Shown here one piece after another: positions 1-64,000 of a stretch of 64,000 nucleotides of DNA. Positions within the stretch are counted from its first letter, which is position 1. Each line of letters begins with the position of its first letter. The notes under the pieces were generated by a model, which worked only from the letters and a program-made list of their open reading frames with translations, made no database searches and was not told the origin of the DNA. The DNA is taken from positions 22,241,655 through 22,305,654 of the forward strand of contig NC_091137.1 in assembly GCF_041381155.1 (NCBI RefSeq). Reading direction: 5' to 3'. Source of the stretch: Argopecten irradians (Eukaryota; Mollusca; Bivalvia; Pectinida; Pectinidae). A program made the position numbers and the translations under genes.

Positions 1-3000
1 GTATGTTCCTGGTATTGACCTGTGTAAATAGTATGTTCCTGGTAATGACTGTGTAAATAGTATGTTCCTGGTATTGACTGTGTAAATAGTATGTTCCTGG
101 TATTGACCCTGTGTAAATAGTATGTTCCTGGTATTGACCGTGTAAATAGTATGTTCCTGGTAATGACTGTGTAAATAGTATGTTCCTGGTATTGACCGTG
201 TAAATAGTATGTTCCTGGTATTGACCATGTAAATAGTATGTTCCTGGTATTGACCGTGTAAATAGTATGTTCCTGGTAATGACCAGAGTAAATAGTATGT
301 TCCTGGTAATGACCGTGTAAATAGTATGTTCCTGGTAATGACCGTGTAAATAGTATGTTCCTGGTAATGACCGTGTAAATAGTATGTTCCTGGTAATGAC
401 AGTGTAAATAGTATGTTCCTGGTATTGACCATGTAAATAGTATGTTCCTGGTAATGACTGTGTAAATAGTATGTTCCTGGTAATGACCGTGTAAATAGTA
501 TGTTCCTGGTATTGACCATGTAAATAGTATGTTCCTGGTATTGACCATGTAAATAGTATGTTCCTGGTATTGACCTGTGTAAAATAGTATGTTCCTGGTA
601 ATGACTGTGTAAATAGTATGTTCCTGGTAATGACTGTGTAAATAGTATGTTCCTGGTAATGACCATGTAAATAGTATGTTCCTGGTATTGACCATGTAAA
701 TAGTATGTTCCTGGTAATGACTGTGTAAATAGTATGTTCCTGGTATTGACCATGTAAATAGTATGTTCCTGGTAATGACTGTGTAAATAGTATGTTCCTG
801 GTAATGACAGTGTAAATAGTATGTTCCTGGTATTGACCGTGTAAATAGTATGTTCCTGGTATTGACCATGTAAATAGTATGTTCCTGGTATTGACCTGTG
901 TAAATAGTATGTTCCTGGTATTGACCATGTAAATAGTATGTTCCTGGTATTGACCATGTAAATAGTATGTTCCTGGTATTGACCTGTGTAAATAGTATGT
1001 TCCTGGTATTGACTGTGTAAATAGTATGTTCCTGGTAATGACCGTGTAAATAGTATGTTCCTGGTATTGACCGTGTAAATAGTATGTTCCTGGTATTGAC
1101 CATTGTAAATGTATATTTCCTGGTATGACCATGTAAATAGTATGTTCCTGGTATTGACTGTGTAAATAGTATGTTCCTGGTATTGACCATGTAAATAGTA
1201 TGTTCCTGGTATTGACCGTGTAAATAGTATGTTCCTGGTATTGACCATGTGTAAATAGTATGTTCCTGGTAATGACCGTGTAAATAGTATGTTCCTGGTA
1301 ATGACCGTGTAAATAGTATGTTCCTGGTATTGACCATGTAAATAGTATGTTCCTGGTATTGACCATGTAAATAGTATGTTCCTGGTAATGACCGTGTAAA
1401 TAGTATGTTCCTGGTAATGACCGTGTAAATAGTATGTTCCTGGTATTGACCATGTAAATAGTATGTTCCTGGTAATGACTGTGTAAATAGTATGTTCCTG
1501 GTAATGACCGTGTAAATAGTATGTTCCTGGTATTGACCATGTAAATAGTATGTTCCTGGTATTGACCGTGTAAATAGTATGTTCCTGGTAGACTGTGTAA
1601 ATAGTATGTTCCTGGTAATGACCGTGTAAATAGTATGTTCCTGGTATTGACCATGTAAATAGTATGTTCCTGGTAATGACCATGTAAATAGTATGTTACT
1701 GGTATTGACCATGTGTAAATAGTATGTTCCTGGTAATGACTGTGTAAATAGTATGTTCCTGGTAATGACTGTGTAAATAGTATGTTCCTGGTAATGACTG
1801 TGTAAATAGTATGTTCCTGGTATTGACCATGTAAATAGTATGTTCCTGGTAATGACTGTGTAAATAGTATGTTCCTGGTAATGACTGTGTAAATAGTATG
1901 TTCCTGGTATTGACCGTGTAAATAGTATGTTCCTGGTATTGACCATGTAAATAGTATGTTCCTGGTATTGACTGTGTAAATAGTATGTTCCTGGTATTGA
2001 CCATGTAAATAGTATGTTCCTGGTAATGACTGTGTAAATAGTATGTTCCTGGTATTGACTGTGTAAATAGTATGTTCCTGGTAATGACCATGTAAATAGT
2101 ATGTTCCTGGTATTGACCGTGTAAATAGTATGTTCCTGGTATTGACCTGTGTAAATAGTATGTTCCTGGTATTGATTGTAAATAGTATGTTCCTGGTATT
2201 GACCATGTAAATAGTATGTTCCTGGTATTGACCGTGTATGTAGTATGTTCCTGGTATTGACTGTGTAAATAGTATGTTCCTGGTATTGACCATGTAAATA
2301 GTATGTTCCTGGTATTGACCATGTAAATAGTATGTTCCTGGTATTGACTGTGTAAATAGTATGTTCCTGGTATTGACCATGTAAATAGTATGTTCCTGGT
2401 AATGACCGTGTAAATAGTATGTTCCTGGTATTGACCGTGTAAATAGTATGTTCCTGGTAATGACAGTGTAAATAGTATGTTCCTGGTATTGACCATGTAA
2501 ATAGTATGTTCCTGGTATTGACCATGTAAATAGTATGATCTTGGTATTGACCATGTAAATAGTATGTTCCTGGTATTGACCGTGTAAATAGTATGTTCCT
2601 GGTAATGACTGTGTAAATAGTATGTTCCTGGTATTGACTGTGTAAATAGTATGTTCCTGGTATTGACCATGTAAATAGTATGTTCCTGGTAATGACCGTG
2701 TAAATAGTATGTTCCTGGTATTGACCGTGTAAATAGTATGTTCCTGGTATTGACCATGTAAATAGTATGTTCCTGGTATTGACCATGTAAATAGTATGTT
2801 CCTGGTAATGACCGTGTAAATAGTATGTTCCTGGTATTGACCATGTAAATAGTATGTTCCTGGTATTGACCATGTAAATAGTATGTTCCTGGTATTGACC
2901 GTGTAAATAGTATGTTCCTGGTATTGACCATGTAAATAGTATGTTCCTGGTATTGACCATGTAAATAGTATGTTCCTGGTATTGACCGTGTAAATAGTAT

Positions 3001-5595
3001 GTTCCTGGTAATGACCGTGTAAATAGTATGTTCCTGGTATTGACCATGTAAATAGTATGTTCCTGGTATTGACCGTGTAAATAGTATGTTCCTGGTAATG
3101 ACTGTGTAAATAGTATGTTCCTGGTAATGACTGTGTAAATAGTATGTTCCTGGTATTGACCATGTAAATAGTATGTTCCTGGTATTGACCGTGTAAATAG
3201 TATGTTCCTGGTAATGACTGTGTAAATAGTATGTTCCTGGTATTGACCATGTAAATAGTATGTTCCTGGTATTGACCATGTAAATAGTATGTTCCTGGTA
3301 TTGACCGTGTAAATAGTATGTTCCTGGTAATGACAGTGTAAATAGTATGTTCCTGGTAATGACTGTGTAAATAGTATGTTCCTGGTATTGACCATGTAAA
3401 TAGTATGTTCCTGGTAATGACCGTGTAAATAGTATGTTCCTGGTATTGACCATGTAAATAGTATGTTCCTGGTAATGACCATGTAAATAGTATGTTCCTG
3501 GTAATGACTGTGTAAATAGTATGTTCCTGGTAATGACTGTGTAAATAGTATGTTCCTGGTATTGACCGTGTAAATAGTATGTTACTGGTATTGACCGTAA
3601 ATAGTATGTTCCTGGTAATGACTGTGTAAATAGTATGTTCCTGGTAATGACTGTGTAAATAGTATGTTCCTGGTAATGACTGTGTAAATAGTATGTTCCT
3701 GGTATTGACTGTGTAAATAGTATGTTCCTGGTATTGACCATGTAAATAGTATGTTCCTGGTAATGACTGTGTAAATAGTATGTTCCTGGTAATGACTGTG
3801 TAAATAGTATGTTCCTGGTATTGACTGTGTAAATAGTATGTTCCTGGTAATGACTGTGTAAATAGTATGTTCCTGGTATTGACCGTGTAAATAGTATGTT
3901 CCTGGTAATGACCATGTAAATAGTATGTTCCTGGTAATGACTGTGTAAATAGTATGTTCCTGGTATTGACCATGTAAATAGTATGTTCCTGGTATTGACC
4001 GTGTAAATAGTATGTTCCTGGTATTGACCATGTAAATAGTATGTTCCTGGTATTGACCATGTAAATAGTATGTTCCTGGTAATGACTGTGTAAATAGTAT
4101 GTTCCTGGTAATGACCGTGTAAATAGTATGTTCCTGGTATTGACCATGTAAATAGTATGTTCCTGGTATTGACCATGTAAATAGTATGTTCCTGGTATTG
4201 AACTGTGTAAATAGTATGTTCCTGGTAATTGACCATGTAAATAGTATGTTCCTGGTAATGACTGTGTAAATAGTATGTTCCTGGTATTGACCATGTAAAT
4301 AGTATGTTCCTGGTATTGACCTGTGTAAATAGTATGTTCCTGGTATTGACCGTGTAAATAGTATGTTCCTGGTAATGACCGTGTAAATAGTATGTTCCTG
4401 GTAATGACCGTGTAAATAGTATGTTCCTGGTATTGACCATGTAAATAGTATGTTCCTGGTATTGACCGTGTAAATAGTATGTTCCTGGTAATGACTGTGT
4501 AAATAGTATGTTCCTGGTAATGACCGTGTAAATAGTATGTTCCTGGTATTGACCATGTAAATAGTATGTTCCTGGTAATGACTGTGTAAATAGTATGTTC
4601 TAATATTGGTAATGACCATGTAAATAGTATGTTCCTGGTATTGACCATGTAAATAGTATGTTCCTGGTATTGACCATGTAAATAGTATGTTCCTGGTAAT
4701 GACTGTGTAAATAGTATGTTCCTGGTAATGACTGTGTAAATAGTATGTTCCTGGTATTGACCGTGTAAATAGTATGTTCCTGGTATTGACCATGTAAATA
4801 GTATGTTCCTGGTATTGACCATGTAAATAGTATGTTCCTGGTAATGACTGTGTAAATAGTATGTTCCTGGTAATGACTGTGTAAATAGTATGTTCCTGGT
4901 AATTGACTGTGTAAATAGTATGTTCCTGGTATTGACCATGTAAATAGTATGTTCCTGGTATTGACCATGTAAATAGTATGTTCCTGGTATTGACCATGTA
5001 AATAGTATGTTCCTGGTAATGACCGTGTAAATAGTATGTTCCTGGTATTGACGTCTGTAAATAGTATGTTCCTGGTATTGACCGTGTAAATAGTATGTTC
5101 CTGGTATGACTGTAAATAGTATGTTCCTGGTATTGACCGTGTAAATAGTATGTTCCTGGTATTGACCGTGTAAAAGTAGTATGTTCCTGGTATTGACCAT
5201 GTAAATAGTATGTTCCTGTGATGACCGTGTATATAGTATGTTCCTGGTATTGACTGTGTAAATAGTATGTTCCTGGTATTGACCATGTAAATAGTATGTT
5301 CCTGGTATTGACCATGAAAATAGTATGTTCCTGGTAATGACTGTGTAAATAGTATGTTCCTTGTATTGACCATGTAAATAGTATGTTCCTGGTATTGACC
5401 TAGTAAATAGTATGTTCCTGGTATTGACCGTGTAAATAGTATGTTCCTGGTATTGACAGTGTAAATAGTATGTTCCTGGTAATGACCGTGTAAATACCTT
5501 ATGTTCCTGGTAATGACTGTGTAAATAGTATGTTCCTGGTGATGACCGTGTAAATAGTATGTTCCTGGTATTGACAGTGTAAATAGTATGTTCCA
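1..5595. repeat. 29-bp satellite array, about 193 units
   Basis: Head-to-tail repeats of a 29-bp unit built around gtatgttcctggtattgacc followed by a short gtgtaaata segment. The array begins before the window. Units are highly uniform; the variation is mostly at two places, ggtaTtg versus ggtaAtg, and the ccgtg / ctgtg / ccatg trinucleotide junction, plus rare indels (for example near 1100, 1590, 2170, 5040, 5100 and 5215). Because 29 is not a multiple of three, three units make a 29-codon open frame, which produces long meaningless reading frames on the minus strand. The array lies upstream of the first visible START-gene exon, so it is either in an intron of that gene or 5' of it; the window cannot decide. 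Confidence 0.97.
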
Positions 5596-5727
5596 GGCCC
5601 CGAATTCTCGAAACAAACTAAAGTCCCAAACTGACTTAAGTCTAAAGTTTTCATAAAAGTTACATAAAGAGAAAAACTTAAGTTTTGACTTCAGTCTGCA
5701 CTTTTGTTTCGAGAAATTGGCACCTGG
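5596..5727. mobile_element. Small palindromic element inserted in the satellite
   Basis: The satellite is broken after gtatgttcc and resumes at about 5724 with cctggtattgacc. The intervening ~125 bp has inverted ends (attctcgaaacaaa on the left, tttgtttcgagaaat on the right) and an internal inverted cttaag-containing segment, so nearly the whole insert can fold back. No coding capacity. This is typical of a miniature inverted-repeat element. Target duplication is not clear, because the flanks share only a few bases. Confidence 0.7.
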
Positions 5728-5790
5728 TATTGACCGTGTAAATAGTATGATCCTGGTAATGACAGTGTAAATAGTATGTTCCTGGTATTA
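5728..5790. repeat. Right edge of the 29-bp satellite
   Basis: Two and a half further satellite units follow the inserted palindrome and end at about 5790, where unique AT-rich sequence starts. This marks the array boundary. Confidence 0.9.
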
Positions 5791-6228
5791 CATAAATAGA
5801 ACTAAAGCACTACTAAAAATTTATTAACTTCTCTCTTTGAAAGAAGACTTAAGCATTGAACTGCATTCAGTTGGCAATTATGGAAGTATGAATGCCAACT
5901 GGACAGCAAGAAATTTAATGAAGCACATTAGCTTTACATGTTATATTTGTCGCTGTCCAGCTGACATTTATACTCTCATAATTGATATCTCAAGAGACTT
6001 TGCATTAGCAATAAATAAAGAATTCATTATCGTCAAAGACAGAACAACCATTTGAACAGCCATTTTCGTGATCAGTGACACAACATTTCTGATGTCACAA
6101 TGATAATGACCTCATAATTAGCAGATTGCTTTTCATAAGACTGATGAATGCCAACTGCACTCGGTAAGGTTACATAGTAGGGCTGCATTGAAAATGAAAT
6201 AATTAAATATATACATATTTTATTGCAG

Positions 6229-9200
6229 GCACAAGTGAATATGGATCCAAAGAGGATATGGGAGGAATTAGCATATGGCACCAACAACTCTCCTCAGTGG
6301 AACCCCACACTGGTGGAGTGTAGAGTAGGTAGTTCTCTCACCAATGGGCAATCTCAGTTTTCTTTTGGTTTTCACAAGTACATATTTACTTCAATTGAAA
6401 TGATTTATTGACTACATTGTGTTCAGCACTTACAAATACAAGCTAATGTCATACTTTCTTTGTTGACTTTATTGATTACCCTTATTACCCTGAAGCCATC
6501 ATATCTGGTACATGTCGCTAATTTAACCACCGTAATGAAGTTAGAGGTCAATGGTTCCATAATGTGTTTTACATACCTGTCATTAGTTGCATCTGGTAAA
6601 AAGATCATTATGTAAGGATCTATTTTCTAGGCTTCTTTATTTGTATGTGCCAGCTAATTTAAACGTTTTCGCCAAGTGATATTGAACTTTAAGATAAAGA
6701 AATGAAATATGCAGATATGATATAAACAGGTATGAGTGCTGCAGTTCAGTGGATTACCAGGGTCAATTGTTATATGGTCTAGGATGATTTTACATTGTAT
6801 ATTAATTAAGAAGACCAGTTTTATTGTATACAATAGAAACCTCTTCATATTTGTGAGATGAAATGTTTATGTAATTTTGTGAGAGTACTCAAATGTTTTT
6901 TTGATGTTTCATAAATAATCAAGTTTACCTGGTAAAAAAGTTTATGTATAAAATGAATGCATGATTGTCAATAAAGCCCATGATTTAACATTAATTCATC
7001 AAGAATCATGAATATGTTGACAATAACAAAGACACAAAATATTTTACATTGTATATATGCAAAAATAAAGTGGTTTTTAGTTTTGTTTATTGACGACTCG
7101 TTCTTACTAATAAGGATACCTGCATGTATATGATAACACATCCTCGATACTCCAGGGGTTCTGATCACATATGATCTCTACACCCCAGGACTATCTCATA
7201 GCAAAACTGGAGGTAACTGAACAGAACAGGTTATTTAGTCTTTTGATGCACATCAAAAGAGCTGTATAACGGTACACTGTGGTTGACTGTGTGGCTTTGA
7301 AGTTGGGTATTGCTCTATCTGCCTTTAGATTTGCTATGAGATAGTCCAGGAGTGTAGAGATTGTAATTGATTGAAACCCCTAGAGTATTGAGGATGATAA
7401 CATACTATATACTGATATAGATTACTGATTATGGTATATTGTCTATGACAGCTTCTCACACACCGATAAGGATACCTACAAATCCATGGTAGATGTCTAT
7501 GACATAATGTACTATATACTAATAAAGAATACTGCTTATGGTATATTGTCTATGACAACTCGTTACATACTGATTTTTACTGTTACAGACTCTGGAGACA
7601 ATAGATGACAATACAGAGATCAGTTACAACATTGCGGCTGAGGCAGCAGGTGGTTTGGTGACCTCTCGAGACTTTGTGAACGTCCGATGTTGGGGCGTGA
7701 GAGATGGCGTCTACCTCAGTTGTGCATGTGGAACCACCTACCCAGACATGCCTCCACAGAAAAAATATGTCAGGTAAAAAGTGACGTAATCATTCCTCTT
7801 CTTCATTTGTTTCCAGGAGACAGATGTTCACTACTGATAATCTATACATGTACTGTAAACCAATTTTCTTTTACCGCTCTTTTATTTTGCAAATTTTGGA
7901 TTTCAAAAATGAATGAAAATTCCTATCAATAAATATGATTATGTTATTTCGCGGAGACAATTTTTTGTAAATATACTTGGATCGTGAAATTCGTGAAAGT
8001 AAATCGCACACAAAAGAAAGTTGGTTTACAGTATATTGTGCCCAGCGACATGCAGTGGGCCCAGTGACATGCAGTTGGCCCAGCGACATGCAGTGGGCCC
8101 CAGTGACATGGGCCCAGTGACATGCAGTGGGCCCAGTGACATGCAGTGGGCCCAGTGACATGCAGTGGGCCCAGTGACATGCAGTGGGCCCAGTGACATG
8201 CAGTGGGCCCAGTGACATGCAGTGGGTCAAGTGACATGCAGTGGGTCAAGTGACATGCAGTGGGCCCAGCCACATGCAGTGGGCCCAGTGACATGCAGTG
8301 GGCCCAGAGACATGCAGTGGGCCCAGTGACATGCAGTGGGCCCAGTGACATGCAGTGGGCTTTAAGATTTTGAGACACTGGTTTAGTTATTGATAACTGA
8401 TTATATGATGATTAAATTTTGACTTTGATAATTAGTTGAAGCAGTTTGATAATTAGTTGAAGCAGTTAAATTTTGACTTTGACCATTAATCCAAGAAATT
8501 TCTATTATTATGGTCTGCTATTTTGAGAAAATGCTTGGTCTGATTTTAAGAAATTTAAGAATATCAGTGTCATTCTGTTATGCAGTAATAAATTGAAACT
8601 TATTCAACTCTCAGAGGAAAAAATGCTTTTCATAGTTTCTTAATTGATTATGCTGGCAAAGAAGGAAATAGGATGTTTAAAAATTTGTAATAATTGTGTT
8701 TCAGAGGAGAGAATGGTCCAGGTGGTATAATACTACAAGCCCTACCTGAAGATCCTAACAAAAGTATACTCACCTGGTTTTTAAATTCGAGTCTGAAGGT
8801 AACTTGAAACATGGATTTTAAACTTCAATTAGTATTCCATACATAGAACTATGTTTAATACCTGTTTATCAATTCCAGGAAATTAAACATCCACAGCATA
8901 AAATTTCATAGATAGATGGATTTCAAATGCATCCTGGTTCTGTGAAACACTTTTCATAACTAACATGATTGTTAATGTTAATGTTTTTTTTTAATTAATT
9001 ATCGTGAATGGAGCAGCTTAAGTCAAAGTTTGTTAATTAGAAGTAATTGATAGGAGATTGAATAATACTATTAGTTTGTGTAATTACATGATTGAAGGAT
9101 GTTGTGTTTTGATGCAATATTATCAAAATACCAAATATACTTGCATATGAGATTTTCTGTTATCATTTTACAACCACTAAAATGTAGTGTTCTAGTTATA

Positions 9201-10552
9201 GTAAACTAGGCTTGGTATCAAGGGTGTTGTATATAAATGCTATATTTTCTTAGCGCATGCACATAACAAGGAATTTTAAGTAAATTTGCAATGGCCGCTC
9301 CAGATGACAATTCCATTAGAAGTTGATTGTGTGATGTATATTTTGCTTACTAAATCATGGAAAATTAACTCATTCACCCCTGAAATTTCATAATGCACTG
9401 GTCTAGTCTTTGATTTAGAAGAGCCTATATGTGTCACCAAGTGGTTTACTGGGGTTTTGGGTATTTTCCCCAATTCTGTGATTTGGAGGTCCATCAGGAT
9501 GTGGCTATTTAGTTTGGGGAATTAGCATGGTATCGCATAAGCCACACCCTTCTGAAACCTCCGTGTTGGTCAACCCACTTGGTGAACTGTTCATTTGTTG
9601 GTTATTAACAAAACACCATAAAATCCCTCTTCTTAATGTATTGTCCGTTATTATCATTCAAACACATATTACAACATTTAAATTGGGGTGCTGGCCCATA
9701 CTATAAATTGGTCAAATGTCCATGGGTCCTCTCAGGCCAGCACCTCCATTCACACTTGGTCCACTCTCTCCCTCCAACTAACTAACACACTCTATATCGT
9801 TATCCCATATATTTCAATTAATTACCAAGTTAGCCTTTGATTGGCTATACAAGTAATTAGTGGGTGGGGTTACCCTAAAAATCCTACATTACTGTGATAA
9901 TCAAACATGCCCTAAAAGTAAATACCTTTGGTCAACATTGTACAATAGAACCCAAATTAAATGGACATGTTTATTTTACTTATTACAAATTAAACCTGGC
10001 TGAGCAAGCTTAGGGGCTTGTCACCTGTCGACTCCCTTTACATGCCAAGACTGGTCACTGGTCAACCTGGACTAATGAACACTATTCAAATCCAATTATC
10101 TAATCTTAGCTCTATTCAAACCCAATTATCTAATCTTAGCTCCAAAATCTTGAATGTAAACCAACTATAATAATCTCCTATATTTGAAATACAATTGATA
10201 CTGAAACATCTGAACAAATGTTTGAAATATAAAAATAACTATTTTTGTACCGTGACATATGTGTCTTCAGGGATAAATGGTTTAATGTAATCAATAACAT
10301 GCATACACCCTATTGGATGTTGTGTTACTTCATATTAAGATTTCTAATCAAATTATCTCCCTTGGTTCAATTTACCCAAAGTCTGTAATGTTTTTATCTG
10401 TGTAGATCAAGTAAATACATTGGATGTGTTTTGTTTTGTAGGGCTGGATACCACAGTCAGCAGTGGAACAAGGTCTCTCAGGTTTCTTACTTGACTACCT
10501 GAAGTACCTGTCACAGAGATTAGATGAAATCCGGGCAGAGGAAGTTTCATGA
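6229..10552 (+). CDS. STARD3: START-domain lipid-transfer protein, C-terminal exons (STARD3/StAR-like)
   Basis: Four in-phase coding exons: 6229-6324, 7589-7773, 8705-8798 and 10442-10552 (TGA at 10550-10552), all with AG acceptors and GT donors and matching phases (0, 2, 0). The product reads as the second half of a START domain: PQWNPTL, then NIAAEAAGGLVTSRDFVNVR, then the family block YVRGENGPGG, then LKGWIPQSAVEQ and a C-terminal amphipathic helix. Such domains form a hydrophobic pocket for one sterol; StAR acts at mitochondria and STARD3/MLN64 on late endosomes. The GENGPGG block and the serine-arginine-aspartate-phenylalanine stretch fit the STARD3/StAR subfamily best. Upstream exons, including the membrane-spanning MENTAL domain that would prove STARD3, are not in the window, so the symbol is tentative. 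The third intron (8799-10441) is long and holds no other gene. Confidence 0.85.
7139..7396. mobile_element. MITE family A, copy 1 (in START-gene intron 1)
   Basis: About 258 bp with long inverted ends: the left end reads catcctcgatactccagggg and the right end is its imperfect reverse complement ending gtattgaggatg. The next segments (a block ending ctatctcatagcaaaact and its mirror) extend the inverted repeat to about 60-70 bp. The element is flanked by the direct repeat ataaca at 7133-7138 and 7397-7402. A second copy lies at 49703-50013. Confidence 0.85.
7851..8033. mobile_element. Small TA-flanked inverted-repeat element
   Basis: About 180 bp with near-perfect 20-bp inverted ends: left tactgtaaaccaattttctt, right aagaaagttggtttacagta. 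The ends start and finish with TA, as in Tc1/mariner-derived MITEs. Non-coding. It abuts the 19-bp minisatellite that follows. Confidence 0.8.
8041..8360. repeat. 19-bp minisatellite, about 17 units
   Basis: Tandem copies of the 19-bp unit cccagtgacatgcagtggg inside START-gene intron 2, with scattered substitutions (cagcgac, ggtcaag, cagcca, cagaga) and one shortened unit near 8101. It begins a few bases after the end of an inverted-repeat element. The long minus-strand open frames across it are repeat artefacts. Confidence 0.95.
9430..9590. repeat. Imperfect inverted repeat in START-gene intron 3
   Basis: The segment tgtcaccaagtggttta near 9432 is matched in inverted orientation by acccacttggtgaac near 9572, enclosing about 130 bp. 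This may be an old inverted-repeat element; no target duplication was identified. Confidence 0.4.
10078..10142. repeat. Tandem duplication, about 32 bp
   Basis: The phrase ccaattatctaatcttagct occurs twice in succession with the same flanks (attcaaa before it), a simple recent tandem duplication in START-gene intron 3. Confidence 0.8.
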
Positions 10553-13500
10553 TACATCTCAGCATTAGAGGACATCTATTCTTATACTCTTATCATCCAG
10601 TTATCTGCCAAAATAATATCGCCATAAATCATGGACTATATCATCATTTCTATTATCTCTGGACTCAATTTGGTAGTCACTGTCTGGCACAGTATTGACA
10701 TGATGCATAAAATCATTAAAATGTCATTGTTCAAACTCCAAACTGCCTCTATAGAACTTCTAGTAGTGACTAGTATAAAAAATAGTTTTATTTACAGTAT
10801 CATCTTTATCACCCCTGTTGATGTGGGGACAACTGAGTCATCTATGGCAGACATCAACTGGATCTTCCAGCTCACAGATAGAAAAGGCTTCCAGAAGCAG
10901 AAGAGCCAATTTAGCAAATCACTCTTGTACATATAGGAAAAAATTGAGTCATCCACAGCAAACGCCAACTGGATTCCTTGCTCTTCTCAGAAGATCTTCC
11001 AGCTCATAGACAGCAGAACCTTCCAGAAGGCACAAGAGCTTCTGATTTATTGATCGGAAATTAAAATTCAGGAAGTAGGAGACATCAAATGGAGCTGAAC
11101 TTGATTAAAGTTAAGGGACATAACTCTATTTTTAGAGAGATAATACAGCTAGTGACTCTCTCTCAGTAGAGACCCATGACTTTCAGTAGAGACCATGACT
11201 CTCAGTAGAAATCATGACTCTCAGGAGAGACCATGACTCTCAGTAGAGGCAACTGAGAGAGGCCATGACTCTCAGTAGAGGCCATGACTCTCAGTAGAGG
11301 CCATGACTCCTGTAGATGTCATGACTCCCTCAGTTTCAATAACACTACAAGATTCATTCGTGCATCTAAATCAAGTGTTAATGAATTCATATTCATTTAA
11401 TATATTTAATTTGATGATGTGTGAGGGTTTGTTTTTTTTTTAAGATCAAATATGTCCCATCTGTTGTATTGAGCTATGAACTCCTCAGAGCAAATGTTAC
11501 TGCCTACTTACCAAGTAACAGTACAGGTTGTGTAAACAGAGTGTTGATCAACACAATGTATAGGTTATTTAATATTACTACACCATGTAGTAAACATGTT
11601 TCCCACATATTCGTGTTCCTCAGTTACTCTAAAGTTTGTTTATTTATTACATCAGGCTATGTGGTTGTATATATCTATACAAAGATTGTCAATAACATAG
11701 TTTATCAAGGCTCATGTAGAGATAATAACATGACTCACCAAGGGAGGTAATTTTTGAGGTGCTGAAATCCACATGACATTTTCATTAATTTTGATGAATG
11801 ATAGATGAATTTCATTTCTGAATTAGCTCTTCATGTATGATGAAATAAATAGCAATTAACTTGTATAATGCATTGTGATGGGAGAAATTGCCATCTGTGA
11901 AACTTGTTTTTACAAAAGTCATAGTAATAGTATAACATGGCAAAGTAATATTATGTATAAGTATAATTTTATGTTGTTCTGCCCTACTCAGGGAAATTTT
12001 GTTTGTGATTCTAACTGTGACATGTGTTTTTGTTTATATGTTTGTCACCTATTGAATATTTTCCAGCAATTATGTGACTAAACATAGATTATAATGTGAT
12101 ATTAAATTCCACCATCACTAGCCAGGATCAGTGATTATGTTACAGGTCTGTGGAGTTAAATGTAAATCAGAAGCCTTGGCTTGCAATGGTGATCATATTC
12201 ATACAAAATTTAATCTTTTGAACCCTTGTTGAAATGCTGGATAAACACGAAACATTGAGTTATAGGTATGGTTAACGAACTGATCCTTAGATAATATTAA
12301 TATGTTACAATGAAGTGAAACATTTCAGAACTTATAACTTATATCTTATAACAGTTAACTAAAATTGTAAGGTATCCAGGTATTTTTTCATGCCTATATA
12401 CCGACTCCTACAGTGATTACAACTACTGGAATAGAGTTACTTCCCTTTGTTCACACTCCACGTTGAAATACCAGTACCCTTTAGTTATTTTCTCTAGTTG
12501 ACTCGGTTAGCTATAACTCTTTGACTCACTCACTTAAATATTCAGTAGTGAAACAAATATCGAGTGAAAAAAATATTGAGGGGGAAAAAAGCAAAGTTGA
12601 AGAACAACTCTCTAGTAGCTTGCATGTATCTGTGGGTCCTTCAGGCAAGATATCTTTTGAAAGGATATCTTGATGACATCATAGAAGATTGATATACAGT
12701 TCCCTAAAATTGACTTGATTGATGAAATAAAATCAGCACAGTTGGTTTCCTCATCCCTGATCCTACTTCATCAAGCTATCATTGATTTCCATTTGTTATT
12801 GTGCCTTTATATATATATACATCTGGCATTTCACCTGTTAACTAGCATCAGCCCATCTCACCAATCATGTAGAATGTTACTATAAGTAGTACATGTTCTT
12901 CTGAATCTATACCTCAAAATATTAAATAAAGCCATTTCCTGTTTATTGTAAAATATCTTAAACAATGACATTTCATGAGTTGACATAATTATTGCAGATC
13001 GTGTTAGTACAACCACCTGTTGCTTAATTTAGAACATGAGAAAAAAAATTCAAAGACTTTCCAACAATCTTTAAATCACACTGATTAATTTGCATGTTTA
13101 AATACATTGTATTTTGGAGTTTAAAAAGTTGTTCCTTCATCAAGAGGGAATAATCAGCACGGTACACCAAGAAAGTTATATACATTGTAAACAGAACATT
13201 TAACCAACCACCACAAAACAATTGTAACTGGAGTTACTGTATTACATACTGCTGACAAATGGAAGTTTTAACAATCATTCATTGGCTTTGTCTTTGATAT
13301 ATAGACTACTTTTTGACAATCAACATATATAATTCTATTGTGAAATTATCTATTCCTGAGTTTGTCATTTTACCTGAGTGTATGAAAGTGTTGAATGAGA
13401 CATCACAATAGTAAATACTAATCAATTTGTTCAAAAGGAAGTTGTTTAATCTGATTTGATGCTCTGATATTCTCTCTTACCGATATGTCAACATTTTTGG

Positions 13501-16500
13501 TACCAAGCCATACCATGTATGATAAATTAACCAGTTAAATAAAAAAGAAATGCTTGAGAAACTCTTCTAAGGTCAGCAGTTGTCTGATTAATGTCATTAC
13601 TGTTTTAATGTTACATAATTTGTTCTGATGTGTTATATAGGAGGCATTAAGCCGATCATGTTCATATCTATGTACATATAAGTTTTGTCCAAATGAATAT
13701 CAGTTGGATAATACAGGTTTATATCGACTTCTGCTCTGTATTTTATTTATAAAGTTATCTTCTTCTTCTTTTAAATTTTATTCCTTTATCTGCAAGAGAA
13801 AGATATATGTAATTTGTTTTATAAATATTTTTCTTATTCCATGACCAATAAACTTTTAACAAGTACATAAAATGTACAAAGTGGTAACAATTGTGGTCAG
13901 TTCACAAAATCCTCAAACCTTACAATTGAGAAGTGTTTGTGTTTTCATTAATGTTTTCCACATAATTATTTTGTATGATAGCGTTTGATATTTTATTTGA
14001 ATTTGTTTTAAAACTGAGCAGGTGCTCTATAATATATTACTTGTTTTGTTAAGACAAACAAAACTTAGCTCCTCTTCCTAAAGTACATAAATAAGTGGGG
14101 AAAAAAACCCATCCAGTTTTGTGTTGATTGCTTAGAATGATTGGCTCCTTTGTAATATTTGTCGTTTGTTTAGGAATACAAGGTCTGGAAATTATGAAAA
14201 TCATGAAGTAATGTTACAAGATGTAGCAGTCTTAGGTCAAAAGCCAAAACCCAATATTACAATACATGTACTACCTGACTACAGACTGAACAGTGAGGGT
14301 AATGTTAAAGAAACAATTGTTTTCTGTATGAGTGGTACATGTTTATTTGGAATTTGTTTTGTTTTGATCATGTATAGACATCTTGATGTTAATGTATTTC
14401 CAGATTTTAGTTCTTATATCAACCAGAGAAGTTGATGTTGTTGTAGTTTCTATTGAAACATTGAATGATTTGTATAAGATTAAGTATAAAACATGCTTTC
14501 TGTTCATTACATGATGAACATATCCCACCTAACATTCTATTTCTTCTATGACTAGAGGGCATTCTTCACAGATTTCCTTATTTTTATGTCATTTCCATTA
14601 TCCTGTTACAAACATTTACCCGGTAAGATGTGATCATATCAATATTTGATGTTCTTTAAAACCCTACCACAGTTTATAACTGTGTAGAGCTAGAAGTGCT
14701 CACTTACATGGCACAGAAACTCTCCTTGTCATTGTATAGGTCAGAGAACCTTAGCGAAATGATTAATTGATAATTACACTCATCTATAAAGGGAGACCAC
14801 TATCACATATTAAATCTAAAAGGTTACATGTCCCCTTAACTGTGTAGCAGTATATATTTTTGTGTATGTTACTGTCTATTAGATACTGTAATTGGTTTAT
14901 TTTATGTATAAATTGGGGGAAGCAATAATACAATTTCAGGTGACATCCAATCACCCGAAAACGAACAAAGAAGTTCTAAATATTACCAGTATTCTTTGTG
15001 TTCCAGAGAGCTACAAGGTATTGTTTTCTACAAATGAATTAACTGGATTTCACCAGTATTTTTTAAACTTCTATAACTGAAGGAACTGTGATATTATATT
15101 AATTGAATTGTATATGTATATGTACTTTTCATATCAAATATTCGTCTGAGTGGACAATAAAATATTATTACTTTCAAATGTGTTTTTGAGTCTTCAGACA
15201 CTGTAATATGAAGAGCACACGACCACTGACCAGCCATACAACATTATCATTCTAGTATCTCTCTATTGATGATAATAAGGACACATTTTCTTTCAATATG
15301 TTTTCATGTCCAAAATGGAAATAAGTATTTAATAACCAAAATTATCCACATAGAGAACTGTAAACAAAGGACACAATGAGCTTGGATTTGTTTACCTGGT
15401 AACAGGTGCAAACTATAGACCAACACATTGTTTACACTTTTGAATTGTTCCGTAACTACACGAAAATTTTGACATGTTATTTTTCCTTCAGTAATTTAAT
15501 GAAAACCACATCCTATGGTGAATCAAGGTGTAAAAATCATTCAAAAAGTCAAAACATGTAAAAACAAGAATTACAACACATATTTATGCATGGTAAATTT
15601 TTTGTTTTTATGCCTTCTGATGGAAACATACCTGCAGAAATCACTTTACAATTACCAGGGGGTACTAATTATATTGTAAAAATGTGAAACAAAATTGTAG
15701 ACCATAACTTGACTTCATGGTCTGACCACATGTTCTCATTTCACTTCACTATAGACATAAGTAAGTAGGTCATTTAAAATTTCAGTATAATGACTGACAT
15801 TTTACCATTGTGACCATGAATGAAACCAGTTCATGACATTGCATAAAAATCAAAAACAGACAGAGCTGAGATCTGATGGTGTAAGTATGGTATTCTGTGT
15901 CACACAGCAGATTAGGGTAGAATAAGTGTTGGTATAGAATTATGTAGTCTATAGATATGATTATTTGACTTCAGTAATAGTTTGGTAATGATACACGTTG
16001 AAATGGATTATTAACCTAGAGTCTAAATAGATTAATTATTCCGGGTGTAAATTGCTATATAAAGCTGTAAGGGATTACATTTAGGCTCAGTATAACAGTA
16101 CAAGTGACCCTGAAGGGATATTTATATAAACAAGTTATAGTATATGGCTGGACAAGATTTAAAGTGCACAGGGACAAGTATAGCAGGTTACATTACACAT
16201 GTTCTACCTACATGTATGGTCATGTCTGTGAAAATTGTTTATGGCATTCAACAAACATTGATGTCGGAATGTTTTCTAATCATTCATATTTTTCAAATAT
16301 ATTGCATAAGTCAATTGTTTATAATAAAAGATGTTTCGAAAGTAAAAATGATTTAAATATATAAAGCAGTAGTCTTGTTTCGTAGAGCACTTTTAAATTG
16401 TCATCATTAAAACTACAAAAGATTTACATGGTCCTAATATCATCCAAAATGTAAGGAAATGAGCTGAAGAATAATGATAAGATATACATGTAATTAAACA

Positions 16501-17095
16501 TCTACCGTATATTGTTGGAGATTTATTGTCAGATTTAGTCGCAACAGAATTAAGTCTTGTTCATTGCAAGATATTTTTACACTCTCTATCTTTTATCCAT
16601 ATCATTCATCATTATGCTAAAATCCTGGAAGAAAATAACAAAAAAAAACCCAACTGAAATTTGATCGCTTGTTACATTCAGTAACACATATATAAATAAA
16701 ATCCCGATCCCTGTGGGCCTTTTACTCCCTAAGGATTAGCCTACATTGGTCCTTAATATCTTTATGAACTGAGCTATACATTAACCACCAGCCGGTGTGA
16801 GATTATTCTAGATTATAATTAGTGACCGCAACTAATCCTCGCACCTGCTACTTACTGTGTAAAGTATATGTAAACCGAAAGCTAAATATAAAATGTGTCA
16901 CCGTCGTTAGGCATGACCATGGATAATTCACTTTGTTAGAGGCTTCTCTACACTACAATGTCATACTACGATGGGCTTATTTCCAGCAGTGTGCCTGCCA
17001 ATGTATGACATTTAGAAGCGTTCTGTCAGTTCACGATGAGATAAAAACTTCGATAACAAATCTAACGGACATGACGTCTTAAACAAGGACAAATA
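10553..17095. other. START-gene 3' flank and intergenic spacer, no gene recognised
   Basis: After the START-gene stop codon there are candidate AATAAA polyadenylation signals at 11844-11849 and 12925-12930, so the 3' UTR may be long. Two diverged copies of a ~110-bp block containing aactggat.ccttccagctca-like text lie at 10827-10910 and 10944-11043. The rest is AT-rich sequence with short open frames that show no recognisable domain. Confidence 0.6.
11152..11335. repeat. Degenerate 19-bp minisatellite
   Basis: About nine copies of a unit close to gactctcagtagagaccat, with degenerate units in the middle (around 11240) and at the right edge. It lies within the probable 3' UTR or flank of the START gene. 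Confidence 0.85.
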
Positions 17096-20000
17096 ATGTC
17101 ATCTAATAAGAAGTTCAAAGTTTTTGTGTATGGGACTCTGAAGAGAGGACAACCAAATAACAAGTTGATGGAGGGAATATTTGATGGTGAAGTGACGTAT
17201 ATGGGCAAGGCCGTTACAGGAAAGGAATTCCCTTTAGTTATAGCACCTGCCGCATGGAATTTACCGTGTCTGCTGGCAGCAGAGGGAACTGGCAAAGTAA
17301 GGATTTAATTCATATATAAGTAAAATCTTTATATAACAAGACCTGAAAAGTCGTCTTTTTCACTTGTATAGGTGGCTACAGACGTTTGGCTCTATAGAAA
17401 TGTTCTCTCTATATACAGGGTATATATTGGACTATCATAGAGAGAGAGAGAGAGGAAATGTCCACATGGAGCCTGTGGGTTGGCTACTTGGCTAGCCAAA
17501 GGTATTCAGCATGATATGCTGTATTCTCCTGGTTATATTAGCCAAGTTGATTGGTCGGTAAAGACAGGTTTTGTCCGGGTCAAGTTTAAATTTTGGAACG
17601 TCATAATAGATAGGCTTAATCCCTGTGTTGACAGATCGGTTCGTGGAACCAAATGTGTATATTTATATCTATCAACTATTTCATTCCTATATCAAGATGT
17701 CAAAATCGTATGGACAGAGCAAAATACTATACACAGTTCATCAAGAAACCACAGGGATCTGATTAATTACAGTATGATTATATAATTATGGACTCACCAA
17801 AGTGCCCAAAGACCATTTTAGGGGTTTTATGGGACTAGATAAAAAAAAACCTGGTTATCTAGACCTCTAAAACGTCTAAAAGTGGTTTTTGGGCACTCTG
17901 GTGGGTCCATAATTATATAATTTGGAAGTAATTCTCAGATCCCTGTGAAAGAAACTAGATAGGGTTCAACCCCGTTTGATTATGAACATTGGCTTGCTGT
18001 CTATTAGGTCGGCATAGTGAGAACAACTTCTGTGAACCGTAGACTAACAAATAAGTATTAAAGACAAAAAAAAAAAAAAAATCAGAATTAGATACGACAT
18101 AAATTGCGACAATGAAATAATATTTTAGAATACCACGTGTATACAGAGGGCTATTTTAAAGATGCTCCACCGCTGACAAATGGTATTTTTTCACTATCAA
18201 AAACAGGAGCAGATGATTTAGTATTTTTCTTCAGTTACAAAAGTTACTTTCTTTACACCATTACCACCATTGAAAAGTTTGAGCATCTTATTTTACTTTA
18301 AGTTTAAAAAAAAAATAATTGCATCTCGAAAATATTCCGTTCCACTTTATCCTATATGGATAGAAGTACCGATTGCGTATGCACCAAAGGCAAAACAAAT
18401 TATTTTACACGATTAAACACCAATTATTGTTCAAATAATGAATATTATTTATGGTCTTTCGGCGGTGGAGCATCTTAAAAGATAAGTTTGTCTTTTCAGT
18501 TATTTTTTTTACATTTTTTGTAGTAAAAGACGGTATTTCAACATTGTTTAAATTCGTTTTGCTCTCTTGATTCGATGTATATCAACTGTCTTTACCGTTT
18601 CTTCATTTCAGAAAGTCCGTGGCGAGTTATTTGAAGTTGACGAGGAAATGCTGAGTTTCTTAGATCAATTCGAAGGCCACCCAGATTTTTATAGGCGAAA
18701 ACAAGTCATAATTCAGTTAACAGAGGATCACACAGGACAGAAACTAGATCCTCCCAACATTCATACCTGTTGGTGTTACTTCTTCCTCAAGTATGACCGA
18801 TCGTATCTAAATCTGGATTTCTTAGAGAACTACGACTGCTGGGGACCTCACGGACTTATGTATGACGAAGGGTACGAGTAAGTTTCCGTATAGCATAGAC
18901 TATATATTAGGGGAAAAGACAAATAATATAAAAAAGCCTAATAATATAGGCAGGTTTAGCGGACTAAGTTTTGCAGAGATCTGATCATTAATATAACAGA
19001 CAACACATAAAGACCTTGTATTATATACAGACCATTAAAATCTTACATTTCCAGACAAAATAGAGGATATATCTGAAAGGCATATCGGTAGCCGGTTATT
19101 TTCGCGTATGAAAATTTTCGCGATTTGATCTAGAAACGAGAAAAAAAAATTTTAGCGGTTCTAATTTTTTGCGATCTCTCCTTGATGGTATCTGTGATTC
19201 GTTCATTTTTTAATATTTCGCTGATCGAATTTTCGCGATCATTTCCGACTATATAGTATACGGTACATATTGACTGTAACTCATGTCCGTGATCATCCTG
19301 CATGTAGATCTATAACTGATCATGTAAAGCCTAAGATCTTTGATATTTGTCTTTTGTCCCACAGGGATCTGATAATTAGTTACAGTTTATATAATCATGG
19401 TCCCATCAGAGTGTCCTAAGACCATTTTTAGACGTTTATGCATAGCGAGGCTTCGGCTGCAATCTCATTGCCGGCTAAAAAAAGTCTCTCTTCTCGGGAC
19501 GTTGTACATCTATATATGGAGTTCATCACCGTTATTCAAACATACACATCTGTGGACTTTTTATAGCCGGCCAATGAGATTGCAGCCGAAGCCTCACTCT
19601 TGCATATTATATCAGCCACGAAACCAGCGTGCATTTTTAATTAGATGGCTTCAAGATGTTTGTCATAATGGGGCTTATATCGTCTTAATGACGGCTCTTT
19701 GTATAGATGTATATATATAATGATTTTGAAAGGAAATTTATCGCTCTTTCCAACGATAGTAACCGTTTTTATGACGATGTGCTAGAAATGTGTTTTTATA
19801 ACCGCTAAAGGTAGGCGGGTTAGGAAGTATGATTTTTATCGTTTTTTTTAATCTAGACCTCTTAAACGGCAGGTTTAGCGGACTAAGGGCACTCTGGCGG
19901 GTCCATGATTATGTAAACTATAACTAAATCTCAGATCCCCGCGTTTTGTACTGCATCATTTATCGAGAACAATTTATATTTTCAACTTCTTCACTCAGAT

Positions 20001-20800
20001 AACTATCCGAGCCCCAGAGGCTTAGTAATATCAACCTATTAGGCATGTACGTCGCATGCTGGGATTGAGGGATACACAACTGATCATGTGGACAACCGTT
20101 AAATGTGACAGGGATCAAATATACTAAAATCTAAAAGCATCTTCTCCATAACCAAATCCATGAGATATCGGATATTGGGTCTGTAAGTGATGGAGTGAAT
20201 GACTACCGAGTTTGTTTCGTGAATGACCATGACCTTAATCTATTCTCACCCAAATACCAAAGATACTTGACATTGGATCTGTATAGCATGCATAGGGGAT
20301 ATCAATAAAGTTTGTTTAATTGGATGACTTTTACCTTCATTCATTGTCAAATAGGTTAAATGTGTGACGTATCCTCAGAAACCAAGAACAAGAGCATTGC
20401 TAGAACAGTGTTCAAATGAACGACCCTTACCTTCATCCAAAGTTACATGTGTCAAATAGGCTAAAACCTTTTAATATTAAATAAGATGCCCTGATGTTTG
20501 ACCTGTGGCATCTAAGATGGGTTTTCTTTTTATGTGAATGATCTTGATCCTAATTCGGATAACGTAGCCAAACATGTTAAAATCTTTACAGATATTCGTA
20601 TACAGTGTATAAGGTAGAGGCCCAATCTGACCTTGAAACTTATTCTCTATAGGTCAAGGCTAGTTCAGATTTTTATTTTATTGATATCATAAGAAACAAT
20701 CTTTAGCATAATAACTTTTTTGGTTAGTATGTATCTATTCCATTTCTTTTTGTATTTTAACAGGGAAAGAGACAGCAATAAAACAAAGAAAATTCAGTAG
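17096..20800 (+). CDS. GGACT: Gamma-glutamylaminecyclotransferase-like protein (GGACT/AIG2 family)
   Basis: Three exons: 17096-17296, 18612-18877 and 20764-20800 (TAG), 167 codons in all; phases 0 and 2 match. The start ATG follows aaata and is the first in frame with the domain. The N-terminus carries the family's nucleotide-like glycine loop VFVYGTLKRGQPN, the middle AWNLPCLLAAEGTGK, and the third block FLDQFEGHPDFYRR, whose glutamate corresponds to the catalytic acid of gamma-glutamyl cyclotransferases. The C-terminus has CWCYFFL and a YDCWGPHGLMYDEGYE segment like the vertebrate SYDSEGPHGLRYNP end. By family knowledge the enzyme cleaves gamma-glutamyl-epsilon-lysine left after degradation of transglutaminase-crosslinked proteins, releasing 5-oxoproline. 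Human GGACT is 153 residues, so length fits. If the last intron is retained, a TAA at 18879-18881 ends the protein at 156 residues instead. Confidence 0.88.
17455..18155. other. GGACT intron 1, non-coding part
   Basis: Intron sequence with a short GA run near 17440 and the palindromic element at 17750-17947. The open frames here have no recognisable domain. Confidence 0.5.
17750..17947. mobile_element. Fold-back element family B, short copy
   Basis: A 198-bp nearly complete palindrome: it opens with cacagggatctgattaatta and closes with the inverted match ending cagatccctgtg, while the inner arms pair tataattatggactcacc with ggtgggtccataattata and gtgcccaaagaccatttt with its inverse. Non-coding. 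A larger copy of the same family lies in the next intron at 19360-19943. Confidence 0.85.
18156..18477. mobile_element. TTAA-flanked MITE family C, copy 1
   Basis: About 320 bp with inverted ends agatgctccaccgc and gcggtggagcatct, flanked by TTAA on both sides (one T shared with the right end). Internal sequence matches the copy at 22511-22852 throughout. TTAA targets are characteristic of piggyBac-type transposition. It sits in GGACT intron 1 only about 130 bp before exon 2. Confidence 0.85.
19360..19943. mobile_element. Fold-back element family B, long copy with a nested palindrome
   Basis: The outer ends repeat those of the element at 17750-17947 (cacagggatctgat on the left; tctcagatcccc on the right, with gggcactctggcgggtccat inside). 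In the middle sits a second inverted repeat, 19443-19598, whose arms pair gaggcttcggctgcaatctc with gagattgcagccgaagcctc. It lies in GGACT intron 2. Open frames across it are palindrome artefacts. Confidence 0.8.
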
Positions 20801-22510
20801 AGCTGACAGGGGAAGGAAACAAGATTATGATCATCACAATTAGATTATATCCCAGTAAATTATGAACTTATAACACCAAAATAACTAGAAAATAATGATA
20901 AAACGTGCAATAATTAGAAAGTTTACTTAAGAAGAGCAAACATATAGAACTATACACGCGAAATATCTATGGTAAAATAATAGGACCGAAATACAGGTCT
21001 AAGTTATATATAATCATTTACAGTTTAAGTTTAAGCTCTGGGATTTACATAGGGGTCCTTAGAAGTGGACCTATGGCTGTAAATGGATTTGTTAACGCTT
21101 CAGAAATTGTAAATAGAGCTGGAATTAGTGTATAGGTCTGCAGTATATTCTGTAGTGCTGAAACGTGTATATATTGATATTGGAACCTCAATTAATTGTT
21201 ATTGAAAACAGTACCTATATTATGTTGCTTTAAAGATTGGATCCTAAAATGTTGTTCATCCTTCAGTCATTACCTCCATGCAGAAACATAAAGTTGTCAT
21301 GTACAGATTATCAGGCTTCTGTGGAATTCAGCCTATAGATATCTCACAAATAAGCTATAGTGTGCAAAAATACATCATTTCTTGTCATTGTATAACAAGA
21401 TGGATTGTCAGGATGTCTGGCAATAATATCACCACCGTCATTTTGAGTCACAATCTCAGCATTAGCCAATAATGATTGGACTAGTTCCAAACTTCTTTTT
21501 TGAGAAATCTTGGCCAAGTCTGAGAATATTCTCCAAATATTGGAGGCAATTTTTTCTACTATTAATACATAACTTTACTGTCTAATTTTGGTGTACAGCA
21601 ATAACGATCTTGAATGGTGCGATTTGTGAAATACATTGTATTATAATACCTATAGATTTGTGTGATATTTGGACTTTTTTGTATACAGATAGTCATCCAT
21701 TTGATCATTATAATACATATTTGTTTGATCCATATATAGTAAAATTATTTGTCTTATAATAGTAGACAATCACTTTATTGGTCAGTGTAATTAAAGCGAT
21801 TACATAGTCCACTGTCAGGACACAGCTTCCTTAATTTCTGTAATGCATTCCTATAGAGACTACAGATGAAGTTGTATGATGAAACTGGCCCAGAAGTACC
21901 TGGTATATATTTGTGACAATCTCGCATTCATCTTCACACTCTTTGTTTTGTTAATGACTGAATGTGTATGTATTATTACTGTGTAACCTAAAATAAACAC
22001 ATCAATGTTATGAAACTGTAACTGGTTGTCTATGATGCATGTAGAGTTTCTCCAGTTCTAAGGGACCGTTTTTTCTTGTAACTCAGTTAAACTGTGTAAG
22101 AGCACCAAATGTTATTAGGCTTTTAACATTCTAACAAATTTGCTAATAAAACAATTATAATTTCTTGCAGATGCTCATGAAATTGATGTTCAAAAGCAGT
22201 CTTTCCCCTTGGTGTAACATTGAAAATGGCTATTTAAATTCAAACAAATTCGCCCAAAGCATTTTTTTTCTTCCGGCCTACATGAGAAAAAATATTTGCA
22301 AGTATTGCAGTAAAATCCACTACATTAGAGATAAAGATAATCATCTTTTGAGCAACTTTGTCTTGATGTGATAAGATCCAATGATTCCAATATACCCCAA
22401 AATCTCAATAATAAGCCTGATTAGAAAATAGGTCTTGACAGTTGATATAAGCCTCATTCTCACAGTCAAATGTATCTTGAAAATATGCCGGTTTTGAAAA
22501 GAGGCCAAAC
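20801..22510. other. Intergenic spacer, no gene recognised
   Basis: AT-rich sequence downstream of GGACT, with an AATAAA at about 21992 as a possible distant polyadenylation signal. An open frame at 22165-22371 begins just after an acceptor-like ttgcag but shows no recognisable domain. Confidence 0.5.
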
Positions 22511-22852
22511 TTAAAGATGCTCCACCGCTGACATATGGTATTTTTTCACTATCAAGAACAGGAGCAGACAATTCAGTATTTTTCTTCAGTTACAAAAGTT
22601 ACTTACTTTACACCCTTACCACCATTGAAAGTTTGAGCTTCTAATTTTACTTTATTTTAATTGCATCCCGAAAAAATTCCGTGGCACTATATCCTATATG
22701 GAATGAAGTACTGATTGTGCATGCACCGAAGGCAAAATAAATTATTCTATTATATTTTTTGTGTTAATTAGAAATATATAAACGATTAAACACCTATTAC
22801 TGTTCAATTGATGAATGCCATTTATGCCCTGTCGGTGGTGGAGCATCTTTAA
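22511..22852. mobile_element. TTAA-flanked MITE family C, copy 2
   Basis: Same element as 18156-18477: ends agatgctccaccgctgac and cggtggtggagcatct, clean TTAA at 22511-22514 and 22849-22852, and a shared interior including actatcaagaacaggagcag. It is longer by a small internal insertion near 22745. Confidence 0.87.
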
Positions 22853-23206
22853 AAGTAAGCTTTTGAATCCTTCCAAGGAATTTATCTAAAACATCTAAAA
22901 CCTTTTTTTTATTATATGCATAAATAGATGCATATTTGTATTAATTATCATCAATAATTCATGGTTTTATTCATATCCTGGTATATGTTTTTTTTTTATA
23001 TATGTTTCGTTTTAGTTTGTATATTAAATTTTAACATCGATGAACTGTTTCGAAAGCAAGCCAGTTTCGTAAGCCTGCCATACATTACAGGATAAATTAC
23101 TCCAAAAATATGATGGGTTTGAAAAAAGACCAGTCCTGAAGATAAGCCTGGGATTTCCTACCAAAAACGAATATAAGCCGAGGTTTATTATAAAGTTCTG
23201 GGTAGG

Positions 23207-23745
23207 TTAAAGGGACATTTTAGTCTAAGAGAACATTAAAATTTGTACATATATCGGAAAAACCAAGTTCTAATGGAGATTAGATCAATCGGTTTTACTG
23301 GGATATGCCAGAAAAGCCCATGGTGGTAAAATGCGTGGAAATGTTCAAACTCGCTCGCTGTCCGCCATTACATATTGTGGTCGAACATCTTGTATGCCGA
23401 ACCCCGTCCCTTGCTCGTAGAGTACTGCACATTTTGTCTAGAACTGCTCAAATCGCTCTGACAGTAATGTGTTTACCTTATGAGGTGAATTGTCTTGCCA
23501 AAAAATCATTTTATAACCTCCTCAGTGGTTATGTAGTTCATTTGTTGAACGTGCATGACTTTGGCTACAGCGTACATATTGTTCCTGCTTAATCGTATTG
23601 ATCAACGATTTGTAATTACAAAGGTATCAATTAAAATACTAAACAATGACGTGGAATTTGTCAATATTTTATGTTATATGTTTCATAAGAAATGTAGAAC
23701 AATACATTCATGCCATATTTTGCTTCTTATGTAAAAGAATTTTAA
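23207..23745. mobile_element. TTAA MITE family D, copy 1 (right end lost or diverged)
   Basis: Begins TTAA then agggacattttagtctaaga, and matches the copy at 60381-60939 for more than 500 bp, including the gc-richer block around ctgtccgccattaca. The homology stops at about 23745, before the inverted right end seen in the other copy. The apparent 95-codon frame inside is not conserved in copy 2 (frameshifts and stops), so it is not treated as a gene. Confidence 0.85.
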
Positions 23746-24639
23746 ATTTCCCGCGTTTCGTAGAATAGCGGGAAATATTTGTCCTGCAGTTACATAACGT
23801 ACAAGTGGCATTGTAGAGCATGTGCGGTTTTTATTCGTCCAATGAGATTAGGTGGGCTAGTAGGGTATCGGGTAGCGAGGTTTGGTCATTCTAGCGTTGG
23901 GTTAGCTACAGGAATGACCTATCCAATTTAACCTTTTTAGGTAAGATTGATATATATATTTATACACATATAACATATACATGGCTTTTTGTGTTTTTGT
24001 CAAGGCCGGTTTGCGTTTTGTTTTGCGTATTTAGCATCTTTAGGCAATATCAATGATCAATGGGTGGTTGATGATCGGGTTATTATTCAATGTAATAGAA
24101 ATCCCAGCGAAGTATAAACCTTTTAAAAGCATTTAGCTGGTACACCTCCTGTCACCCACAAGCGGTTTTCAGGTTGGGTGTCGGGCTTGGTCTATATTAT
24201 ATAAACTCGATCTGAGAGGGAAAGTGTGTTGGGTGAGCATAATATGTATTCCTGTACGTAATATTCATCAACCCAACAAAATGGGAGAGACGGTATTCCG
24301 GTCGATGTTTGTAATTGTCAGATGGAATAGTGAAGCCAATTTTAGGTTCCCGCGTTATTCACAAGCAATGGACTTAATAACAGTGAACACACACAAAACC
24401 TAACCTCAGAGGCTTGAGGTTCCAAAGAGGAAGTTCTACAACCTTAAGTATCCACTCACGTTGCCGATCGTCTCCACAGTCAAATTGCTTCATATGCCAG
24501 TGGATACTGAATCACAAGGTCACAAGTTCAGTTACCGATTGAACAGACGGATTCATCGACTGAAAATGTTTCACAAAAGTTGAAAGCTGACAGGACAATT
24601 TTCGAAGGACTCTATTGGAAAGTTGAGAGGAAAACCTCT
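23746..24639. other. Spacer before the retrotransposon, no gene recognised
   Basis: Contains a short hairpin at 23746-23776 (atttcccgc paired with gcgggaaat) and an inverted pair around 24228-24280 (tgttgggtga with tcaacccaaca). The right part may be a decayed 5' end of the gypsy-type element, but no 5' LTR could be recognised. Confidence 0.4.
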
Positions 24640-24699
24640 GCATCTTGAAGGTAGATCCTCATGTTACACCTTCGAAAATACCTGGTGCAGGCCCGGGCC

Positions 24700-25165
24700 C
24701 CCTGTGGCGATAAAGGATGATTTTCGAACTGAAACTCAATAGGCTGACCAATATTGGTGTGATTGCACCTGTAAACACTCCAACAGATTGGATCTCATCA
24801 ATCGTAGTCGTTGAAAAAGCCGAACGAAAGCTGAGACTCTTGTATTGACCCCAAACCACTATAAACCAGGCACTTAAAAGGAATCATTATGCTATGCCAA
24901 CCATAGAAGACATCCTTCCCGAATTGAACAAAGAACGCATATTCTCGGTAGTTGATGCGAAAGGACGGGTTTTGGCATGTTGAGTTAGATCGATAGAGGA
25001 GCAGTTATTTGACGACATTTGGAACCCCTTGGGCCGGTATCGATGGCTCAGAATGCCTTTTGGCATTTCACCTGCCCCAGACTGGAATTTACAGCGGAGA
25101 TTGGACGAGGCACTTGAAGGATTAGAAGGAGTTAAGGCGATACACGATGACATTGTTGTTCTTTT
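24700..25165 (+). pseudogene. Reverse transcriptase remnant of the gypsy-type element
   Basis: In changing frames one can read fragments typical of gypsy RT: a segment with NIGVIAPVNTPTDWISSIVVV, then HYAMPTIEDILPELN, then FSVVDAKG, then LTTFGTPW, and finally a histidine-aspartate-aspartate-isoleucine stretch near 25146 corresponding to the catalytic (Y/F)xDD box. In-frame stops (for example near 24846 and 24980) and at least two frame changes interrupt it. Not functional as it stands. Confidence 0.8.
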
Positions 25166-25629
25166 TTTTTTTTTGTTTCGGATGTGGTGACACAGATGAA
25201 GAAGCAAAGACATGATCACGATCAGAAACACTCCAGGCATTTATTTGTCAGATGTCGTGATGAGAACATGAAAAATCAACAGAGACAAGTTAAATGTTGC
25301 GCCTATGCACTGTGACGTATTTGGGACCATGTGATTTCGGCGAAAGGTCCTGGAAATGGACTCGGGCTAAAGTGAAAGCCAATCACCGAAACAGCCCGTT
25401 CACGAAAGACAAACAGCTGGAGTACAACGCTTGTATGTTTGGATATGATAAAATTTGTGCAAAAGTCTTGCACCGCGATTGTCAGAGATGACCACTCCGA
25501 TTCGTGACCTTTTGGAAAACAGGAGATTCATGAATTTAATGTTGGGACGCAACTGGTTCAAGGCAAGGCTGTTTGACTGAAATCAAGCCAAGCACTGTCC
25601 TGATGCGCCGGTATTTGAATTTTGCGACC

Positions 25630-25870
25630 CATCAAAAACAAATCGGTACCTGACAAATGTGATGCTTCAGAAAAATGGATAGCGGGCATGTCTCCTTCAG
25701 GAAGGACACCCTGTGGGGTACGCGTCGTGCGAGCGCTCACCGGCAAACACGATGTACTTAATGCCCAGAATTGAGCAAGAGACTTCTGGCGGTGGTTTGG
25801 GGAATGACAAAATTTGTAACAATACACGTATGGAAACACATGTTGTTGTCAGTCGTCAAGAACACTAGCC
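25630..25870 (+). pseudogene. RNase H remnant of the gypsy-type element
   Basis: The text around 25660-25860 carries an aspartate-alanine-serine start (residues DASEKWI), a glycine-histidine-proline stretch, SRALT-like residues near 25735, and a WGMTKF-like segment near 25800, the usual order of a gypsy RNase H domain. Stops and frame changes interrupt it. Confidence 0.65.
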
Positions 25871-26122
25871 CATTCGTGATTATTGACAAGAAAAACTGTT
25901 AAGTGTCACTAAAACGCTTACAAACAGTGATGTTGCTAAATCTTCAGCGTTTTGACTACACAATTCGTCTACAAGAATGGGCACGGAAATGTACATGGCG
26001 GATACGTTATGCAGGGCATTTTTGTCAAGTAACTGATGAAAGTAAGAGGCACCGTGTTGCGAGTTGCCCTTTCTGAATTTGAAACACGGTAAACCATGTG
26101 AAACATCTGCCAGTGTCGTCTG

Positions 26123-27132
26123 TTGAAACGCTTTCATAAGCTACAACAGGCCACTGAAAGTGACGCAAGTCTTATAGAATTAATGCGAGTTGTTCAACGT
26201 GGGTGGCCAGAGAGCAAAGAACAACTCTCTCAAGAGGTCCAGAAGTACTTCCCTTTTCGAGAAGAGTTGACTGTCCACAACGGATTGTTATTCAAGAACG
26301 ACCGTGTAGTAGTGCCAATTTCCGAACGCCGTAACATGATGGAAAGAGCACATTCAAGCCATATCGGTCTCCAGGGATGTTTACGAAGAGCAAGGGAGTC
26401 AATATATTGGCCGAATCTGAATCGTGACTTTGAAGAGTTTATTCGGGCATGTGACACGTGCAATGCATATTCGCAGGAGAATAGCAGAGAACCTCTGATA
26501 TCGCATGAGACACCAAGTAGACCATGGGAAAAAGTCGGCGTTGACCTGTTCTACTTGGATGGGAAAGACTACCTTCTAACCGTTGATTATTATTCAGATT
26601 TTTTGAAGTCGACCGTCTCCATGACAAGAAAGGCACTGAGGTAATCAGAAAGTTGAAAGCTCATTTTTCGCGCTATGGTCTACCGTGTGTCGTTATGTCG
26701 GATAATGGGCCACCTTTCAACGGGAAACAATTTTCTGACTTTGCAAAGGCCTATGAGTTCCAACATGTCACTAGTTCGCCAAGATACCCGCAATCTAATG
26801 GGAAAGTGGAAAACGCTATCAAAACCGCCAAACGTATTCTTGAAAAATCCAAGAAGGACAAGACAGATCCCTACTTGGCCATGTTGGATTGGAGGAACAC
26901 ACCAGGGGAAATTGTCAAGTCGTCCCCTGTCCAACGGCTATATGGAAGACGCACCCGTACGCTGTTACCGCTAACAACAAAGCTGTTGGAGCCTAATGTG
27001 GTTCCAAACTCACAAACTCGAAAGGAAATTGAGCGAAGGAAAGACAAACAACAACAATATTATGATAAAGGTACCAAGGCATTGGCTGAACTAATGCCTG
27101 GTGAGAGACAACACCCAAATCTTGCGCCTTGA
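26123..27132 (+). pseudogene. Integrase of the gypsy-type element, split in two frames
   Basis: Two overlapping-family frames, 26123-26644 and 26653-27132, carry an integrase. The first has the zinc-binding HHCC region (HSSHIGLQG ... CDTC) and the beginning of the catalytic core with the first aspartate (GVDLFYLDG). The second continues with the second aspartate in MSDNGPPFNGK and the glutamate in NGKVENAIK, completing the DDE triad, and then a WRNTP region. A frame change around 26600-26645 separates them. The family's function is insertion of the element's cDNA into host DNA; this copy is broken. Confidence 0.88.
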
Positions 27133-27411
27133 TGAGTATAGTGAGTTATGAACAGTGCTAAAGAAAAGGGGATTGTAACGATAATATAGAAACTACAATA
27201 ATGGTTTCTCCCCATAATAGATACTCCCTTGAAAATGGTACTTCCGGTTTATGATGTCATCAGTTTTTGTGTATACCATGTGCTTGTTATGATGGAGAAT
27301 GAATACAGTCAAGCTGATAAGTGTGTGGGTTTATGTCGATCACAAACATCATAAATGACGCTACAGGGGGGTCACCCTCGACCCCTAATAAAACACCCAA
27401 ATCTTGCGCCT
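27110..27411 (+). repeat. 20-bp exact direct repeats bracketing the 3' LTR-like segment
   Basis: The 20-mer aacacccaaatcttgcgcct is found at 27110-27129 (inside the end of the integrase frame) and again at 27392-27411. The purine tract and TGTAACG lie between the two copies, so this is not the simple arrangement expected of LTR ends or target duplications. Confidence 0.75.
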
Positions 27412-27581
27412 CGACGCTCACACGCTAATTTGGCCAATTTGCGTATTCGTTAATTTCCTTTTAGCGACCCCACTGTCTATAAATGTGCACAAGGATTAAA
27501 TTTAGTGATATATGAAAAATGTACATAAAGCATATATTATATGGTTTGGGAGTTGAATTAATCTCCTTCTGTAGGTGTGGC

Positions 27582-27640
27582 GGGGGGGGGGGGGGGGTTT
27601 ACCAAAATATTGAGGACCCCCCCCCCCCCCCCCCCCCCCC
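27582..27640. repeat. G16 / C24 homopolymer pair able to form a hairpin
   Basis: A run of 16 G (27582-27597) is followed after 19 bases by a run of 24 C (27617-27640). The two can pair on one strand, and each is a possible quadruplex or i-motif. Exact lengths may be assembly-dependent. Confidence 0.9.
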
Positions 27641-27669
27641 ATGACGTTTCATCTTCCACGCCACTGTAG

Positions 27670-28337
27670 ATGGTGACCACGTCCATCTCTGCTCGCTTTG
27701 CGGTAAACAATTCAAATCCAAATCTGGATATTGTGCCCACATGCGTGCGCATGATCCTCATAAAGACGCTCCCGACAATTGTTGTGGTAAAGGATTCAAC
27801 AGTCTCGCCAATTTGAGACGACACAGGTATAACCCATAATTCATTAAACATTTTACAGAGCTGACATATATATATTTCTTTTCCTTCAAAACCCCTGACT
27901 TCATCTGTCCGTTGAAATTGTACTGCATTAACTACATCATGTTAAGTAAATGATATAACAATCTGATTAAAAAATGGTTTTGGTTTTGGTTGCCAATATC
28001 AATGTATTGCCATCCAAATTTCATACACTATATTTTCGAAATCTACCAATTGTTCTATTTTTTTAGTTGCAGCAAACATGGTGAAAAGGGGAAGTCGTGC
28101 GAGGTATGTCACAAAGAGTTTGCCAGTAATGTCGACCTTGATCGGCACTCTTCAGTATGGCACGCTGACCCGGCCTATGAGTGTGATGTCTGTGGCTCTA
28201 AGTTCAGAACAAAAGTCCGACTAGATGGACACAAAGACACACACACACCGGTGCTAAACGGTACCGCTGTGAATGTGGAAAAGTGTACCGGCACGAAAGT
28301 AACTTGTATAGACATAAGGAAAACATGCCATAAATAA
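27670..28337 (+). pseudogene. C2H2 zinc-finger gene fragment, frameshifted in a CA run
   Basis: Two exons with matching phase 2: 27670-27826 (acceptor cactgtag, donor gtataa) and from 28073 (acceptor ttgcag). Exon 1 encodes one complete finger CSLCGKQFKSKSGYCAHMRAH and a second lacking its first cysteine (CCGKGFNSLANLRRH). Exon 2 encodes CEVCHKEFASNVDLDRHSSVWH and CDVCGSKFRTKVRLDGHKDTH. The frame then slips inside acacacacac at about 28228-28245; in another frame a further finger-like segment follows (CECGKVYRHESNLYRHKEN, stop at 28334). In the frame as given, translation ends at 28337. The target genes are unknown. The slip could be a real mutation, a polymorphism or an assembly error. A promoter-side start exon was not found, so the fragment is 5' incomplete. 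Confidence 0.7.
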
Positions 28338-28354
28338 TTAAAGTCCAATTATCT

Positions 28355-28395
28355 AGGTTATTGCTTTTTTTTTTTTTTTTTTTTTTTACAGATCG
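28355..28395. repeat. Poly-T tract
   Basis: A run of about 25 T at 28364-28388, shortly after the zinc-finger frame. Confidence 0.9.
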
Positions 28396-28810
28396 CCTTT
28401 CGTTCGTGGTCCATTCGTCAGTCCGTTATCTTTTATCCGCTTTTTCTCAGAAAATGATGCAGGGGTCTCAATTTTCATATGTAGGTTCACCCTTGGTAAT
28501 ATTTGTGTATATTGAATTTTAGGACAGATTGGTCAACAAAATGACCAACAAGCCGCCATCTTGGATTTTAATACTTGAATATTGTTACCGTTATTTCTTA
28601 ATAAAGCAATCTGTCTCAATTTCCATCTGTGGGTTTCCCTTAGTCCTAGTTACGCATATTGCAGTTTGAGACCAATTGGCAACAATAGGGGTCAACAGGT
28701 AGCCACCTTGAATTCTGATATTTTAAATTGTAAAAAACAGAGAAAAGACCCATCTTTCCGTTGTCAGACAAAGACCATTCTTTAGTGGGCACCAGGACCT
28801 TTTGTTCATG
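28395..28810. repeat. Diverged tandem duplication, about 150-bp period
   Basis: Two related blocks start with gtctcaattttcatatgtag (28466) and ctgtctcaatttccatctgt (28612) and both pass through a cc.ccatcttggatt / gccaccttgaattc segment. The internal structure resembles the tandem block at 48840-49215, but with different sequence. Probably part of an old dispersed repeat. Confidence 0.6.
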
Positions 28811-29600
28811 TTACCATTGATTTCGAAACCGATCCGATTTCTGAGTAATCTATACCTCACATTTCTAAAGTGATTTCATTTTTATTTACATTTCATAAAG
28901 TACATTGTTTAATATATAATTCGTGTATGGGTTAATCAATAATGATTTGATTTATTGTATCATGAACGTGAATTTATTTTATATATACTTTGTGTTATCC
29001 GAGCCATTTTTATTCATTCCAGATTATTTAAAACGTCATTGCATTTTTGTCTTTAAATTTGCATAATTCTAGAGCGGCAGGCATTCCATTATAATCATCA
29101 CATCATACTGATTTATATCCCAATATATGCAAAATGATGTTTTTTAAGACCTAACGATTTCTACTGTGATTGAACTTTACATTATTGTTTATTTATATTT
29201 TACTGTTTAGACAAGAAGTCTATTTTTATTAAAATGCTCAATAAATACAGATTGAAGCATGAATTTCGTTCATTGGTTTTATTTGTAGATAATGCTATAG
29301 TCCCATTTTTTTATCTGGTAGCATCTTCGATTCGTTGCACCGAGCCTTTTCCAATCGCACACCTAGAGAACCCTTTTGAATTGCATTTCGGCTCCTTTCG
29401 TCTTCCAGGCAGTCGCTTTCTTCCACTTTTGTCAAAGTCATGATCTCTGGAAAATGTCAATGCGTTTATGTATATGTGGTTATTGTAGTCCAAACGTATT
29501 TGTTATTTGTCGAATTCATATACAAGTATATATAGATAATTGACATAATCACTTTTTTGTGGTTTTCCCTTTTGGGTGAGACTGTATGAAATTATGGGAA
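28811..29600. other. Spacer, nothing recognised
   Basis: AT-rich unique sequence between the zinc-finger fragment and the minus-strand YqaJ-type gene; short open frames show no domain. Confidence 0.5.
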
Positions 29601-29779
29601 ATATTACGTCAAGCTAAATTGGTTAGAGGAAGACCTTCATGTTGATCATTCTGAGACTACGTTTCAACAACTTAGCAGATCCATGGGGAAGTTTAAGCCA
29701 CATTCTAAAACTGAACAGCAAACAAATCACGAATACCAAACATGAGATGTTTGCTATATCCCTTATATATATATTGGCC

Positions 29780-29908
29780 GGCAAGGACATGGTTTGGCAA
29801 AGACACACTCTACACGTGTTCCTATGATATTCCCCAGCCTTTTTCTCTGTTTCCTCGACCAGATTATATACGCTCATTGCTTTGGTGCAGTAGGTAAATG
29901 TCCTGAAA
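29780..29908 (-). pseudogene. Possible downstream exon of the YqaJ-type gene
   Basis: On the minus strand an acceptor (tttcag, 29904-29909 region) precedes coding-like sequence read as TFTYCTKAMSVYNLVEETEKK, in phase with the donor gtaagt at the end of the preceding block (30066). This would be the next exon; its 3' limit is not clear. Confidence 0.4.
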
Positions 29909-30065
29909 AAATTAAAGAGTTGTCAATGAGATATTGAAATAAAAAATTTCGCTTCTTTTCGAAAATTTTCCATTAATGTTTGACTGCATAAAAAGAAAAT
30001 AACCAAATATCAACCAGGAAAGAATAAAAAAAATTATTGAAAGCAAATGCAATACTTTGTACTTA

Positions 30066-30640
30066 CCTTTCAGGATCCATCCTAACTTGAATCTGTTCTA
30101 TGGTATTTCCAATGTACATGCCAAATTCCTTGCTGGTAACCGTCCCTTGTCCTCGCTTATCATTCATTGTCAATTCTGAGAAAAAAATGTTTCTCCGATC
30201 ATGCTTGAAAATGCCCTGACATTATATGCGCAGCCATGGCAAAGACAGTATAACCATGCCTTTGCTTCCATGCTTGCCAGTAGGCCTTCCCACAGTTGTA
30301 ATGGCCATCTATTTATGTACATAGTAGGGGGTGGAAACACACCAACGTCAATATGACTTAGAAGCCGATTCCGAGGACCTTCTCTCAATTCTAATCTTTC
30401 CGCAGCTGGTATTCCAGGTTTGTCTTCCGAATGCCACCAAGATCGAATGTCCTTACAGAGCTCTGCGCTTTCTACATCTCCATTTGCCCTCATGCAATCT
30501 TCTACTGACTGAGAGAAGTGAGTAGCAGCCATTGACACAGACATTGGATCAGTGACCTCTTCTATCATAATTGGGGTCTGGAGGGTCTTCTTCTCCTTTG
30601 GTACTTTCATCCAACCTTCTCCTTTGGTACTTTCATCCAA
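30066..30640 (-). pseudogene. C-terminal block of the broken YqaJ-type gene
   Basis: Minus-strand frame with the segments PAAERLELREGPRNRLLSHI, DVGVFPPPTMYINRWPLQLW and EGLLASMEAKAWLYCL, followed near 30190 by a frame change after GETFFS and then a segment ending VRMDPE before a GTAAGT donor at about 30065. I recognise this only as the C-terminal part of a family of large invertebrate proteins of unknown function that often travel with YqaJ-like domains. A 22-bp duplication (cctttggtactttcatccaa, 30596-30640) lies near its start. Confidence 0.6.
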
Positions 30641-31050
30641 CCTTGATAAGACAATCCATCAAGTCCACCTTTGAAAGATTTTCGTCGAGCTCTTGTCAAC
30701 AAATGAGTTGAATCGATACACCTGACTTCATACTGATCTCAGAGTTCACTGTAGTCTGGTTTGTAAATCATTGCATATCAAGACCGTGAAGGGTAACGTA
30801 CGAAACTTCCTTGCTCCATTCTTGTAATTTTTCAGGCCACATAAACTCTGCAGATGCCACATTTAGATCATACTTGTGAACATGTTTGTTCAGGACATCC
30901 GCTGCTTATTCTAATAATAGCCTAGGTGAAGATTTTCTCAATGATTTCTTTGCTGAACCTACATTCTCTTTCGATGAATTACTTTGCTCTCGGTGTTTTA
31001 TCTTCAGTGCGTCGCATATGTTTCGTATATTGTTTTTTTATATGACTCCT

Positions 31051-31416
31051 TCACAGAAATATTTTTAGTTTTTTTTTCAGATTCCTTGCCACAACCCGTA
31101 ACTCTACGTCTAATAACTGATTCAGCTTTTCGTCGGACGCGAAGAAATCGAGCAAAGAATTCTGTTGTGCGTTATCCCATTTCTCTTTTTTAATGCACAT
31201 GGCATCACTGAGTGCAATGCCATTTTGTCCTGATGGAGTTGGTTCAGCTGTCTCACGTGGTGACATTTTTGGATCACGTTGATCAGCTTTCTCTGTGGAA
31301 CAGTTCACGTTTGTATCTGTCTCTGACGACAACAATTCTTCTGACCAACAAGTGCTGTCGATATTGGCGGAAAATGCTTCAACTTCCAGGTCTTCGGGAT
31401 ATGACATAGCTAACAC
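31051..31416 (-). pseudogene. Middle segment of the broken YqaJ-type gene
   Basis: A 121-codon minus-strand frame, acidic and serine-rich, ending with a lysine-rich tail. It lies between the nuclease block and the C-terminal block in the same orientation, so it probably belongs to the same gene, but it carries no recognised domain and is bounded by frame changes. Confidence 0.45.
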
Positions 31417-31450
31417 ATCATTAGCAAGGCCTGTGGATTCCTTGATATGG

Positions 31451-32047
31451 TCAGAAAGAACATCTGCAAAAGTGGTTTAACTCCCGTTTTTCATTTTCGT
31501 CACCTTGGACATCGATTATGACAACAGACTTGTTGAGATTTTTTATTTGTGCCATAATCTCTTGTTTCTTCATCTTCTCTACGGTTTTCCAAACATCTTT
31601 CTGAAGTTGAAGTTTAGTTAATGGCGTTCTATTCACAGTTCTTGTTACAAGAACATGCCACTGGCCGGCAAACGACTCGCAAGGGATATGGATTCCCTGT
31701 TTATGACATTCTGTGTGCATGTGTTCAACGATACGACGCAGTTGATCTGATGAAAGACTATATCCTTTTGGAAACCATGCAACCGGAGCTGAGCGAATTG
31801 AATCTTTTTCCCAACTTCTATTCAAATCGGCAGCCAGAAATACCATTGCCTCCATCGCCCGTTCACGGTTCAACTCGTAGAACTGTTTGGTTACCGCACT
31901 TATATTGTCCAATGATTCAACCATTTGCAATTTGCTAATAGGTGGGACGAAATGAGCAATACCTTCTTCCTCCGAAGTTACAGAAGAAAACCTTCCAAGA
32001 AGTTTGATGCTCCCTGATTTTTCACTAACTTGATACATGATATCCAT
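31451..32047 (-). pseudogene. Post-nuclease segment of the broken YqaJ-type gene
   Basis: A 198-codon minus-strand frame that continues directly from the nuclease block (text MDIMYQVSEKSGSIKLLGRF) and includes APVAWFPKGYSLSSDQLRRI. The frame differs from the preceding block, so at least one indel lies near 32040-32060. No catalytic motif of its own was recognised. Confidence 0.55.
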
Positions 32048-32574
32048 GATACATAGAGCAGAGAATCTACATCCAGGGCCTCTATTTCAGACAGACATTG
32101 CAAAAGGTATCTCGCAGGAAATTTGAAGTGTACATTTCTGCAAAGTACATTTGATTTCCACTGCAAACCTGGTTGATGAAAAGTCAACATCTGTGCGAAG
32201 ACTCCCATCTGGAGATACTACCATGACTGGTTTCCCGTTCTGCTCAATGACAACGCATCCTTCTTCACAGAATATCAGGCTAGGAAAAAGAGCTGGTATG
32301 ACTTTTGCAACGATTGTTGCAACAGCATTTATTTCATTTTAAGTGCCATGTTGAATAGAGACATCAAGAAAGGCGACGGATCCTTTTCTTTCACACCACA
32401 AATCACTTTCTCAAAGTGATCCTTCATTTTGGCAAGTCCATCACATCCAACTGCTCCAAATAGTGTGCTTCCAGTAACCTTTGCATTCCGTCTATGTTCA
32501 AACCACTCCTCCGATCGTTGCTGCATTAACCTATTGTTCTCAGTTGATGTTTGCGACAATTCGTTTGCTATCAC
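32042..32574 (-). pseudogene. YqaJ-type nuclease domain, frame-broken
   Basis: On the minus strand the sequence begins with QQRSEEWFEHRRNAKVTGST, the standard opening of YqaJ/lambda-exonuclease-like domains, followed after a stop and frame change near 32335 by VVSPDGSL and FAVEIKC, which supply the aspartate and the ExK pair of the PD-(D/E)xK metal site, and after another frame change by KFPARYLLQCLSEIEALDVD, the usual helix after the active site. All catalytic residues are still visible but in three different frames. Family knowledge: YqaJ proteins are phage-type recombination exonucleases; in invertebrates such domains occur in multicopy, probably mobile, genes. Confidence 0.75.
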
Positions 32575-32679
32575 GCCTAAGCTTTTGTACTTATCGCTTT
32601 TTTCTAAGTTAATGCAGTTTCCAGGAATTTATACAGAGTTGTTGATAAAAGCTAAAGTCTTGCATATTTCCTCGTTTAA

Positions 32680-32928
32680 TTATGTTGCCTTCTTAATGAA
32701 GTCGTTGATATCGTTGATAAATGCAATAATTGCGCTAATTGCGTAAACGTATTTCCCTTTCCTCCAATTCACCGCACCTCCTCTTTCCACCAATTTTGCT
32801 TTACAATACTCCTTCTTTCTAAGCAGTTCATTTACTTCAAAAAGATTCTGTGAAATGTTTTGAAGTCTTTTTGAGAGAATGTCTTTTAAAAGGGGAAGGG
32901 AACGAGGCGATTCAGTCTGAAAGTTCAC
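32680..32928 (-). pseudogene. Helical segment before the YqaJ-type domain
   Basis: An 82-codon minus-strand frame rich in K, E and L (NELLRKKEYCKAKLVERGG), located between the N-terminal frame and the nuclease domain and in the same orientation. Probably a coiled-coil linker of the same broken gene. No domain recognised. Confidence 0.45.
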
Positions 32929-33096
32929 TCTCCCATTCCTAAATCATTAATCTTTCTTTTGCATCAGATATTTCCTGTAATGTGTTGTCGAGATGAGATC
33001 TTTTTCCATGTACAGTTTCACCCAACTCAAAGCCCAAAAGGTCCATATCGCCTGAGGTTTCATCAAGCCCTTGCTTCAATTTTTTTCCATCTTAAG

Positions 33097-34047
33097 TCAA
33101 GCATGCAGATTTTGCTGGCATGTTGTCATTGAGACGAGACATAAATCCACAAAAATGTCAGGTCTTCGCTCCCCCGCAACAACATACGGGTCAAAATTTC
33201 TAACAGTCTTTTCATCCGGTACAACAATGTTTATCTCTGAAGCATCTGGAGAATAATGTCCTAGATTGCTTACTTTCTCAAGAGTGTTTCCGTGGCTTTT
33301 GTATCCTCCCATAACATGTAAAAATCTCCCACCAAACATCCTCCATCTAAGCTTCCAAAAGAGTTTAGTTTCCTTCGAGTACCGCATCATAGTTGATGAC
33401 TTACTGTCGAACCACTTTACTACTTCACACCACAACACAAACGCCATGTTATCCAGCGGAAATGCCTTTTGTTTCACTTGCTGAAAGAATTTAAACATTG
33501 TTTCAGGTAGCCCGTCGACTTTACAAAGCTCTTTCATCACTTCAGGTAATACTTTTACCATTTCTTCGGAAATTTCAGCTATTTCTTTGTCATTTTCTTC
33601 ATGGTCATTAGTAACATATTGCTCTGAAACTTTCTGGATCTCGACATGATCACTCTCTGAATCTTGTCCAATTTCTGAAAAGTATTCATCTAATTGGCTT
33701 GGTTTCGGAGAAAATAACCCTCTGGAAACTGACGCTTTGATTCTCTTAGGGGTCAAACATTGTCTTGGAATCGGAGACATTACTTTGGATGGAAACGACG
33801 CTTGTTTGAAGATGACAGGAGATCGTCCAACCTTTTTGTTACTTCTTTTGAAACTTTTTACAACTGAGAGTGGAGATAAAGTTGACCATTTCCGTTTGCG
33901 CCGTGGTGTACTTGCTGTTTTAGGTAGTTCAGGTCCAAAACGGAACAAATCAGATGATATCTGGTTTATTCTCAAATCATTTGTCACTTTTGAAATCCTT
34001 TTCCTTCTTCTCTTCGATTGCAGGGACAGTTGACTTTTTACCTTCAT
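33097..34047 (-). CDS. N-terminal frame of the broken YqaJ-type gene
   Basis: A 317-codon open frame from ATG at 34045-34047, preceded by a good acceptor (acaattatag), so an upstream exon is likely. The first 150 residues are basic and rich in S, P, K and R (RKRKWSTLSPLSVVKSFKRS), consistent with a nuclear or DNA-binding tail. The second part is folded and recognisable in other invertebrate multicopy proteins (FWKLRWRMFGGRFLHVMGG, then NIVVPDEKTVRNFDPYV). A candidate first exon beginning MPAVSSSDRKG ends in GTAAGT at about 34537, but its phase does not match this exon, so it may be only a 5' leader. Function unknown. The reading frame is lost downstream, hence the whole gene is probably dead. 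Confidence 0.55.
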   Translation of the reverse strand: MKVKSQLSLQSKRRRKRISKVTNDLRINQISSDLFRFGPELPKTASTPRRKRKWSTLSPLSVVKSFKRSNKKVGRSPVIFKQASFPSKVMSPIPRQCLTPKRIKASVSRGLFSPKPSQLDEYFSEIGQDSESDHVEIQKVSEQYVTNDHEENDKEIAEISEEMVKVLPEVMKELCKVDGLPETMFKFFQQVKQKAFPLDNMAFVLWCEVVKWFDSKSSTMMRYSKETKLFWKLRWRMFGGRFLHVMGGYKSHGNTLEKVSNLGHYSPDASEINIVVPDEKTVRNFDPYVVAGERRPDIFVDLCLVSMTTCQQNLHA

Positions 34048-34771
34048 GTTTGCGTTGCACCTATAATTGTAAAACATTATAAATATATTGCTTGTTAAAG
34101 GCTTGGCATAAACATATTTATTATTATACATTGATCCCCATACTCGAAATATGAACTGGTTCGTGTCAACTCATCAATAACAAACAGTGCGTGTTTACTC
34201 ATCATTTTACAAAACTAAAGAATTAACAATGAAAATGATGTTTACCGTCAGAAAAGTTAGATGTAGAATTGAATCTAGACTATCACATTTCGGATGGTAT
34301 CACATTTATAGCGAGCGACGCAGGCTAAACCCAGAAAACGTACGAAAATGGTAAAGTTCGTGTAAACTACCAATCCTACTTCGAGCAAAGTCGCTCCGAT
34401 TCAAAACTTTGGTCAGAATGTTACAGAAAAATACGGAGCGTTGCAACACAACTAATGCATCGGTGTGTTTAGAATTGTATATAGTATATGCTCGTCCCTA
34501 TCAAAAGTTGATATAAAGAGTATTTTCGGTGACTTACCTCCTTTTCTGTCCGAACTGCTGACGGCCGGCATTTTGTAATCGTGTAACACACCAACTACAG
34601 ACCACGTGATTCCCCACCGTGAATAGATTAATTGTTCTCGATCATATAATAACATAACAATAATATATTCTCGGCCATGCACCATGCTGTTGACCATCGA
34701 TTATAATCCAGCATTCAAGCTCGAATACACTCATCATAGTGAAACATTCCTGAGAGGGGAAGACATACATT

Positions 34772-36732
34772 CACTGTGGGTACCCGTACACGGGATATTG
34801 TTATCGACGAGGCGGTGACCTGTCACAGCAAGGGGAAGTTTTGCAATATTTTTAAAGTTTTAATGTAATTAATGTATCTGTAACTATTGGTCAGTTCAAG
34901 CTAAGTATATATCGCGTCCGTGTGCGATCTGTCAACCCCCAGCGTCATATAGTTATTGAGGAATAGACAGGAATCCAGGGTCACATGCAGGGGGGTACCG
35001 CAGTGAAAAAGGCGGTTCAAAATAAATCACTGATATGAATATTTAATGCTTTTCTGAAAACGGAATTCATTTTCTATGGCTAATTCACATCATAGGAAAG
35101 CAACTCACGCCCCGATGACAAATTTTGAGGTCATGAAGATTGCGAAATAAATCAGTGAAAATCACGTTGTGTACGGGGACTTGCTTGTTGTTAAAAATCA
35201 AGTGTACGGGGGCTTGGATGTTGATTGTACGGCAGCATGGTTGAAGATTGTCCGGCAGCATAGTTGAAGATTGTACGGCGAATTGGTTGATGAGTTGAGA
35301 AACGCAGCTTTTTAAGCCAAATATTCCTTTCTAGATATCAATATATAGCGTTCTATATGATTATCAAATTACTGATTGAAACGATACGCTATGTAGAATG
35401 ATTAATCATTTTGATTTTGATCAATTCAGGCAAAAACTGTTCTTTTCAATTAATTTTTAAGTCTGGGCAACTAAAAGTATTAACGTATTAAAACATTATC
35501 TTCAGATAAAGATAAATAACAGTAAATGATAAACAATAAATCTGACAAATAAGGGTAGGATGCAAAATTAAAACGGAAAATGTAAGAAACCGAACCATAT
35601 CAGTAAAGGGTGACATCTGGACAAGTGTGCATTAAACTGAAGCTCCGTGTTGTATTCTCGAATTATAGAGTTCTTTGGCATGATACATCGTCAATATTTC
35701 AAACTGTAATTACGAGTTTTGCAGCTGCTGAGAGTCACAGACTTTCCGTCAAACATTGCACCGTAAATATCATTACATATTACAATTAACTATGCTAAAA
35801 TATACTACTCACCTTCGTTGTGTTGGAGCATTGTGGAAAATACCTGATTGGAGTTTTTCTTGTACAAACGCGATGTCAAAACAACGCTTTGACAAATATA
35901 TATTCGTAGCCATGGTTTACAATTCAAAAGTAAAATTACTTGAATCCCACCAGATGAAGTTATATTTCTTATCGAAATCGGCGCTATATGGTTGTGTAAT
36001 ACAAGTACAGGAATTCCTTCCTCAAAATGATCCCCTCCGTTAAAGAATTTAACAAAATTGCCAGCAAACAAACAAACTGATCTTGTATACAGAATCTACA
36101 GACCAACCAACATTCATCATCTTCGTCTGGAAGGCCTACTATTCCATTGACATCTTTACATCAGATCTTCGAAGACATAAACGTCGGAAGAAAACTTTAC
36201 ATCTGTCTTTTGGATGACTAGACGCTATTTGTTTTAAATATATTGTGAAGTCATTTTAATTATGCCAAGCCCCCGTACACCATTTTTATCACATAAACCA
36301 AGTCCCCGTACACCAGTTTAGCAAGCCCCCGTACAAAAGCTAAATTTTCAATCTTCTTGTTGAAACATCCATGGCCACGACAATATGAAATTGGCCTAAA
36401 CATAAATTTCCATATCATAACCCGTCTAAACAACCCTAAAATGATAACCTGGAACAATCTAGTAATTCAATATCACGAACAATAGTTCACAGTCGTTTTC
36501 ATTGCTGTACCCCCTACAGGTGACCCTGGATTCCTGTCTATTCCTCAATAACTATATGACGCTGGTGATTGACAGATCGCATACGGACGCGATATATACT
36601 TAGCTTGAACTGACCAATAGTTTCAGATACATAAATTACATTACAACTGTGAAAATATTGCAAAACTTCCCCTTGCTGTGACAGGCCACCGCCTCGTCGA
36701 TACCAATATCCCGTGTACGGGTACCCACAGTG
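34772..36732. mobile_element. 1.96-kb non-autonomous element with ~230-bp inverted ends and 5-bp target duplication
   Basis: The left arm starts cactgtgggtacccgtacac and runs to about 35000; the right arm (about 36500-36732) is its inverted copy, ending gtgtacgggtacccacagtg. Both sides are flanked by ACATT (34767-34771 and 36733-36737). Inside the arms, the motif caagcccccgtacac recurs: on the left inverted near 35169 and 35208, on the right near 36271, 36300 and 36325. No transposase frame was found. The centre is AT-rich. The long arms and subterminal motifs suggest a transposase-dependent DNA element moved in trans. Confidence 0.88.
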
Positions 36733-37039
36733 ACATTGGGCCTATTCTATTTGAGAAACTGATAGATTCTCACTTGACTGAGTTACTGTGTACGTACATC
36801 TTTAATTTGATATCCATAGAAGCTATACTGTTCTGCTCTCTTGATCAAGTTAGACTGTAAAAATATATTAATTTTGAAATAATATCATAAATTAAATTGA
36901 AATTGTAATATAATCGGCAGAGATTTAAATAGTAAAAACAAAGACAAGACAAAGGTAAGACTTAGGTCACAACCTCTACTCTGGACTTGTTAGTAACCAG
37001 GGGTTATTCCCTCCTCCTTTCTCAACACGGACTTGGGAC

Positions 37040-39041
37040 CGGTGTAACGTTGAAAATGGACCCCCGTTGAAAACTGACCTCGGGTCATTTTTCAACGTTA
37101 AAAAAGGACCCCGAAAACCGTTGAAAACTGAACTTCAAGTGCACTTTTTACACCGACCCGTTGAAAATTGACCCCGTTGAAAAGTGACCCCATAAGAACT
37201 CGTTTTTACACAACACAACACGACACCAAAACACCACGAAACCACACAGCATGACACAGCACAGCAACACACCAACACTACACAGCACAACACCACACAA
37301 CAACACATCACACCATACAACAGAACACAGCAAAAAAACACAACAGAACACAACACAACATCACACAAAATAACATCACGCAACACAACAACGCATCACA
37401 CTAAACACAACATCACACAACCACACAACACAGGACAACATTACAAAACAACACGACACAACATCACAACAAAACATCACACAACACAACAACAGACAAC
37501 ACCACAACACACAACCACGCAACAACAATAAAACAGCATCCAACAGCAACACAACAACACTCAACAACACTACACAACACAACATCACACAACACAACAG
37601 CACATCGCACAACATAACACAAATACACAACACACAAACACGCAACAACAACACAACAACATCCAACAACAACACACAACACCACAAAAACACAAAACAC
37701 CTCACAACACAACACAACATAACAACAAAACATCACACAACAACACATAACACAACACACAACAAAACCACAACACACAACCACGCAACAACAATACAAC
37801 AACACCCAAAAACTACACAATAACACACAACAACACAACACACGACAAAATCACACAGCATAACACAACACAAAATCACACAACAAAACATCACACAACA
37901 ACACAACACGACAACACACAACAAAACCACACCACAACACACAACAACAATACAACACCACCTAACAACACAACACCCGACAACATCACACAACATAACG
38001 CAACAACACATCACAAAAACATCACGTAACAACACATTACACAAACACGGAACAACAACACAACACACAACAACACAACACAAAACACAGCCACACAGTA
38101 CACAACAACATACAACACAACAACACACCAATGACACACAACATAATAACATGACACAACCACACATAAATACACAAAATAACACAACACACAACAACAC
38201 AACACCACACAACATAACAACACAACAACAAAACAACACACAACAACACCACACAACAAACAACACACAACACAAAAACACACAACCACAAAACAACACA
38301 ACAACACAACACAACCATACGCATAACACAACATAACTGATACATACGCAGATATATAATACATGCATTCTTATATTGCAGGGAATAAATAAATATTAAC
38401 AATTACTGAATATCTGACAAACGTTAAATCGTCGAAAATATTATTATAAAAAATCATTAAGAAACAAATTAATAATATCCCATAATTATAGTTTTGTAAC
38501 ACTATCCACTGGTACTCGGAAGTGAACACCACACAACAACAATGCATTTTTATTTACTACGTTACCTCATTGTTATAAAGCAAATCCTCAGTTTGAGAAT
38601 AATTAAATTAACATTATCTACACGGACGAACAAAATAACTGTAGAAAAAATGAAAGTTTTGTAGTGCCGTATTCTCCATAATAAACATACAAGCACCTAA
38701 AATATTTAAATGAGGTATTTGTTACGATGATTTCAATTCAAATCGAGGAGATTACGTAATTTTAATACAATGGCGATAACAGAATTCGAGAATTATGTTT
38801 GTGCAACAGTTATATATGTGAATGTACTAGGGTCATATTTCAACAGACCATCCGTTGATAGTTTGCCAAGGTCATTTTTCAACGGTCATTTTTCAACAGA
38901 CCTGTCGTTGAGAATTGACCCTAGACACTGTCAATTTTCAACGGCATGTTCAATTTTCAACGGCATTCGGGGTCCGTTTTCAACGTTAAAAACTGATCCG
39001 AGGTCGATTTTCAACGGAGGTCCATTTTCAACGTTACACCG
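37040..39041. mobile_element. 2.0-kb fold-back element built from cgttgaaaa motifs around an A/C-rich core
   Basis: Inverted ends: left cggtgtaacgttgaaaatgg, right ccattttcaacgttacaccg. Both arms (37040-37200 and about 38840-39041) contain many copies of cgttgaaaa or its inverse, spaced 12-35 bp apart. The core 37207-38336 is almost only A and C on the plus strand. No target duplication longer than two bases could be fixed, and no coding sequence is present. Confidence 0.82.
37207..38336. repeat. 1.1-kb A/C-only low-complexity tract
   Basis: Long stretch made of acaac, acacc and similar 5-6-base words with very few G or T on the plus strand; units are irregular in length. Large minus-strand open frames rich in C and V here are artefacts of the composition. 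Confidence 0.95.
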
Positions 39042-39368
39042 ACTACGGCGGGATTGACAAAGGTAACATATCAACATTCATATGACACATCCCAAACACA
39101 CCTGACCCACCCCCTGTGGTGTACAAAGTAACACCCCGCAGAGGGGATGGGAGATGCACGTGTAATACTCCGCGGGGATATGTGTGGAGTATACAGGCAA
39201 ACTGCAAGTCAATTGCAACAGCGACATCAAAAGATCAGATAATGATACAATTCTGGAATTTGCGAATGTGATTTAGTATGTTCTTTATTTGTATTCTCAA
39301 TTTGTTTTTAGCAATATTAGCTCTACATGCAGAGCTAATTAATGTTGTTCGCTACTCAATATGCGACG

Positions 39369-40185
39369 TTAAAGGCCCACTACCTTTCCGGAGGAAAACA
39401 CAAAGGTTTCTTAAAAACATCAATAACATCAGAAATTATATACCAATGGCCTAAGATGAGGTTACAACACCAAACAATCTTTGGATTGTTCATCGAACAA
39501 AGTGTAAAACATTTGAAAAACACGTCGCTTATCTAAAAGAATGAATGCTGTCTCAATTCACGCAATGTTACCCAGTAAAAATATGAATTCGTATTTTTTT
39601 GGCAGTTGTTTTAAAATTATCTTTGAGAAAAGCTATCTGCGATCATGTCATAATATCCATTTCATAAAGAGTGCAATGTCATTTAGTAATATTCAGGGGT
39701 ATTTTTAATCAACTTGTTCAGAAGGTGATGATACGTGTAGTATTAAAGTGAACAGTCGGGCAAGGATGGCTAAAGTCGGTAAAAATGGTGTGAATGTATC
39801 CAGTATAATTTCTTATGAAATGGAAAAATAAGATCTCTCGTCAAAATCTGTCTGCGTACGAAGAAATTAATTTAAAGTATGGAAATTCTAAAACGTCCTC
39901 CCGGCTCACTATGTCCGTGGTTACATTTCCACGCAGCCTCGCTTTCAATGCTTTCAAATTTTCTTTACTTAATGGTCAGAACTGGGAAACTAAGCAGAAC
40001 TTGGCCGTCGTATTAATATGTGAGAACTTTTGGAAGGCCAATGAACGCATTTAGACTGGTTTTCTTTGCCCGACTATTCACTTTAACGGTAAGTTTATAA
40101 ATTTTGCGACTCTACAAAATTATCGATCTCGTTTTACATTCCAATTTTACAAATTAAAAGTTTCGGAAAGGTAGTGGGCCTTTAA
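39369..40185. mobile_element. TTAA-flanked MITE family E, occupied by a second element
   Basis: Ends aggcccactacctttccg and cggaaaggtagtgggcct, each bordered by TTAA (39369-39372 and 40182-40185). At 39743-40086 it contains another TTAA-flanked element. An inverted partial relative without that insertion lies at 40913-41045. Its open frames have no recognised domain. Confidence 0.87.
39743..40086. mobile_element. TTAA-flanked MITE family F, nested copy
   Basis: Ends agtgaacagtcgggcaa and ttgcccgactattcact, bordered by TTAA at 39743-39746 and 40083-40086. The right two thirds match both arms of the palindrome at 45131-45677, so this copy lacks most of its left arm. It lies wholly inside element 39369-40185. 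Confidence 0.88.
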
Positions 40186-40912
40186 TGTATCGGTACTTTT
40201 TTTTCTTAAATGTGAACACATGGCATCTAGTAAGGAAATGAAATTCGTCCTCAATCATTGAAAAATGAACATATCTTCTGATTTCTGAAGATTGTGTAGA
40301 TTACTAGTTTCCCCTTGTGCTTTCTTATTTACCTGATATATCCAGTCCGTCATTGATGAATTTCAGAAACGGCTGGTCAATAAAATAAACACACATGAGC
40401 AAAATGTCCATCTTTGGGCTTTTGGTGTTAATTTTAGTAATAACCATATGTATATTACATACATAGCACCATCTGATAGGTGGCATAATATAAGTACAAG
40501 TAGCTATAACAATAATATTCTGTAATCTTTTAATAGTGGAAATTGTGTCAGAGATCCGGATCAACCCGATCGATCGAATAAAAAAATAGGAATCTGATAA
40601 ACTGATAGTATATATTGCTATGCTTATAGTCTACATGATTGCGTAGAATGCTTTTTTTGCACTCGATAATATTTGGAATTTTCCGGTTACCCGTCAATAG
40701 CTTTTTCAAGGATTTATAAGTGAGATTACGTCCTTGGCTTTTTTAAATGTAGAATTTTGGTAGGTGATGATTTTTATATTAAAAAAATATATCGAACAAG
40801 TAAATCCGCATTAACTTTGTTTTGTATATAAAAATGGTTTTAGATTATCTACTTGTTTCAGATATCTCCCCAAAACACAGTAGAAATTATCGAGTCCCCA
40901 TAGCATTCCTTG

Positions 40913-41110
40913 TCGGAAGGCCCACTATCTTTCGGAAACGGCTCATTGTGGGGAAATGAAATGTAAAATTAGATTGAAAATTTTGTAGAGTCGCAAAAGT
41001 TATTAGCTTACCGTTAATGATACATTAAAAATCACCTTCTGAGGAATTAAATTAAAATATATTAAATGTTTATTTTCAATAACTCCGGCCGTCTTGTGTT
41101 TCCCACCGTC
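40913..41110. mobile_element. Partial inverted copy of family E without the nested insertion
   Basis: Reads ggaaggcccactatctttcg, then ttttgtagagtcgcaaaag, then accgTTAAtgatac and atcaccttctga. Compared in inverted orientation with 39369-40185, the sequence passes straight through a single TTAA where that copy carries the family F element. The far end is too diverged to place exactly. Confidence 0.7.
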
Positions 41111-41869
41111 TTCCTTCATAGTTGCGACGATTACCTCCCTTGACTTGACTCTTTGCTGTAGTGAGGAAGTAAAAGTACTCGACCAAAACAACAAGAATTC
41201 TTGACAAGGCGACTTCACATGTTAATAATACCTTGTTAATTGAAAATTTGGAATATCGCATCCAGGTAATATACGTACTGATGAAAACACAAGTCGAAGA
41301 TGCGATTTACAGATGATTGCTACTTACGTAGTAATGCGATCACCACCAGAAAGCAGGGAATATGAAAGTGGGCGTACAGCTGTCACTTGATCAATTCGCC
41401 CCTTCCAAGCGGCGTACCCAAGCTAATATATTTTTGTATATACTTTTTATCCTGTTTTTACCTCGGACTCTTCCTCTACTACTACAATTTTTTTCCCCAT
41501 TTTGTCCAAATTTTACCTGACTACTAGGACTAGCACTGAATTTGTGTATTCAGGTACCTGGCCAACACTTAATTTACGTCAACCTACTACAAAGTCTAAG
41601 GTTAACACTTTCTTAACCTAAATCATACAAATGCTTAACAGATACAAATAAAATGTTTGTAGAATCAAAGAAATTAATTGTAAAACAAGACTATTTTAAA
41701 TATAATGGTCCAGTTGACTGTGTGATAGCTACAGTGAGAAAAAGACTTGAGTATTAACCTTAACATCAGACTTATATTGGCAACATCTGTAACAATTAAG
41801 GCAAACACCACTCTTAGCTTTTTAACGACGAAACCTTAAAATAAACTCCAAATGCATAAAAGAACAGGC

Positions 41870-42110
41870 ATTTAAATCATTAGTGAGACCATCTGTTGAA
41901 TATGCATGTACCATTTGGGACCCTTATCTCAAAACTGACATCTCCAAAATTGAAATGGTCCAACTATAAATCGACATCAATACAGGAAAATGTCATACTT
42001 TCCATGTACGATTATAGACTGGAACAACCTCACATCCAATACTGTACATACCAAAATTTTAGACAGCTTCAAAAACTCTCTCTCATCTTCTAAACTGTCA
42101 ACGTCAACGT
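41870..42110 (+). pseudogene. LINE reverse-transcriptase C-terminal remnant
   Basis: Plus-strand text gives LVRPSVEYACTIWDP followed by KIEMVQL, then after stops and a deletion a frame with SYFPCTIIDWNNLTSN and LDSFKNSL. This is the usual end of non-LTR retrotransposon ORF2 proteins (Jockey/CR1-like). No 5' part is present; it is a short dead 3' fragment. Confidence 0.8.
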
Positions 42111-42590
42111 CAAACGTCAACTATGTTTTTAACCTTATCTATTTCTATGTGGCTATTTCTTTTTTTTTGCAAGTAGTATATTCTATTTGTAGATAATTAT
42201 TTATTTAACACATTGTTTTTCTTCAATTATTCTCATTAGTTTTTAAACTTTCACTAACGGTAAAGTATGAGATAATGTCATTATGATTGTCAATATGAAT
42301 ATAATATTTGCAAGAGTCGAAACAGGGTTTCTTCTAAATCTGTACCTTGTGATATGTTTTTTTGTTTTTTTTTTATTTGATAACAATACACTGTATTTTC
42401 ATTACAAGGGCAATTATCATGACTATAAATTAAACAAAAAAATTAAAATGAAAAAAAAAAATCATCAGTAACATATACATGTATATCAAATAATGAAATG
42501 ATTTTCATTTGCAGATCTGTTTCTGTTAAGCTGGAATAAAGATGGGATACAGATTTGACATAGACTGGTGTAGCTGACTCACCTAATACC

Positions 42591-45500
42591 ATGACCAGTG
42601 CAGTGCCCTTTATGCAGAAGAGAAGTGGGAATGCCCAGTCCCCAAGGGGAGGGGCAGTCGTCTCCTCCTCCCCCGGGAACTCACCACATGTCGTCAACTC
42701 ATTTCAGCCAAACAGTCGTAAAACTGTTGAGGACATCTTAGGTAATTTGGTTATTTTCACCATTTCAACATTCGGTACATTTGTGCTACAATCTTCTTGT
42801 GATTTATCTGACAAACTCTAGTAGCTAGCAACATAGGCTTAACCATATTATATAATCAAATGATTTACTATTAGTAAAAGCAAATCTTTATTGCTTGTGT
42901 TTACTGGAATGTTCAAGAGGCTGACTCATACCAGAGTACAATATCAACATGGATCACTGTATTATATCAATGGAAGATGACTTGAACAAACAAGACGTTA
43001 ATTTCACTTTTTTTACAGATTGTCTGAAGGACTTGAAGTCAGATTTTGAAGCCAACAGTCAACCTATAACTGATGACAACCAGACCCTTCATCGCTTCTG
43101 TGCCAAACTGGAATATCTTCTACAGGCCAATATGAAGGGTAGGACAGACATGACCAACAGGCATCTTATCATTGCATTGTTATTCTGATTCTCTTTAATT
43201 TTCCATATTATTGTAAACTACTTGTACTGCTAAGCAAGATTGATTGTACAATATACATTTGTAACAGGAGGGGAAAGTGTAGATAACTTTCTACAAGTAT
43301 GCCAAATTTGATTAAAATCCACGCCTAGATGAGATCAGGAAAAATCTAATAAAAAATGTAAAATTACATAGAATATATAGGGAAAAATAAAAATTACGAA
43401 GACTTTTGGCACATGGCTGTAGATCTGTTCTTTTCTCTTTTTTTTTTCATTTGAAGTAATATTGTAATGACATATGGTTATTCTACAGAATACGAGCGTT
43501 AGGTGCATATCTTCTTAAGACCTCGATCAGACCAGTTAATTTTAGTTAGCAAAAACATATTCTAGATCTATTACATAAAATTTTGTAGATTACCTTGGAT
43601 CTCTTTTCCTTAGGTTTGAGCACCTAATTAGTTTATTTATTCACTCTGACACACAACAGTGTGTTACAAGATGTCAAATGATTACTTATTGTAATACATA
43701 GTCATACACGACACATGGCGTACACTCTAATTTAAATATCAGAGTTCTTTAATCAATGCATGATTTGAAAAATTAACAAGAACATTAAACAGTCAATGAA
43801 TAAGAGCAGTAACATATATATATGACTTGATCTATAAAGATCAAGGACCTATATGAGTATATGAGAAGGATAAGTCACACTGGGTTTTGGGGAAGTCCAA
43901 GACAGGCGCTTTTGTGTTTGTGCACTGACCGTGACGTTGGGCGACGCCTGATCCTTTGATTTAGCTTGCAGGTGCGAGGGTTACCGTCTTACTTTCTGAA
44001 GCGGGTCGTCATTGCAAGAGCTGTGGTATTTTTTAAAGAAAATTTAAGACATATCCTCTAAATCTTCCGTTATTAAAGCAAGTGATAAGCGTTATGAAAT
44101 TTAATAAACTTTACAGAGGTGTTTCATTTGATTCGATAAGATAAGTATTTATTGAGAAAAATGGTTTTTATTCCCGGTTCATAAGCGTCTCGCGTGGTGT
44201 TTAATAATGTAAAGAGACAGTCACGTATCCTTCTCACTTATAAATCCTTGATAAAGATTAATATCGAATAATACATGTAATTTTTCTAAATCTGCAAATT
44301 TTTTAATAGGTTTTATCATTAAATATCTTGAACATTCGTTGCATTTTTTCTTGACTTGGGTGTGTATAGGCCTAGTAGTATTTTTGAATAAATGTATTTC
44401 TTAAAGTGATTCACCGATTCCCATTCAGACACTTACTAACCACTTCCGGTAATAAGTATGGTTAGCATAGTGTATCGTAGACAAACCTTTTTCTTTTATT
44501 GTAAAAGGTCGTCATCGGTCCTTATCCAAATTATTATTGTTTGGTCTCTGTTGGGATTGCCTGCTTTAAGATACGAGTTTATCTATCGTTTATATGATAT
44601 GTATGAGGTGCGGTGCTGAGGAAAACTCGGCTATGCTTTCGTTGGGCTACTACACAAATGACAATTTCAACAAAATGTTAGTACGAGTTACTTCCCTTGG
44701 ATAGAATTAATTTGGAATGTCAATAATATCCAAAATCATACGTAAGTCAACAATTTATATAAATATAAAAAATATGAGAAATATTTAAACATGGATATGT
44801 TGACCATAAGATGTTTTTGTTAGTAAATTATAACATCAGTTACTGTATATTTATAATTGTTTGAGAACCTTAGTCACCTCACATTAGTCATACCAGATTT
44901 TATTTAAATTCTTTCGGGCAGGTATAGAATACTAGCTTTGCGCAGTGGCGGTACCATAGTCGATGAGGATTTTCCGAGACGTGGTTATTGCTAGTTGAAA
45001 ACTATACCCAATACCCCGCACTGTGGCCTGAAATATGGCCGCAAGTGCAATTTTTGAACGCTCCTACGGGAGCAACTAAAATCCAATGTAAAAATAGAAA
45101 CCTGGAGATTGAAGGAAGCACAGCAGGAATATAAAGTGAATAGTCGGGCAAAGAAAATCAGTCTAAATGCGTTCATTGGCCTTCCAAAAGTTCTCAAATA
45201 TTAATACGACGGCCAAGTTCTGCTTATGTTTCCCAGTTCTGACCATTAAAGTAAAGGAAAGTTGAAAGCATTAAAATCGAGGCTGCGTGGAAATGTAACC
45301 ACGGACATAGTCAGCCGGGAGGACGTTTTAGGATTCCTATACTTTAATCTGATTTCTTCACACGCAGACAGATTTTGGTGAGAGATTTTATTTTTCTATT
45401 TCATAAGAAATTATAATAGAATATCTCTCGTCAAAATCTGTCTGCATACAAAGAAATTAATTTTAAGTATATGAATCCTTAAACGTCCTCCCGGCTGACT

Positions 45501-48500
45501 ATGTCCGTGGTTACATTTCCAAGCAGCCTCGCTTTCAATGCTTCAACTTTTACTTATTTCAATGGTCAGAACTGGGAAATGTAAGCAGAACTTGACCGTC
45601 GTATTAATATGTGAGAACTTTTGGAAGGTCAATGAACGCATTTAGACTGGTTTTCTTTGCCCGACTATTCACTTTAAGATATAGTAAGACCAGAATTCTG
45701 ATAATATATGGAACATTTTAAAGGTAAAACTTCAATTTTAACTTAATTTACAGATAAGTTGACACTGCTGGGGAGAAAAAAAGACTACTGGGATTATTTC
45801 TGTGACAGCATTGGATCAACGAAGGGAGTCAATGACGGAATAAAATATGTCAAGACAATTGGAGACGTAAGTTTACAAAAAAACAAAAAAATAATGATAA
45901 TAATAAAATTCTGTATAAATGATTTCAATAAATGATAAGTTAATGGTGAAGAAAGACATTGAAATCCAATCTGTAGGTGTGAGGAAATGAGAATGGTTTG
46001 CAGGTTAGAACTCTAATGATCTGTGTATACACTTTACATAACATACTATAGGAACAGTGTGTTTCCTTATCCATTAAGGCCGTGATAGCACAGATGATCA
46101 GAATATTTATTTATCCTGTGGTATTTATTTTGTCAATTGACCTACTAAAATGCTTTAAATGATGGCTTTGTTGAAGGGACACCCTCCGTATATGCTTAGT
46201 TAATTTAACACTAGCTAGCTGCCTATAACAGGAATCTTTGTTAAAAATAAAGCTGTCTTTATAACTTTTTGTGGGATGGGCATCCTATCCAACAGGCAAT
46301 GAAACCATCATCAGTAATTAACAAATTTCTATATTGGTGTTGCAGCAAACTTACAGTAGGCCTTATAGTAGTGATATGATTTTGTTGGTATGTTTCAGTA
46401 CAAGACGTCTATTGGTAAGGGAAGAGCTTTCTTGAGATTTTGCCTCATGCATAGCAGAATGGCAGATAGTATACAGCAGTGTACAATGAATGGCAAGGTT
46501 ACCAGGTAATATAATCATAATGGGATTGAGTTTTTACCTTTTAATTCACACAAAGTTCTATAATAATGGTAGTAGAGTTACTTTTAAGCTTAGCTTTTCA
46601 CTATTAATTTAGGTACCCATTCTCATCTACCTGAGTTATTTCCCTTTATGTCACACATATAATGTACACATACATATTTTATGGTATAGTCTAAATTATT
46701 TCAGTGTTTTTTTGTGCCAGAAATGCTGTGCTATAATATGATTGTGTTTAGTATAGTATAGTTTCTATGTAATGTCTATACAGCTAATACGGATATAGCA
46801 TGATCAATTTATCATTGTACTTACAACCTGATCAAGATCTCTTGTGTAGTAAAATTGTATGTGTACTGTATATAGATTTATAGGGATATCTTGCTGTATA
46901 ATTGAAACAAAATATTAATATATGGGGACTGAAAATATTTCATAAGAACAAAATGCATTTCCCATGTTTGTGGCTTGTTGAAAAGGTATATAATATATCT
47001 CCTCATCACATGACATTTGATATGATTTCAGTGATTGGTTCCATCCCAAATCAGTCTGGTTACAACATGAAGAACGTAACAACATTATAAGTGCACTGTA
47101 TGACCTCAACGACATCCAGTTCGACCTTGCTGCTAGAGGTTATGACCTTGACAATGCCTGGCCTTCATTTGCGAGGTTTGTATCTGAGCAACTCGGGAAA
47201 GGGCAATCAATATCTTAATGTTCTCAATATCATATGATAAACTTAATCAAAAGATTTTATGAAGATCGTGAAGGAAATACTTTGAGATTTCCCCCAAATT
47301 CTGTCATTTGAAGTTTATTATTTCACAATGAAAATACATGTATACTGATGGGAAATGGTTCAATGAATGTCATTATAATCATAACCTTTGATAGGTATTT
47401 CTTAGTATCTTAATTTATATAACAGAAAATTGAAATACTTGAAATTATTAAAAGTGAAGACCATGAAAAAAAACATGCATATAAACTAACCTGTGTTCAA
47501 AATGTACACAAATTAAACTTATAATTTGAAATATGAAATATAGTTTAATCTAGCACGACAAATTTGGATACAATAGAACACTTTCCTCTGATATCCCTAC
47601 AGGAAGAACCTAAGCAGTGGAAACAATTGGAACTTGACCAGTAGAACATCGAGTATGTCCAGTCTGATGAGTATACCTAGTCAGGTCAGTGGTCACTCTT
47701 GTTTTGTTTTATTGACATGGTCAATTTTCGTAGATGTTCAGATATGACCAGTCTGACACCAAGACTATGACACAGTCTAGAGTATTAACTGTATGTGGTA
47801 AGTTTAGACTTTGCCAATCACAGATGGCAATATGAAACTCTCCATAGCAAAACATTATGAAAGTTGAGGTGTATCAAAGTTCTCTGAATTAAGCAACTTA
47901 ACGTTGATAATTCTTTCCTATGGAAAAGTTAAGGATTTTCTTAAAATTAAGCAATGCTGATGAGACTGGGCCAAGAATATGACTGTAAAATACAGTTTAT
48001 AAAAAAGCTCCATGCATGTAATCAAAGGTTGTAATGGTAGAAGCTTAATTTGATAAGGAAAAAATGTCTGATCTGACAAATCTTACACCTTGCTGAACTT
48101 CATCAAGGTTAATTTATACAGGGTTTTTCTGTTTAATGTTGCTGTTTATTTTCAGGACCTGAACTCATCGAGACATGGCTTATCCAGCACCCCTAATGAT
48201 TCTGACATAGACCATCTGACCTCGGACAGCATGCACGCTGACCTTCTGGATAAGATGGAGGCCTTGGAGCAACAGAAGATGAGTTTTCAGCAGTCAGTTA
48301 TAACATCTCAGGGAGAACTAGGCTTACTACAGGATCAGTATAAACATCTAAAGGCTGACCACGAGTCTCTGACCGCTGACCACCAGTCTCTGAATGCTGA
48401 CCACAAGGAAATCCACCAGAGGTAAGAAACTGAAGATTATAAGAAGAGCTGTATTGTTTTCTGATTTCTTTGATTAAATTGTCTTGTTTCACTAAGTAAT

Positions 48501-48746
48501 GTCACTTTAGATTAAATTTAAATTTCAAATTAAATTATAGAAATGAAAAAAAACCCAGTAACAATGAAACTTCATTGTAGGGACTATAAGGGGGGTATAT
48601 TACCACCACCCCTTCACCTCTGAGTGTCAAGTTTGATTATTATTATAAGTGGTAATCTGTCTGATGCTGACAATAGTTTGACAGCTTTTCGCGGACTGAG
48701 TTGTAAATTTATTGCTGTAGTTTGTTATCCCCCGCTTTCTCCGAAA

Positions 48747-48782
<36 letters not shown>

Positions 48783-51700
48783 TATTAATTTGAGTTTGTC
48801 CGTCTGTCTGTCTGTCTGTCTGTCTGTCTGTAACACTTCGTTTCAGTGCAATAACTGTAACAAATGTGAACCGATTTTCTTAAAACTTTATGACAAGGTT
48901 AAATGCCTTAAGGGCTTGGCCAAGCTTGATCGCGACTGTCGATGGATCTTATTTAGCGGAGTTATGGCCCTTTGAATGACTAAAAACATCATTTTCTGCC
49001 ATTTCCGTGCAATAAGTGTAACAAATGTAAACCGATTTTCTTCAAACTTAGTAACAAGGTTAAATGGTTTAAGGACTCGGCCAAGTTTGATCGTGACTTT
49101 CAACGGACCTTATTAGTGGAGTTATATATAATGGCCCTATGCTTAAATAAAAAAAGTCATTTTCTGCCACTTCCGTATAATAACTGTAATAAATATTAAC
49201 CAATTTTCTTCAACAAAGTTAAATGTCTTACTTCTGAATAAGACTTCAGTTTATTTTTTCATGTTTCAACCAAGGTTAAACCTAACCTGAATAATGTTTA
49301 CCTACAATATGTCCGGAAAGCGGGGGATGGAAATTCCATGAATTTGCTTGTTAGCTACTGGTTTACTGCCTTCATGTCTCCACCTATTACTAGGACTGTC
49401 CTCCTTCTGCTGTAGATTTGATCGGCTGAATCTGGAGTGTGAGGCACGAGAAAAGGAATGGCAGATGAAGGAGGACTTGTACCAGAAACAACTTGACAGT
49501 GCTAAACAGGAAACAGAGGCACTCAGGTCAAAGGTCAACAGTATGGAGGGCAAAGTTCAACAACTAGATATGTCCAGGAAAGATTCTGATGACACAAACA
49601 TGGCTAGAATTGCTGAACTAGAAGACATCAAGATGGACCTCACATTACAGGTGGGGGATGATAATTCTTTACATTGTCTCTTTCTAATGTAACTTGGGTT
49701 CCCACATCCTTGATACTCCAGGGGTTACTATTACTTACGTTATATCCACCCCTAGACTATCACATAGTAAAACTGGAGGCAAGAGAACAGAAAAGGTAAT
49801 TTAGCCCTTTGATATACATTAAAAGAATCGTACACTGTGGCTGAGTGTGTGGCTTTGAAGTTGGGTGTTACTCTCTCTGTAGTCTTCAAAGGAAATCTTT
49901 TCAGGCCTGTGATAGGTAAGATGTTTTCTCTTGGATTGCCTTCAGTTTTACTATGAGATAGTCCAGGGGTGGATATAACGTCAGTAATAGTAACCCCTGG
50001 AGTATTGAGGATGGGGTTCCTATTTGTGGAAAGTTGTGATATATGTTGTGAATGGTGTTATCTAATAATATGAGGGATTCCAGATACAAAATGATGTGGA
50101 TAAAGTATGATTTACTGTCAAGTAGTCCCTCTTTCAAGTGATTGTGACGTCATTTTGACATGATCATTTTGATGATGTCATAATTACTGGAAGGAAGGAG
50201 TTATCAATGGTAAATCAAACTTAACATTCATCATTTTTGGATCTCGAAACTCTGGTTTTTAGTTACCTGGCATATGTGGTAATTTAAGATTTGAAATGCT
50301 AATTCATAACAAGTTAGTGTAATGATGTATTTTAGGCATAAAAAAGTATGAACCAATACTTCAGTTTGTTTTGTTAGTACATTCATATGTAGAAAGAAAA
50401 ATGCAAAATCCATAAGAGATCACTGCAAAAATAATTATCTGTGAGTATATTTTATGGTAAACTTTTATATATATGATATGTGTTGTTATGGGTGAATTGA
50501 TATACGTTTGATCTGTAACAGGTTAGAACCTTGAACCAAGATCTTGAAAATAGAATGAAAGCGGAGGAGAAACATTCAGGCATTATTAAGGAACTGGAAA
50601 AGAAATTACAAGATTCTGAATCACAGTCAAGTAAACTCTTAGAGGAATTAAAATCTGTTGTGAAAAATAAAAACGAGGAAGCCTCGTCACAAATTGATTC
50701 TGTCAGTAAACTACAAAGTACACTACTAAATCTGAAAGAGGCTGAGGAAGAAAATATTAGATTGAAAGGGGAAATTCTGGATCTGTCAAAACAGTGCAGT
50801 CATAAAGAGCAGGAGCTAGCTGCATTAGAGAGTAAAGTTATAGATCTAACTGGTCACAGGGAAAGTGAGAATCGTGCTGCTAAAGAAAAGATTGAAGCTT
50901 TGCAACAAAAACTTGAAACTGAAAGTGAAAAATCAACACAAGAGATAAATTCGTTGAAGGACCTTAATTCAACATTAGAGAAGGAGACATCGGAAGAAAT
51001 AGCAAAGTTAACAACTGAAAATAAAAGTCTGTGTATGGAAAATGAAAATAGTAAAAGTGACATAGAAAAGGTTAAAAAGTTAGCTAGTGACTTAGAAACA
51101 AAATTGTCCAAATCTGAGGAAAGTCGAAATTTTGAAAGTTCAAGGTTACAAGAAAGTTTGAAACATTTAACTGCTGAAAATTCAAGACTTGAAACAGATA
51201 TTGAATGTGTAAATAAAATCATAGCAGAAAAGGAAAATGCAATACTGGAACAAACCCAAAAATTTGATGAATCTCAGAGAGTGTATGGTGAAGAGAAGGT
51301 TCGCTGTGAGGGACTTCATGCACAAGTAAAAACACTACAAGGTGAAATCAAGGACAAAGAAACAGAAATTCGAAATTTTATAGAACAACAGTCTTTAGAA
51401 AAAGGATCAGTTACAGAGGTGAAGACAGCCCTGCAGGAAAAGATGGCCGTGAACAGGGAGCTCGAAGCTAAAGGGAGGCAAACGGTTCAGTCCTTACAAT
51501 GGCTACAGAACTGTGTAAACACACGAACTTACAATAAGGTAAGAGACCATGAAACATTTCCATTAAGTTAACATTCAGCTATTTTACAAAAAAATGTTAT
51601 GTAAAACTACTTATTTTCAAATAAATTAATTTTCTCAAGTTTCACAGGTGAAAAGACTTGGCCTTCAGCCATTAAAAAGGTTTTATGTCATGAATATTCC

Positions 51701-54700
51701 AGATGACCCGGTAAATTTGCAATTTCACTGAATGTTTTCCTCTATAAGTTGCACAGGATCTTACTTAAAGTAATGGATGATCATTTTTTTTAATGTGATG
51801 GTATTGTCATTTTTGATAAAGAATTCCAAAATTTTCTATGAAGAAAGACTAATGAGAACCTGAAATATCAATAATGTTTTGTTTTTGTTTTCTAGATTCC
51901 AACAAAAATGGATGATGATGAATTTTCCAATGTTTTCAGTGAACTTGTTGAAAAAATATCTGAAAAGGAAGATTGTATGAAGAGGTTGGAGTCTGACAAA
52001 CAGACTTTAACAGATCAATGTGATTCTTTAACTGCTGATAACAAAGACCAACAGACCCAACTTATGGAAAACAAAAAGGACATGGAAGGTTTAAAACAGT
52101 CTCTGTCAGAATTACAAGAACAACAAAAAAGTCTTCAGAATGAAAACTTAGAAATGACAGAAACTGTTCAGAAGTTATCTGAAACTAGAGATGAGTTGAC
52201 AGTAAGTTTGAAAGAGAAAGACATGATTGTTTCTGAAAGGACGACAGAGATGGAGAAACTTAAAGCAGAAGTTGTTAGTCTAGGGAAAGATTTGAATCAA
52301 AAGTCTGCAATGTTGCTTGAGCTACAGAACTCCGTATCTGTGTCTGAAGAAAAGTTAAGACAGAGTTCTGAGAAGCAGAAACAAGCTAACAAGCATCAAA
52401 GCAGTTTGACAGAACAAATTAATTCTCTTAAAGGTCAGTTAGAAAAACAGACTGACAGTGCTAAAGACTTGAACCTTGAATTAGCCAAATCTAGAAAAAA
52501 ACTTTCCGAAACTGAATCAAAACTATCTGATCTCGCTGAGGAAAAGTTGAAAGCAGATAAGAAATATGAGGATTTGTGTAAACGTGTGGATGATTTGAAA
52601 AATGGTAATGAACAATTAAAGAAGAACATTGCATCAATTAAAAAAGAAAAGAAACAATTAGAACAGAAGTTAACGGAGGCAAAGAAAAGTCTGTTTGACT
52701 CGGAGCAGAAGTTATCTGAAGTGAAACAGGAGAAGGAGGAAAGAGAAAAGGGACATCAGGAAGTGCTGGAGGTAAGTTACATCAGATCTGATTGGCTGAA
52801 AACCTACAGACCAGAAAGAAGGTAACATCTGATTGGTTTAGAATCAACACTTTTATAATCTTTAAGTAGATTTTGTTTGTTTTAGTTTAAAAGCGTATCG
52901 ACAGCCAAGGGTCATATAATAGGTGAAGGAAAACTTTGTTAAGGATGTATTCTTCTTAGGTTTCAGTCCTGTTGTAGTCTCGTTTCAACAAAGATCAAAA
53001 AGTTATGAGATTTTCAAATAAAATCTATCAATATATGTAGCAAATAGCCAGATGCAAATTTTGTCAAAAAATTACATTTCTATTTTTAGTAGATATTTTT
53101 ATACGGGGATTTTTAGAAATGGCCCATTTTGGCAGCCATTTTGAAATTGTATCTTTTTTCGCTTTGAGTAGAGCCACAGTTTTACCATTTTTTACTGAAA
53201 TTGTTTTTACTTAAATCATCACTGCGCCAACATTTTTAGCTGTATCGAGCTAGTTTTTTGCTGTAAATCTTTACTAGGTACGTGATAATTAAAGTATTGA
53301 GCATCAATGTGTGAAATGATACACTTTTGTCATTTTATTTTTACATTTAATGGTATTTTGAGCACTTTTATTTTTTACTTTAAAATATAGAAAAATAACA
53401 AATATTCAAATGGGGCAAAAAAGTAAGCACACAGACCCCCATTTTTCTGCCTGATTTAGAAAGAACAACCCTTTCCTTATTGGTATGCAAAATATTAACA
53501 AAAGTTTAATACCAGAACTTTTTCTATAAACCGTTCAATTTGGCAAAAATGGTTGAAAATGGTGCATTTTGTAGCTCAAAATTAAGGAATAGGGGTAGCA
53601 TATGTTGTTATTCTGAGAAAAAAATATGAGTCTTATTAATCAGAACTGGTATATTTTTAAAGAAGACCACTATGAAATAAATTCTACAAACATCCATACA
53701 CATCAAACACCTCATTAGGGAATTCTGGCTTTAATCTCTTGTGTATGTGGTCAAAACAGCAAAATTCCCATAAAATCCAATATTTTGTCAACTAGGTCTC
53801 TTTGAGTGGCAATATAATAGCACAAAAACGAACACAAGGACATATGATTTTTCTTCCAATTTCTTTTATGGTATGAACTCCTTTTTCCAAATATCTATGA
53901 GAAAAAAAGTTTAATACAAGAAAAGTTTGACTTCTCAGAGGCGTACATCGACCCTTAAAGGGACTAATTCATTACCAAGTGATAACTGATAACGTTTGTG
54001 TTGGACTTTTCTTTCTATTGGTGATGGAATGATGTTAAAACATGATATCCTGCGCTAACGTCATTTAAGCGGAATTAACATTGCAAACCATTACATTCCA
54101 TCACCACTGGAGATATTAGTTCCACACAAACATGATTGGGTATCACATGGTACATGAATTAGGCCCATTAAAGTTTGTTTATTTGACCATCTTACAAGAT
54201 TTGTTTATAATGTTGCTTTACCTATGCAGAGACTAAAGAACGAGAGACAAGATCTCACAGAAAACCTGGAGGAAGCCATGACTGATTTGGGTAGTATAAA
54301 ATTACAGTTAGAGGAGACGTCTCGCGAACTAGAAAACACATACCACCTCAAGGTCAGTGTTGTGTCTTGTGGTTTTGTCATCTGTTTCATAATACTGTAT
54401 TACTATAAACTTTTGCAGAAACATTAAATAACTAGCCACAAGGTAGTGAAATAGATAGTGATTATGTTAAATTTTTGGTCTGAGGAGCCATACTTAAATC
54501 ATCTATAATTGGAATTACCATACATATATTCAGAATATTCTAAAGATGATTTTCCCTGTATTACATAGAGATATTTTATCTATTGTATTTATGGCTCTCC
54601 TTTTACCTACAGATAATTGGATTTAGACAAGTGCTCTAAAATTCAAAGTTTGTTTAATATCCTTTGCTATGTAAACCATCTTTTATAAAAAAAAAAATGA

Positions 54701-57700
54701 GGTGACAAGTCCATTCATCAGTTGGTTTTAAAATTATAAAAAACATTTTTGTCATGTAACAGGATCAACTGGAAGCAGAAAGAAATGATGTCATGTCAGA
54801 CAAACTTACTATGGAAGCAAAGATATCACAACTCAAGTCGCAATGTCAAGGTCTTGATGAGGAGGTCAAAGGTCAGAAGCTCAAAGTCACTGAGATGACC
54901 ACCATGTTTGATGGATTAAAAGTAGAGAAAACTAGCTTAATGTCAGAGAAAGAGCAAGTAGAGGAACAAATCAAAACTCTTCAGGAAGAGATAAAATGTT
55001 TATCATCGGAGAAAGAAGAATCCTTAGGAAAGATTGAAGCAATTGAAGCTGAATTGCAGACAAGTTCTCAAAAATGGAAGGAAAGCAATGAGAGTTTGGA
55101 GGAAAGGCTTCAAGAGTCTGAGAAAGAAATTGAAACTTTGAGAGATGAAAAATGTGAGTTAGAATGTACTATTGAGAGTTTACAAACCAAACTCAAAGAC
55201 AATGCAAGTCATATTGAAGAACTAGAAAATCGTTTGCAAAAGAACACTGAGTCTATAGAAGGTTTTGAGAAAACTTTATCTGAAAAGGACAGATGTGTTG
55301 GTGAACTTGAAGAGAAATTGAGATGTATGGAGGATAGTTTTGACCAAGAACGTGACACACTGAAACAAGAATTAACAGCCTTACAGTTCCAACACAGTGC
55401 TGAGCAGATACAGCACCAACAGGCATTGAAGGTAAGATCATTATATTAGGAAAACAAATGTTAAGGCCAAAACAAGATTTTTTGATTCCCTTCAATACTT
55501 TATAAGGTCAAGTCAATTCACAAACTTGGATTATCAATCTGAGAATTGAATGGAACTCAGGGTTCATATCGTTGATCTACACTCTATCTCTCTATGTCCT
55601 TATTGAAACTTTATTTCAATCTAAATTACGAGGGAACCTGAAGTCACATGAAAATATTGTTGTATTAATTGCACTCAGCAAGTATTATCATTATGTACAT
55701 ATACAAGGATTCTGTCTTCAGTCATACAACTCTCAGGAGACAAATATTGGTGAGCTGAAGGACAAACTCATGGAGCAGGAAGGACTGATAGAGCAACTGG
55801 AACAGGAAATGGCAGAAATCAAGTCTGCTCGGGAAAGAGAGAAGGAGAGACAAAGTCATGAGGTGGGTACAAATAATGGTGGAGATCAAGTCAGTATGGA
55901 ATGAGAGAAGGAAAAACAAAGTTATAAGGTAAATACAGCAAATAGTGGAAAAAGAGTCAGCACAGGAATGAGAGAAGGAGAGACAAACTCATGAGGTAGG
56001 TATACAGTAAATGATAAAAAGGCCAATTAAAGAGGAAGAAGAAGTGTATAATTCAGTTCTTGAAGTAATTATATTCAATTATAAGTAATTATTTCAATAT
56101 AATTGCATTGGGCTAAGAAATTATACTCAAACAGTTCACTTAAAACTCTGATGTTTGTTTTTACTGCCAACAGATTGAAGATTTAAGATCCATGCTACAG
56201 ACGCGAGGCCTTGATAAAGAGGACCTTCAGGAGAAACTTGTAATGGTATTGTATATCAGACGCACTCCGAGTGCTTATTGTTGCTTTTAATTTACCTTAT
56301 GTTACATGATTTTGGCTCCATGTGCTGGATACACTGGTCTCCTCTACAGGTAGCTAAAAAGTGTCTGCAGATACATGTAGTTATAAGGTTTTGTTTGCTA
56401 TATCAATCTCAAGGAACAAAGGATGCTATATGATTACAGTACGTTTATTTTCAATAGGTCTTTATAAAAAAGTCACCAGTTCTATTTTGTATTATGAAAA
56501 AAAAAATCAATTGAAAAATATAAAATTTTTAAATCTTTGTTGTTTTGTATACTGAGGAAGAGATTAGATACTTTATTTTTCAATGACTACTAAATTTATA
56601 ATGCATGAAGCTTCAATAGACATTAGTGTTTAGTGATATAGGTTGGTTATGTTACTTGATGGTGAGTTTGTTAGTTTTTACATTTTCATGTGTTAGCCCC
56701 ATTTATCTGTTATCATTTAAGTTTTACATACACATATTAAAACAATTTAAATGAAGGTAATTCCTAAAAGTATACGGCTGTATACCATTATTGCTGGTGT
56801 TAGGTTACACTTATTTAACATGGCTTTCTCCTACCTGGATTAAGGCCAAATATATTAACACACATGTAAGGAAGTTTAGAATAATTTGATTTTATGATGA
56901 TAGGATAACCTAAATTCACATTTTGCACAATATAAATACATGTACATGTACTTCACTGTGTACCATAAGATAGCATATACCTACTAATTTTATGATGCTA
57001 TAAAACTAATAATGCTAGCACGCTTTAATGGATACATATATTAGTACCCCTGGTAATGATAAGAATGGAATCAGAAGCTGTAACTGCTATCATTTTCATT
57101 AGCCTGTGCTTCCTCTTCTCCACAGCTTCAGCTTGTTGGGAGCTTTTCTTTAAATCATGTAAACAATCATCAATGGATGAAGAAAAACTCGCATGAATAA
57201 CTGGCTACTGAAACCTACAATGTATAACCACATTCATGTACAATACTGTTATATACTCTACACACTTCTATAAACCAACAAAATCACTTAGAAAAACCAA
57301 GAAATAGATAATCATTTTATGTGTGGAAGCTACAAAACTCACTGGTGAAAATAGCTACTTTATTCAAACAGGAGTTGATCCTTGTTAGTCTGGCAGAATG
57401 GTGCATAAATCAGAAGAATTGTGGGTTTTGTAGTAAAAGCATGAAATTTTGCAAGAACATAGAGCGTCATCACCCGAACAATTTTTGATATGGGGCCAAG
57501 CAAAATTTTTTCAAGATGGCCGCCAAAATCCAATATGGCCGCCATATCCAATATGGCTACCAGAAACATAATACTGAATACGGTCAATTTAAAACATCGG
57601 TAAATGTACAAGTTTTATAGCTTTTTCTTACACACTAGAAAATGAATTGAAAAAAAACTATTCTTAAGAGAAAAATGATAACATGTTTGCTATAAAAATC

Positions 57701-60700
57701 CAAGATGGCTGCCAAATCTAAGATGGCTGCCATGATTTTTAGTTTACGTCGGAGCACAATTAAGAATTTCACCAATACTTTGACAGCATTTTCACCAATA
57801 TTTTATAGAATTTCACTATGTTTTAGCAAAATGTTAAGAGTAATGAATATTCTTATCTTATTAAAAGAATAATAAAATTATTAGGTCAAATATAATTAAA
57901 TCAAATTTACCACACATTTACAGTGATCAAAAGTTTCATATATGAACAAATAACTCATAATATTTATAATGTTATTGTATTTCTTACCAAACAATTTTGG
58001 GTACAAAAGGTGTGGGTTTTTGGCAGCTGACTGCAACTACACAGGCTTTTGTAATCTTTAATGGGTTACATTGTTCTAAAATGATATTATGCTTACTGAT
58101 AACGTGTGGTGCAGGACTAATTGCTCATGAAATTGACAATTGTTTGAACATTTCACATTTACCAATAAGATTTGTAGCTTCTCTTTAAGTGTGTTATGTC
58201 TGATTACCAATCCTTTTTTTCATTTGAAAGAATACAGATAATCCCACCTCATCTAATAACAAATACTGGGTATCCGTACTGTTCCTTTATGAATTACATT
58301 GCAGCATCTATCAAAGGTTGTTTGCTGTTATCCATCAAATATTAGCATAGCTAGTTTTAGGGATGTAATTATGCCAGGTTCATAAGTTTGTTTTATTTAT
58401 TTATTTTTTTTTTTCAGTTTTACATCATTTTGGAGTTCTATTAGCCCTTTGTATCATGCATGTCTGTTTTGTTTCAGACCAGAAAAGAATTGGAGTCCGA
58501 AAAATCACTTGTTTTATCTCTTAAGGTAGGGTCAGGCTAGAAATTAATGTCTTTGTAAGATTACCGTATAACAACCATCGTATGTATCATATACAGGATA
58601 ACTAAGGGCTGATTGAGAAACTTGTACCACCGTCTGATATATACCGTATCTAAGCTGATGCATGACGTATATAGATGATGACTGCTGGGTAAATTATGAC
58701 CTTGACTTTGTATCAGAAAAGGTTTTAAACTAAAAACTTCATCTTAAATGACAATATAGTAGTATTTCCAAATTAAATGACAGTAGGAAGTTTTACACTT
58801 AACTTACACACTAGAATAAATCAAACAAACTCCACCTATATAGTATATATACTTTACCTTTTAGTCAGCACGTACAAATGTTGTATTACTACCTTTTAGT
58901 CAGCATGTACAAATGTTGTATTACAAACTTAAATCGCCATTTTTCATTACAATAATTCCAACATTCAAACTCAAGTTTTGAACAAACAAAAAATGGCTGT
59001 AAAAAAATGATAGAAAAAATAAATCTGCAAGCTATAAGAGTTATTTGTGTTTTTGATCATTGCATGAACAAGTTTCTTTTTCCAAGTTGAATTGTATGCA
59101 TGATTCCTTCCTTTAAGGGGTGTTTTAGTTCTTGTTTTTCAGAGTCATGGTAGTGTATCATATTTTAAGTTCTATAAGAAATTCTTTAATCAGTATTCTA
59201 TTACTAGTCTGCTCTGCACCACTATTGGATTGGGCAACTTTTCTGACACTAGATTCATGCCTACACTGTAATGTATTTCGGAGATTGAAAATGCAAAAGA
59301 AATTTTTATAGTATTAATTTGCACTAAATTGAGCTTTGGATCAGTGCATAAAACTAACAGTAATACACATGTACTATAAACAAACTGTCTTTATTGTCTA
59401 TGTATAAAAGTTTCCTTATAACACTGATGTTTAATCTGTTGAAATGACAGTTGTCTGTCATAGAGTTTACGTGTCTCATAGTAAAAGTGTTAAGCTTTCT
59501 TAAGTCAGCTTTATAAGATCCAACAGCTTAAAATATCAGTATGGTTTTATGGGCTTTATACACTGGCATAATTCCTCTGAACTATCAGTGCTCTAAAGAC
59601 TGTTGTAGTGCTAATTCATCATTGCACAATTCCAGTAAATTCTATAAGTTACATCCAACAAAAGGTATTACAGCATATAGAGATATGGAATAATTCAGTT
59701 TGACTTTAATAATTTGGAATTTTTCTATTTTCTGTTAAAGAGCCAGCTTGAGGAAGCTGAACGGCGACTAAATGATGCTGGAATGGAGAGTCAAAGTGAG
59801 ATCTCTGAACTCAAAAAAGATACAGAGCAACTCAAAAAGAAACTTATCAAACTTATAAGGTAAAACAAACTTATCTTTTCACATAATAGTGTATCATATT
59901 ATTTTTATTTCTCTAATCCTGATCAGAAAGAGGTCTTTTACAATTTTTTCAATGAATTGTTGCAATTTTGGAAATAGAAAAAGTTTTCAATGTTTCACAG
60001 AAATTCTATGATAACAAAACATCATGAAAGGTGGGGGGAGTTTTAAAAGTTACATGTTAAATATGTAATTCCAATATTGATACTTACTGTCCCATTCTAA
60101 TACTTTTATCTCTTACAAATATTTTTGATTTAGAAAAAATAAGTAAATATAACTAGTTGACATTGTTTGGTTGTCATGTCATGGTAACAGGGAGAAGGAT
60201 ACACTATGGCAGAAGTCGGATAAGCTAGCTCACCATCAGAAAGAGAAAGCTAAGGAGAAATGGATGGATGACAAAGCAGTGCTCAACTGTCTTGGCTGTA
60301 AAACAGAATTCTCATTCACAGTAAGAAAGGTCAGTGATTAGGTGCTGAATGTCTGTAAGTTTAAAGGTCAAGGAATTGGAAGGGACAATTCAGTCTAAGA
60401 GAACATTAAAATTTGTACATATATCAGAAAAAAACAGTTCTAATGGAAATTAGATCAGTCTGTTTTACTGTGATATGCCAGAAAAGTCCATGGTGGTGAA
60501 ATGCTCAAACTCGCTCACTGTCCGCCATTACACTTTGTGGTCGAACATCTTGTATGCCAAACCCTGTCTCTTGCTTGTAGAGTAATGCTACTTTTGTCTA
60601 GAACTGCTCAAATCGCTCTGACAGTAGTGTGTTTACCTTATTAGGTGAATTGTCTTGCCTAAAAAATATTCTAGCATCTCCAAAGAGGTTATGTTATTCA

Positions 60701-63700
60701 TTTGTTTAACATGCGTGACTTTGGCTCGGATATGGGTACAGCTTACATATTGACATGCTTAATGGTATTGATCAACGATTTGTAATTACTACAGTATCAA
60801 TTAAAATACTAAACAATGAGGTGGAATTTGTCAATATTTAATGTTATATGTTTCATAAGAAATGTAGAACAATACATTTATGCCATATTTTGCTTCTTGG
60901 TTATGTAAAAGAATTTGCCTGAGTGAATTGTCCCTTTAACCAATGTCATGGTCATTCAGAATATTTATACCTTGTATAAATATTAATATATACCTTGTAT
61001 AAATATTAATATATACCTTGTATAAATTAATATATACCTTGTATAAATATTAATAAGTATTATGTAATTTAAATCATTTACATTGTATTCTGTTTCTTTT
61101 TGATTATTATACTCAACTTTATGTCAAAGTTGTTGGGCTTTTAAAAGCTATGAATGATTTTATTGATAAATATTGCAATGGACTTCAATACAAATTTGTT
61201 TTCTTTTGTCTTGATAATAAAGGGACATAATAAAAGGTAAGTGTCTTTAAAATTACAGATGAATTAAACCTGTATCAGAGACTAATTTGCCATGAATTGC
61301 TTTCCTAATGATTTGTGATTTGTTGACAGCATCACTGTCGCATGTGTGGGAAGATCTTCTGTTTCAACTGTAGTAACAACTGGATCATGACAGCCCACAG
61401 CAGGTATGTTATGTACTGACAGCCCACAGCAGGTATGTTATGTACTGACAGCCCACAGCAGGTATGTTATGTACTGACAGCCCACAGCAGGTATGTTATG
61501 TACTGACAGCCCACAGCAGGTATGTTATGTACTGACAGTCCACAGCAGTTATGTTATGTACTGACAGCCCACAGCAGGTATGTTATGTACTGACAGCCCA
61601 CAGCATGTATGTTATGTACTGACAGCCCACAGCAGGTATATTATGTACTGACAGCCCACAGCAGGTATGTTATGTACTGACAGCCCACAGCAGGTATGTT
61701 ATGTACTGACAGCCCACAGCAGGTATGTTATGTACTGACAGCCCACAGCAGGTATGTTATGTACTGACTGCCCACAGCAGGTTTGTTATGTACTGACAGC
61801 CCACAGCAGGTATGTTATGTACTGACAGCCCACAGCAGGTATGTTATGTACTGACAGCCCACAGCAGGTATGTTATGTACTGACAGCCCACAGCAGGTAT
61901 GTTATGTACTGACAGCCCACAGCAGGTATGTTATGTACTGACCATGCTGATTAGTTAACAAGTGGTGATGGAAAAATTATTCAAGACAGAAATGAAACGC
62001 TGATTGGTTGATAGTGTAGAAATTAAATATTCATTTTCTATAAAGCTCAAGAACAAGACATTCTATACATTTTTAATTTATGAAAATTTGTTTGAATTAA
62101 GTAATTTTCAATTTATAGGCTTCAAATATTAGATTATTTCTGATTTGAGTAGCCTATTTTGTTACTATACTGTATATTGTTAAATTGTGCGAGTGTAAAA
62201 TTTTGCGATTTACTGTTTTGGTTTTTGCCAATTATCTACATGTATATAGCATCTGAAAGCTTCATTTATATGACAGGCTTAAATATGTCAAACCATGAAT
62301 TTGATAAATTTTGCAAGGTAATAGCCTTCGCGAATTTCAATGGATCCATGAAATCAGCGAAATTAAAACCCATGCAAATATAAGCAACTATACAGTAAGA
62401 CATGACGGGTAATGTGTACCAAATCTTGGTGTATGTAGTGTGCTTTTACAAACACCATGATATATGAATGAAGAAGCCATACTTTTATACAATTTGAGAG
62501 TAACCTCCCCTTGTTACAGTAAGAAGTCCCGAGCCTGTAACCTGTGTTACCTATGGTATAGCCAGGTAGAATCAGACCAGGCTGATACTCAAGATGTCGA
62601 CGACAATGACTTTGAGGAAACACTAGAACTTCCTCATTGTAAGTTCCGAACAACTCGCGGACAGTCGCTGGAACAAGCCCCCGGCGATCAGTCAGCTAGT
62701 CGAGATCCAAGAATGGATGAGAGTACTTCCACTATAGAGTCCTCAGGTGATTGTTATCTTGTGACTAATTGAATTTCTTGTTATTATGAAAAAAGATCTT
62801 TTAGTCCTGAAATATTGTTTTGAACTAATATCTTTTATAACTTATCTACCGTATTTGACCCATTAAGTGCTCATGTCCCTATAAGCACCTCTCCCCAATT
62901 TGAGGACCCAATTTCAATAGCCCATGTATAAATTACGACCAAAACTGTTTTGTTTGCACTCTGCTTTGAAATAATTTCGTTTTATTAAGCACCATTTCAT
63001 TATTCATTCTTTTAAATGCCCTGGGTACTTATTGGGTCGAATATGGTACCTATATCAAATTTATAGTATATCTTTCTTCGATTTCACATATGTCTAGTTA
63101 CCTTCATTGATTTGTGTCGTATGTAATTCTAGAACCAACAGATCAGTCCTCTATGGACGGATCAAGAACAGACAAAGACGAGGAAGGAACATACACTGTT
63201 CCTGGTCAGGTCGCCACGGACATCTCTATAGCATTGGTCGGCGAAAACGAGACGGACGAAAACAAGGTCAAGAAAACAGCTACTGGGTCAGTTTGTTGTT
63301 TCTTGTGAAGAGAAATATTGATGATCAGCATTAAGTTAAGGAACTTCACTAACTTTTATAAGGCTTTCTTTTGAAGAATGATAAGTTTAGGAATTCATTC
63401 TGTATCAGATTATTTCATGTTGAGGAAACAGAAGTCTGATGTGCTCTAAGCTGGGTAGGATAGTATTATTGAATGAAATTGTTTCATGGTTGTTTTAAAA
63501 ACAATAAAAATTCTATGTTTGATATTTGTAGTTTTTGTTTTCTAATATTTTAATAACCAATACCATAACAATGTGTTGACAGGGAGGATGAGGAAGGAGC
63601 AGCAGCCCCATCTAAAGATGATATCTTCCACATGATCAGTGATGAAGAGATCTCCAAATCTCTGACTGAAGAGGCACCACCAGTCAGCATAGATCCCACG

Positions 63701-64000
63701 TAATGTCTTCTATCTGTCGCTTCACCATCTTTAGACATGTTATAATTTGTAACTATTTCAGACAAAAATGTTTTTAATACAGCATCATCTTATTCCAATC
63801 TTTGACTCAAAAAGATGTGGCCATAGAGAGAAAAGGATTTATAGATGAACGGTGATGTGTTCTTGGTTTGCTGATTATAAGACATTAAATACATTTTTTG
63901 TAAATTTAGTTTTCTAATACAAACTTGATAGGCCATTATACTAACCTTTTATTAATTTCTGACACTTATTTCCTCAGCCTAACAAAAAGTTTGACAGTGT
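42591..64000 (+). CDS. FYCO1: FYCO1-like RUN, coiled-coil and FYVE protein (3' end beyond window)
   Basis: Exons: 42591-42741, 43019-43138, 45754-45866, 46399-46505, 47032-47175, 47603-47684, 48156-48421, 49416-49650, 50522-51538, 51648-51710, 51896-52771, 54230-54352, 54763-55431, 55722-55862, 56174-56245, 58478-58525, 59741-59859, 60191-60329, 61330-61403, 62520-62746, 63133-63286, 63583-63699 and from 63978. Every junction has GT-AG and matching phase. About 1,693 codons are present. Order: N-terminal serine-rich tail, RUN domain (about 80-215; [51 protein letters not shown]), SSMSSLMS linker, coiled coil (about 250-1480), FYVE (about 1475-1535), LC3-interacting motif (about 1662). Human FYCO1 has this order and ends with a GOLD domain. 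By family knowledge it joins Rab7, PI3P and LC3 on autophagosomes and late endosomes to kinesin-driven transport. It is longer than the human protein (1,478 residues) even without its end. Confidence 0.93.
43139..45753. other. FYCO1 intron 2
   Basis: 2.6-kb intron. Apart from the palindromic element at 45131-45677, which ends 76 bp before the acceptor-side exon, it contains nothing recognisable. Confidence 0.7.
45131..45677. mobile_element. 550-bp near-perfect palindrome, family F full-length copy
   Basis: Left arm 45131-45405 and right arm about 45415-45677 are inverted copies of each other with roughly 90 percent agreement: the left begins aaagtgaatagtcgggcaaa and the right ends tttgcccgactattcacttt. 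TTAA is at the right border (45674-45677); the left border is ATAA. It is the complete form of the nested element at 39743-40086 and lies in FYCO1 intron 2. Confidence 0.88.
48727..49328. mobile_element. Inverted-end repeat with poly-G, CTGT run and internal tandem units
   Basis: Ends atcccccgctttctccg and cggaaagcgggggat are inverted. Inside are a G run (48748-48781, about 34 G), a tetranucleotide run (ctgt) at 48800-48831, and three diverged units of about 161-166 bp starting near 48841, 49002 and 49165, each with gcaataactgtaac-like text. It occupies most of FYCO1 intron 7 and ends 87 bp before exon 8. The open frames are not coding. Confidence 0.75.
49703..50013. mobile_element. MITE family A, copy 2 (in FYCO1 intron 8)
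   Basis: Starts cacatccttgatactccagg and ends with gagtattgaggatg; the interior shares gtacactgtgg and gtgtggctttgaagttgggt with the copy at 7139-7396. The bases gggttcc precede the left end (49696-49702) and follow the right end (50014-50020), a clear duplicated target. Confidence 0.87.
52772..54229. other. FYCO1 intron 11
   Basis: 1.46-kb intron without coding signal; it holds the small TTAA element at 53955-54171, ending 58 bp before exon 12. Confidence 0.7.
53955..54171. mobile_element. TTAA-flanked MITE family G
   Basis: 217 bp with inverted ends agggactaattcattaccaa (left) and tggtacatgaattaggccc (right) extended by gtttgtgttgga / tccacacaaac. TTAA at both borders (53955-53958 and 54168-54171). 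Inside is a further inverted pair (tggtgatggaatg and cattccatcacca), so most of the element folds back. Confidence 0.85.
55837..56036 (+). repeat. Three tandem copies of an exon end plus splice donor (66-67 bp)
   Basis: The last 26 bases of FYCO1 exon 14 and 40 bases of intron (starting at 55837) are repeated at 55903 and 55970. Each copy keeps the order gagagaagga, then catgag or ataag, then a donor: GTGGGT (55863, the one that fits), GTAAAT (55929) and GTAGGT (about 55996). Reading on from the first donor meets TGA at 55902-55904, so only the first donor keeps the frame. Confidence 0.85.
56246..58477. other. FYCO1 intron 15
   Basis: 2.2-kb intron. Between 57505 and 57735 the phrase aatatggccgccat and variants (aagatggctgcca) recurs five or six times, a diverged short tandem. 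Otherwise nothing recognised; the flanking exons are 72 and 48 bp. Confidence 0.65.
60381..60939. mobile_element. TTAA MITE family D, copy 2 (in FYCO1 intron 18)
   Basis: About 560 bp with inverted ends agggacaattcagtctaaga and gagtgaattgtccct, TTAA at the right border (60936-60939). Matches 23207-23745 along its length with many substitutions. Confidence 0.87.
60955..61052. repeat. 23-bp tandem repeat, about 4 copies
   Basis: Units of taccttgtataaatattaat in series inside FYCO1 intron 18; one unit lacks four bases. Confidence 0.85.
61388..61940 (+). repeat. 29-bp minisatellite made from the FYVE exon-intron junction, 19 copies
   Basis: The unit tgacagcccacagcag / gtatgttatgtac begins inside exon 19 (its first copy encodes MTAHSS) and crosses the donor GTATGT at 61404. 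Eighteen further copies follow directly in the intron, almost identical. Fifteen or so keep cagcag before GTATGT; exceptions are copy 6 (gttatg lost GT), copy 8 (cagcat), copy 9 (gtatat) and copy 14 (gtttgt). Reading on into the intron gives TGA at 61417-61419. Confidence 0.97.
62164..62398. repeat. Possible TA-flanked MITE in FYCO1 intron 19
   Basis: The left text tatactgtatattg and the right text caactatacagtaa are imperfect inverted matches enclosing AT-rich sequence with aattttgcgattt and its inverse-like tcgcgaatttc. Weak case. Confidence 0.4.
63583..63699 (+). other. LC3-interacting motif exon of the FYCO1-like gene
   Basis: Encodes [18 protein letters not shown]. The core F-H-M-I preceded by two aspartates and followed by S-D-E-E matches the [FWY]xx[ILV] LIR consensus with acidic flanks. 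In the vertebrate protein the corresponding region is likewise an LC3/GABARAP-binding motif between FYVE and GOLD (aspartates, then F-x-x-I, then T-D-E-E). The exon is flanked by consensus splice sites in phases 2 and 2. Confidence 0.88.

Follow-up and report, generated by a model that had tools for sequence, protein, structure and literature searches.

A minisatellite of near-identical splice donors at the FYVE exon of a FYCO1-like gene in the bivalve Argopecten irradians

When the donor of an exon is followed by a long series of its own copies, which of them is used, and what would become of the message if a later one were taken? The question is raised by a minisatellite that lies across an exon-intron boundary of Argopecten irradians, in a stretch of 64,000 bases (C4:22241655-22305654; 35.4% G+C, zero N) here called the window, whose numbering is used below. 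The locus is akin to a classic splicing experiment set up by nature, with one exon, 19 near-identical donors in a row and only the first of them predicted to be productive. The assembly searched comprises 846 Mb in 1508 contigs, and the evidence for the array comes from genomic DNA of one haplotype of one species.

The array and its host gene

A single array was found at the locus by TRF, at 61388-61942 of the + strand, with a period of 29, 19.1 copies, 97% matches and a score of 1068. Read unit by unit, it consists of 19 head-to-tail 29-bp units (61388-61938) and a 4-bp partial copy, TGAC, which carries the repeat tract to 61942 and not to 61940, where the original prediction had ended it. 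For a 551-base array at 97% identity a chance origin is excluded, and the whole-genome search returned one full match only to the array locus in the assembly. The unit straddles the exon-intron boundary, holding 16 coding bases of the exon end and 13 bases of the intron start, an arrangement that had been proposed beforehand and that is borne out by the reading frame and by the junction with a Mytilus homologue (see below).

Fifteen of the 19 units are identical to TGACAGCCCACAGCAG/GTATGTTATGTAC (full unit TGACAGCCCACAGCAGGTATGTTATGTAC), and the six substitutions seen are confined to four units, at unit positions 7 and 17 in unit 6, 16 in unit 8, 21 in unit 9, and 5 and 19 in unit 14. The donor is changed at +1 (G>T) in unit 6, at -1 (G>T) in unit 8, at +5 (G>A) in unit 9 and at +3 (A>T) in unit 14; the two further substitutions fall outside the 9-base donor. 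Behind the genuine donor, GTATGT at 61404-61409 (+; donor 1), the unit reading and donor scores place 18 copies between 61433, the first G of the first copy, and 61926, that of the last (+). These had been described as 18 near-identical donors, with donor-critical bases lost from four units. The 18 copies exist and the four damaged units were verified, but the copies intact over the 9-base donor number 14, not 18. The donors of units 2-5, adjoining the exon, are perfect. By a donor matrix, donor 1 and the intact copies score 9.8 bits, and four of the gene's neighbouring donors reach 8.6, 8.6, 5.7 and 3.2 on the same scale; the donor copies were also scored by U1 duplex energy.

The exon edges of the host gene were set by reading frame, AG/GT and homologue. 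Six exons from 60191 join into one open frame, and the 244 residues encoded from 60192 to the window end served as the homology query. The coding exon that precedes the array-bearing one (60191-60329, +) encodes the first half of the FYVE zinc finger; it was placed by the spliced frame and by tblastn to residues 40-86 of the Mytilus protein P0001, its start being set by the AG at 60189-60190 and its donor lying at 60330. The 74-base FYVE exon (61330-61403, +) ends CACAGCAG, and according to the frame, the homologue and Pfam PF01363 the exonic part of unit 1 is formed by the final 16 bases of this exon. The next coding exon (62520-62746, +; frame, tblastn and acceptor scoring) encodes the last zinc pair of the FYVE domain (CNLC), and of the AGs scored by matrix in the array-bearing intron the one at 62518-62519, its acceptor, ranks first. 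Further exons of the same spliced reading frame lie at 63133-63286, at 63583-63699 and from 63978 on (all +).

The FYVE zinc finger was recognised by Pfam (PF01363, 64.6 bits vs a cut-off of 27.8). A search of 5.8 billion proteins gave 164 candidates and, at E <= 0.001, one homologue, the partial Mytilus galloprovincialis protein P0001, which is 43% identical to the query. P0001 carries PF01363 and PF13897, the latter of which we take to be a GOLD-type domain, and a C-terminal GOLD domain is indicated via this homologue only, its residues 240-347 matching 63976-64670 (window numbering, past the window end) by tblastn. For an N-terminal RUN domain, three ORFs at 41954-43185, scanned singly and unassembled, gave zero Pfam matches. 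Judged by these sequence features the gene is FYCO1-like, a name chosen over FYCO1 because RUN-domain evidence is lacking. When exon 61330-61403 is joined to 62520, the 16-residue junction peptide aligns ungapped with P0001 (QTAHSSKKSRACRMCF / TAHSSKKSRACRMCF). The flanking introns are 1000 and 1116 bases long, the downstream one falling to 594 bases if the last donor is used, and the exon is 74 bases long with donor 1 vs 103 to 596 with the later donors. Elsewhere in the window, retroelement integrase remnants were seen at 26102-27132 (+), with Integrase_H2C2 above and rve below cut-off.

Donor choice and the fate of the message

All 19 donors were joined to 62520 in a scripted test. Donor 1, the sole one in frame, gave a frame open to 62746, and the other 18 all shared the same 12-residue end followed by a stop at TGA 61417-61419 (+), which is in frame if any later donor is used. 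The truncated product retains positions 1-46 of the 67 of the FYVE profile and lacks the last Cys pair together with all that follows it. The original prediction had located both the genuine donor at 61404 and the TGA at 61417-61419, had reserved the preserved frame for the first donor and had expected later donors to cut the FYVE domain short, and in each of these respects it proved correct. As further exon junctions follow the stop, decay is expected; by the usual rule, transcripts from decoy donors are probably subject to it.

We consider it likely that the locus is a mirage minisatellite, in which the first donor is used and the array is tolerated as intron growth rather than acting as a regulator. 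Mirages are minisatellite-like tandem duplications of exon-intron boundaries in amphioxus, reported for two globin genes (BflGb6/BflGb9) with a unit of 150-160 bp (PMC3087553). In the passages drawn on, an amphioxus Adh3 mirage is cited with units of 10-72 bp and with length and somatic instability, and the Adh3 data and globin RT-PCR are taken to suggest that regular splicing is undisturbed by mirages (PMC3087553). The PGBD5 mirages, of 60 and 108 bp, abut 5' splice sites, and their copy numbers differ between two genome versions, at 2 or 7 and at 3 or 6; the Adh and troponin C (TnC) mirages are cited there, again in the passages drawn on, as yielding no aberrant mRNAs (PMC3902484).

By the predicted gene structure the FYCO1-like array is such a mirage: it is a tandem repeat of minisatellite size, its unit spans the boundary and includes exonic bases, and its first copy abuts the authentic splice site. 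Similarly to the amphioxus mirages, the unit holds exon end and intron start (in amphioxus also intron end and exon start) and many spare copies retain AG/GT signals, and as in PGBD5 the first copy adjoins the 5' splice site. Unlike them, the array consists of 19 near-identical 29-bp units, resides in a bivalve and is known here from sequence alone. In the open-licence literature searched, as far as its passages were available, no mirage named outside amphioxus was found, which is not proof of absence in print. Earthworm repeats are described within an intron, with no mention of splice-site duplication in the part of the paper drawn on (PMC12783039), and amphioxus huntingtin contains tandem repeats and, in the passages drawn on, no mirage (PMC2206037). 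The gain of introns through tandem duplication of genomic AGGT segments, a process reviewed in PMC3443670 (drawn on in part), is similar in that the duplicated AG/GT segment gives several potential donors and acceptors, but that process turns exonic sequence into a new intron, whereas here it is the 5' edge of an intron that has grown.

The array would have originated when the 29-bp stretch over the FYVE exon end and intron start was duplicated in tandem. Before expansion the sequence probably read ATCA-TGAC...GTAC-TGACCATG, so that exon and intron would each have held one TGAC at a distance of 29 bases, and the initial duplication was therefore probably caused by slippage or end joining at this 4-bp match. 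Expansion to 19 copies would have followed, with homogeneity maintained through slippage or conversion. Copy 1 would then serve as the working exon end and donor, and the remaining 18 as intronic decoys. Donor 1 is expected in nearly all transcripts because the exon would be recognised as a unit, the upstream acceptor is closer to donor 1 than to any later donor and both introns are long; by analogy, equal competing donors are probably chosen by nearness within the first-recognised unit. Transcripts from later donors would run into the stop at 61417, with degradation as their probable fate.

The analogy is with minigenes in which two identical strong CAG/guaagu donors were placed in series with 365-base introns, the upstream donor being exclusive in 5/5 exon-defined minigenes (PMC9225289). 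According to the passages drawn on, the upstream donor was also preferred with near-equal donors and long introns, larger minigenes skipped the exon when both donors were weakened, and about 60% of unfiltered human events favoured the downstream donor (PMC9225289). As in those constructs, one exon between long introns has several equal donors in a row at its end; the scallop-family gene differs in having 19 donors vs two and in being from a mollusc, the minigenes described in these passages being human-based (PMC9225289).

The substitutions allow a view of possible selection. Four of the six fall at the five donor-critical positions (binomial P 0.0099; over all nine donor positions P 0.079), in a test that is post hoc, chosen after seeing the data, and based on a tiny set (n=6). 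Such a bias hints at selection acting against decoys and would thereby imply occasional decoy use. The perfect state of units 2-5, on the other hand, fits neutrality better than such selection.

It is unlikely that the array effaces itself, each unit being a miniature intron (GTATGT ... TACTGAC ... CAG/GTATGT) removed by recursive splicing. A jump from donor 1 to a later CAG/GT would recreate the same exon end beside a fresh donor and leave the message unchanged, and such internal splicing, if true, would be invisible there. Intact units do contain AG/GT, and the heptamer TACTGAC, branch-point-like by the branch-point consensus, is formed at the unit joints. On a crude matrix the unit AGs score 4.5, 5.5 and 4.8 bits, and six of the gene's acceptors have 5.2, 5.3, 9.5, 1.2, 5.2 and 7.2; being thus similar to some real acceptors, they make splicing inside the array possible. 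However, the distance from the branch A to the AG, by eye, is just 10-13 bases, and a pyrimidine tract is absent from the unit. The 29 bases of a unit are below the usual length of animal introns, and therefore only multi-unit jumps could work.

It is quite improbable that the decoys compete with donor 1 as a rheostat, the length of the array setting the share of truncated or decayed transcripts and hence the level of FYCO1-like protein. The 14 intact downstream donors, equal in strength to donor 1 (9.8 bits by the donor matrix), and the in-frame stop that truncates every decoy product would suit such a role. The exon-definition data, as far as drawn on, favour the upstream donor (PMC9225289), and the amphioxus mirages are reported in the passages drawn on to be neutral for splicing (PMC3087553, PMC3902484). 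Of the two alternatives put forward originally, the choice of the first among equal donors is thus favoured by these sources, and for the tuning of output by copy number no evidence was obtained here. Should RNA reveal that donor 1 is cleanly used, exon-definition choice would be demonstrated in an extreme natural setting; if the use is not clean, repeat number would be a plausible modifier of gene output.

Related arrays in a DHTKD1-like gene

With the FYCO1-like array as query, the whole-genome search gave ten matches besides the array itself, all at C3:35004240-35007648 and 67-71% identical. The locus (L006, about 35.006-35.009 Mb, minus strand) is DHTKD1-like, the best PDB match being DHTKD1 (E 1.5e-44), and contains two arrays, both of them met via similarity search and not through random sampling. 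The unit of the first is 110 bp long, is present in 5.3 copies and spans both the donor GTAGGT and the coding end NHMSEQQTGFLE / IPLNHMSEQQTGFLE. Its five donors are spaced by 115, 108, 113 and 110 bases; the next exon is reached in frame from the first alone, donors 2-5 meeting one common stop. Judged by its predicted exon structure, this array is a clear second mirage with the same anatomy as the FYCO1-like one. The second array has a 29-bp unit in at least 83 copies and begins at the donor of the exon ...SSCRMERFLQ/GTAAAC. Its units end TCGTTGCAG and the exon ends TTCTTACAG, and an exonic origin is possible. Mirage minisatellites would thereby be extended from amphioxus, the sole group in the passages drawn on, to a bivalve and to at least two of its genes.

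An assembly artefact, with the array length or its placement at the exon edge misassembled, is very unlikely. The array is known from a single assembly, but four of its units share out six private substitutions, its edge is a clean partial copy of 4 bp, the contig spans 53 Mb, 551 bases would be short relative to long reads, and the same architecture recurs in the unrelated DHTKD1-like gene. That a dispersed satellite landed at the exon edge is hardly credible: the 29-bp array of the DHTKD1-like gene is indeed 67-71% alike and the two units score 11.0 vs a shuffled maximum of 9.0 (60 shuffles), but this is modest for a whole-genome best match, the unit includes this exon's own coding end, and no other place was more than 71% alike among the matches listed (best candidates of the whole-genome search, very common words skipped).

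Donor-motif arrays in the genome

Throughout the genome, three AGGTAWGT in series (gaps 4-34) were counted 5785+5957 times vs 1182+1103 for the reversed pattern, and the one-letter variant AGGAAWGT 2014+1139 times vs 646+1305 for its own reversed control. These are counts of overlapping unit triples, overdispersed and dominated by long arrays, and among the matches listed the AGGTAWGT triples are all in one large array. As singles outside arrays, in a 184-kb sample of both strands, AGGTAWGT was found 22 times, its reverse 24 times and AGGAAWGT only 11 times, and the corrected excess over AGGAAWGT is therefore about 1.9-fold (small numbers). AGGTATGT at a gap of 20-22 gave 321+315 vs 27+15, in six arrays among the matches listed. 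The counts hint at an over-representation of donor-motif arrays, about 5-fold over the reversed control and about 1.9-fold over the variant, which is plausible and makes the question of minisatellites on splice donors testable.

In the window and sixteen 10-kb stretches, AGGT was the top 4-mer in array units, occurring in 10/16 arrays vs 3.4 expected (uncorrected over 118 words). The 16 arrays include the FYCO1-like array itself and two pieces of one array; with those left out, AGGT was present in 8/14 vs 3.2 expected (P 0.006, letter shuffling). A dinucleotide shuffle gave a mean of 6.8 (P 0.32), to which little weight is given, as it hardly alters such short units. We doubt, without dismissing it, that minisatellites here preferentially carry or start from AG/GT, with donor arrays as a genome-wide splicing-linked class of which the exon-edge mirages are the visible tip. 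Candidate processes for such a class would be exon-definition tolerance, recursive removal of units and U1 binding that shields long AT-rich introns from early polyadenylation.

The idea that AGGT arrays usually lie at exon edges found no support in the sample, where 0/8 of the other AGGT-bearing arrays were seen to abut an exon. For seven of them no abutting exon was found upstream in three frames read by eye over 240 bases (125 in one; the flank of the L044 array still consists of repeat copies, its edge not being reached), and the FYVE exon starts 275 bases beyond the end of the eighth (window 60966-61055).

The window begins with a 29-bp array (GTATGTTCCTGGTATTGACCGTGTAAATA) of 324 copies and 9.4 kb, covering window 1-5594 and L056 from 1175. 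A link between this array and the FYCO1-like one, suggested by the equal period and a few letters in common, was rejected, the circular alignment score being 5.0 vs a maximum of 9.0 in shuffles (n=60). A coding exon 323 bases upstream of it (L056 up to 852) resembles a START domain by eye.

Three other arrays have splice-signal-like units. At L041:135-1990 there is a 42-bp array whose reverse-strand unit, with CTTAACTCTAACACAG/GTATAA, has branch-point-like and acceptor-like letters beside a donor-like one; no exon was seen at its edge. The 29-bp array at C1:60847658-60849083 has the unit GTATGTTGATCTTATCTCATGTCATTCAG in two listed places and resembles a whole intron in miniature, with GT at one end and CAG at the other. 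In the large array at C1:2890660-2897427, with a 41-bp unit, each listed copy contains AGGTAAGT behind a pyrimidine-rich run that ends in ATAG, and the unit resembles an acceptor, a 9-base exon and a donor.
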